From positions 67,571,522-67,635,521 of the forward strand of contig OX104117.1 in NCBI GenBank assembly GCA_944474755.1: a DNA stretch of 64,000 bases, given 5' to 3'. A program made the translations under genes and the position numbers. Positions 1 through 64,000 of the stretch are shown here, piece after piece (the first letter of the stretch is position 1; each line of letters opens with the position of its first letter). The notes under the pieces were generated by a model. The model saw nothing but the letters and a program-made list of their open reading frames with translations, did not search any database and was not told the DNA's origin. The DNA comes from Limnoperna fortunei (lineage: Eukaryota > Mollusca > Bivalvia > Mytilida > Modiolidae).

Positions 1-3000
1 CAAAAAGTGGTTTGCAGTGAGTCTAAGCAAACTAAAACATCACCAAAGTTCTTTTTTAGGCGTGACATATGGTTTCATTCTTTTCCGTCCTTCAGTACAT
101 AACACATTTTACCAACAGAAAAAATCAAATACAGTATGAAGTTGAACTGAATAAAACAATATCTTTATGCCTAATTTATGTTTTATAAAATCGAAATTTG
201 ACTCAAAATCTTTTTCTTCCTTTTTAAATTGATAACATTTTGTGTATTAAATTTATTCTACATCTTTCTTCGAAGTTAAATAAAAAACCTTCTTTTTTTG
301 TTTTGTAGTATCTTAAAGGTACCATATTGCTGTTTTGTAGTTATTAAAAATTGTTAGAATGTGTTACAATGATCTCCAGTTATAATTTTAAGTTGAAATA
401 TGTAATAATATATTTGTGCATAGTGAATGCGCATTTGATACATGTGAGCATTTCCTGTTGAAACAAAGATTATGATACAAAAGCCTGGCAGACCATAATG
501 GGTAACGTGTTAAACACTGCCACATTCTTTGTACATTAAAGTCCGTTTTGTAGATATATATTTAGATACAGAAAAATAGTAGATTCGTCGTAACAGCTAC
601 ACAATGCTTAATTGTATGTACTTATAAAAGTTGGTAAAGATTATTTTCGCTGCAGTTATGATGATATATAAGTGTTTAGACTGTCTTGTAAAAAATGTGC
701 ATTTCAACCAAATTATAGAAAAAGTATAAGTACAAATGAAAACAAATCCATTTAAATTATTTGTATTGTTAATAATTGTAATTAATTAATCTTAGTTAAA
801 TGGTTGTTGGAATGTATATTTTTATAAAAGTACATTTTCTCCGCCATCTGATCTGCCATGCAATATTTATGTTTTTTTCAAACTAATCAAAGTGAAAAGC
901 AGGCTGAGTGTTTGACGCCAAATAGTCTGTGACTTCATGACGACAATTAAATGTATTTTCAATTACCAATGTCTGTTTACATTGTTGTTAGTTTTATCAG
1001 TAGCGTGAAAATAGTTTTAAGAATGTTGATAACGTAGCATCGTTTTGATAAGGCAACAGAACTCTTCAACGACGTCAGAACTAAGTCCACTTCTTGAACA
1101 TTTTTCGACATGATAATTTATATATATAAACAAATATAAATATTTTTAGACGTTTAAAATTAATGTAGTCATTATGGAGTAAAGCAAAATGATATAGAAA
1201 TAAAATATTTAGAAGTTCTTAGCTATATTACACCCTTATCTACTCTTCACAATTCAAGGGTCTTAATCCACGTTCATCACAATTACTTTAATGCAGAAGA
1301 GAAGTAACTGTTGACCATAAAAAACCAGGTTGAAAACAAGAGATTCGTTTGAGTTTGACTATTTTATATCGAATATTGTGATACACGGAATAACACGGAT
1401 AAAATAATATGTAGTTGTTTTTTAATATGCGCCCCACAAAACAACCTGTCATTTACCAATAGGTTTCTTCAATTTTACCGTTTAAACAATCTGTATCACG
1501 TTTCCATTATTAACGAAGATTATGCATGCTTATAAATAGTTGTATTTATCTTTTTCACTACGGTGATCGCAAGCGGAAACAACATATGTAGCTGATAAAA
1601 GTAATAAGAGACATGGGTGGACATTAGGTGTTAGATTTCCATAATTTTAGTACAATGTGTAGGACTATGAACCAGCACATTTTCGTATCTAGTAGAAAGG
1701 GGTGGCAGAATTTTTTCTTTGAACACTTCATTTTACCCCAGGCGTAAACCCACAAAATTGTTATCCCGTATTTCACTGGGTGATACATGTAAAGGAGAGA
1801 TCAAAATTTAAACTATTCTAAAGCATAAAAGTTGTTTAATAAAATGCATTGAAGATTTTTTGGGCAAGAATTTATCAGGTTTACAAACATGTTGTATCTC
1901 AGTTCTATCTATGTACATTAGGATTATATTAAATGTAAATTTGCGGAAACGTAGTGTTTTAAGAAAAAGTTTTCTGCAAGATATTTTTGTTCATTCTTTA
2001 CACATTCTGGCATGTGTAAGCACTTTAAAGTATTCTTAACATACACATGCATTAGATAGTGACAAAACCTGATTATACACAACATATCCTAGCTTTGATG
2101 AACAAACCTGATGGCAGCTATATTGTTGGCAATGTATTAACAAAAATCACATGATTTCAAGTAGGCGAGGTACAAGTTATGGGGAAATGATATAGACACA
2201 AATCTGCGTTACAATAGAATGTATGATGACTGTGGTGCTTGCATTTTTTTCTTTCGTTTGTAATGTTTCACTGCTTGGGTAGAATGTACAATGTGCTGAT
2301 TTGGTACTTTAAAATGGTCTATATCTTTGTTTTGTTTAATACAAAGATGTAACACTTTAAACTTGATTATTGACGTTGTTCTTGTCCCGGCTTTGTTTTG
2401 GGGTAATATATATTGTCTTCTAACATGATTACTAGGTCACTGTTTATGGTATTTAGGTAATTTTCATTCCGAAATGATTTTATTAAATATATATATATAT
2501 ATATGTATTAAATTGATTTGATGTAATTTTCTTTAAGTTTTTTGTATTATAAAGGCGAAATAAACAAATGTCAAAAACAACAAAATTTATATTTAAAATT
2601 GCATAGTGAAATAACAAATTACGACTCATCAGTCGGTCTCTAGTACATCACCGTTTTAATTGATATTTATGACATATGTGAAAAGTTGTTGTACCTTTTT
2701 TTATTACTGCATAGTAATGTGTTAAACATTACAATATCTTGAAAGCAAAAGTTAAAAATACCGACACTGATTGCACATGTAGATATTTATAGATAGCTGT
2801 ATTTGAATGACACCTCAAGTCAAGACATATTTATAATATCTAATCCATAATGTATCTTTTGATGAAGAAAAAAAAATGCTCTTGTTAGTCATTATGGTTT
2901 CAAATTAGAAGACAAAAAGGACCTGCATATTTGATATATGTGCCATAATAGCGCATTATTTAAGTGATTTATAAGAAGATCTAATCTTATACCGAAACAT

Positions 3001-4123
3001 TTTGATAGAAATAAATATTGTGAAGTCATATATATGTCAAAACAGGATCCGGTTTATCGTGTTTTATATAAACATAAAATAAAACAGTCTCGTTTGTTTC
3101 TTGACTTAGTATTCATGAACAATCACATTAAAAATTGGTAAAGTTTGTTACATATAGTATAAAGGTCTTTCAAACAATAAAATGTGCAGACCGGCATCAT
3201 TACGAAATAGAGGTTTGTTATTACGAAAAACATCATATTCGTCTGCATTGGGGATTTATGTGTTCTGAAGTTATTACATTTTGTGATGCTATGGTATTCC
3301 CAGTAAAAGGAGTGAGAAGGAAATGAGTATGACATTAGTGATAGATTTATGATACGAATGATAATTTTGAATGTAAATTGGCATATCATATTGAATCCTT
3401 TTATACATATTACTACCATTTATCCCTATTTAAGAACGACGACTTACTTTACATTCGTAGGACGTCGACATACGGAAAATACTATTTAATAAAATAAAAA
3501 ATACTAAGAATATATAAGTTGCAAGCCAGTCACGACTTATTATTAATATTATAGAAAATCATAGAAACATGTTACTTCTCTACATTCTTTTCGTAATGTT
3601 TAATAGCATTTGACATGAATTTTAAAACTATAAGAAAGTAATATAAATAACAGCATGTTCACGTAGTGCAATCAGTACACCAAGTCAATTCCATGTAAAC
3701 AGTATACGATCTGCATATATATGTCAACGATTAATTTTAATGAATAAATCAATAAATAAAGAAATAAGTTAATGAGAGAAGACAGATTATCCTCACATTT
3801 ATAAGACATGCTAGTTAACATTTCGTACTATGCTATTGAACAATCTCAAGGCAGAATTTTAATGTTTGGTGTGCTTTACATTACGAAAACATACTAAAGA
3901 TAACTTCAGTTGCACTTTCAATATACTATAAATTAACTAGCAAGAATACAAAAATTAAAAACTTAAAACCGCCCTAAAGCTTGCTGCTTACCACTTTAAA
4001 TGTGCCTAAAACTTATACACCAAAAATGCGTATTCCAGTCACTGGCTTAAAGTATTGATCAACAGATGAATAAAACATATGTGTCTTCATATTTCTATTT
4101 TAAAATTATTAATTATATTACAG
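1..4123. other. Upstream flank or 5' intron of the BAIAP3-like gene; no exon recognised
   Basis: AT-rich sequence ends at a splice acceptor (TTACAG) just before the first recognised exon at 4124. That exon starts in phase 0 and its protein begins inside a conserved block, so at least one 5' exon must lie in this stretch or outside the window. I could not identify it. Short open frames near 3.1-3.4 kb overlap on both strands and have no family resemblance. An (AT)n run lies at 2487-2504. Nothing else was recognised. Confidence 0.6.
2487..2504. repeat. (AT)9 microsatellite
   Basis: An uninterrupted AT dinucleotide run in non-coding sequence. Confidence 0.8.
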
Positions 4124-7100
4124 TTTGAGCTCTTGTACATTGAAGTCCTATATACCATAAAACATAAGATTGGAACTACATCTGGCGGTCACTTGCCGTA
4201 TATGCAAGATCTTTACCAATATGCACAAGAATCGTTTAGAGTCAGTCCCGAGGATCATGCAAGGCTTTTGGCAAAGGCCACAGAAGAAAAGGTACTAAAG
4301 CTTTGTTTTAGAAAATAATGTCCATTAATTTAATGCGGTGTTTATTACTATTATTATACGTTCTGCATATTATGAATGCTTTAGCTATTACACTTTTAAT
4401 GCATTGTTGGCGACCGATTCATAAAGCCAATTCAGTTTTAAGTTTTTTTTATATTATTATATTAAAATATGCGCAGTCGCCTTTCTAACAAAGAACAAGC
4501 GGTGAGCACTTAAGTACACTGTTGGAGTCATGAAAATTTGGTAATTACTCAAATTTAAGCACATACGTCCGACCTGTAAGAGAATATAATGCATATTATC
4601 GTTGTCTACCGCTGCATATTGTCTTTCGTAATGGTAGTTAGAGACCTACACTATCACAATAAATTTTTGTATACATATTAATGTAACGCGCTATACACAG
4701 CAAGTGGCATTAATATTGCACAATATATCTAAAAGTGTAAAACTAGCATAAATAAGATGCTTTAATAGATAACAACCTTCAAATTATATCTTTGATATAT
4801 TTGTTTTGAAAACAAATTCAATTAGCAACAAAAACTCATACATGTATGTTCGTATTTATGCTATTCCTGAAAATTATGACAATTAATTACACTATCGATA
4901 CATATGTCATGAAGTGCTTAACAATTTATCAGGCTTTATCAAAGGTAAACACAATTATTTGCTAAATACAATACGACCCGAAACCAAGCTCTTTCTCGTC
5001 AAATTTTAAAACAACAATCCATCGACTTTGTCGGATTTCAGTAATCTCATGTATACCCAAAATCCTCTCAATATGTTTTTGTTTATTTCAAGCTGTGGAT
5101 GTTTTATTTCTTATATAACTTAACTCAGATTCTAACTTAAATATCAACGGTGTAGTCTATACACCTTAAAAATCTATTCTGTTTATGCGTACAAGATAAG
5201 ATAAATGACAAATTTTACTTTATCTGTAGCCTCCAATTGTTATTCTGAATGTAACAGTCTTAAAAGCTAGAAATTTGGAAGCAAAGGACCCAGATGGTAA
5301 TGTATGATTTATGTTATTTTAATTTAAAACATATTGATTTAAAAACTCCTCAAAGTAGAGACAATGTTTAATGACCCTACATTAATGATGCTTAATTATA
5401 GATGTTTTAGTTAGGAATCATAACATTTAGAATTGTATAAACATAATCCTCAAATGGAGTTATCCACAAAAGCTATTTATTTCATTTACAAATTAGTCAT
5501 TTAACAATAAATATGGGAGGAAACAAAAAGGTCGGTATTTGATTGTTTTCCTCACGCCTCTCACCTGTCAATTAAAAACATATTGATCGACAAACATTAC
5601 TTTTTCATGCGACAGAATTCTGTTAGGGTTTTGTTTTACCTTGCCTGTTAATTATCATTTCCCCTTAAATTAAAAATATGTTTGCGATAAAACTAAATAA
5701 AACAAACCTTTCATTACGTTTTCTGCAGTAATCGAAATTTGGCTATGGCTCTATTCTCCAGCAAAAATGTGTTTTCTCTATTTTCTAAATAGTAAATTTA
5801 TTTACGACAGTTAAGTCAGTCTTTTATTTGCATTAACTTGACAATAATACACAAATGTTCAAAATGAATGAGGACTGTGTTACAAAGGTATCATGTTCAG
5901 ACTATTATTATTGTTTCTTCTTCATCAACGTTTAATTGAATTCATTAGTTGTTGACAACTGTCAGTTCCGTGTCGTTTAAAGTATTCATAATTTTGATTC
6001 AAAAGTAAGAATTAAATTCAACTGTGATTTACAACTATTGCCAATGTTATTATCAAAAGTGGAGTTCTTATCGGGTACTACAGTTTACACGCCGATTAAT
6101 GTCGGACGTCATAACAAAAAAAACAAGAAAATAAAACAAAATAACACAAACAAACAAACTAAATGCATTGTAACTATTGTTGTAGGTTCACCAAATATTT
6201 GTCTAATATTTCTTTAATTACTATCTCGGGAGAACCTAATATGGCATTAGCTATTACTTTGTTTCTGTACTGGGTAACAAGTGGTTCCAACAAAATACTT
6301 GTATGCAACTTGTTTCCTGAGAAAGCATTTTAATTATGGGTATTGATGCATCAGTTATGGTTTGCACGGTAGCCAAATTATGTCCTATTCCATCTGATAC
6401 TACTACAGACATTGGAGTGTTGTCTAACCTGCGTCGGCACTGCTGCTTCTTTTTGTAAATTATAAATTACTTTGTGTTTTTTAATGTTTATGTGGAATAT
6501 ATGTGCGATTTTGTCATGTTCTTTCCTATGGTACACATTGTTTATTGTCTTTAATCTTTGAAGAATATCTGCTGTTGTTTTGGTCGTCTTTGCAATATAT
6601 ACACCTCGCCATAAGTTAAGCAACACCTACATTTTTTTTACTTTCAAAAATCTGAATGCATGAATATTAACTTTGTGTTATTTATGTACTAAAACTAAAT
6701 CATTCGAGCACCGAAGAGTTACTTTAATTAACTCCTTAGGTAAATCTTTAAATAGCTAAACCAGTTTGTCATACGGTAGTCAAGCACGCCTAAAACGCTT
6801 TAACGATTTAGTGTTTATCTCCTAGTCTTTTTCGACTTCATCTTTACATTTTTCAATGCCTAGATGGACATTAAGTGAAGCTGCAAAAGGGCAGATCGTT
6901 GGAATGTGTGATAGTTGGCAGAGATTGCATCAAATAGCACAACACTTTGACATTCACTTTAGTAATGTATCCCGGCTACTGAAACGTCATCGAGATGATG
7001 GAACTATCCAGGAACGTCCTAGGTCTGGTCGACCACGAAAAGCATCTGAAAGGGAGGATAGAGCACTCGTTCTTGTAGCCAAACGACAACCATTTTCCAC

Positions 7101-10100
7101 TGCAAGATATCTTCGTGACGATTGGAATATTGCAACCAGAGTCGCCGTTCGAACAGTTAACAGGCGCCTTAACAATGCAAGGATGAGAGCCCGTCGTCCC
7201 TTGAAACGTCCACTGTTGACACAGAGACATCGCCAAGCACGTTTAGAGTGGGCACGATATCACCGCCATTGGAATATTCGAAGCTAGCGACGAGTACACT
7301 GGAATGATGAAAGCAAATTCTTCTTCGGCATATTGATTGGCTCGTTTGGAGACGAGACACTGCTTACAACCAGAACAAAATTCTAGGCTCTACAGCGTTT
7401 GGCGGTGGTGGTGTTACAGTGTGGGGAGGCTTTTCATACGAATTTAAGCTGAATCTGTATGTGGTTAATGGGATAATGACAAGGGAAATAACGAAATGAC
7501 GTTATTAGCGCTATTATTGTGTCACATTTTGACAATCATCCATTTGGTAACAGACCCATCTTTATGGGTGACAACGCAAGACCTCACCGAGTAGCAATTG
7601 TACGTGATGTTATCGAAAGGGAAGCAATTGAGCATCTTGCATGGCCATTCATGTCACCCGATATGAATCCAGTTGAACATTTGTGGGATATCATTGGCCG
7701 TAAAATCAATAACAGAGCACCTGCTTGTCAAAATGGCCAAGAACTACAAAATGAATGACAGAATTTAGCACCTGATACACTTCGTCGTTTAGTTAACAGC
7801 AATAGAAGTAGAGTTAATGAACTGTACCGGAAGCGTGGTGTTTTTTAATATCTTTGCTGAACATTTTATCATTAAACAAAAAGTAAAGCGACTGTAAACA
7901 TGTTTTTTGTACCGTATAAGTGGTTTTTTCGCATGGGGAAAATTTAGCGTTTTTGTTAAAAACCTATGTGAGTTTCTTTTGGCGTAATGTGATTTTCGCG
8001 GTCCGTAGTCATAATGAATAACACTATCATTTGTCTTAATATTTCGCGAGTTTTTATTTTCGCGTCCCAACTTTTACCGCGAATATAGCGAAAATTAAAT
8101 CACCGCGAAAAAAACCACTTATATGGTATGTTTCATTTGTCATTAATGTTCAATAAATTTCTTTAAAAAATATTAAAATATATAAAATCTTCCTGAAAAA
8201 TAATAGTGTGTTGCTTCACTTATGGCGAGGTGTATATATAAAATTAGATCGTGGTGTGATTTGTTCCTTTTAACTTTGCAAGAAATGTTCTTTATCTTAC
8301 GTTTAATAAACATTTTATTAAATGCAAAATGACGGTAGATATATTAGAACAGTAAATTAGTGTTTATCAGCACTTTATTTGTAGTAATGTATCAACTATG
8401 TACGTAAATTAAAACTGCAAGCCAATGCCAATATAACTTGTACATAAAGAATATTTAAGTTTAAACTTGAATCATGTTTGTACAGAAATTTATTTTACAT
8501 ATACATCATCAATGGGCTTTATTTTGGGGGTTATTAAAAGCTATAAATTGCAATATATGTTTTTTCCATGTTAAACATATCTTACATAACAATATACTTA
8601 TATTTAACAAAAGTAAAAAAAATCATTTTATCCACAGACATGTTGATAACAATTTTCTACGAACATGTCTAATCATTTGAACTACCCCATCCATCCTCAA
8701 TGAACATGTCTAATCATTTGAACTACCCCATCCATCCTCACGTTTCAGACATTAAATGTTATCATAAATTATATTTATTACAATGTTTGATAAATTGTAT
8801 ACATCGCTAGGAAAGAAAAATCAGATGCATTTTAAAAACAATTCCTACTGTTTGGTTTAGAAATTGTTTAACTTTGGTTCCCACGTAAGTTATCCTTTTT
8901 CGTTTGCCCTTTGTGTGTACGTCTAAAAGGCAAAATATATCATTCTTGACGTAAGTAAATTTGAGGAAATGGAACTTGCAAAAACATTTTTCACGTGCGA
9001 ACGAATTCCACGTATATTTGTAAAGCATAAAATATCTTAAACCTTGTTTACGATTATTTTCAGCACTTTATAAATGTATAAAAAAAATGTATTGAGGCTA
9101 TATATGAACACATATTGTAATCATTTTTTTGTAACGGACATGTCACTATTATTTCAAAATAATTGTGTATTTTATATTGAAAAGGTGTATTTTAACACAT
9201 TAACACATGATCATCGTTTATCTTTACACAAGCGTTGTTCGTCATCTCCTATTGATTACATGGTCTGTCAACATTTAGGTTGCCGGTTCGAGTCTCACTG
9301 CAAGCAGGGTGTACTCAACTCCAATCTTTATTGACAAAAACTGCCAGTTTTTTCTACTGCAGGTTGGGTTTTTTCTCCTGATAATCAGAGAGTTGCTCAA
9401 TCGTTGGCGATAAAATCCTGTAATGTTGCTGCTTTGAGAGTTAGGCTATATAAATGATTGTGATCTACAATTGCTAGTTGGACACTATTAATGTTAGAGG
9501 AATTCGCTTTGCAATTCATTTTCAAATTCATGCAAAAATTGAATCCATACTTGTCTTGCCACAGAAAAGCAAATCGTCATAACTGATGGGTCTGCTGCAG
9601 TGGCGCTGTAGTGTGATAAGTACTTTGATGCAGGATATGGCATCTCTTTTATAAAGAATTTAAAAATCACAACACTATATTTGAAGACATATTTAAAAAT
9701 CAAGTGTCGGGCATTCCAATCGATTGAGATGGCGCTGAGAAACATCCATCTAGGGAGAAACGTACACGTCTATCGCGTAATCTTTGTTACTGCGTAAAAT
9801 TTATGCCATTTGTCCGAGAAGTATATGGATTAAGTTATGGCAATTATACCTCAGAGGAATGGCATAAAGTAGTTGACTAACATAAGAAAAGATGACACTT
9901 TCGCGATGCTTTTGGTGCCCCTAATTGTAAACACGTAGTAATAAAGAAGCCAACGGTTCCGAGAAGTGCGTATTGAATTGCAAAGAGTTTTCTTACTCAG
10001 GAATAGTCTTTCTAGCGTTTGTCAATGTAAACTTTATTTAAGTATATCTTTTTTGTTTGTAAATGGGGAATGGGCTCTATAGACTGTCAGATCTATAATC

Positions 10101-13100
10101 ATGTGAATTGAAAGAGTTTGAAAGGATACTGGATAACAAATCGATTATTTTACCTCCACCTTTGGCAATCACAAATAATGACAGTGACATGCCCGACTTT
10201 AGTCAAAGAAATCGGAACAAAATGAATTAGAAAATCTTTAAAATATTTGGTGATTCTATGATTGGCATATGTTTCGCGAAAAGACTTTTGGGCTTATCAT
10301 CTGCAGTAAACATTTGGCATTGATTCGGTTTCTTTTCGAGCAAAGCTAAGATGTCAAATAGATTACAAGGTTTTAAAGAAGGCTTTACAACGATGCTGAA
10401 TGTTTGCCAATATTTCAAAGATTACAAAGCTGTAACAAAACATTAAAATGTTTTTTTTAATTTTGATGTCGAAATTTTCTCGATCTCAACTTGCAATAAA
10501 AGCACCGTGGAAATTTTGAGTGTTCAAAAATGAGGCGGGGTTTCAGAAAGTAGCTTAGATATGCCAAAATATCCCAATGTTATAAAATTTGGCCTTTGGA
10601 AACCGCCGTGGTGTGGCTTAAACACATATAAAATTTTAATAACATTAAGCAAAAACAGCATTTTGAGCTGACAATTTTGTCAATGTGTTTTGTTATAAAT
10701 ATTATAAATTTCTATTAGAGTTAAAAGGTATCATTTTGTACTTTTTAAATTTTTATACACCAAATTAGGTTTGTTCGATGTGGTTAATGTAATAAAATAA
10801 AGATAACATTTTCAATTGCTTTATAACTACGTTGACTAAATGTCGTTACGTAATAGGAAGAAATATCCATTAGCTTGTAGTTGTCTAGAATTAGCCTTTA
10901 GAAGGAATATGATCTAGTTATCTTTGACATTTACATAACATTAATCAAGTAAGCGGAATAAAAGCTGTCAAATTTTAAATTAAATCTAAAATAGTGGCTG
11001 TAGTCCACAGAAATTACATAGTATCTACATACTCAAGCCCCGACATTTGACAAGCAACGTTGATAATTGAAAAATGTCTGGAGGAATTTCGCTAATACGC
11101 TTTTGTTTGGTACAGGAGGTTACATGATAATATAATGTATTTATAAGATAATGGGGCGATACATAACAAATTTCCTTACTGAAGTTTAATCGACTCCAAC
11201 CTTAATTGATAATAACTACCATTTTTGTGGAAGGTTGGGGTTTTCACCGGGTACTTAGTTTTACTATAGATGCAATCCGTACATCATACATAGTATTAAC
11301 ATTAGTATGTAAATATAGTCAATTCACAGTAGCAGTTACTTTATGTCACTCCAGTCACGTCATCTGAACTACCTACTTTCGTATGTCTGTAACGTTATTC
11401 CAGCGAAGAAGTATATTTCTTCGTCTTTTATTTGAGCCACCAAGTGATCAAACTCATGATTACTCGCTGTCTAGGCGAGCACGGAAACATTATAAACTTA
11501 ATAATTATATATAACATACAAGAATTGTCAACTAATTCATTCTAAAATTCATGTTTCCTTATTGTTGGCTGCCCACGTCAGCTGATTAGATGTACCATTT
11601 AATGTAACTGAATCTAAGACATCTTAGTCAACAGTAAAACAATAACTGCAATCTGTTTTGGTTAATAGGTTGTTTTAGAGTAAAATAAATACATAATACA
11701 CTTCAGGTTTTAGTGATCCTTACTGCATGTGCGGAATAGTTCCAGGAAGACTTATAAATGAAGATGGATCAGATCAAGGTGTATTCTCTGATGAAGAGGA
11801 TCACGGCGAAAAAAAGAAAAGTGGGAGAAAGTTTTCCTTAACTGGAAAGAAAAAAGATAAATCAGTGCGAAATCTGCTTCCGGCTAGATTGATCAAAACT
11901 ACATTCGTAGTTCCCAACTCTGTAAATCCAGAATGGAATGAAAAATTTCGATTGTAAGCAAGTAGACTAGATTATATCACTTTTCTAAATATTTATTGAT
12001 TTTATATTTTGACTTATGTCTCCATACTTCAATATTTTTACAATAAACAGTTAAAGATATTTCACAACAGCAATCTAACAAAAATTTAATCTTTCACAAG
12101 CTCCCCCTTTTTGTTATTGTCGTTGTGAAGATCTAACAACATCCCATTACAGGTCATCTCAGATGGAACTTTTGATATAAATATTATCCAATGCAAAATT
12201 TGGGTATCCCCAAAAAATAAGTTCTTATCTTAATTTTGGGTTTACTGATGGAAAAGGTACAATAATACCAGAGAGATTCCGAATAGTGACAGAGGATTCC
12301 CCAACATTAAAGGTTGGGGAACACAGGTTGTGATTGGTCAAAACTGAAGTTCGACCTGCGATGACCTGTAATGGGATGTTGTTAGATCTTCACAGCGACA
12401 ATAACAAAAAGGGGGAGCTTGTGACAGATTTAATTTTAATTAGATTGTCCTCAACAGTAATTTTAAATTGATAGTTGAATATTGTATGACTTAAATCACA
12501 ATATGAAAGGACAAACATAAGGCCTTAACCATAAAAATAAGTAATTTCAGGAACAAAACAGAACAGAAAAATAAATACAAACGAACAACACAAACCCACA
12601 ATACTTTCGGTGTAAACTCATCTTTGATTCTTTTTTCCTGCAGTCATAAATAAGTTAACGTGCAATGCAAGAGTTTGAACCAAGTTGTGAATTATCTAAG
12701 AAATGTTTCAAATTTCTCAAAAAGTACTAGAGTATAACCTGTGTTAGAAATGTGTGCTATTTATTTTAATTAATTTTTATAATAATATGTGACAATTTTG
12801 CCGGTAAAACAGCGATGACTTCATGGAACTATTTGAAGTTTAACGGTGCAAGAATAGGTAATGTGAACAACTCAAATTATTTCCTATAATCTGGTTTGCT
12901 TCATTTGAATTGACAAATAGGATTTCAGCTTACAAAGCATAATAAGTTAAATACTACCGATCAAAATATGTCAACATAAACATTATTAACTCTCATTAGT
13001 TTGATATTAACTTTAAATATCTATCAAGTTTAAATGTAAGTTCTTTTTTAGAATTATGTCAAAACATTGTAATCTTGACTCTTAGACGTCGGGGTTAGTC

Positions 13101-16100
13101 TTGTAATAATTGTTATTCTTTAGGAATATGAAACCAGATTGAATTTATGTCGTTGAGGAGTCAAGCTTACAATATTTTGAGACAATTCTAAAAACAACTT
13201 ACATAAGTACTAAAGTTTTTTATGATGTTTTCCTTGTAGTGGGATATTGTAATTTGTAATGTGCCATTAAAAGTTTTAATTAACTGTCGTCGGGTATTCT
13301 TTAAAATTGAAAGATTTAAAAATATCTTATGATGAACTAAACACCCAGTTCATATGAAATATAGATTCCTTAAATGTATAATGAGTATTTAATAATATTT
13401 ATTGACATTTGTTGAAGTTATTCAACAGAAATTCAAAAAAACAAAAACCATTTGGAATTGAAAGAAAATTACAACGTTATTCGGGGTTATATTATAAAGA
13501 ATCTTTTAACACTTTTTGCAGTGACCTTGAAGATGTTAACACAGATAAACTTCACTTGGATGTATGGTAGGATTTTACTTTTATTACAATAATTTGTTAA
13601 ATAAAAACAACAAATTTAGTCGGCGTAATACATATATTCACGTGTGGCCACTTTCAGTAGTTCTTTAAGAATAAATGATAAATCTTTTGCAGACATTCGG
13701 TCTTTTCACAAATCTGACATAATTTTGTTTTATCGTCAAGGTTATATATAATATAGAATGAGATAATTAATATATTGATTACATCCTATTTGTCGCTCCT
13801 TTGATTGAAATACATTTAAGATGACCTAAAGCTATATAAATTTTCATTACATGTTCTGTAAACTTAATAACTAGTTTTATCGGAAAACAAGGTCAACAGA
13901 CATATATGATAGATGTTATTATTATAGTTGTAAAATCTTTTAATAAAAAACCTCAGCATTTAACCAATATCAGTTCTGTAGTAAAAAACTATAGACAACA
14001 AAGAAATGAAAATAACTGCTGTGATGCACACATTGTTGAAAATTAGAAATTCTGAACTGTTAGAAGTTTCGTAAAATGTTTTGTAAGGTAAAGAAGTGCA
14101 TATAATATTTACATCACCTTTCAATAATACTTTTTTCTGACTTTGCCAGCTCTGATGTTAGTATAACTTTTTTTAAAGGATAATGCCATGTTATTTGTGG
14201 AGCCGCAGTGGCCAAGTAGTTAAGGTAGTCCGTTTACCATTGATCACGTGGTCTTTCAACACTTATGTTCCGGGTTCGAGTCTCACTGCGGGCAGTGTGT
14301 ACTCGACTTCAATTTTACTTGACAAGGATTGTCAGTTTCCTCACCGAAGGACGGGGATTTTCAGGGGTACTCTACCTTTCTCCCCAATAGAAACCTCTGG
14401 ACGCCATAATATAGCTGAAAATCGGCTGAAAGTGACGTTAGAGAACATCAAACAACAAAGAATCATTTTATTTGTTAATTATTTTATATATTAATTAGGG
14501 ACCACGATGATGAAGTTTCTGTGTTTGAAGCCGCTAGACAATTAAATGAGGTTCAGAGTTTAAAAGGTCTAGGACGTTTCTTTAAGCAGGTTGCTCAATC
14601 TGCCAGAACCTCAAAGGGTAGTGGAAGTACTGATGATTTTCTTGGATGCATTGATATGAGTCTGAAGGTCTGTATTATTTATGATTAAATGTGTGCATCA
14701 TGCTTTATAAAAAATATGGAAAATATTGCAAACATCATAAAACATAAAGGTATTATTTTATACATATACAAAACTTATTGTACTTTATTACAATAGCTTG
14801 AAACACAAATTTACGTTGTACACCGCTGTAAGTTTGAAATGCCTGAATATTTGATTGTGTAGAATGTTGAAATAAACGACCAACGATCGTTGAATTGCAC
14901 GTTTTTTGTCTTCTGAATTAACCTGAAATTTGTTCGATGAACATTTAACGCCATTCCTATAATCAAAAATCAAAACATAAATCGTGTCTCGAATATTAAT
15001 GCTATTCTGTATCGCAACTTATTTTTTCTTAATAAAACTATACAAACTTAATCAATAATTTTTAAAGGATATTCCATCTACTGGCATAGAACAATGGTAT
15101 CCTTTAGAAGGTCGGACATCAAAGTCCACCATTCAAGGAGACATCAAATTAAAGCTGAGTCTGGCGACGCGCGAGGATCGGGGCCTCGACGAAGACGACA
15201 ACTGGACAGATGTTAGACAACATGAAGATCTCATATCCGTCTTCATTCAGCACGAGATTGCAAAGTCACAAGTAAATCTTGTTTGGATTATATGTGTTAT
15301 TTCTTTTGTTTACGTTTGTTGTAGATTTAGTCTCTTTGGCTACCTATAAAGTTATCATTAATGTGTAAAGCAACATTATAAGTGTGTACACATTTATTGC
15401 ATCAGTTAGATTAGTAAAACCTTCGTTGATAAATAGAATAAAATTTGATTAAAATATAAGGCCCCTACAACTGAATTAAGTAGACTGACAAAGTTTAACC
15501 ACATACATTAGAACAACTTTCAAGGCAAATGACTACTCATAACCTTTACATTGCACATATTATCATTATTTCAATTTGCCCATTATTTCAAGGAGCATCC
15601 TATGAGATGGGATGGAGAGTTATCTAAAGCTGCCGAAACAATTCTTCATCAGCATGCAATACAAGGGGATATAACTTCTGTCCAGCAAGCAGTTTGGTAT
15701 GGCTTCAAATATATTTTTAAGCTTTCCTTAACTAGATTTATTACATGTAATATCAAAATACACCCACCTTGCAAATTTAAACTTTCAGAAAAATATTGGT
15801 ACGCAGCTTCTCATGCAACGGGCAACTTCTTTTTTATACTAATGGATTACTATGAATTACGTGCGTAAGGAATTTTAATTAATAGACTGTAATTTCCGCT
15901 AAATATTGAAGCATTGCAACTAGTATTGACAGTGTTTGTATTTAAGCAAGAAAGACACTATTAGATATTCGTGACAGATAAATAAGTTTAATTCTTAGCT
16001 AACACCATAATGCATTTCTACATCACAAACTTTAAACTTAAAGTTCAACGTTCACAGAAACTGCAACTAAACAAATCATATACGTTACACTTTTATCCAT

Positions 16101-19100
16101 TAAATTAATTGGACCTGAATTTGGAGTAAATAAAACAAGAATCAATCAAAACATTTAGATGTAACCAACAAGAACTTATCCAGCAGAGTAATAACTTGCA
16201 AGACTTGTATTTTATTCCAGTAAATGGATGGCATATGTACGAAAGCATTTCGAGCATACGTTAAGTTATGATCTATTGTTAGATCTGCTGGACAACTTGG
16301 ACACACAATGGTCTCCCGAATCACTGTCACGGGAAGAGGTCAGTTATTCTCATTTGTTTAATGTATTTTACTTTTCTAAGATATTGTAAAATTGACCACA
16401 TAAACCATTACTGGATTATGTATGACAATTTTAAAAAGAAAATGTTTACATCGATTGTACATTAAATACATAATACAAAAATATAATTTCAATTTACTAC
16501 ATTATTGCTACATTTACTAGTACACGTTTATATAAATTATTTTATTTTTAGGTAATATTAAATTTTATGTTTACAGGAAGAAAGCCTTGCAGAGTGTTTT
16601 ACTAATTTTATAAATTACTGTTTGAGTTTGTTAAGAAAGCAAAGAGAAGTTTTTCCGTCATCGAATAAAGCCGCCTTGAGTCGCCTTGAGTCCATGCTAC
16701 AGTAAGTACGCGAATACCGCTATAGCAGTCACACATTGGTACTGCAATGGAATATCATTGATTTATTCCCCCGAAGAATTATTATTTATATTCACAACCC
16801 CAAATTTGCAAAAATCTTTAAAATTATATGACTTTTTTATCCCTTAGAGAGATTAACAGCAACTTTTGGAGTTTATGTGGAAACGCTTTTAATACCTTAA
16901 TAAATTGCTACAAATAATTTTGGTGTGCGCGCCACTGGCTATTAAATATAAATAAGAATAGTAAATGTTATACAAATGGTGTTAGTTTTTATACTTTATA
17001 TGAGTTAACAAAAAGCAATACTTTATAAAAACAAGTGTGGACACAGAAAAACGTCTCGCCTGCATTCCGCATCAGTAACGAAAATAAATTTCGTCATAAG
17101 CATTACGTAAATAGCATTAACTATCAGCAGCGGCCTGTATACGAAATATTGTCACCATGCAGTTACAGGGGAACAGCCGAAACCCAAAAACTTTAATGTA
17201 GTCGCTGGACCGTGAAATTAAGGTCAAGGTCAGGTGACACCTACCAGACAGTCATGTACTAGTCATCAGCAACCTATATACCAAATATTGTCATCCTACC
17301 ATGTGTGGTTATAGAGGAACTGTCGTAACCCAAAAACTTTAACGTAGTCACTGGACCGTGAAATTGAGGTCAAGGTCAGGTGACGCCTACCAGACAGTCA
17401 TGTACTAGTCATCAGCAACCAATATACCAAATATTGTCATCCTACCATGCGTGGTTACAGAGGAACTGTCGTAACCCAAAAACTTTAACAAAGTCGGTGG
17501 ACCCTGAAATTGAGGTCAAAGTCAGGTGACACCTACCAGACAGTCATGTACTAGTCATCAGCAACCTATAAACCAAATATTGTCATCCTACCATGCGTGG
17601 TAACAGAGTAACTGCCGTAACCCAAAAACTTTAACGTAGTCACTGGACCGTGAAATTGAGGTCAAGGGTAGGTGACGCCTACCAGACAGTCATGTACTAG
17701 TCATCAGCAACCTATATACCAAATATTGCCATCCTACCAGGCATGGTTACAGAGGAACTGTCGTAACCCAAAAACTTTAACGTAGTCGCTGGACCGTGAA
17801 ATTGAGGTCAAAGTCAGGTGACACCTACCAGACAGTCATGTACTAGTCATCAGCAACCTATACACCAAATATTGTCATCCTACCATGCGTAGTTACAGAG
17901 GAACTGTCGTAACCCAAAAACTTTAACGTAGTCGCTGGACCGTGAAATTGAGGTCAAGGTCAGGTGACACCTACCAGACAGTCATGTACTAGTCATCAGC
18001 AACCTATACACCAAATATTGTCATCCTACCATGCGTAGTTACAGAGGAACTGTCGTAACCCAAAAACTTTAACGTAGTCGCTGGACCGTGAAATTGAGGT
18101 CAAGGTCAGGTGACAGACTGGCAAGTACTCATCGTAAGCTACCTATGGACCAAATTTGATGGACCTAGGGCTTGGGCTTACAAATATATGAAGCAAGATG
18201 TCAAGTGTTTACGCCGCCGCCGGATTCCCATACATATGTCTCGCCTCCAGCGACTTTCGTCGCAGGCGAGACAAAAAACAAAAGAATTTTATATGGGAAG
18301 CATAAGATCCGTAGTCCCTGCTGGATAATTGGCATATATGCACGAAATAAGTGTTCGCCGGTTATCCGTAATATGCACGAAATAAGTGTTCCGCGGTTAT
18401 CCGTATGTCAATCTTAATGTTTATTTTACTTCTCTTTTTCATGTCTGTTAAGATCTCCATGCTATTTCATTTTATAAGCGTAAAATAAATGTACTTTCTT
18501 CATTTATATTATTTTAGGTGCCTGTGTAAAATTCATTCAATGAAGATTTATAAACATGTCTGTCCATTTAACAACGAACTTGTACTTAGTGTTAAACCAG
18601 TCTTAAAGGTGAGTACAATACTACAGCAATCGAAGACAAACCTTTATTGGCTATTTAGTCCTTTCTGCCTCTTAAATTATAGAACTTTACCTGTGATTAA
18701 TTGACAAAATTATTAAGATGGCGAATACACAAACACCATTTAAGGGTAGACATTTTGCAAGCATTCCGTAATGTTAAAATAATGTTGTTTCTCATTATAA
18801 GGTATGTTGTAAATGTATGATGGGTGCATCTATTTTACAGAAGGGAACTATAGAATGGTATGAGAGAGTTTTACACTTAACGCAAAAGAAAGTGAAGGTA
18901 ATGTTTTCTCTCTTAACAGGTACATTAATCTTAGCTGAATACCTTCTTCATTTAACTTTATTTTGATTCTATGATATTTACACTTAAATGGTGCACCACA
19001 TTTGTGATAGTGATTTGTCGTTTTCCCACGTTAACAATGACTGCAGGATAACCATTAGTACTTAAAAGGAACATGCTTATATGTGAAAGATGCTTAATAC

Positions 19101-22100
19101 GGTAAATTTTAATACATTTACTCTTTTTACCGACGACTTTTCTTAAATGTATCAAATAACCATATGTTGTTAAAAGCACACCCAGGCCAAAATTTGCATT
19201 CATAAATAAATACATACAATTATTGCTAATTCAGTGAAGATTTTCAATTTATAGTAAATCTCAAACTAATCACTAGCAAATCTATTATTCTCTCAAAACT
19301 CCTTTTTGTGCTTGAGTTCAAAATAAAATCGTACTAGACTTAAATTCCAGTCTAAAGTGACTGCAATCTTGCTGTCGTGTAGTAAAAAAATTTGGAATGT
19401 GTTTTGTGCGCATTTTACGTGTGTATAAGAAATCTGAAATTGCGTTACCGTCACTTGAATTTTTCCATTGAATTTTCAACATGATTTAATTTTGATATGT
19501 AACATGTATTTTGAAATCAATGTACATTATAAACATTTACATAAATGTCAACGATAGGCTCACGACACAGAAGAAGAGATGATTCATTCATTGATAGAAA
19601 TGACCAACACTTTAAACGCAGATTTAGTTGCAGCAGAAACAAACTATAATCCATTGTATGAAAGGTAAGTTTAAAACTCTTCTATTTTACAAATTGATCT
19701 ACAATCATGCATACACGGGGATTCAGTCTTTGAAATATTGGTAATGAACGTTAAACAACCATTGTATTACATTCATCGAGATTTTCCAAATGCAATCTAA
19801 ACGTGCTTCAAAGTTGCAGTTGTTAGTTTTTGAACATAAACAATTTTGACAGCTATAGCATATAAAGAAGAAAATCTTTTACTTAACGTGGATTCAGTTC
19901 TAAATTATAGCATTGAAATTTTGTAACACGAAGAATTGTTAGTGATTTAAGTAAATATTACTATTTATGATGCCAAAATTCAATTACAATTCGTTTTTTT
20001 CTTTAGGATAATGAACATACAATACTTCAATATAACATTTAGACAGCTTGAAAAAGTGGTAAGTGTTTGAAATAAAGCTTAATAACAGGTTATTGGAAGT
20101 AAAATGTTTGATTTAGAAAAATATCAATGTTTATGTCTTGGTAAATTATCTTTTTAATATGTGTTTACAAAACAACTAATGTTTTTTATGGTGCATTTAA
20201 TATCTCTTCTCGAGTTACAATTTATGAAAACATATATTACAATTTAGAACCTAATGACATCACGGTTTGTTTATTAATATCTTCCACTATAATGCCAGTC
20301 ATTTTTGCTTTTTCTTTTGCTTTCGTTTATCTATTTCATTCGATTCCTTAACCCACGTGTCTGTGTTCCTTGCTTAAAAACTATCATGATACCAAGTTTA
20401 ACATGTAGCTTAAATAATTGTTCTTGGAATACAAAACTAAAATTGTGTCATAAATTTTATTTAATTTTATTTTCAAGCTGACTAGTAACATACTAAATTT
20501 TCTTCCAGTACAATTTTAATATACAAGAGATAAAGACTGTTTCATGCTAGAATGGTTGCTGATAAACATTCTCTTATTACGAAAATGTTTTCACTTAGCA
20601 AACCATACATTTACTTGTTAAATTTCAGCTGGCTATTGATATGAACGATATTCTTCATCAGGAGGTATTTACAATCTGCACACTTTTCTTAGAATTTTTT
20701 ATCAAAATTACATTTCATTTAAAATCTACGTGTACAAAAAATATTTTCATCCTTTTTATATAAAATAAATATAAATAATCACTTTTTATAACTAAAAGAA
20801 TTTCTTGATGAATTGCTTAGATTTTGTTTTTTGTTTGTTTAAATAAAGAAATACCGCCACTTTCAGCAATTTTTCAGCTATATAATGGCGTCCAGGTTTT
20901 GTTTGGGGAGGCATCTGGAGTACCCGAAGAGAACCCAGACCTTGAGTAGGAAAACTGCCAATCCTTTTCAATTTAGGTTGGAGTTGAGTACACCCTACTG
21001 TCAGACTCGAACCCACAACCTCAGTGTTGACAGACCACGTGATCAATAGTAGACGAACTATCTTAACCACCCGCCACGGAGGTCCCGAATTGCTTAGAAT
21101 CAATTTTCTCACAAATTTACATAGAATTATAATTCCTTCTTTATGATTATAATATTTTATGTTTCCATGGCCTGTTGGCCAATAAGTTAAAGGTAATAGT
21201 TATGCTATTATAGTAATTAGAGTCTAAAATTACATGCTACATATGAATATTTTTTAAAGATAAACAAATAATACATGTACTATTAGGACTTATCGATTTA
21301 AATTTCGTCTCAGGAATAAATTATCCAACACTTCTGAATTTAATATTAAGTTTATAATAAAATTAGCTGGTTAACAAAAGCAATTCGATTTATTCCTACA
21401 ATAACTATTGTAAAAGCTTAGCAGAAACTTAAAATACAAATGCATATTAAAGGTGGGAAAATGGCTGAAATATATGAATGAACGTTATGTAATATATCAG
21501 AAATAATAGATGATTCTTATTCGAGCGCATGCGGTAGTGTCTGAATTTTAACACATCACCTAGATAGTTGAATAAAACACTATTTAAGTTTCTCTAACAC
21601 TCCGGAATATGCAAGAGCTTTAATCAATATTGAAACTGCGGGAAAATGAGTTATTTTGTGTCTATGCATCTTTTTTGGGGTCTAAAATGAGTGCTTACTT
21701 TGTTTTTTCGGTTTAAACACCAAAACTTAAAACAAAGTGCTTGATGGTCAACCTTAACAATCAATATTTCTGGTGTCATTGTTTATATTGACCATCGGTA
21801 TGGTTGTAGACGTTGAGCACTCAATTTGGACAGTGTTGTGTTATTATCAAATGTTTACCTTTACTTTTACTTTAAGATTATTTACTATTATCTATAAAAA
21901 AAATCTATATTTACTTTGCAGTGTTGTCAATTTTTATTATATTATTGCAAATTAAAACATTATATACCGATGGCGAAATAATATATGCATTTTACATAGT
22001 AAATGTATATCTGGAACCGTTACTAAAACAACCGTCCAAAGAAAGCCAGTTAAATTTATTACAAAGTGACCGAATGTTTTATTGGTTGGAAATATAAAGA

Positions 22101-25100
22101 CGTGTTGGGAATGCTATACTTTAGTTTGTTTATATTTCAGATTGATTTGTTGTTTTGCAGTCAACTTTCATTCATAATCATTTTTTTTTAAAATACGGAT
22201 AAAGGCGCAGCTTAAATGCGAGCACTGCACATTCAAGACGCTACTTTAATTTGGAGTACATTTACAGTGCATCTGAATTCCTTACATCTTTCTGCAATGG
22301 TGACGTCATATACGATTTGTCCCTTAAAATAAGCGTTTAGAAAAAGTGTCTGCATTTTTGTTGTTATTTTTAAACAAAACATTTTTTTATCGATATCAAA
22401 ATTATTTTTAAGTCTACCTTTCAAATTATTTTTACACTTCTCAATTTACTTTGTGACAGTTTTTATGACGATATAAACTTCCGGACTAAAATAAATCAAT
22501 ATCACATTAGGCCGATTTTGATCAAGTGTGTCAATCGATTGTTAAAAATATATTTTTTGTCAGTTTGTTTTGCTGCTGGGATAGTAAGCTCTCAGTGCCA
22601 CATCAAATCACAAAGAGGTTCGAATTATTAAATCAAAATTCTATGCATTAACAAATGTACATAAAATGATTTGATTAGATTTTTCCAGTAGAAAACGTAC
22701 ACAAAATAATTAATTAACTGTTGGGAACAGGTCTTATCAAAAACTTTTTAAATACTGAAAAAATATTATTGTAAGAAATTGTTATTACGTTTTAGTTAGA
22801 CCTAGAGTTCAATAAAACAATGCAACAGACTATCAAACAACCAGACAGTAAAGCACGATCGGACATTCAGGAGTCAAAAAACACAATAGGAACAGTGTTA
22901 TTTGAACTTTACCTAGCACTACAAGAATTTTCTAGTTTCAGAGAGAAACTAACAGACTGGTTAGTATTATTTTAACTGCTTTTTCGATAGATCATTCTTT
23001 TATAAGCAATATGTTTTCTACTGAATAGTGTACATATTTTTGTCGACTGAAAGAAACATTAACTTTTGCTGATAAAGCAATGAATTCTGAAAGTCAATTT
23101 ATGGTCGTCTATTCTTATTGTCGCCATCATGAATATACTGATCTTATGAAATTCGTACCATGTTGAAGGGGATTCCTGTAATAATTTACTACTCTCTCCC
23201 GCAGTTAGTATCCTTCTACCCATATAGACCACAAAAAATAGGATACCAGTCATAAAAGTTTACTTTGTCAGTCGCGCGTTTTCACCACCAAACACTCATC
23301 AGTAACTCTCAGCAGCACCCAAAAATGTTCTAAAATCAAAATGATTAAGATTTTATAGTGCTTTTATTATCCAAAACGTTTTGCCATATAAAGCTTGGGT
23401 CATATACACATTGAGAAGAGAAAAACAAAAAGATTTAAATAAATAAAAGCACTCTTTTGGAAATATATATCACGCCTGTGTTCAGAGGGGCTTTTGTTGC
23501 TTATTTTTAAAGTCTATGAGGTTTATGTTACCCATTACTGATTAGATTTTTTAATTGTTGCTAGACGCTTTGTTGACGTATTGGACTTTTGGTTATGAAT
23601 ATAAACAAAATTTTTAATATTACTTTTGAGTTACTTTTATTTTATTCATAACAATTTTAGTGACAAAAAACAGAAGTTACACATAGTTCAGTACTATCAA
23701 TGGTTCCGTTTTGCTGTACAAAAATGGCTGGATATAGCGAAGATAAAATCGAAACAAAGAATTCAGAAAGCTGTTCAGTTAGATAGAGTAAGTAAACATT
23801 TAAATAATATATAACATTCACTATGTTCTAAGTTTTGTTAGTAAATACCCTTTCCGGACAATGTTAAAGCATATTTATTGCTGCGTGGTGAATACTTGTA
23901 ATTACGTGTGTGATCAAAAAAAATTATGGACGGTACCCTTATGTACCTCGTTACCTAATGTGCTAGTTTATTTAATGAAAAGAATATATGACCTAAACCT
24001 TCAACAATATAGACAATTATTGATATATCACTTGATGTGTTCTTCTAAAATATTGTTTTTATTTCACAGGTTATAGATGTTAAAGCAGGGGTGAAATACA
24101 GTACGTCATCAGTGGATGTTGTTTGTTGTTTTTCGCAGGTAATTTTGTTACATCTTAGCACGAACTTTTTCTATAAGAAGGTTTATATTTAATATTGAGA
24201 GACAAAGGACATAACAACATACAGTTTGAAATACTTTTAATGATAATTTAGGCTGAAATTCTTACCAGTTATTCTAATTTCTTACTACTTATACTGATTA
24301 CCATCATGACAATAGTGGAAATCGTGTTAAATCTTGCCCCAGCGCCATAACACCTTTTTGAGTAAAAATGTTTTGCTCAGCATGAGAATTTTTTCAATTA
24401 CCATGACAACAAGGGAAAAGGAAGGATTTTAAAAGATAAAATTGAGAATATAAAAATTCTCAGCAAAGAAAATGTTTATGGCGCTATGCCCAGCATAATA
24501 AAGCTCAAAACTGATAAAATTTTCAAAATTAATTTTAGATTACAGAGTTTTGGAAACAACTAAAGTGGCCAGATGTGGTGGACGCATTTCCATTAGTGCA
24601 ACAAATAATTAAAGTGAGTCTTCTACTAAAGAGCTTTTTGTTAAGTTTAACCACTGAATTTGAGGCCCAAATTACATTTAAAGGATGTAATAACGGTTGT
24701 ATTCGTTTAATTATTGCGTTGAAAAATGCTCTCTCTGTGTTCCGTCGTCTTGGTTTCAGATTAAAAGAGATTGTCAATTAATTAAACACAAAAGTAAATG
24801 TTCTTAAACGTATGTTTCATTATTATTATTTCCAATAATTTGAAAGCAAACCTTAGTTCGTTTTTAAACAGCTTATAACAATATGCTTTGTCATTCGGAT
24901 AACATTGAATTGTTGTAGATTTCAGAAATCAAATAAAAGAATAAAATGAAATATCTAAATGTAGTATTTATATATTACAGGATTTGTGTGACGGAGCTAC
25001 ATTATATGCCGATCTCATTCATCAGAAGTTGATAGAGGAAGGATATTATGACGACGAAGGACAATTCGATGTAACAGAACCGGTGAATTTTTTTTTCATT

Positions 25101-28100
25101 TAAAAAGGGTTTGTTTCATCTGATCCTAAATAAACACACAGTTTGATCATATGAAGATATCAAAATACTTAAATATTAATAAAATATGAGTTATGCCATA
25201 GACTTCGGTTATCTAGTGTAAACTGTGTCTTTTCTCGTGTATGTTATTTACAAATAGCAACAAATCTGGCTACCTCATTTCAGTTATGCATTACAATTAA
25301 CAACGTAGAACACGTGAGAAAAGCGTTAAAGCCTCTACCTGACACTCTGCAGTTTGATAGACTACAAACAGAACTAGAAAAAAGTAACGTCAAATTACAA
25401 GCTAACCTGTATACCATGATAAAAGATGCAGACAGTAACATGTCTAAAAAAATCAAACAAGTAGTGGACAGAGTGGCAGATAAGGTAATTAAATAGTTCT
25501 TTGTTTCTTAAAAGCACTGTTATTGTTCGAAGCCAACATATGGGAATTTATTTACATAATATTGTTTTGGCAGTGAAATAATTTAAGATTGCTTGATAGA
25601 ATAAAATATATATTTTCCTGTAAGAATTTTCGTAAAGCCTAAAAGTACTAACTTAACGCGAGTAAGGTGATTATTATAAATTATTCAACACTATCTTGTA
25701 ATTTAAAGTATACTAATTTGTACGTTACATGTCGCATGTTTTTACCCAGATGAGACCCGATATAAAGAAAGATGTTTTCCACTTAAACTGGGCACCAGAG
25801 AGTGTTCCCGCTGACGATGTAAGTATCTTTAACATAATCGTAAAAATTATTAAACAGTTGCTGGCGGTATTTTTAATAAGTATTGTGAATTTTCATTTCT
25901 GTCTGTTAAAATGTATGAGTTATACACAAACCAATGTTAATAATTTATTAATGTTTTCTCTATATGGGATTAAATTATTTTTATTTATTTCAGGCAATTG
26001 GTGACTTAATGACTTATTTAGATAATAACCTCTTGACACTTAACAGCAATCTATTAAAAAGTAACTTTGACCGCATATTAGAGTCGATATGGGAGGAGTT
26101 GCTTGAAGAATTTAAAGATGTCATGGAAACTGAAGAACCTGTGAGTTATGTTTGGTCACAGTTTGAATTTACATGTCACAGTCTTATGGCACCAAAATTA
26201 TGAGTAATTTGTGTTTGCTTTTTTCGATTATTTCTTATGAAAATGGCCAGAAAGAGTCCTAATTAAAAGGATCTTGAACAAGTCAAGTACTTTTGGGTCT
26301 TTTTATCATCAGCGTGTCAACATAGGTATTTTGAGTTCGAGGGGTTTCAATATGAAGGAATAAAACAACATGCAATTGCTGTTTCCACCAAGACCGTAAT
26401 ATTTTTTATTAACATAAAGATAAACTCCATTTACTGTTTTATCAGAGATTATAACTTATTTTATAGCTTCCGGTAGATATATAAAATTTACAATTTATCA
26501 CTCGTTTCAAGTTCGAATCCGGGCCAAGTGTACTAAAAACTAAATAGACGTGAATTGCATGTTTTCTTGAAGAGGGTCGGCGGTCTTTTCGGCTTCCTCA
26601 TTCTATAAACAATAGACGATAAGGCAGAGCTGAAAAATTGATAAAGTTGGCTTTTTAAGACCCATTGAAACACAAATTTTTGTTTTTATGCAGGCTTACT
26701 TGAGGACATTCATAATAATGGTACTTTGATGGAATTTAATTTAAGTATTTTATCTTAACTTTCCTTACACAAAAATTTTTAATAAGGCTTAAAATTTACT
26801 AGTCACCGACTTAATATGGAATCAATACGTTCCGACATTTTTGCGGACTCGGAATACGCAAAATCGTAGGTTGCTAATGCTAAAACTTACCTATAATAAC
26901 AGAACTTTATTACCACAGAAGATAGAGGATAACATACTCCCCCAAATAAATAAGTTTAAAAATATGTGCACTGAATCCGGGATAAAAATTGGTGTAAAGA
27001 ACAGTAACGGCGAGAAGAAAAGAGCGCATTTTTCAAACTACAATTATTTTCTAAATATAATCACAAATGTACAATAATTTTATGTGTGTATGTTTACTGT
27101 TGCAAAGTGATTAATGTTGTTTTTCCCGAATTCATAAAATCTCTGTTGACTTTTTTACTTATAAACTGACCTTTGAATGGTTCCAAGTTTACCGTAATAA
27201 TGAATGGAAATTTAGAGGAATTTTGAAGACGTCATAAACAAATAAATAAAAAATAATGTTCAGAAACAAATTGCGCATAAACAATAGTATTTGTCTTTAA
27301 TGCAGTGCCATTACTTTTCCTCTGATCCTTTTATAAACAAAATAGAAATAGAATAAATCAAAAAGTAAATATAATGCAAAAGAAAAGCCTTTGCCATTTA
27401 AAGACTGATTAAATTGTTCAAGTTATGTTTGTTTTCTAAATGAGGACGGAAAAAAGACGTTCAGTGGTTCGGAGGTAGGCAAACTTAAACGTGACTAAAT
27501 GCGGACAATTTCCTTTATTAACATACAGTGTTACTCTTTACATTTCTTATAAATGGTTTTGTTTTTATAAGTATCTGAAATAAAAGAAATTAAACAGATG
27601 TTCTATTGTTACTATATATTTACATAATCAAGAAAGATATACATGTTACGGAAACCAACCTAAAATAACATTTTATAGAACACGTATGGTAAATTCCCTG
27701 AGCCAAAGATGTGTTTGTTCGATAATAAAATTAACGAACAAAATTAGTGGTTTTTTAAATTTATATCTTTATTGCTTTATTGATCGTTATATCATTTCAG
27801 ATAATGCATTAGTTTAATATTTCTGTATAAATCAACACTTTACAATGAAAAGTTGCAACATGGAGGAATTTTATTACTGACTCGAGAATTCACATTTAAA
27901 ACTAATCATGAGGTTTTTCCTCATTTTCATTTCTTCTGGAAATATTCATAATGTTTAAAAAAAATTGTTCATAATGCAAAATTGTCCCAATCTCAATAAA
28001 AAACGATGATTGGTAAAACAATGTTCTTTGGAAATCAGTCGTCTTTATCTATGTAAGCAACCGTCGCATAGCAATTTCTCATGTCAGTTTACGACCATTA

Positions 28101-31100
28101 TATGTTTTCTATAGGATATTATTCGTTGAATTCTTAATTTCGTGGTGTGTCTTCACCCACAAAAATTGATACCACACGAATAAAAATGAAACCACAGAAA
28201 TTTGATGCAGGAATTATGAATCCCCGATAAGAGTCCTATTCCTATACTAATACTATAATCAAGAATGTTCGAGCTAAAATGCCTGCAAGTATAAACATGC
28301 TACATATTACATATACAACTAACAATATTTTTGAAAACTTATATACATTTCTTTCAGAGACAACCTGTATTCTATAAAAGAATGTATGATGCCTTAGGAT
28401 TACTGGTTGACTTCTTTAATGCAAATGGCAAAGGATTGGCAATGGCTGAGCTGCAAACCAAAGAATTTAAGGTAATAGTTAGATATGCCGTGATTGCTTA
28501 GAAACCTCAGTTTTGCTAAATCCAAAGATTAATTTTGTTTACATCAGAATATCTCTCTTTGATCGATTAATCGTTTACATTATTTATCGGTAATCTGAAA
28601 GAGATGGATGATAGAATACAATAATTGGATAATGATGTAATTTTTTTATTTAATGTTATGCAGTTACCCTTAAAACATATATACTTGTCCTTATTATTTC
28701 AGTGTACTGTTTATGTTCTTAAATATGTTAATATTTCTATTTGTATTTTTAACATTTTAACAGTGTTTTACATATTTTTAAATTTAAAAAATATATAATT
28801 ATGAAACATTTTCAGAAAACAAAACAAAAATGTAAATATTATATAAAAAAATGTAGTCGTTTTCCTGCAGACTGAAAATCCGTATCAGTTCAACCCAATG
28901 GGTGTGATCTAGCATTCACATCACACCCTAGACATCATTACCACACCTCTTTTTGGGATATGAGTTGACTGACATTGTCTGCATGACATATGCCAAAAAA
29001 CGAAACATAATATTACTGTATAAATACTATTGTTTATTCTAGGAACTCAAAAGTAAACTTACCTTGCATAAAATGGATACATTTGCTTTGATGGAGAAAT
29101 TCTACGAGGAAAAACTTGAACAACAAGTAAGTGGATGACCCACTATTGCAAATTGTAAACTGCACAGACATAGTTTCTGTTGTGCTTCAATTGCAGTTAT
29201 ATGTGTCTAGTTGTTAAATGTGTTGTAAAGAATATGAAACACATTATAACATTTACAATATATAAACTCTCGATTAAGTACTGAATAGCATTGACATTAC
29301 CCGCGTATATCCATCAAAATATGAAAGACCAATGAAAGAGATCATTTGTGAATCCCCCATGTATTGCTCTGAGGTGGTAAAATAAAATGTGCATCTGCCT
29401 ACGTGATATTCTACAGGTTTAGAATTCGTATTTTTGTCCACCGTTAGCATCATATTAAATCAGCAAAAACACTATATTACGTATACTGTATATTTGAATT
29501 TTGTCATAGGCAAATAAATTATATTTAAAATGCTATTCTGCTATTATGTCATTTTAATCATATATTCGTGCAATTTACTAGGTTTTAAACGTAGTAGCTT
29601 GTGCTTTTGCAGTTGTTTATTCATTATTCGAAATGAAATATGGCTACAAGAGCCGTGTTCCAATAAACTTCATATTAATAACGACATATATAATATAATT
29701 TAAGCATGTTAAGCAATGTCAGACATGAAGTTTCTTACATGTAAAAATATCCATACATCCATAAAAACCAACAATAGAAGATTATAAAGCAATTGACTAC
29801 TCTTTCGAGACTAACACAGTTATCTCTATTTCAGAAAATAACAACTTCAAAAGAATATGGTGAGATCAATGTTAGGGTATGGTGTAAACAAGATACGCAT
29901 TCTATATTTGTTGAAGGTAATTTGAATATCTTAAATTTCGCTATTCTTCATAAAAATTTTCCACAATTGGTGGCTTGTGTTCTAAAACGTAACTATTTCA
30001 CTATTTACCAGTGTAAACCGCAATAATCGGGGAATTTCTTAAAGTTTCTAATTGCAATAACCATAATCATACACTGAACTTAATATACACTTTATCTAAA
30101 ATATGTTTTTCAATAACCATAAATGTATCGTACATTGAAATCACAATTATTATTGGACGTAATATACACTTTATCTTAAATATGTTTTTCATTGAAGTGA
30201 TTGATGCAAAGAATCTGATTCCATTAGATGCCAATGGTGAGTAAAATAAAATTAATTTGAAGATATGTCTTTCCACATTGCGGTGAAACTAGTTCTACAG
30301 AAAAACCCACAAAATGTCGAAAAATGTTCACTGATCTATTATTTCTTCTTGCTGATATCTTTTGAATAGTTTGGAACTGAATGAAGTAAACAACAAAATT
30401 CCGAACACAAATGAAACACTCAAAAATACAATCCACAAATCAAAGTCTTAGAAACCGGTAAAGGTTAGAACCAACAACCAAAACTATAGCAACTAAAGCT
30501 ATGGTCCTCACTTGATACAGGCATTTCAAAAGAAATAGTGGTTTAAACCAGGTTTTGTGACATGCCAAACCTGCCGCTTCAATTACTGTAGTATGTGTTA
30601 GTTTGATGAAAATGGATGTGTATCATATACCACTAGTCATTAATAGGTGTATCCAGCACAATCACTGTGATGAAAAATAAAGCAAGCATAGAAAGACTAT
30701 TTTCTTTAGTTATGTCCGAGAAAATTAGAAAAGTTAGATGCTCAACATAAAAAAAGTACACGCCTTTTGATTGGTGTAACAATGTGATCTATGTTTACAG
30801 GATTCAGTGATCCATACGTTGTGCTGCAGTTTTGTCCTGATCATGTCTTTCCACATGTTCCAACAGAACAAACTAGAATTGTAAAGAAAACATTGAATCC
30901 GTCATTTGAAGAAACATTTGAGTTGTAAGTTATTACTATGTTGAAATCAATAGAATTGCAATGCCAGCAAGCATTTCTTCAAGAGTCACTTTAAATCCTT
31001 GGACATCAAATATTTATAATTGCATCAAATTAAGATATTACCCATAATTTATTGCTAAGAGGAAACCATTTGTACTAAAAATTGTTCCATTGTTTCATTC

Positions 31101-31890
31101 CACTAGCGAAGAATAGCAGTTTGTTGCTTTCGACAACATGCTTATCAATTCTATATGTTCATTATGATTGTTTTTTAGTTCCGTTACTCCAGAGCAATGT
31201 AAAAGACGAGGGGCTGTGTTAGTGCTAACTGTGATGGATCACGACTATGTATTTCAAAATGACTTTGCTGGAGAAGTTTACATACAGTTATGTGACATAC
31301 CTGGTATAAATGGTGAAGATGTTTCGGGATACGAATCAGTCAGTTTTATGACAAAACCGCTGATTCACCCAAAACCAAAAGGTTTGTCTTTAACTATATA
31401 GGACTGACCATAATAGTGAAATGATTGACTATTTGGTTCAGATATTACTGTCGACATTTAATCCATTAATGTCAAGACATGCCATAAGATTCTTTGAATT
31501 TTTACCTTTTCTATATGAGATATTTACGATATTTACTATAGCCAATCTTTTTTGAAATAAATTGATGTCGTAACAGATGTAAAGGTACCCGAGTCTAGGC
31601 TAATAGGTTTATATATAGCGAAGTTATTGTAAGTTTTCATATGTATGTGTTTAAAATATAGCACACAAATATTCCGAAATACGGGATACTGGTAACATAA
31701 GATGATATTATCCTAAATATTAATATTTATAATTATCATGGCTGGAACTGCCCGTTTTTATATTCATACTCACTTCTTTATTACAGATATAAGTGCACTC
31801 AGTGTCTTGTCAAAACGAATATGGGATGAAGATGCAATTGCTTTTGTTAAGAAAAGGACGAAATTAGAATCTCAGTATCAATCCGTATAA
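4124..31890 (+). CDS. BAIAP3: BAIAP3/UNC13D-like C2A-MUN-C2B exocytosis priming protein, 29 exons, 5' partial
   Basis: Exons: 4124-4291, 5230-5296, 11707-11953, 13522-13566, 14499-14667, 15068-15271, 15593-15696, 16221-16338, 16577-16701, 18518-18608, 18841-18897, 19558-19664, 20007-20058, 20629-20664, 22796-22959, 23661-23787, 24070-24138, 24539-24613, 24981-25082, 25284-25484, 25750-25818, 25994-26140, 28358-28471, 29043-29126, 29835-29916, 30198-30236, 30801-30924, 31179-31381, 31787-31890. Every junction is AG/GT and all phases match, giving 3294 nt, 1097 residues and a TAA stop. The protein starts inside the conserved ELLYIEVLYTI..KIG block and has C2A, MUN and C2B domains without the C1 domain of UNC13A-C. 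Members of this family dock and prime secretory or dense-core vesicles through SNAREs and Ca2+-dependent membrane binding. BAIAP3 and UNC13D share this layout. I prefer BAIAP3 from the N-terminal block and the ending KKRTKLESQ, but a phylogeny should decide. Introns carry Tc1, Harbinger, SINE and tandem-array elements. Confidence 0.9.
5297..6598 (+). other. Intron 2 sequence before the Tc1 insertion
   Basis: About 1.3 kb of AT-rich intron. No exon, RNA gene or recognisable repeat was found. Confidence 0.5.
6856..7848 (+). pseudogene. Tc1-type transposase (DD34E), broken
   Basis: The first frame (6856-7287, 143 codons) opens MPRWTLSEAAKGQIVG and has the paired helix-turn-helix DNA-binding region followed by the GRPRK linker. 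It ends at an in-frame TAG, after which the same frame continues with HWNDESKF, the first catalytic Asp. Frameshifts follow, through remnants of the G-rich block (FGGGGVTVWGG near 7400). A second frame (7519-7758) carries GDNARPH with the second Asp and PVEHLWDII with the Glu, exactly 34 residues apart. The C-terminal tail, ending in KRGVF and TAA near 7848, is in a third frame. The gene cannot make a full transposase. Confidence 0.85.
7910..8128. mobile_element. 219-bp foldback MITE nested in the Tc1 element
   Basis: The ends are inverted: CCGTATAAGTGGTTTTTTCGC on the left and the complement of CCATATAAGTGGTTTTTTTCGC on the right. TA flanks each side. The interior is rich in TTCGCG motifs in both orientations. 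It sits just after the transposase stop, so it inserted into the Tc1 element. Confidence 0.75.
8235..9237 (+). other. Intron sequence, little recognisable
   Basis: About 1 kb of intron 2. The only structure seen is a short tandem duplication at 8661-8740. Confidence 0.5.
8661..8740. repeat. 41-bp perfect tandem duplication
   Basis: The unit beginning GAACATGTCTAATCATTTGA at 8661 recurs at 8702 without mismatch for 39 bp. The identity suggests a recent duplication or a short assembly duplication. Confidence 0.9.
9238..9392 (+). mobile_element. tRNA-derived SINE, 5'-truncated copy
   Basis: It contains the Pol III B box GGTTCGAGTC near 9285 and the same body as the better copy at 14199 (GTGTACTCAACTCCAATC, then CTGCCAGTTTT and GGTTGGG). 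The tRNA head is diverged and the 3' half is missing. Confidence 0.65.
9842..10196 (+). pseudogene. PIF/Harbinger transposase fragment, decayed
   Basis: Three frames carry pieces in the right order: YTSEEWHKVV, then AFGAPNCKHVVIKKPT (the family's FGA.DGKHV block around the first catalytic Asp, here N-C in place of D-G), then DCQIYNHV (family SDCQIYNHSEL), then PPLAITNNDSDMPD. Several stops and frameshifts separate them. No terminal repeats were identified. Confidence 0.65.
11187..11257 (+). mobile_element. SINE body fragment
   Basis: It matches the body of the 14199 SINE: CGACTCCAACCTTAATTGA, a weak GGTTGGGGTTTTC block and CGGGTACT. The tRNA head and tail are absent. Confidence 0.5.
12091..12427. 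mobile_element. 337-bp MITE with about 65-bp inverted repeats
   Basis: The left end (TCACAAGCTCCCCCTTTTTG at 12094) is mirrored at the right end, and the match runs through AAGATCTAACAACATCCC and TTACAGGTCATC with few differences. Both sides carry ATTTAAT (12084-12090 and 12428-12434), a probable 7-bp target duplication. It has no coding capacity. The near identity of the arms suggests a fairly recent insertion. The superfamily is not assigned. Confidence 0.8.
14199..14463 (+). mobile_element. tRNA-derived SINE, near full length
   Basis: The head resembles a class II (Ser/Leu-type) tRNA, with A box TGGCCAAGTAGTTAAGG at 14209 and B box GGTTCGAGTC at 14273-14282. The body contains GTGTACTCGACTTCAATT and GGGGTACTC, and the 3' part has CTGGACGCCATAATATAGCTG. 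The AACATCAAACAACAAAG tail is typical of a LINE-mobilised SINE. It lies in intron 4 of the BAIAP3-like gene, ending about 35 bp before exon 5. Related copies: 9238, 11187, 20838 (-) and 34368. Confidence 0.8.
17031..18273. mobile_element. Pearl/Helitron-like non-autonomous element A, copy 1 (7 tandem units)
   Basis: The left flank starts ACAAGTGTGGACACAG and includes CGTCTCGCCTG. The core is seven 146-bp units. The right flank ends in a stem-loop at 18238-18272 whose arms are GTCTCGCCT and AGGCGAGAC. The same boundaries and flanks recur in copy 2 at 44793-45768, which fixes the ends. Bivalve 'pearl' elements and Helentron-type elements have this plan of flank, tandem core and 3' hairpin. No transposase is encoded. 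It lies in intron 9 of the BAIAP3-like gene. Confidence 0.75.
17183..18118. repeat. 146-bp minisatellite core of element A, copy 1
   Basis: The marker CCCAAAAACTTTAA occurs at 17183, 17329, 17475, 17621, 17767, 17913 and 18059, exactly 146 bp apart each time. Units differ by only a few bases. The constant spacing without indels suggests recent array growth or homogenisation. Confidence 0.92.
20838..21086 (-). mobile_element. tRNA-derived SINE, near full length, minus strand
   Basis: Read on the minus strand from 21086, it has GGGACCTCCGTGGCGGGTGG (A-box region), GATCACGTGGTCTGTCAACA and B box GGTTCGAGTC. The body (CTCAACTCCAACC), CTGGACGCCATTATATAGC and a tail rich in AAACAAA follow. It is the same family as the 14199 copy. 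It lies in intron 14 of the BAIAP3-like gene. Confidence 0.8.
26141..28357 (+). other. Intron 22, mostly unrecognised; possible old SINE near 26.5 kb
   Basis: This is one of the larger introns. At about 26499-26640 there is CAAGTTCGAATCC, then GTGTACT and CTTCCTCATTC, and later GCTGAAAAATTGATAAAG. That order recalls the SINE family, but divergence is high. Nothing else was recognised. Confidence 0.4.
29835..31890 (+). other. C2B domain and C-terminus (exons 25-29 of the BAIAP3-like gene)
   Basis: Residues 915-1097 form the second C2 domain. Loop 1 is LDANGFSDPYV and loop 3 is VMDHDYVFQNDFAGE, both with the aspartates expected for Ca2+ coordination. Between them lies HVFPHVPTEQTRIVKKTLNP, the family's typical basic hairpin. 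The protein ends about 20 residues after the domain at QSV, followed by TAA at 31888-31890. Confidence 0.85.
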
Positions 31891-33500
31891 GTACATGGTC
31901 ATCATGTTTTATACTCACCAACAGATGAACATACAAATTGAAATGCTCTTTGCATAAATACCGACTATAACTGACAGTTTCGATAACACGGTAAGCTTCA
32001 TTGTTGACATAAAATAATATGTTTATATTGATTACATTAATGGTATATTACAATTGTTAAACCTGTGTTGTTCGTTTAAATAGTCAATATTTTTTTGCAA
32101 TTTTAACACTTACTCTAATTGTATAAACCTGTTATACATTGGTTACTTGATGATGTTGAAGTTTGAAATATTTACAATTTATATAAACACTTTATTTTCT
32201 ACCTAGTTTTCATAATTGTGTTCTATTTATTATGTTTTAAAATAATAAATATTATTTGTATTTAATAAAATAACAATTACGTTACTGGTTGCTGTGAAAA
32301 TCTAGATTTTGCTAATAATGCGAACAGGAAATTATGTTACATTCTTTCATTTGCAAGATAATTTCAATTATTACTACCGGAAATGAATTCAAAATATATT
32401 TTTCTTTGTTTCCTCTATGTTCATACTCCGCTTATGACGTTTTTATACATCACGTGACCAACATTTTATGGAATCTATTGTTCATACCCCAATAGCATTA
32501 ACATCCATTTTTTAAAATAATTTAAGTCAATTAGATTTTTATAAGCAATGGTCTTTTACAGTAACTGTATTATTATTCACCGTATGTGATATTCTCACAA
32601 AAGTCTATTGTATCACAATTACTAAATTGATCATTATGGGAAATCCATATCCGATCAGACAGTAGACATGGGCAGTTTTTTATTGGTTCGGTTACTCATT
32701 GTGGTTTTTGTTTCGTGTTGTTTTTTTCTGCATCCAGTTTTAATTGTCCCTTAAATTTCGGCTGTTGTTGTTAGGTCAGTGTTCGTTCTATTTTTCTGTT
32801 AATCATTAAGACAACTTTGCAAATACATGAAAGTATTGATAGACTTAATCAATGTAAAATGATATGTTGGCTATATTTAGATATAAATAAGCGACCATTC
32901 AGATATATTTTCACGAAATATATAAAACGTTAAATAAATGCACTGTGTCTGTTTGTCTGTGAAGGTGTTCTGAAATTATTCTGGTCACATAAAAGTGCGC
33001 TGTATACATTGTGCAAATTAATTATTTTATGTTGTAAGTTTGTTCAAAATGAACTATTACACTTTCTAATCAGTTATGCTGATTTGAATTGAGTTGTAAA
33101 GATAACAGCATTGGATTTGTGGAAGGTAAAAGTGTTTATGTGCTGAATAGTGAAGTTCCAAAAAAGGTTTCATTTTAATTATTTAATCGTTGTTTATCTC
33201 TTTATTACTATAAACTTAATAGTATCTCATTATACTATGGGTTTGAAGTTAAATGTATAAAAAACATCTACTTATTGTTCACGATTGTTTGGTTAAAATC
33301 GAAGACGAGTATTTAATTGTGTATACACATGTAGCTACTTTAATTGTAGTTTAATTTACTTTTATTTGATGTTTGTGTATAATAGCTTATAGCTAGTGGA
33401 AATATATTATTTATTACAATTACATTTCAAAAATGCACTGTTATTTATATTATTATTATTTATTACTTTTTGTGAACCAATGTTTTAATGCGTAAATAAA
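31891..33500 (+). other. Probable 3' UTR of the BAIAP3-like gene
   Basis: AT-rich sequence follows the TAA stop. A canonical AATAAA lies at 33495-33500 and earlier AATAAA-like motifs lie near 32.25 kb. The true cleavage site cannot be chosen from sequence. Confidence 0.4.
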
Positions 33501-34367
33501 AATGATTCATATACATTTGTATCATTTTAAAACTTTTTCTTACGACTTTTGATTTAAATTGAAAAAATCATTCAAAGACAGAAATGGCCGGATTTCGTTC
33601 AACAGAAAGTAGGTGAGCGACAAACCTGAAATCGAATCCCACGTTATGGGAGTTCATGCTGATGCTGCATACCAAATTCAAGAGAATGTGATTAGTAGTT
33701 TTAGTAACTTTTCCCCGCCCGACATTCACCATATTATAACCCGGATTTTCACTATGTTGTGTTTAGTTTGGATCAACTGTGGCAACCTGTGTACGGTTTT
33801 TCTTTATTTGTAAGCTATAGCACGAGTTATTTCTTACAAGATAAATTTGTGTATTTTTTTTTAAATTGCACTGCTTTAAAAAATGGAAAGTAAAGTTAAG
33901 GTCATTTCAAGTTACATGTGAAAAAGGAAATAGGTCGGGGATATATATTGCATTTATTCCTTTAATATTGACTGAATTTTGATCAATCGACTAGCCTAGG
34001 TTACTTAAGATACTTGTTAGAATGGTTCTTAAAGCACAGAAATGTTATAATAATATGTATGGTCAAACAATTACATATGTTACCGGTTTACCCATATTTA
34101 TCTATTGATAAATCCTTTTGCATGCATTTAAGGTGTCCGACCCATAATTGAAGTCGCCGTTTAATTTTCATTTTTCGACCAAGAAATACAGCGTTATTAC
34201 ATTAAGGTATTACTTATTAATGATAAAATTAAAAATATTGTTTTTCTTCGTTAACAGTTCTGAGCCAAAAAAGTTTGTTACTCAAATAGTATTTCCGATG
34301 TATATCGAATATTACCGAGGTCTGCTCTATTGAAAAAACAATGGACATCCGGGACACCAAATATGAT

Positions 34368-34590
34368 CACGTGGTAAATTGTGGGCCTAATACCCATTCT
34401 GATCACCTCGGTTATTTCCCCGCCCTTGACGGAAATGGCCGAGATGTTGCGATTGCAGAACACCTTAATTTTGGAAAACGGAAAACTTCGAGGTTGCGTG
34501 TTACTGCGGGCAGAGAGTTCTCAACTCAAATTGGCTCCTGTATTCTTTTCACATTTGTACTCCGGCTTCCTCTCCCAATACAAATTTGAC
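34368..34590 (+). mobile_element. Diverged SINE copy
   Basis: GATCACGTGGT, then TACTGCGGGCAG, a CTCAACTC motif and TACTCCGGCTTCCTCTCCCA appear in the same order as in the 14199 SINE. The B box is lost and an internal stretch is foreign. Confidence 0.45.
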
Positions 34591-35249
34591 GATGGACATT
34601 ACAACCCATTCAAACAAACTGTTTTGATCTCGTGTTTCAATCAACTCCAATTAAGGGCGTTCATAGTTGAGTATATATACACAACTTGCGTCATTTGTGG
34701 GTCTGCGTAAATTCTATGGTGCGTGTTGTGAGCGCCATTTTATGCACGTTTTAATCAGCAAGCTCGTTATCTTAGGAAGTTGACGGAAAACGATGCCATA
34801 TTTCCGATTATTGTATTTACCGCCGAATATCAATCCATATCAATTCCGTTCTAATTCACCATTGATTACTTGTTTTGTCTAGGGATTTCCCGTTGGAATA
34901 TATAGCTGAATTAATGCAAGATAAACTTTCAACATCAATCATTCAATCAGCACGCAGTCTTGTTTTGAAGGAAATACTGAAAATGATAAATACTAACTAT
35001 ATATGCTTTTAAATATTTTATTCAATTCATCTTAATCAAATATATCGGTTTTTTTCTGGAAATCTCTCCTTTTACTTAAATTTCCGTTTTCTATGTTACT
35101 TACCTTTTTCTGGGAAATATACGCATTACTTTTTTCATTCAATTCAAATGCCCACTTGTTTACATGCTTACACCTAAAGAACCCAACCATTTTCTTGTTG
35201 GGGTGAGAATTATTGTTTTGACCTAATTTTCTGAGCGCTAAAGCTGAGG

Positions 35250-35269
35250 CACACACACACACACACACA
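35250..35269. repeat. (CA)n microsatellite
   Basis: About ten CA units in non-coding sequence. Confidence 0.85.
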
Positions 35270-37328
35270 AGAAATAACATGGGGATATTACAATTCCATT
35301 TCATCTCTACGTTGAATCTCACTCTTGCTGCTAGTTGGCACGAATAGCCAAAAATTAAATTAACAGTACCGTATTCGAGTTTCATTTGGTGTTGCGTTTG
35401 CTCTCGGCTACGATTGAAAATCAATCGGTAAATACCAAAAGCTGAAACCGGATTAAATGTCTGTTTTTAAGGACTTGTGCAAGTACCAGACGGAATCCTA
35501 CAGTCATTTTTGCCGTATTTTGCGACGAATGAAAATCAACTCACAAGAAGTCCATCGCTAGCCTTGCCTTAAACTACACAAACAAATATACAAGCAGAAA
35601 CAACACTAGTTTATGGGAGAGAGGTTTCCGAACCAGTAGTAGACTCCAAGTTTCCTCGACTACAACTAATTTCTAACATGACAATTATATCCGTACCCCG
35701 ACGAGTTTCACAAGCTTTCATGTACAAAGCCAAACTAGCTTACAAAACAACACAATTTCACTACTTACACTTGAGCTACTAATGTACTGAAATGAGCTTC
35801 ACCAGAATATGATCTCACTTCCTGCACAAAAAGCCAGCACTTCATAGGTGCAAGTTTAAATAGATTACAGCTGAACTAGTTTTCAAATATTCTATTTTTT
35901 TTCAGTACGTGGATACTAATAATACAAATTTAGCACAAATATTCTTGCATGCAAACATATATGGCAAACTTGCATAATAAAAAAATATGGCATTGGGGAG
36001 GTCTTAATTGTGTTTGCTGGCTCTGTAACCATATTTAGTAGACAATAGTTACATGTATTTACTTGTCCAATATTAAAAGCCCAGGGCGATACAGGGCTTT
36101 ATATTCCAAATATAAAAGAGAGAAACAGCTGTATATGGCAAGGGAAAGTACTCAAATAAATTCGATGTTATCCCGTAAAAAAGAACAAACAATTACCCGG
36201 ATTCAGGCATTAACAAATAACCATGTACTTGCCTTCCTCTCAAATGACCTACTTTCAACTACATATTACCCAACTGGTATGCTCCCATTTTGAAGACACA
36301 CAACAAATATTCTTCACAGCTTAACTTTTAATCCACTAACTTACAATAAAAACATAACATACAGCTTCTACAATTTCACAAAGTTCAAAAGTTCAAAATC
36401 CATGTCACACAATATTTTTTGTAGTTCGTTCTGTTCTCGCAAAAACTGTTCCACATCAGATCTCCAAGTGATTTATTTATAGATACCAAGTCTTAAAGCT
36501 ACTCTCTCTGCTATCTTTGACGTCTTTCATATATGAAATCACACGACGTTCATCGTCAGTTCAGCATTCATCTCTAAAAATTTGGACTTTTCTATGCACA
36601 TCTGCTTTTGAATATAATGTTGTCAGTCTTGTTATAGAGTTACAACTACATACACAATGGAAATCCTGTATTGTGAAATAATTTTCTCAGCATTTCCTTT
36701 TATGATAAACAGCATAAAGAGTGGGTTGTATCACAATGAACTAAATTTAGAATAAAATCATTCCCTCAAATTGATGGGTTATTTGCTGATGTCAACCAAT
36801 GTCAATTACAGGTATGTGTACTTATGATTTGTACAAGGTGGGTAAAAGAGATAACATTTTCCGGTTTCGAATGTACATTAGTATGCAAATTATTTCTTGG
36901 TCCTATAGTGAAAGTATGTAATGAAATATGTGTGACAATTTACAAAGGATCCTGAATGACATGATAAGAACTATTTACACACCGACATGCATTAAATATG
37001 AAAATAGTAACAGTGGGTATACTTTGCTGGAGGCATTCAGTCAAGAGAATTCTCTGCCATCCAATGCTTTTTTGGCCTTTTATGGGAGCACTGGACAGCA
37101 CAGGTTTTTTGGGCTGGGGGCATTACAATGAATTGCTGTTGAAGATGTATGGTTCCTAAATACAAATTTTTTGCCCCAAAACAAAACATGAAAAAAATCT
37201 AACTAAAATGCAATGATGATGCAGTTTCCTTATTTTAAAAGGTCTTTCTCTGGTACGATATAATTCAATGACAGTCCTAATGACAAACAGATACAAGATG
37301 ACGACAATAAGGTAGAAGATATGTGTCA

Positions 37329-40300
37329 TTAATTCCATGCGCTGCGACTACTACTACCGCTGCTTCCTCCTCCCCAGCCACTATACCCTCCGCCTTGATT
37401 TGCACTGCTAGAATCATATCCACTTCCCCATCCACTGTAAGACCTGTTGCTATCAGACTTAGAACCAAGTGTTCCCCCATAACCAGGTCCTAGGTCTCCA
37501 GCCCCTGCATTTTGAGGTGGCATGCCACCCCAGCCCCCTGGTGCTTGTCCAGACAACACAGCTTGTGCTGCCGCCAACATAGCAGAATTAAGGAAGTTCA
37601 TTCCATTTATGCCCATAGACTCGTTTACACCAGTCATTGGCTGATCCCTATGATCATCCCTTCCTCTTCGACTACGATTATCTCTGTCCCTGCGATCATA
37701 TCGTTCCCTGTCCCGATCTCTGTTATCTCTCCTATAATCCCTCCCTCTATCCCTATGTTCACCCCTATCTCTTCTGTTATCATCCCGATCGCTGCCACGA
37801 TCTCGCTCCTTTGATGGTGTCTTAGGATCAGCGATGCTTACATGCACACTGCAACCCTTAATGATGTGGTCCTCCCCACATAGTCCACTGGCTATATCAG
37901 GCTCACCAAACGTTACAAACCCGAAAGCTCGAAATGGTTTGGGGATAAATGTGTCCACCACAGGACCAAATTTAGAGAAATACTGATGTAGATCGTCTGT
38001 GTTTATGGAATCTGATATCCTGGCAACAAATATCTTTCTTGACTGATGTTGTTGTCCTGCCTCCTGAAAGGAATAATATGTAAAAATCAGTGTTTCCGTT
38101 AACGCAAATTTGTTCATAATTTACGCATAAAAAAACATTTTTGACCCCCAAAAATATTACCCAGAGGGTCATCATGATGCACCAAATTATGTAACCAAAA
38201 TGAGTACTCGTCTCGGCAGCGTATGTTATTTACCGTACGCATACTTTTTGGAAAAATGTAAAAGCTGGTATCCTTTGTGTTGCCGTATAAGGAAAACGAT
38301 TATTTTCAACGGTAACCAGTTCGTTACTTCCGGAAGTCCTTGGACTTTATCTTCAACTCTAAAAGTTTTGTATTGTATCGTGGAACGATACGCTTCCTAA
38401 CTTTGAATTACACTACATTTTATTTCATTAAGGCAACACTTTAAACAAATAAACAGTCAACCGGCGATGATAAAATTGATAAGTTTATTCCAAAATGATA
38501 ATGACAAAAACGATTGTTTTTGAAGTAGGATCGAATTAGCGCACTTAGTGATCAAACACTACAAAGTGCAAACTTTTGCAATCGTCTGTTCCAAAATCTT
38601 TCAGAAATCAGCTTTAGAACGACCTTGGTTTACTGATGATCATATACTTGACAAAAATATATTATCCTTTTTGCATTCAGATATCTATTAAAGTTTCAAC
38701 AGTTTTAGTTATTTTTGCTGTTCGCTGTACCCTCTACACTACAGTACAGACCTTGTCTATCTTAAAGAAACTAACAGAAAATAATAAGCTTTCATCTTAT
38801 CTCTGCCGTGTTTCCAGAGAAGTCACACTAAATAATTGCCTTCTTTTAAATTCTGGTTAGATACACATATATGATACTATCAAATTCTTTTTTCATAAAC
38901 AATTATTGAAATCAATTGTATTAGGATATTGACATGAAACACAACGTTTTTTTCATACACCAGATATGTGTGTAATATAAGAGGTATAATTAATTTATGC
39001 ATAAATGATATTACAATTTCTCTAAATGTTATTTTAGGCTGTGGTATATATTGTTTACTCTAGTTTGCAACATTGTCATGATTGTTCGATACAAGATTTT
39101 TATCATCAAAACTGAATAATAAATATGACCCTTGAAAATCTTATTTGACTCCCTAAACTCAGCTGCAGAGGGTCATCATGATACCCAGATTTGAAAAGTT
39201 TCAAAAACACTGAAAATATATATTATTAACATCTGTTGTGGATTTCTTTCAACCTAAAGTTGCAATGTATTCAGTGATAGCATTTACATGTAATTTGCAC
39301 CATATCATCTTAACAATCCAGCATTAAATTTTGTATTGTTTTAAACATCCTCTACAGCAAACCATACATGTACAAAATATTTTTAATGTCACCAAGTTCT
39401 CTTAATATCAGGTTAAAATAAAGACTTTTAAAGGGAATGTAAGGGCTAAAAAAATTTTTTGATATGTTGATTGTACACTTTTACTTATGTGAAAAATGAT
39501 CCATCTAAATAAATATCTCATCAGGTATTAATTATACAGCTGTTTTTCTAATCAAATTATTGCACTATGGAGAGGCTAATTATCATATCTAGCGGAAGTA
39601 GAGATATGACGTATGATAGTCAATTCCTGTTGATGCAGCTGTTAATCTTATACACACACAGTAGTAAAAATGCCAGAGTGCCAAGCAAAATTTTGTACAG
39701 TTGTAAGAGGTCAAGGGATTTCAACATTTTCAATCCCAGACCCGAAGAAGGAATATGAACGATGTGCCAGATGGTTACATAATCTTGGAAATGCTAAATT
39801 GGACATTAAAACTTTTAAACATTCCTTTAACATGATAGTTTGTGAGAAACATTTTGAGCCTAGTTGTTTCAAGGAAGATATGCAAGTAAGTATCCTGATA
39901 TATGTATTTTTATATTTTATATTTTTCAGATCAAATGTATTGAGTAATATTAAAGCATAGTCATACTTTTTGGAATATAATTTGATCTAATTAAAAAAAA
40001 AATCAAAAATACCTTTAACATTTCATATATGACAGGTGTTTTCTCCACAACAATATTTCTTTTATTATATATATTATTATAAAATACATAGATGAATAAA
40101 ACATTAAAATTGTGTTAAAAAACTTCAAATATCTTATATGATTTACATTTTGTTTTCATAATTTTAGGCTAAAGTAATGGGTTATACACCAAAGAAAAAA
40201 TTTCTAAAAGATGATGCTATTCCAACTATATTTGCTGATACCAAACCTATTCAAGAAAGAAAGTCCAGTAAAAGTAGAAAGGAGAAAATTGAAAAACAAG

Positions 40301-43300
40301 AGGTAAGCAGAATATGTATTATTATGAGACGCAAAGAAGTACAAAAGGGACATTTGAATCCTGAAAGTCCAAAATCTGTCAACATTAAAGAAAAAATAAC
40401 CAAACAGCATACATAAAACTTGTATTAGTATAGTTTATATTAACGTTTTTCTTGCACATTTTTTTTCATTTAAAAAAAATTGTATTATACTATTTTAAAT
40501 AAACATGAAGGATGAAAACTTAACTTTTTAAAAATTTTAGCTGATTGAAACCCTTCTTACTGGAAATGAAAACCCTGAAGTTGAAATGCAACATCCTGTT
40601 ACTCCATCAGTTAAAAGAAAACGAAAACAGATAATGCCAAGTATATCTTCAAAGAAATCAAAGGTAAATACACTACAATTAACAGCTTGACCCATTTCTG
40701 ATCTCTCCAAAGATTAATTATATCACATAATGAATTAGATAACAGTTCCAGCTGGAGAGGCATTCCTTACAGCTACCATTTCTACCACTAAATCTTTCTT
40801 ATCAGTAAATAAATAATCAAACACCATTAATACTTAATGTGACCTTTGTTTGCAGTAGGTTAATTTAGGGTTGATGTTTTTGGTTAAAGACAGGCTGGAA
40901 CATTCTGTGTTATGAAATGATAGTATAATTTAATATTTTTGATTCAATGTAATAAAAAATCTTTTTTTTTTGCATAGGTCACCTCCACATACTCCAGTAA
41001 AACAGATTTTGGCATCCAGGTTGGACCAACTTATGTTGATAAATCTGTAAGCTGTAACATTATAACTGAGATTCCAACAACTCATTGCACCAAGTGTTTT
41101 GAGAGAGATAATCCTTCACTTGCAGTGAGTGACCATTCATATTGTAGTGGAGAATTACAATATATTCATGATAATTCTACTCCAATTAAGAAAAAAGATA
41201 CAATTGATCAGAACAGTTCAGCTGATGAGAGCGATGTTGATGACTTACTGTCACCTGTCAAAACTGATGTTAATGATAAATCGTTTTGTTTGTCTGACTT
41301 TTCAGAAGATTCACCTTTGTCGTCGCCTGACAAAAATGTTAATTCTGAAAAGGTGGAAGCTAGCTCCATATCGGAAGATACCAAGCTTATAGTATTTCTT
41401 AAATGCTTAACAAGTCTATTTCAACTGGTTATGTGTCGTATTTGTCAAAGTCCAATTGACACTGATGATATAAAAACAACAGTGGAAGGTTCTTGTATTA
41501 TAGCCCATTTCACCTGCCTAAACAACCATTCATTCAGTTGGGAGTCACAGCCTTATATAGGAAGACAGCCTGTAGGAAACATTTTAATGACAGCTGCAAC
41601 TTACTTATCAGGAAATACCTACTCATCTATTTCTGCATTTTTTAAAACTCTTAATTCCAAGTTTATTAGCAGGTCTGCATTTTACGATATTGCAAACAGT
41701 TTTGTTATTCCTTCCATTCATAAATTTTGGTGTCAACAACAAGAAATAATTTTACGGAATATGCTGGGTAGGAAATTATGTTTAGTTGGTGACGGTAGAT
41801 GTGATTCCCCAGGATTTAGCGCTAAATACTGTAACTATACATTAATGGAGGCTTCAACATCAGCCATATTAGATTTCAACATTGTTCAGGTAACTGAAAC
41901 AGGTGCATCATCACGAATGGAACTGGAGGGATTTAAAAGAACCATTTTAAATCTTCAAGAATCCAACCTTGAAATAGACATTATTGCAACAGACAGACAT
42001 GTGCAAATACGAAAATATATTAAGGACAATCTTCCAACTGTGTCTCATCAATTTGATGTTTGGCACATGTCAAACAGCATAAGGAAGAAAATTGTAAAAG
42101 CAAGTAAGAAAAAGGATTGTGAGGCCTTGGTACCCTGGATCAGAAGTATTTCCAACCATATATGGTTTTGTGCAGGGAATTGTGATGGTGATTCGGACAA
42201 ACTTATTGAGATGTGGAAGTCTATCCTTTTCCACATTAGAAATATTCACACATTTGCAGGTAAAAAGTTCAATAGATGTGGGCATGGTGACCTGTCTGCT
42301 GACTGTCAAAGGAAGAAAAAATGGTTAAAAGCAAAAAGCAAGCCATTTAAAGCACTAGAGTCTGTTATTAATGACACACGAGTTTTGAAAGATTTACAAC
42401 AGTTGAACCTATTTTGTCATACTGGAGACATTGAAGTATTCCACTCAATGATGTTAAAGTATGTGCCAAAAAGACAGGAATTTCAATATCCCCAGATGGT
42501 TGCCAGATCCCAACTTGCCGCTCTGGACCATAACTTTAACTTGAGGCGAAAACAAAAAGAGGCGTCAGATGGGAGTTTGCAGTTTGCCCCAGTTTTCCCT
42601 AAGGCAACAAGTAGATGGTGTGTTAAAAAACGATATGCTGACAAGGACTATGGGTTTCGGGATGAATTAATGGAACTTATAGTAAAGGCAAAAATTATGG
42701 GTGAAAAAACTGTTACCCCACATCAAATTAAACAAGCCAATATTCTGCCAAAAAACATTGCAACAAAACCAGCTCCACCGAAGGAAACACTTGTAGAGGC
42801 ACACGTTTCAAGATTCAAGATAAACTAACTGTTATAAATTGTAATATAATCTTGCAAATACATGTGTTTTCTGTGATGCATATTATATTTCTTTATTGAA
42901 AACAACAGTATTTATATTAATCTGTATCTTCTGATTCTGAAGAGGATATGTCTGATTCACTGTGAAATCCTTCATAATGTCCTGATTCTTCAGGAAAAGT
43001 GTTTCGAATTTTCACAACAACACAAGCTGGTAATATAACTCGGTTCTTGCGTCCAAGGGGTTGCCCTCTTCTTACCCAGTTAACAAATTGACGATATGCC
43101 ATCAGCCTGCTTTGTCTGAAAAAAGGTATGACAATTAAAAAAAAATTAAGAGTAAAAACAATGTTGAATTGCCCATAAATTCTAAAATTAGTTCGAGTTT
43201 TTTATCACTCTATCATTTCTATTGCCCTGTTGCTATTTCATATTACAATTACTATTGATCAACATATATTCCTTTGTATTTTATAAAGTTGATGTAAAAA

Positions 43301-46300
43301 TGTTGCCAAAAATATAATGTTAAAACTACCTGTTTGTCAGTGCATCAGGAGCTCTGCCTGTCATTCTCTTGTATCGCATAAAAATAACATAAGCAGTTTC
43401 CAAAACTGTTCTATTCAAACATATTAGTTCAAAGTCTGTATGTAGACAAATACAAGAATTTTCATCTGTTATATAATGTTCATCATAATGCTGAAAGTTT
43501 CTGCAACAAAGATTTTCTCTTCTTTTTTGTAAAGGTTCACAGTGTCCACATGTACACACATTGTTTGTCTCTTCTTCACATTGGTTTTCACATTCTATTC
43601 CTTTAGCAGCTTCTAACTCTTCCTCGGTAAACTCAGGCTCATACAAATATCCAACACAATTTTGTTCTTTTGAATCACAGGTTATATTATCATCACTTGA
43701 ATCCATAGCTTTCTAGTAATTTATTTAAGTAGCATATAATTTATTAGCTGTTGATAATGCCAATGAAACAGGAATTGACTATCATACGTCATAAACAGGT
43801 GTGCCTGCTGGGAAATCTCTGATAAGGGAGATAAATATATTTACAATATGTCTGCCTCCAGAAAAGTGCAATTAAGATAAAATAATCACTGATTAAATGA
43901 TAATTAGAAGTAGTATGAATAAATGAATTGCAGATGTGGATATTAATAGATTCAATCTTTTATATGCCAAAAAATAATTTTTGACCTTGCGTTCCCTTTA
44001 AAGCATTGATAAGTCTACAGGGTTGGAACCATTTTTGTTCACAAATCTAAAAAAATTAGTTGCAACAATTATTTCACTCTGAGTCCTTTTGCCATCCTTG
44101 CTACTTACATTAGAGTTTGGTATATTTACTTCACACCATCTCCCGTCAATCATGTGTCTTTGTTGTGCTAGGCAATTTATCTGTGCTTCAATATCATGGA
44201 ATCTTATGAAGCCAAATCCTTTAGACTTTCCTGTCCGAGGATCCATCTTCACCTGAAATGCATCAAACACAAAATTAACAAATGACTCAATTTATGTTCT
44301 TCATGTTGGGCAATATATCCAAAAAAATCCATGTCAACATTCTACATTATACTCGGCTTTTTACACACATAACATCTTAAAACACACTGAAAGTGGCAGA
44401 AAAACATTTTTCAATTTTAAAAAATCTGCAACAAATCACCAATATTCATTTTTACATTATATTTGATAGGTTAAAAGTTAAAACAAATTTCAATCAGATA
44501 TTAAGTTTATTTCTCAGGAATTTTTTAATTTTAGCAATTTAGGGGCATGTAGTAAATCTTAATTAAATGGCAGCATGACTACACCAACGTCTCAATTTTA
44601 AATGAATAAACAAGGTAAATCTGTGAGCTACTAGTAATGCTCGCTAGTGATGCCCCACTTTCACAAAAAGTATTCGGTAAACAGGGGTAGATGATCAAGG
44701 GGCATAAATGGCTATACACCATATGGTACTCTAGGTCAATAGGATAAAGCAATAAGCAAAATATTAGGCTTCTGCATCCTATAGTTGATAAGACAAGTGT
44801 GGACACAGAAAAACGTCTCGCCTGAATTCAGCATCAGTAACGAAAATAAATTTCGTCATAAGCATTACGTAAATAGCATTAATTATGAGCAGCTGCCTGT
44901 ATACCAAATATTGTCACCATACTATGCATAGTTACAGAGGAACTGTCCTAATACAAAAACTTTAACGTAGTAGCTGAACCCTGAAATTGAGGTCAAGGTC
45001 AGGTGACACCTACCAGACAATCATGTACTATTCATCAGCAACCTATATACCAAATATTATCATCCTACCATGCTTGGTTACAGGGGAACAGCAGTAACCT
45101 AAAAACTTTAACGTAGTCACTGGACTGTGAAATTGAGATCAAGGTCAAGTGGCACCTACCAGACAGTCATGTACTATTCATCAGCAACCTATATACCAAA
45201 TATTGTCATCCTACCATGCATAGTAACAGAGAAACTGCAGTAACACAAAAACTTTAACATAGTCACCGGACCGTGAAATTGAGGTCAAGGTCAGGTGACA
45301 CCTACCAGACAGTCATGTACAAATGTACTAGTCATCAGCAACTTATATACCAAATATTGTCATCCTACCATGCGTGGTAACAGAGGAACTGCCGTAACCC
45401 AAAAACTTTAACGTAGTCACTGGACCGTGAAATTGAGGTCAAGGTCAGGTGACACCTACCAGACAGTCATGTACTAGTCATCAGCAACCTATACACCAAA
45501 TATTGTCACCCTACTATGCGTAGTTATGGAGGAACTGCCGTAACCCAAAAACTTTAACGTAGTCGCTGGACCGTGAAATTGAGGTCAAGGTCAGGTGACA
45601 GGTGACTGACTGGCAAGTACTCATCATAAGCTACCTCTGTACCAAATTTGATGGACCTAGGGCTTGGGCTTACAAATATATGAAGCAAGATGTCTAGTGT
45701 TTACGCTGCCGCCACCGGATTCCCATACATATGTCTCGCCTCCAGCGATTTTCATCACAGGCGAGACAAAAACTGACAAAGAAATTTTTGAAATGGACGG
45801 ACAAATGAACAGACGGACAAGGGTAAAACAGTATACCCTCCTCTTCTTCAAAGCAGGGGGTATAAGAAACTGTTCCTCTTTGCAGGTATCAAATTAACCA
45901 ATTCGAGTAAGGTTACCTAATAAACAGATCAGCTTAGATTATCTGCCCAACACTAATAATATCTTTGAACATAACTGACATAAGCTTACAGCAACAGATA
46001 AATGTATTCTCGACAAACCTGAGCTAACACTAATTCTCCAAATTTGGAAAAATATTCCTTCAGCTCTTCCTCTGTACTTTTGTAAGGAAGACCCAATACA
46101 ATCAAATCACTGCATTTCTTTTCAATCTTCTTTGTTTTAGCTGAAGGATTTTCTGTCTGGTCCTCTCCCTTTCTTTTGTTATCTAAAAAAAAACAATCGA
46201 GACATTCTGTATAATATGCACTGATTGATTTTGATTTACTCCTATTTTCAGCATTTTTACTGCTAAATTGCAGTGCATAATTTTGGAATCGATTTGGTAA

Positions 46301-49300
46301 AAAAATCTCATTCTGGATCATTTTAGTTACATATTCACAGCACTATATGGAATACCATTTATACTGATATGATTCCGAAATTATTCACTCCACATTTTAA
46401 ACTTTGTCAACAATGCAATGAAAATGAAATCAATTAATTAGGCATTGTATAAATGTCAGCTGAATGGCGGAGAAGAATTAATTATTAATTAAACCAAAAC
46501 AACAGTTAAATAGTAGAAAAATATGTATAAATCCCATTGGTGTTTTTGTTCCATTTCGGGAAATGATACCTCCTTGTAGCTGCATCGAGAAAAAAAAATT
46601 ATACTAGTATATATAAGTAGCTTACTAGTACATGTAAATTCATATACTTCACAAATCAGTAGAATAAATTTTAAAATCATTTTCAGGGCTCACGCTGGGT
46701 CAAAATTATAGGGAAAAGTCACTTCTCGTTTGGGTAACTGACAGGGAGAAGTGAGGATAGAGCAGGGAGAAGTGGGTGGACAACAGGTAGAAGTTGCATC
46801 ATATGTTGTGAAAGTGTCCTGTTTACTTTGTTTTTTTATTTTTAAATTAGTGTTGGAATTTGCATTTTTATTTTTATGTTTATTAGCAGTTTAATTTATT
46901 GAGGATAAAGTATCAAAGATTTGAATTAACTATTCAGTATACTTATTTCACACATTTTCATAAATACATGTATTAAACATAACATGTACAATAAAAAAGA
47001 ACCAACTGTCACAAAACTGTTCATTAAAATAAATGTTTCTTTCTCATCATTGATACACAATTTGATTGATTTAATGAAGTACTATTCATATGCTATTAGA
47101 ACTATAAGTAGAAAATTACATCATTGTGACACATACTAAGTATATCATGTAAATGGTAAAATTCACTATTAAAAGTATTTAAACATATTTAACCTAAATG
47201 TGTTTTAAGTAATTATACTGCCAAAAGACTATTTTTACTACGTCTCTATCATTGCAAAACTCATTTCACCACTATCAGCGTAGTATATTTGCAATCTCCA
47301 GCACCAAATTCATATCCTCTCCGGAAATTTTCACAAGTTTTTGTGCTCTGAACTGGTTTCCGGTCGTATTTTAAACCTAGGCTTTATTTACCAAATAAAG
47401 TTTAAAAGGGTACCAGTTCAACTTTGGCGCGTAAACATAATAAACATGACACTGTATCAAAAATATGAAGATTTTTTACCAAAATGGGAATAAAATTTAA
47501 AAGGCGACAATAGGCAATTCTACAAAATGAAAGACGACTTCACTTCGCTTTTGAAGATGATCGAAGGCCCTTGTCGCCCTCCAATGTGAGCCCTGATTTT
47601 ACATAAAAGCGAGCATCACAGAAGCGAGCTATACGGTTACATGCGTGTGTGTAAACAAAGTCACGTGATCCATATGAACAAATCCATTTCAGATGACAGC
47701 TGAGCTATCCGAAGAAAATATTGTAGATGAACGAAAAACTATACATGTATATGTTGTATAATATAAAAGTAGACAAAAATAATTTTTACATTGATAAAAT
47801 TAAGTGTTTATTTTTTAATTACTACAAAAATGCCAGACAAATTTTCTGAAACGTATTCAGGTATTTGAAATTGAGTTTTGTGACGTCACCAAAACATTAA
47901 AAAAGACGTAACGTCATCAATGGAATGTAGAGGCACTGTTAGGGGGGTCTGAAGTAACAACATGAACAATGTGAGATGCGCCTACATTCATATAAATTTA
48001 TTGGTAAGTTAAACCTCACTAGTGATACCCCCCCTTTCACAACTAGACAAAGTCGATCTAGCGATCGCTGATACCCCCGCTTTTGTGAAAATTTCTAACG
48101 TTTTTCGTGGACTGCGACCTTGAAATTTGATGGATTTCCCCCAAAATCAAAAGGCTTTTTACCAACCTGATATATAACAATATCCCAAAGATTCATTCAA
48201 ATCTGATGCAAACTTTTTGAGTTATTGTCCGTAAACAACTTTTATGTTAAAATTTCTAACGTTTTTCGTGGACTGTGACCTTGAAATTTGACGGATTTCC
48301 CCCAAAATCAATAGGCTTCTTACCAACCTGATATACACGATATATGACAATATCCCAAAGTTTCATTCAAATCGGATGTAACCTTGTTGAATTATTGTTC
48401 GGAAACAACTTTTTTGTTAAAATTTCTAACGTTTTTCGTGGACTGTGACCTTGAAATTTGACGGATTTCCCCTCAAAATCGATAGGCTTCTTACCAACCT
48501 GATATATAACAATATCCCCAAGTTTCATTCAAATCGGATGCAAACTTTTTGAGTTATTGTCCGGAAACAACTTTTATGTTAAAATTTCTAACGTTTTTTG
48601 TGGACTGTGACCTTGAAATTTGACGGATTTCCCCCAAAATCGATAGGCTTCTTACCAACCTGATATATGACAATATCCCAAAGTTTCATTCAAATCGGAT
48701 GTAAACTTTTTGAGTTATTGTCAGGAAACAACTTTTATGTTAAAATTTCTAACGTTTTTTGTGGACTGTGACCTTGAAATTTGACGGATTTCCCCCAAAA
48801 TCGATAGGCTTCTTACCAACCTGATATATGACAATATCCCAAAGTTTCATTCAAATCGGATGTAAACTTTTTGAGTTATTGTCCGGAAACAACTTTTTTG
48901 TTAAAATTTCTAACGTTTTTCGTGGACTGTGACCTTGAAATTTGACGGATTTCCCCCAAAATCGATAGGCTTCTTACCATCCTGATATATAACAATATCC
49001 CAAAGTTTCATTCAAATCGGATGTAAACTTTTTGAGTTATTGTCCGGAAACAACTTTTTTGTTAAAATTTCTAACGTTTTTCGTGGACTGTGACCTTGAA
49101 ATTTGACGGATTTCCCCCAAAATCGATAGGCTTCTTACCAACCTGATATATAACATATCCCAAAGTTTCATTCAAATCGGATGTAAACTTTTTGAATTAT
49201 CATCCGGAAACCAAATGTGGACGGACGAACGGACGGACGGACGGACAGACGGACGGACGGACATGAGGACCACTATATACCCCCGACTCTGTCGAGCGGG

Positions 49301-52300
49301 GGTATAAAAAGTATTCCGTAAACAGGAAGTAGATGACCAAGGCACATAAATCTCTATACACCATATAGAACTACATGTATAGGATAAAGCAATTTGCAAA
49401 ATATCTGGCTTCTGCATTTTATAGCTGCATAGAAAACTGTGACAGAAATTTTTGACAGATGGACAAGGGTTAAACAGTATACCCCACTTCAAAAGGGGGG
49501 GGGGGGCATAATAATATTATCATAATAATATTATTCTTCATTGTTATACCTCTCAGACTATATAAAGCTTTAACATTGAAAAATAGTAGAATTAGTTTTT
49601 TGATAGTATGTGTATGTTGATTGTTCAAAATATGGGTGTGACTTCTTACCACACAGGCACCATCAAAATACCACAATAGTTTTACAGGTTTCTTACTTAA
49701 TTTTATGAAGAAATAATGACTTTCATGCGTTTTGTAGCTTCAATCAAAGTAGCAGAAACAATTTTTTATCAATTTCATGTACCATTGATAACTGATCATG
49801 AAAAAACAACCACTGCATATTGATGTAGGTACCCACATATTAATTACATGTGATAAAAAGGCATAGAACACATTAATTCATTTAAAATAACAAATAAATT
49901 AATGATAGAAATAAACACCGATATCATGCAGTTTTGTAAGTTCCTATGGTTGTCTTTTCATGATCATAAATGACTCGTTATCAATGATATTTGAAACAGA
50001 CTTAATCAAATGTTTATTCTGCTTTTAATAATGTCTTTGCTGCTTTTGTAGCATCTTTTTTAAAATTTAACAAAGATGCTACAAAAGAAGCAAACAGTCT
50101 GCGTTGTTATCCACAAGCCTGATGCCCAAGACTAGTAATTTTCAGCTCGGACTAGTAAATTTTCTTTATCGCTAGCCCGGCTGGACTAGTAAAAAAGGTA
50201 GCTGGTCAAATCGGCCCACTGTAAAATCGCCCCCGTCTAAAACGCCCCCATTTTTGCAAAATTGCCCCCCCTGTAAAATCGCCCCCTGTAAAAACGCCCC
50301 CACCTAAAGCAAAATCGCCCCACTTAACAAAATCGTCCCATTCAAAAATGCCCCCACTTTATGCAAAATCGCCCCCAACAAAACGACCCCATCTTCAACA
50401 CTTTTAAAAATTACTATAGTATAAAATTGTCAAGTTGTTCAAATATTTTCTACTTTTAGGAGTTAATTGTCGCTGATAAAAATTTAGAAATGTTTTCTTA
50501 ATAATGATCAATTATGTCGTTATTTTGCTTATTAACAATAAAACAATTATGATTATTACATTAATGAACTATATCAGTAATGATTCTTTTGTAATTACGA
50601 TTAAATAATCAAAAATTTGTTAATCTTAATAAACATATATAAAAAATACAAGAGACTTTATTGGTGCATGCACCAAATATTCGGGCCGTAAATAATCAAG
50701 TGTTTACTGCATGAAAGCATTCCTTCAATGGTGTAGATAACAAACACTGAAACAGGTATACAAACTGTCATATCCGAATTTATTAATTCAATGAGGCATG
50801 AAATGTAGAACAAGGTTATTTCATTGTTTAATAGAGAAAAAAATTCAAGAAACATCCACACAAACAAACTGCATAATGTTACGTAGTATCTTACCTAGCT
50901 ACAATAATGTAGCTCTTTTTTTTTTTTTTTTTTTTTTTTATATACACCAAACTTGCATTTTAGAAAATCAACTTAAACTTTATCTAGTAATTTACAGATG
51001 AGTAGAAAATTATTTATTGTGCCAGATGGGTGTAGTTTTCAACAAAGTTGAAATTAGTGTTTAACTTAAAATTTGATATAAATTAGTTTTTTTAATGACT
51101 GAGCACCATAAATAAATGAAAACCATAAATAACACAAAAAAAACATAAAAAAAGTTTTACAGCTTTAAAATAAACAATAAATTTGAATAGTTACATTTCA
51201 CGTACTTTGTGATATTTTACAACATTCACACTAAACATAAAAATAATACTGATAGAAGAAAAATAATAATGATGTTTATGTTGGTTTCAATTGATGTGCA
51301 GTTACAGAAATAGTGAAAAAGAAATATATATCTCTCTCTCTGTCTGTGTTTTTTTTTAAAACAATATGCATCCTTGAAAATAAGTATGGCACCGTGGGAA
51401 ATGGATTTCTCCTATACAATTAATTTAACATTTATACTGTTACTTTATTATCTACAAACTTTAAACAATATTAAGAATAATTTTAAAACGTGTCCACTGA
51501 CTAAATTTAATATACAGTTCAATGAAATACAAAGTGTAGGTCAGTGTGCAATATAAAAGCAATTTGTTACCTTGAAGGCTATTTAAACAGACTGTCTGAT
51601 TTTATTAAGATTATTTTTGTATCCACTTTTTTAGAAACAGAATATGCTATTTTGGAATTTAAAAAAAATAAATGTTATTTCATGTAAACCGTATCATTGT
51701 CATGGTAAGGTTGTACGAACATGGTACATTGTTTCCAGTCTAATCTGAAAATAGTTGCTATTTGACCGACTTTCACTTTTTTCAAACCTACAATTAACTA
51801 AACGTTGTATTTCTGATATTTTAGTATTCTCAAAATACATTATACATAGATCTAAATGTATTGTCAGTATTATATATATCAGCAAATGTACGTAGACGTG
51901 ATCTAGACAACATGTTCTAAAAATAACATCGTAAACAAATGTGACAGACTTTTGCTGACTCATAATTAACTAAAATTTGCATTGCAAAATACAACATTAA
52001 TCTCAAAATATCTACTATATATTATGCTTTAGTTATAACACCGGTGCAACTCTAATAATTAATTTTTTAATTATAATTTAACAGCAGTAAATTAATCTAA
52101 CATCCGCAGCAAATCATGAAACGTTTTCAAACTCATATCATATGACGGACCGGCTTAGTGCCGGCCCGTAATAAACAAGAAGTCTTCAGTCAGCCAACAC
52201 GCACTAACAACAGTTGTGGTCTCAAAGCCTTTAAAGCACGTCACATTAGAATTATGTGTTTGCCTCTTGTTTAATAGTGCAAATTAAAAAACAATAGGGC

Positions 52301-55300
52301 ATATTGTGTTATTTGTACACATTGTTATCTTGTTATCTGCTAAAATAAAAAAGTTGAAATTGTTGTCTTCGTCTTTTCATATAATAAGAAGAACGATTAA
52401 AAACTGTAAACATACATAACAAACAAAACCGAAGAAACAGCACAAATTTATATAATTATCATTTATCTTCACTGAGATCATAACATATAATCACAGAAAA
52501 ATGAAATTATGACCTAATGAGCGATTTGTGTAAGTGGTACGATTTTGCTAAATGTGGGGGCATTTTTACACGACGAGACTTTAGAGTGGGACGATTTTGC
52601 AAAAAATGGGGGGCGTTTTTGACGGGGGCGATTTTGTCAAGTGGTGCGATTTTGCTTCAGGTGGGGGCATTTTTACAGGGGGGCGATTTTACATTAGGGC
52701 GATTTTGCAAAAAGTGGGGGCGTTTTTGATGGGGTCGATTTTACCGTGGGGCGATTTGACTTGTATTCGTAAAAAATATAACTTCCCTTTTATGTTATTT
52801 GAAATTTAAACATATTTGGAGTTCAAAGTATTATGAAAAAGATCGTGTACGAAGTCTCAACTAATTATACATTTATCCAGAGGAGATAAACAGAAGGAAA
52901 CGAAAACCAGTCGCTAGTTCCAGTACTTCAATCTGTCTGATAACCAGTAAAAAGTGGACCAACACGTACACAGTAATGAAGGCAATTGTTTATAAAACGA
53001 AAAGACTATCATGTTTCCCCTGATTAATTATATATCTTTAATGGCATAAAAATGTTTTAGTTTATTTCACATAATCAATAAAGTTATTAAAATAGATTTA
53101 TGTCATTGAGTTTTCTTCACAACACCGTGTTGGTACACTTCGATCTTTTTGGTAATTAGAAAGACCGGAGACCAGTCACCATGTGTCAACAAACATAAAA
53201 AAACGTAAATTAAAATAGTATCACAAGTTTTCCTTGTTTAATAAATTTTATGCTATTGCTAATGTAAAATCCTTAAAACTAGCTGAAACAAAAGTTTTCA
53301 ACCAGCTGACAACGGCTCTGTAAATGACCTTTGACTGAGGGAGAGGAAATTAGTTCTTATTTTTATATTTGGCTGTGCCAAGCTGTAGCATGCACAGTGG
53401 ATTTATTATCAAAGCCCATTTCTAGACTATTTTATGGGTGTTTGTGAGTTTCCTTGAATACCCTTCGGGTTTTCTAAATTTGCGAAAAATTTGATCTGAC
53501 ATGACACCCAAAAATTTTATGTGATATTAGTGAAATGATTTGGCTCATTTTGAGGGGTCTCTCATTACTCAATGAAACTTGGTGCCCAAGGCAGAGCAAA
53601 ATATGTTAATAGTTTCCCCAATATGCAAATAATTAAGAGGCCATTGTCAATTTGACAACGGCTCTGTACATGCTGTAAATGACCTTTGACTGAGGGAGAG
53701 GAAATTAGTTACTATTTTGATATTTGGCTGCGCCAAGCTGTAGCATGGACAGTGGATTTATTATTCAATGGAATTTGGATATTTGAGCTGCATTTAAAAA
53801 TCAGTTTCATACAGAATTTATAAATAAATTTATTTATATAGTTGGTTAAATGTATAGGATATTTTTCAGCTAATTGTGCAAAGCCCATTTCTGGACTATT
53901 TTATGGGTGTTTGTGAGTTTCCTTGAATACCCTTTGGGTTTTCTAATTTGCGAAAAATTTTATCTGACATATGACACCCCGAAAATTTAATGTGATATTA
54001 CAGGGGTCGCGCTGGGCTTCGCCAATGTCGCCAATTGCGATTTTTTTTCATTTGGCGACAAAATATTGCGTCTGGCGATTTTTTTGGCGCCAAGGTTTTA
54101 AATTTATCGGTAATCGGCGATTGCATCATTAAAGATCCTTTGTATGCTCTTATGGTCGTAAATACACGTGTATTGTGTAGTATCCAGTGACATGTGTGTT
54201 ATTTGGAGTTATTAAACGGAAATCGGCAATAAATGAATCAACAAAGTTGTATGATTGAAAAGCAGCTTTACCTGCATCACATTTGAGTAGACGTGTAATA
54301 AAACAATTGATGCTGTTAATTAATTTTATAAAAATAACAAAACAAACATATTTTTGTAGTAATATTTTTTTGATAATGTAATTAATAAAATACAGGTATG
54401 AAAACTGACGTCGTTGTTGAGTGATTTCCGGACCGGATGTCCGTCTTAATTTGGTAATTAGAAAACTCTTACACATGCGTAGTTCTATTTTCAGTATTTC
54501 CGGTTTTATGTTCATTCACGGGAATAGATGTTTCGAATAAATTACTGTAAAATTTTTGGTTTTCTGCCAACAAGAAATCACTCACACATCTTTTCATGAT
54601 TAAAATACAATTAGTGTAGGGGCTGCTGGAGAGCAAACTTTTGAAAAATTGAATTAAGAGTCCGGCAAACTTGGATTTCGTCCGACTTTACAGAATATGT
54701 CACACATAATGTTAAAAATTTTTCGCCATGCCATATAGTGATCTAGTGATTTCTAATATGGCGACACTTTTACAAAACTGGCGACGGAAAATTGCAGTTG
54801 GCGAATTTTTTGGCGCCAGCTTTTTAGAATCCAGAGCAGCCCCTGTATTAGTGAAATGATTTCGCTCGTTTTGAGGGGTCTGTTATTACTGAACGAAACT
54901 TGGTGCCAGAGAGCAAAAAATGTTAATAGTTTCCCCAATACGCAAATAATTAAGAGGCGGTTGTCAGCTAAAACCCTTTCAGGTATGCTCAGAATGCAGG
55001 ATTTTGCGTCTAAAGATTTCAAAATTTTTAGGGGGGAGGCATGCCCCCAGACCCCCATAGCAGGTTGGGGTCGCTTCACGAACCTCAACTGGTGTCCGAC
55101 TAGTTGAAAATTTTGAGGACTAGTCAATTTAAATTTTTACTAATCCAGTACACTGGTACCCTAAAAAGTTTTTGGTGCAGACTGAGCAAAGACATTATTC
55201 CTACATAAAATAAAGTTAAAAACCTATGAAACTGTAAAGAAAGTGTATAGTGTGGTATTTAGTGTGGTATTTTGATGGTGCATGTGGTAGCCTGGTAAAA

Positions 55301-55637
55301 AGTCATACCGTCAAAAAAGGGGCATTTTTGAATGAAATTTTATATCCAGTCACACCATTTCAATGTAATGCCCGATTTAACAAATTTGTTCTATAATACC
55401 TTTGGAGAACACAACAATGTACACATGGTCTCCCCAATTATTATCTGGTGGATATAGCATTCCCTCGTGTAGTCGTACACCTCGAAAATTTCTTGTCGAT
55501 GGATTTCTGTACTTCAAGCCGCAAGCACCAGGAAATTGTGCAGCCAATGTTGACAACAATAAAGTCGCGTCCTCTTCACTTGGGATTTCGATAGGTTCGT
55601 CGTTTTCGTCTTCACTGACCTGAATGTACTGTGTCAT
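37329..55637 (-). CDS. TARDBP: TAR DNA-binding protein 43 (TDP-43), complete, 4 coding exons
   Basis: Exons on the minus strand: 55637-55400, 46182-46019, 44252-44109, 38063-37329. All junctions are GT/AG with matching phases, giving 426 residues (human 414). The first exon begins [19 protein letters not shown] and carries the N-terminal oligomerisation domain ([13 protein letters not shown]). Exon 2 opens with the NLS (NKRKGEDQ...KTKK) and RRM1 (RNP2 LIVLGL). Exon 3 has RNP1 KGFGFIRF and HMIDGRWC. Exon 4 has RRM2 (RNP2 KIFVAR, RNP1 RAFGFVTF), an Arg/Asp-rich segment, the helix-forming [16 protein letters not shown] and a Gly/Ser/Trp-rich tail. TDP-43 binds UG-rich RNA and controls splicing and RNA stability, mainly in the nucleus. 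I chose the ATG that matches family N-termini; an upstream in-frame ATG would add 53 residues not conserved in the family. Introns contain Kolobok, Helitron-like and hAT-like elements. Confidence 0.95.
37644..37808 (-). other. Arg/Asp-rich mixed-charge segment of TDP-43
   Basis: Residues about 268-322, directly after RRM2, are almost wholly D, R, E, N, G and Y (for example [20 protein letters not shown]). Vertebrate TDP-43 has a Gly/Asn-rich region here instead. Mixed-charge RD/RE repeats in other splicing factors promote nuclear-speckle association and condensation. The segment is in frame within a conserved exon, so it is real protein sequence. Confidence 0.85.
38064..39427 (-). other. TARDBP intron 3, part outside the Kolobok element
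   Basis: No exon was seen. A 17-bp sequence, CAGAGGGTCATCATGAT, occurs at 38162 and again at 39166, suggesting two fragments of one old dispersed repeat. Confidence 0.5.
39432..39630. repeat. Left inverted terminal region of the Kolobok element
   Basis: The tip AGGGAATGTAAGGGC and the inner block TATGACGTATGATAGTCAAT (start of the 26-bp match) mirror the right end. The inner block ends 39 bp before the transposase ATG, so this arm probably contains its promoter. Confidence 0.8.
39670..42828 (+). CDS. THAP-domain Kolobok transposase, 4 exons, 774 residues
   Basis: Exons: 39670-39885, 40168-40302, 40541-40663, 40978-42828. All are phase 0 with GT/AG introns. Residues 1-85 form a THAP zinc finger: MPECQAKFC gives C-x4-C, then RWLHNLG and CEKHF (C-x2-H), with DAIPTIF in exon 2 as the closing P-T-I-F box. 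A basic, probably nuclear-targeting stretch follows (KRKRKQ, KKSK), then an acidic linker. The catalytic region has [11 protein letters not shown] (about residue 429), ATDRH (about 497), [13 protein letters not shown] (about 517), NHIWFCAGN and [10 protein letters not shown] (about 644). I infer D, D and E in the first, second and last as the catalytic triad. C-x2-C and C/H pairs near residues 311-345 could bind zinc. There are no stops or frameshifts, so it may be active. The superfamily call rests on THAP plus TTAA plus these motifs. Confidence 0.87.
42917..43706 (-). CDS. P2X7-receptor ballast-domain-like protein in the Kolobok element, 2 exons, 191 residues
   Basis: Exons: 43706-43330 and 43115-42917, joined in phase through GT/AG. 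After an acidic N-terminus (residues about 1-45) come [29 protein letters not shown], then [32 protein letters not shown] and SGHYEGF. In order and spacing this follows the cytoplasmic C-terminal zinc-binding ballast domain of vertebrate P2X7 (C-x-C-G-x-C, CC, AYR, W, LPSC, IRKEFP, G-x-Y-x-G-F). There is no channel part or membrane segment, so this is not a receptor. The protein ends in an acidic Ser-rich tail. It converges on the transposase gene, with 88 bp between their stop codons. Its role in the element is unknown; a zinc-dependent DNA- or protein-binding accessory is one guess. Confidence 0.82.
43768..43997. repeat. Right inverted terminal region of the Kolobok element
   Basis: It mirrors the left arm. 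Its inner 26-bp block ends 61 bp before the ATG of the minus-strand gene (43706). Both arms therefore likely act as matching promoters for the two convergent genes. Confidence 0.8.
44641..45866. mobile_element. Helitron-like host repeat, copy 1, split by element A
   Basis: The left end is TCGCTAGTGATGCCCC; the right end is a stem-loop with arms ATACCCTCC and GGGGGTAT (45832-45864). The inner left part (AAAAAGTATTCGGTAAACAG, TAGGATAAAGCAAT, GGCTTCTGCAT) and right part (GAAATTTTTGA, GGACAAGGG.AAACAGTATACC) match copy 2 at 48016-49508. Element A copy 2 separates them. No coding sequence is present. It lies in TARDBP intron 2. Confidence 0.7.
44793..45768. mobile_element. Pearl/Helitron-like element A, copy 2 (5 tandem units)
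   Basis: It has the same ends as copy 1 at 17031: ACAAGTGTGGACACAG on the left and the GTCTCGCCT/AGGCGAGAC stem-loop at 45733-45767. The core has markers at 44952, 45098, 45244, 45398 and 45544, spaced 146 bp except for one unit 8 bp longer. Copies 1 and 2 therefore differ in unit number (7 against 5). Confidence 0.78.
46684..47595. mobile_element. Non-autonomous hAT-like element, CAGGG ends, 912 bp
   Basis: The left end CAGGGCTCACGCTGGG mirrors the right end (read inward CAGGGCTCACATTGGA). ATTTT duplicates on both sides (46679-46683 and 47596-47600), a 5-bp target site. GGGAGAAGTG-type motifs repeat just inside the left end. No transposase frame is present. CAGGG ends are typical of hAT elements, although most make 8-bp duplications; some hAT lineages with 5-bp duplications are described. 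Confidence 0.75.
48088..49215. repeat. 161-bp minisatellite core of element B
   Basis: AAAATTTCTAACG starts at 48088, 48249, 48419, 48581, 48742, 48903 and 49064 (spacings 161, 170, 162, 161, 161, 161). The second unit has a 9-bp insertion (TATACACGA). Confidence 0.92.
49218..49263. repeat. (ACGG)n microsatellite
   Basis: About eleven GGAC units with three substitutions directly follow the 161-bp array. Confidence 0.9.
50205..52760. mobile_element. 2.56-kb element with about 200-bp inverted ends made of C-rich subrepeats
   Basis: The left end (50205-50396) is a run of variants of AAAATCGCCCC and AAAACGCCCCCAC. The right end (about 52512-52760) is the same sequence inverted, ending GGGGCGATTTGAC, with the order of subrepeats largely conserved. 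The interior is AT-rich with a 24-base T run (50916-50939) and no transposase. No target duplication was clear. Subterminal repeat clusters like this can be transposase binding sites. The superfamily is not assigned. It lies in TARDBP intron 1. Confidence 0.75.
53307..54972. repeat. 346-bp tandem duplication, second unit invaded
   Basis: Unit 1 starts TGACAACGGCTCTGTAAATG at 53307 and unit 2 starts at 53653 with the same phrase. Both continue through GACCTTTGACTGAGGGAGAG and GGGTGTTTGTGAGTTTCC. Unit 2 has about 115 extra bases at 53764-53880 and a hAT-like element at 54001-54845; its remainder resumes at 54851. Origin unknown. Confidence 0.8.
54001..54845. mobile_element. Non-autonomous hAT-like element, CAGGGG ends, 845 bp
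   Basis: The ends are CAGGGGTCGCGCTGG and, inward from the right, CAGGGGCTGCTCTGG. TATTA is duplicated (53996-54000 and 54846-54850). The uninterrupted first copy of the host repeat at about 53520 reads GTGATATTAGTGAAATG with one TATTA, which proves the insertion and its 5-bp duplication. TGGCGA/TCGCCA motifs cluster inside both ends. The termini resemble those of the element at 46684 (CAGGG.TC.CGCTGGG), so the two are probably one family. Confidence 0.85.
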
Positions 55638-55790
55638 TTTCTGATCGCTAGAAGAAGTATAACATGCGTCTAACTCTTCACTTTCAGGTTGAACAGAACA
55701 CGCCATAAAAGTTTGACCTAGATTGACAATAAAACACACAGTAGATCTAAGGGTTACACTAATCTCCTGAAACGGTATCGTAACGACTCG

Positions 55791-55872
55791 CCCCACTCTC
55801 GAGTCGCCCCATCATGAGTCGCCCCACATTTAATAACGAGTCGCCCCACTCAATAACGACTCGCCCCAGATC
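55791..55872. repeat. Cluster of five GACTCGCCCCA-type subrepeats just upstream of TARDBP exon 1
   Basis: Five copies of G-A-(C/G)-TCGCCCCA lie within about 80 bp, starting roughly 155 bp upstream of the chosen TARDBP ATG. The style resembles the C-rich ends of the 50205-52760 element, but the unit differs and no inverted partner was found in the window. It may be a solitary transposon end lying in the promoter or 5' UTR. Confidence 0.6.
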
Positions 55873-57179
55873 TGTAAAATATACAATATAAGTTAATAAA
55901 TTTAATATTTTAAAATATATTTAATTAGATTTATAGTATAATTTTTTAAAAATTGAATATATTTTATTGTGTTTTAATTGGCGGTGAACTCGTGTTCACT
56001 TCTTTAATTAATTAATTATAATTGAATGTTTGTTTGTTTACAATCGTGATTAACTTTGATGGGATTAACAGTTTTAAAGAATGAAAAGTTAACCATGTAG
56101 TTTTATATTATAATGAAGTAATTATAAGTGTCTTTAATTGAAGGTATGTTTGTTTTATTTATTGTGTTTGATTAAATTGAGTAATTACAGTATGTAAATA
56201 ATTAGATGTCGTCTGAGCATGTACACATCAAGTATTGAAAAAAATGCCCGCTCAACCCGTTTATTTTTTTTTTTGTAATCAAAACTGATATAAATTGTGG
56301 ACATAAAGCACATAAACTGCTTTTATAAACAAACCATGCCTCGTGACACATTATCAAATGAATTCAATTGTTGTATGGTTCCCCTTTGTAAAAAAATATG
56401 AGGATCAAACTGTAACGGGTAGATTTCTGAAATCAATTAAGACACTTAAACCTAATGGTAATCATACAGCCCAACCTGTTGTGAACATAGACCCATAGTC
56501 CACACAGACCTATGGTCCATACATAGATCTATTATCCACTTACACTTCTTGTACACCAACACGCGTAGTGTATTCTTAACTACAATCTTTGTTTTTATGG
56601 TTTCTTGTTAACTGTCTCGGTGTAGTTTGAATGAGCAAGCACGTTAGAAATTTTTTTTAAATGAAAAAAAAATTTAAGAAAATTTTTTTTTGTGGGAGAT
56701 AAGTTGACATGAAGGCATGTCTGTCGTGACCTGAAAATGTCCTGAAAACATATAAATGGTCATAACTTTTTTATTTCTTCATGGATTGTCTTCAAATATT
56801 GGTTGGCTGGAAAAACAATCATATATTATATGAATATGAAAAAAATATAATATATTTTTAATTTTTTTGTAGGAGAAAGGTTGATCTGAAAGACTACATG
56901 TCGTTTGTGTATGTCCCGAGAATGTCCTGATCTAAATGTTTGGTACAACTTTATACCAAAATTTTTACAATAGTAGTAGATCATACAACGCACTTTTATA
57001 CATGTATTACAGCCATTCTCAGTAACTCCCGTTAAATTAAGATTTTTGTTCATAATCCAAAATTTGACCATGAAATCTACTATAATAGGTTTAAACTTTC
57101 AGACCTAAACAAATCGACAACACCATTTATTGGATCAAAGATAACTACATAACTATTGACAAAACTTATTTAAATTTGA
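55873..57179. other. Region upstream of TARDBP, no gene recognised
   Basis: AT-rich sequence. Two diverged stretches, about 56690-56750 and 56870-56930, share TTTTTTTGT.GGAGA..AG and a later GAATGTCCTGA-like phrase, an old imperfect duplication about 180 bp apart. The TARDBP promoter must lie near the left edge, but no core element can be chosen with confidence. Confidence 0.4.
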
Positions 57180-57447
57180 ACAAGATCTGTTAACTGTCAT
57201 TGATAAACTCATTCCACTCAAAACAGGAGAAATTTGCACCTTTTATGAACAAACTTCTTAGGCAAGTCAAAAAAAAGAATGTTGTACAATAAAATCCAGA
57301 AATGTAAGTAAAACTCACTAAATTTCAGAGGAAGGTAACAGGAAGCTCTATCTGAAATTACAGATGTTAGTGGCCCCAAACAAAGAGTTTTGGCCCACAA
57401 TTAAACCCTTTATAACTAAAAAGGGCAGTTTTTATATAACAATATAT

Positions 57448-57799
57448 TGTAACATGAATCCTTTGTTCTTTTTTACGAATAAACAAGAGACGACGAGTAC
57501 GTATGCTCTAAATTAAAACACTTGTATAATATTGTATGAAAGGTCACGTGTGCCTGTTAAACTCAAGGGAAAAACAGCCATGCAATAACCAACTTCAATT
57601 AGATCCGATAATGCACAGTAAAGCTCCGTGTTAATTAAGTCAAATTTTATTGATTTTCACTGCAAAAGGATAGCACGAGCTTCCAATATTAGCTTTTCAT
57701 TTGATAAGTCGAATATCGGTCGCACCATAATAAACACCGCCCTCTTTATTTATAACCAATTATTAATGGGCGGGATCTAGGGGCTTATTCATGTTACAA
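57448..57799. mobile_element. Small inverted-repeat element inserted in the LINE
   Basis: TTGTAACATGAAT at the left and its complement ATTCATGTTACAA at the right bound about 350 bp that interrupt the LINE frame between KKG and the NDFFVNV block. No coding sequence is present. Exact ends and target duplication are uncertain. Confidence 0.5.
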
Positions 57800-57805
57800 G
57801 TAATT

Positions 57806-57895
57806 CATAGCACCGCCTTCCTCGTTAGACAAATACACCTTCTCACGCTAAAGCGTTCGAAGGTGTATCTGTCTAACTCAGAAGACTGTGCTATA
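57806..57895. repeat. 90-bp foldback (inverted repeat, arms about 42 bp)
   Basis: The left arm CATAGCACCGCCTTCC...TTAGACAAATACACCTTC is mirrored by GAAGGTGTATCTGTCTAA...GTGCTAT, with a centre of a few bases. A transcript would form a long hairpin. Confidence 0.8.
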
Positions 57896-58776
57896 AATAT
57901 AACATAATACGTAATGATGGTAACATAATTAACGATTAAAGTATCGTAGCTGACACCTTAAATGATTTTTTTGTAAATGTAGCTAAAGACATTGGTGGAG
58001 GCATAGCAGATGATAAAGCCTTTCTAGTATACTAAGCATTAATTAGAAGTATCAAAACAAAGGTAATCTAGCTTTTAATAAAAACAGACACTGCACTTGT
58101 GGAAAAACAATAATAAGGCTAAATACAGGCAAAGATGGTATATCTGCAGAAATAGTCAAACTTGCCAAACCTGTCATTGTAAAACTTATAACAATAATAA
58201 TAAGTAAATGTATAGAACAGTCCACCTTTCATAACAAACTGTCAGAGGGCTCAAGATGTACCCCTTCATGAAAAGAACTCCCAACTGAATGTGGGAAACT
58301 ACAGGCCTGTCAGTATACCGCCAGTGTTGTCGATACTCTTCGAGAGGGCCATATGAACAACTTTTCAGTATTTTGAAAATATATTTCACCCACATCTCTC
58401 TACATTCCCCCGGGATATGATTGCTGCACAACTCTTTAAATTTTTTTAGAGGATTAGAAAAAGGCAGTTGATGATAATATAACAGTAAAATGTCAGAATC
58501 TGTTGTGCCCGCCATTTGCTTGTTACGCAGCCCTTACTCTTCTTGGCATGGATTCAATTAAACGTTGTCGCACGAACACGCGGTATCCTTTACCACTCAT
58601 ACTGAAGTGCCTGCTCTAATTGTTGCAGATTTTGCGGCGGTGGTTGTCGTTTGCGCACGCGCCGATCCAGTTCATCCTACAGATGTTCAATTCTTCTGTA
58701 AATGGACGATTTCTCAAATTCTGGTACAGATGACACAGTACAGATGAGCTCATGCGCACACATCTGTACTTGCTGC

Positions 58777-58859
58777 GTCATCCAATCAAAACGCCAGAAA
58801 CAAGAGAGTTGTTATGGAAGCATAACAACGTTCTTGTTTCCGGCGTTCTGATTGGTCAT
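58777..58859. repeat. 83-bp foldback, arms about 40 bp
   Basis: GTCATCCAATCAAAACGCC...GTTGTTATGG pairs with GCATAACAACG...GGCGTTCTGATTGGTCAT across a three-base centre. It lies inside the Tc1 pseudogene. Confidence 0.8.
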
Positions 58860-58917
58860 CTAAAACAATGGAGAGTCTATAGGTTATAGCGATGTGAAAG
58901 TTGTTGGTTTACGGAAG

Positions 58918-59095
58918 AAATAGGTACTTTCATACGTTTTTTTTTTGGAAAGTCCGTGTGATCTTTCACTCGTGATAGAATTTTTTAAGTCTTTTGGCTC
59001 GTTTCGCTGCATTCCACTCGCGAAAAGACATAAAATTTCTATCACTCGTGAAAGATCAACCGGTCTTTCCCAAAAACGTATGAAAGAACCTATTT
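58918..59095. mobile_element. 178-bp foldback MITE in the Tc1 pseudogene
   Basis: The ends AAATAGGTACTTTCATACG and CGTATGAAAGAACCTATTT are inverted. The arms continue through GATCTTTCACTCGTGATAGAA and an AAAGACTTAAAA/TTTTCGCGAGTGG centre. It splits the conserved LNPIEHLWD motif of the transposase. Confidence 0.8.
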
Positions 59096-59909
59096 ATTGG
59101 GTTAAGACCAGGAGATCGTGATGGCCAACGGATCACGTAGACATTATTTTGTTGCTCTAAAAATCTACTGTTACAAGTGCTGTGTGTGGTCGGGCATTGT
59201 CGTGTTGTAAAATTTTTCTTTGAATGTCAATTACGGGCAATAAATGCGACCGTATAATTTTGTCTCTATACTTAACAGCGTTAAGATTGACTTGGATATG
59301 TATCAGCTGTTTGTTCCTGGTGTAAGAAATAGCGGCCCACATCATAATACTACCTCCGCCAAAAGCTGAAAACGTGACTCATCGCTAAACCACACTCTTC
59401 TCCAGTTCTGTAAATTCCATACACGAACGGTAGTACACTATCTAACCCTTTCTCGGCGGTCTCAGTGTTGCTCCGACGTAAGGTCTTTTTGTCCGCAATC
59501 CACGAGAGCGTTACCGATTGCGTACTGTCTGTGGTGATATACTGCACAATCCAGTGACGTTTATAGTTGTTTATGTTGCAGCAATAATCCTGTTCCGTAG
59601 ACGGAATAATCTAATGGTACAGTAACGATAATGCGCCCGAATTGTAAAATGCAGACGCCCTGATCGTAGTCGGTCTGTCGTAGTACCCAGCTGCTGGTAG
59701 CGTCTTTAAAGGCGTGGAATTGTGCTACGATGAACATTGTACGTTTTGGCAACAACATTCTGTGATTCACTGGCCTCGATTCAACCTAAAGCGATATTTC
59801 AGGTAGCAGCATCCAACATTGGCGGCATAGCGTCACCTCATCATAATTTTATTTTACTAATGCAGTCAAGAAAAGAAATAGCGGGGTTTTATACCGATTG
59901 TCTGAGTTT

Positions 59910-59948
59910 AAAAAAATACCCATGATTTGAAATCATGGGTATTTTTTT
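59910..59948. repeat. 39-bp near-perfect palindrome
   Basis: AAAAAAATACCCATGATTT faces its exact complement across a one-base centre. It lies about 80 bp upstream of the Tc1 pseudogene start and could be its collapsed terminus or a separate hairpin. It ends in a T run. Confidence 0.85.
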
Positions 59949-60171
59949 GCACGTGAAAGTCGACCTTGTTTTTAGCAATGCGTAATTCATAGTGTGTTCT
60001 GATTTCGACCACAGTCATTCACGGGTGGTTGAATTTAAATGCTTTAACCCGGAAACCTTCAATCAAGGTGTAATTATGATGTTGTGTATATATATTTGAA
60101 TATTTATAGGTTATTTGTCGCAAAAAATGATTTAAACAATTATTCCGATGTTGCGTTTCTTTTTTGAGTGA

Positions 60172-60345
60172 GTATATATTGCTGCCATACTTATGGACTT
60201 CTCCAAGTCCTTCGATTGCTTACCACACAACTTACTAATTTTAAAAATGAAAGCATATGGTCTGTCTGATTCAGCTTTAAGTCTTGTCACAAGTTATTTG
60301 TCAGAAAGAAAACGGGTGTCAAAATTAATTAATGTCCAGAGCGAT
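60172..60345 (+). pseudogene. LINE RT fragment, palm motif A
   Basis: YIAAILMDFSKSFDCLPHNL is the catalytic motif A block of a non-LTR reverse transcriptase, followed by KMKAYGLSDSAL and SYLSERKRVSKLINVQ. It continues the LINE that broke off at 58445. Only about 35 residues are missing between the two, so the Tc1 region inserted there. Confidence 0.8.
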
Positions 60346-60594
60346 AGATGATGAGGAAAATAGATATTCACATGTGATCACACTCATACATAACATCCCT
60401 TCCTTTCTTTAAAGTAATTAACTTTAATAACTAACGGATTTAAAACATATGATTTTTTTAAGCTCTACGGTTCATTAGAAAAATGATTTCAAGAATTAAA
60501 TGTCATGAAATTTTAAAAATTATTATTCACATACATTCGATTCATTCAAACTAAGTTATAACAAAAAGTTCTTATTCCTCACTCCTAAATAGAT

Positions 60595-61084
60595 GTAGCT
60601 TGACATGTGTTGTGTTCCGGTATCTATTACATTTGTCCATCTCTCGTTAACCTAACTTGTGTCCCTCTTTGGTCACGCACAGCAAATCCCTCGTCCCGTT
60701 TCGAACTAGTCTTGTGCTGATCTCGGCGCATAATTAAAACTTTCTGCACCAGTACGATATTTGACGAACGTTCCTGCATGTTTATCCGCGTTTCTGTTTA
60801 TTCTTGTTGCCTGTACCGGTCACGCATTTTATTTTCTTTAGCCTTGACTCATAATGTGGCAATTTGTTTCGCATTTTTCTTCCGTACAAACGTTCTGCGG
60901 GTGCGATGCCCGTAGTGCAGTATGGATTTGTTCGATAAGCCAACACAAATTTGTATAGTTCATTTCTCCAATTTGTGCGCGTGATCTTTGATGTTTTCAT
61001 GAATTAAGATAATGTCTTATTGAAATTTTCGGTAAGCCTATTTGCCTGCGGCCAGTACGACTTGTTCGTTTGTGTCGTTGAGTA
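60595..61084 (-). pseudogene. Ty3/Gypsy integrase fragment inserted in the LINE
   Basis: Read downward from about 61080: SYWPQANRLTEN (family Y-x-P-Q-x-N-G with the catalytic Glu region), a stop, then NWRNELYKFVLAYRTNPYCT, TGIAPAERLYGRKMRNKLP, and after further stops a C-terminal block with YRNTTHVK. This is the end of an integrase from a Ty3/Gypsy polyprotein. No LTRs are visible, so only a fragment was carried in. Confidence 0.75.
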
Positions 61085-61600
61085 AATTTTAGTGCGTGGA
61101 AAAAATATCTGTAAAGGAGTACCATAAGGTTTTATTCTTAGACCTGTTATTTGCAATATTTTTATTAATGGTTTTTCTTTATCAGAGTGTAATGTATAAC
61201 AATGCAGACGACAATACATAGTCACACGCAGACACTAACTTGGTTGTGCAAATTTTGGAAAAGGAAAGTTCATTACTTATAAATTGGTTCTCCAACAACC
61301 AAATGAAAGCAAACCCGGATAAATTTCAGGCATTGCCTATTGATCCCAAAACCTTCTTGAAACTTCACGCTGAATTTAAATGGAACATCTATATCATTCG
61401 AAAAAGAAGTCAAACTTCTGGGTGTGACAATTGATTGCCAGCTAAGATTTAATGCACACATTTGACACATCTTTGGAAGAAAAGCATCTCCACATTTAAA
61501 TGTTTTAAAATGTACAAGTAATAATTTAACAATTAATACATACGTTACTACGGTTCATTTTTTAAAATGTGTGTCTTTATATCCACGCAGATGCTTATAT
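61085..61600 (+). pseudogene. LINE RT fragment, motifs B-C and thumb
   Basis: GVP*GFILRPVICNIFING is the GVPQGS-type motif B block with a stop in place of Gln. After a frameshift comes YNNADDNT (the YADD box, Y to N), then LINWFSNNQMKANPDKFQ, then in another frame VKLLGVTIDCQLRFNAHI. It is the third piece of the same + strand LINE (57180, 60172). Confidence 0.8.
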
Positions 61601-62114
61601 TTGTCATTCTTATTATTTATCTTGTCTTTTTAATTGCAAACTACTACTGAAAGCTTGATACGTATTGCATTGACCCAAATCCAGAGTTTGAATTTTTGTC
61701 ATTAGAGAGTTACATATTATGCCTATTGGACATTACTATACACCAATATTTAAATTAAATATTGTTGATACACAGAAAGAATAAAAGGTTCACGGGATCT
61801 AGATATGTGATGAAAATAACGAAGGGCTGTTTTTCCTCTTTTTTCAGAATATATAAATTTCTTCACCACGTCTTCTCATGGGGGATAATGATGAACTAGC
61901 GGGATGCCAGGGAAATATAACACGGCCATCAATAGCAGACACCGTGTTTAAAGGCTTCCACATACATACTTAGTTTAATACATCTAACAAATAACGTCAG
62001 TATTGTAGTTGATACATAAGTCGAATTTTTGGCCTTTTTTTCAATTGTTTGATTTTGTCGTTTGTAAACATGTTCTGGTCCTTTAATAAAATAGCTAAAA
62101 TACCGTCAAAAGAA
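61601..62114. other. No recognisable feature
   Basis: AT-rich sequence between retroelement remnants. No conserved frame was found. Confidence 0.5.
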
Positions 62115-62640
62115 CGTTACACATTTGACAAAAATGAAACCATTGGATAAATTACATAAGTCCGTCATTACTTCGTTGAATATTCATTACGACAAAGAGT
62201 TGAAAACCTACCATATTTATATTGGATTCCAACTTTAAATAAAAATCCTTACAAGGAAAGGTACATCTCAGGCTTATCTACCTGCTCTAGCAAACAGTTA
62301 TCAAAACGGTTGACTAAGATATTGTCTGCGGTGAAAGAATGACATAAAAATGCAACTGCCCGAGTACTATGACGTTGTGTTACTATTTAATACTATGACG
62401 TTACAGTTACTTATCGCTATTTTGCTTGGGATATCAGCTATACAATACTGGTGAATCGAAACCGTAATCTCATCGATAATAGATTTACAAACGATTTTAT
62501 AGTTGACGCCATAAAATTAATTTTAGAAGATAACACGTTTTTTTTTCAACCGCGAATATAACAAACATATCAAAGGAACGGTAATGGGCACAAAAGTTGC
62601 ACCATAATCCGCTATATATGTTCGTGGCTACGTTTATACA
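62115..62640 (+). pseudogene. Penelope-like reverse transcriptase fragment
   Basis: LPYLYWIPTLNKNPYKERYI (about 62208), then SGLSTCSSKQLSKRLTKIL, then after a break FTNDFIVDAIKLILEDN (about 62490) and HIKGTVMGTKVAP (about 62560). The order and the G-T-x-MGTK-x-AP motif match the RT of Penelope-like and related invertebrate elements. Internal stops and deletions disable it. Confidence 0.6.
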
Positions 62641-63069
62641 AGAACTATTCTGATTGGTAGAGATTATGTCACACGCAATCTGATAGGCTAAAACTCTATT
62701 GAATTTCGAATTTCGATTATCTAATCTCGACTCAAATGAGCCTTCTGGGCTTTCGTAGAAACAAGCTGAGAAGCTTTTACAAATCCAGTTTATGAGATGT
62801 AAAGTTACATGCCATGATAGGTTTTATCAATTATATTATGAAGATTTGATGAAAGAACGAAATAGATTGGAGAAATATATGTGATAGGAAAAGAGCATAA
62901 AAGGGAAAAAGGAAAAGGTTAATGAAATGTGTTTAATATATATGCATCTACAAAAGTGAACGTTTTAGAATATAAGATTGCATTAAAAAAAACTTCAGTA
63001 TTCTGTTACATCGCTAGACCATCTGACCCATATACAGGAAGTGGTTTAAGTCAAATTGTAAGTGAACAT
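62641..63069. other. No recognisable feature
   Basis: AT- and purine-rich sequence (for example AAAAGGGAAAAAGGAAAAGG near 62900). No conserved frame was found. Confidence 0.5.
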
Positions 63070-63920
63070 TTAAAGTATGATTATTGTCCTTCGACGAAGA
63101 TCTGAATATTTATGACAATAAAGTAGGAAAACGCTGTTTGACTCTATCTGTCCGCATGTCCAATATGTACTGTCAACCAGACTGCGACTGAATGGATGCT
63201 CATTCAGACAGCTGCTATGCATGTGTATTCTGGCATGCAAGTTTTGACCCATCCTACTACTACTACCTTCATTGTAAAATAATGGGCGTTTTTCAGTTCG
63301 AGCTCCGATATGTATCTTGAATATGTTTAACGATCTCCAATTCCAAATTTCTATCAGCAGGTTATTCCACAATTTAATAGCTGACGGCAGGAAATAATTC
63401 GAATATAAAGACATCTTAGAACGAATATCATTAATATTCTTGGAGTGGTATGTGAAATGCCGATGAAGGTGAGACCTGATATTTGGTAATAAATTACTCA
63501 ATATTTGATATATTATTAGGACTACTCAATAATTCGAAAGATGATCATTCGAGTCGTCTATTTCAGTTTGAGTAACAAAATAACTATTAAACACGTTTAT
63601 TAATGAGTGTACTCCGCTCAGGAACATATAAATCAACCCATAGCTCCGCATTGCCGTTTTTATCATACCTGAAATTTGTTTGCATCTATGCCACCATGAT
63701 TATTTGACGAGGTACTCTGTTTTTAAATTTATTAACAAGCCGCTCTCGATAGTTTTTTTCTGATTTTGACGTCACCATATTACGTATTTGTCGAAATTTT
63801 GCTCAACTGCCAAATCATTCTCTTCATTGGCACGACATGCTTTCCAATAGAGTCGCCTCTTTTTTCTAAAAAGTTTCCTAATACCATTTGTAAGCCTTCT
63901 CGGGACATCTTCCATTGAAT
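63070..63920 (-). pseudogene. Second LINE, minus strand, internally deleted
   Basis: From about 63920 downward: IRKLFRKKRRLYWKAC, the basic linker before the RT of many invertebrate LINEs. Then, from 63501, a 143-residue open frame with FLPSAIKLWNNL and SLNIFKIHI (end of ORF2), NLHARIHMHSSCLNEHPFSR, and WTCGQIESNSVFLLYCHKYS, a C-x-C/H-type C-terminal zinc motif. The RT palm between them is absent. The longer open C-terminal frame suggests it is younger than the + strand LINE. Confidence 0.7.
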
Positions 63921-64000
63921 TATTTTGATATAATTAAAAATTTTCATTTTTACTTCCCAGTCTGCAATTAAATGTATTACAAACGTAAAAAACTGACATT

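Follow-up and report, generated by a model that had tools for sequence, protein, structure and literature searches.

A Kolobok transposon of Limnoperna fortunei with a transposase gene and a KolX gene for a protein resembling the P2X7 ballast domain

P2X7 is an inflammatory receptor with a ballast domain that binds GTP/GDP and zinc and whose functions are described as unknown (PMC9859053). In the stretch of 64,000 nucleotides of Limnoperna fortunei DNA analysed here (the window), a gene for a protein resembling this domain lies between the ends of a DNA transposon. This arrangement raises the questions of whether the gene, here called KolX, belongs to the transposon, what its product might do there, and how such a gene bears on the origin of P2X7.

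The transposon occupies positions 39432-43997 (4566 bp), begins with AG and ends with CT, and is flanked on both sides by TTAA, read directly from the sequence at 39428-39431 and 43998-44001 as the two copies of the target-site duplication. Its terminal inverted repeats, at 39432-39461 (plus strand) and 43968-43997 (minus strand), are the arms of an inverted repeat (I2) that measure 35 nt each with the TTAA flank included and are 83% complementary. The element thereby displays the features that define the Kolobok superfamily, a TTAA target-site duplication and 5'-RR...YY-3' termini (PMC9587614), and the Kolobok ends proposed in the preliminary description of this locus are borne out by the TTAA flanks and the inverted arms. 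The pattern of the outer ends matched exactly twice; with 3 mismatches allowed, however, 15 of 100 shuffled sequences also reached 2 matches, and the outer-end pattern alone is weaker evidence than a perfect 27-bp inverted subterminal repeat that we found by repeat and pattern searches. One copy of this repeat (39605-39631, plus strand) lies 38 bp ahead of the point where transposase translation starts and the other (43767-43793, minus strand) 60 bp ahead of the KolX start codon, such that the repeat has the same orientation relative to each of the two genes. With up to 3 mismatches allowed, these two copies were the 2 matches in the window, and there were 0 matches in 100 shuffles. The repeat contains TGACGTAT, and it has stayed perfect, through either function or gene conversion, while the complementarity of the outer ends has fallen to 83%. 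A THAP-type site, TxxGGGx[AT], matched once in the left arm and had no match in the right arm.

The plus strand of the element carries the transposase gene. Its four exons (39670-39885, 40168-40302, 40541-40663 and 40978-42828, the last including the stop codon) are separated by GT-AG introns at predicted splice sites and join in frame to give an open sequence of 774 aa. The open reading frame that starts with the first exon matches Pfam THAP (PF05485; 3.2e-9), with the C2CH residues, P, W, F and AIPTIF all present, so the THAP transposase that had been claimed for this strand is indeed there; a THAP DNA-binding domain is usual in Kolobok transposases (PMC6004289). From the splice join, the alignment and the model of a relative, we place the DDE core, the DxxH motif and the H2CH zinc residues in the fourth exon, the catalytic and zinc residues being D430, D497, D518xxH521, E644, H577, H582, C592 and H594. 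The alignment comprised 20 of the 120 transposase matches listed (142 found) and that used for the model 35 of the same 120; the predicted model of the relative matches DDE-transposase folds.

KolX lies on the minus strand, tail to tail with the transposase gene, and the two stop codons are 88 bp apart. Its two exons, 43706-43330 and 43115-42917, join at a predicted GT-AG intron to give an open frame of 191 aa, with the stop codon in exon 2. In the joined protein Pfam finds one family, P2RX7_C (E 2.4e-19, residues 38-176, scoring 70.4 bits where the cut-off is 23.5), and no P2X channel domain. Among PDB sequences, rat P2X7 matches KolX with an E value of 2.2e-6, and the four sequences with E < 0.001 are all P2X7; similarly, the predicted model of a KolX relative has a ballast fold that matches P2X7 alone among the PDB matches with E < 3. 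The first exon encodes an acidic tail with YLYEP at residues 20-24, followed by C51, C53, C56, C67, C68 and C85, while the second encodes AYR, LPAC (with C157), IRNTFP and YEGF. These seven cysteines align in order with C477, C479, C482, C498, C499, C506 and C572 of rat P2X7. The preliminary description had reported a spliced minus-strand frame of 191 residues resembling the P2X7 ballast domain, with the landmarks C-x-C-G-x-C, CC, AYR, LPAC, IRNTFP and GHYEGF, and we found every one of these in the translation. The closest proteins to KolX are from rock oysters (Saccostrea), at 60% and 62% over 84-85% of the query. Because the KolX gene falls entirely between the element's ends and has the 27-bp repeat in common with the transposase gene, we conclude that it belongs to the element, and we hold it highly probable that this is a Kolobok element with KolX as a gene of its own.

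We examined which parts of KolX are conserved in an alignment of 45 relatives (alignment A2), hand-chosen, mostly among the longer ones, from the 120 matches listed (140 found). The seven zinc cysteines are near-invariant among these 45: conservation reaches 41-42 of 43 proteins for the first zinc cluster, 44 of 45 for the CC pair, and all 45 for the equivalents of rat C506 and C572. Conservation extends to the N-terminal tail, which could be scored for motifs in 40 of the 45 rows (five being too short at the N terminus). A motif [YFLM]EP occurs in the tail of 37 of these 40 proteins, whereas 500 shuffles gave 2.7 on average and never more than 8, and it often appears as PYxFEP. Of the 41 proteins for which pI was computed, 40 have a net acidic N-terminal part; for the core, the median pI is 8.1 (range 4.9-10.0; 8.95 in the window copy). 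Rump et al. (2020) describe the N-terminal parts of ballast proteins as lacking obvious homologs (PMC7016195), and we noticed no mention of the [YFLM]EP motif in the parts of their text that we consulted.

The matches also carry traces of gene structure. For 11 of the 120 KolX matches listed (of 140), the alignment stops precisely at residue 126, and for 2 it starts at 123, at the predicted splice point; these ends would fit an intron common to relatives. However, other close relatives including P0007, P0010, P0011 and P0015 to P0018, which may be either spliced models or copies that lack the intron, align across the splice point. One match, P0052, is a predicted protein of 304 aa in which a reverse-transcriptase domain (PF00078) is joined to the ballast domain, so that either the gene model is a chimera or the ballast gene stands beside a retroelement. 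Scans with A2 and a single peptide pattern gave 2 pattern matches in the viral contigs (viral_contigs) and 21 in the prokaryotic ones (genome_contigs), of which 0 were confirmed as KolX relatives in either set, and a comparison of the KolX-type fold with a viral fold library gave 29 matches with a best E of 3.2.

What might KolX do for the element? Judging from its family, the transposase would use its THAP domain to recognise the ends and would move the element by cut and paste into TTAA. The 27-bp repeat, given its position, may act on both genes, either as a promoter element that they have in common or as a subterminal site for the transposase. The composition and conservation of KolX suggest that the zinc core is its folded body and that the acidic tail with [YFLM]EP would dock a partner, either the transposase or a host factor. 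We favor, as somewhat better than an even bet, a Kolobok with transposase and KolX frames in which KolX is probably a small accessory protein, stabilised by zinc, that helps or regulates the transposition reaction; that it is specifically a positive cofactor we would rate at about even chances. KolX might instead be a brake on transposition, or an adaptor to a host pathway such as silencing escape or repair, a possibility that we consider rather unlikely. The data nowhere separate a helper from a brake, and the tail motif (37/40) would equally suit binding of a host protein, but the upstream repeat common to both genes suggests that KolX and the transposase are co-expressed, and this suits a helper at least equally well; no partner is known.

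A bolder form of the accessory-protein reading is that the ballast domain is a former phosphate-gripping tool of transposons, such that the arginines of KolX bind nucleic acid or nucleotide, the [YFLM]EP tail docks the transposase, and P2X7 inherited the zinc core and the grip without the tail; this we regard as a long shot. The residues that contact GDP in rat P2X7 are listed as R546, H547, R574, R578 and K583 (Rump et al. 2020, PMC7016195). In alignment A2, the equivalents of R546 (45/45) and R578 (39/44) are kept, while those of R574 (0/44), H547 (12/45) and K583 (at most 2/43) are mostly lost; the window copy likewise keeps the first two, as R129 and R163 of KolX, with V, L and E in place of R574, H547 and K583. 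This pattern agrees, now on a larger set of proteins, with the statement of Rump et al. (2020), who report the R546/R578 pair beyond deuterostomes (PMC7016195). Since this same pair is reported there, the full set of GDP contacts does not define the family. It is unlikely, in our estimation, that KolX binds a guanine nucleotide and that P2X7 inherited its GDP site as such. The two retained arginines are both among the five rat contacts, and Rump et al. suggest possible GDP binding by other members (PMC7016195), but the other three contacts are the ones that are lost, the retained arginines may be structural, and the P2X7 cavity is formed partly by a helix of the neighbouring subunit (PMC9859053), which a lone KolX may lack.

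The surroundings of the insertion bear on whether the ballast gene could be a host gene. A minus-strand open reading frame at 55377-55796 matches Pfam TDP-43_N (4.9e-34), and minus-strand frames at 45986-46321, 43998-44270 and 37329-38117 each match RRM_1; the best PDB match of the piece at 43998-44270 is TDP-43 (1.4e-16), and we take the other two RRM pieces, from their order and the general layout of the protein, to be parts of TDP-43 as well. The gene around the element, spanning 37329-55796 of the window on the minus strand, is thus TDP-43-like on both sides. Since TDP-43-like frames flank it on both sides, the element most likely sits within an intron of this gene, between its two RRMs, and KolX has the orientation of the host gene. 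Elsewhere in the window, a plus-strand open reading frame of 143 aa (6856-7287) matches Pfam HTH_Tnp_Tc3_2 (1.2e-15) and is part of a Tc1/mariner-type transposase. That the ballast frame is a host gene caught by chance between transposon ends, or a one-off pick-up by this element, is scarcely credible and was set aside: one copy was examined, and Rump et al. (2020) describe a linkage between ballast genes and two markers that is conserved among invertebrates (PMC7016195, section 11), but KolX lies inside the ends with a repeat in common with the transposase gene, the host gene on both sides is TDP-43-like, and the same gene pair occurs in the Kol0 lineage according to Kojima and Bao (PMC9587614).

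The linkage just mentioned can be viewed in another way. Rump et al. (2020) found the ballast domain across animals (PMC7016195), and they present the linkage as "ancestral synteny" and describe a tick protein in which a THAP domain (printed TAHP) is fused to ballast (section 11); the word "transposase" occurs 0 times in their text. Both the synteny and the tick protein may stem from Kolobok elements rather than from linkage in the host.

The preliminary description knew of no earlier account of the tie between Kolobok elements and the ballast domain, but such an account exists. Kojima and Bao (2022) report that Kol0 elements, represented by Kolobok-1_XT, encode a transposase and KolX, and that the KolX of this lineage has the ballast fold and similarity to residues 476-595 of human P2X7 (PMC9587614). 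They also view fish Nanor as a domesticated KolX, note that a few piggyBac families encode KolX-similar proteins without most of the cysteines, and conclude that a P2X4-like gene became P2X7 by fusing with KolX (PMC9587614). Because that paper describes both KolX and its capture by P2X7, the central link is already in print; this copy is a further Kolobok of the KolX-carrying kind, and the Kolobok-P2X7 link is not new. The proposal made for this locus, that Kolobok elements carry the ballast domain along as an accessory protein, is supported both by this copy and by Kojima and Bao (2022).

The further proposal, that P2X7 captured the domain from a Kolobok, stands as a published inference (PMC9587614), according to which the same core would later have been taken up by a P2X4-like gene to give P2X7; our own tree leaves rat P2X7 unplaced. 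A tree of the domain with vertebrate P2X7 had been suggested, and we built one with 127 columns from 35 named proteins together with the window KolX and rat P2X7, the only P2X7 among its 37 rows. The window KolX falls within a group of six mollusc rows with Saccostrea and Mytilus (98/95), and the four Saccostrea echinata proteins are spread over three positions, in a tree that is for the most part open. Rat P2X7 is on a branch 4.6 changes long with no settled position, and the bootstrap had not settled. Because of this long branch and unsettled bootstrap, the tree neither supports nor refutes capture of the domain by P2X7 from a given lineage.

With its open transposase and KolX frames, this element provides a concrete object on which to probe the role of the ballast domain before it became part of a receptor. 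Beyond the published link, our analysis adds the common upstream repeat, the tail motif and the split between kept and lost GDP contacts, and these narrow the experiments.

Among known systems, KolobokP, KolobokD, KolobokE and KolobokH resemble this element in that a Kolobok transposase is accompanied by a second protein or domain, but their companion is a nuclease or helicase (PMC9587614), whereas here it is KolX. KolobokP is further marked by long direct repeats and by a CCHC finger that follows the first D (PMC9587614); this finger is absent from the transposase described here, in which the interval from D430 to D497 holds two cysteines (C433 and C443) and no histidine. With Nanor and the other ballast (ZCD) proteins, KolX has in common that it is short with a C-terminal ballast domain, but those proteins are described as host genes (PMC7016195), whereas KolX here lies within a transposon. 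With the P2X7 ballast itself it has in common the seven zinc cysteines, AYR, LPxC, IR..FP and Y.GF, as well as the predicted fold of its relative. In contrast to P2X7, it stands alone as a protein of 191 aa in which an acidic tail forms the N terminus and no channel domain was detected; it differs at three of the five listed GDP contacts, and a predicted intron splits its ballast domain, which in P2X7 is encoded in one exon (exon 13; Rump et al. 2020, PMC7016195). Also close in organization is the Kol0 lineage (Kolobok-1_XT). Compared by description, this element probably represents another, unnamed family, but it has the same combination of a Kolobok transposase, the TTAA duplication, 5'-RR...YY-3' termini and, inside its ends, the second protein KolX with its ballast domain.
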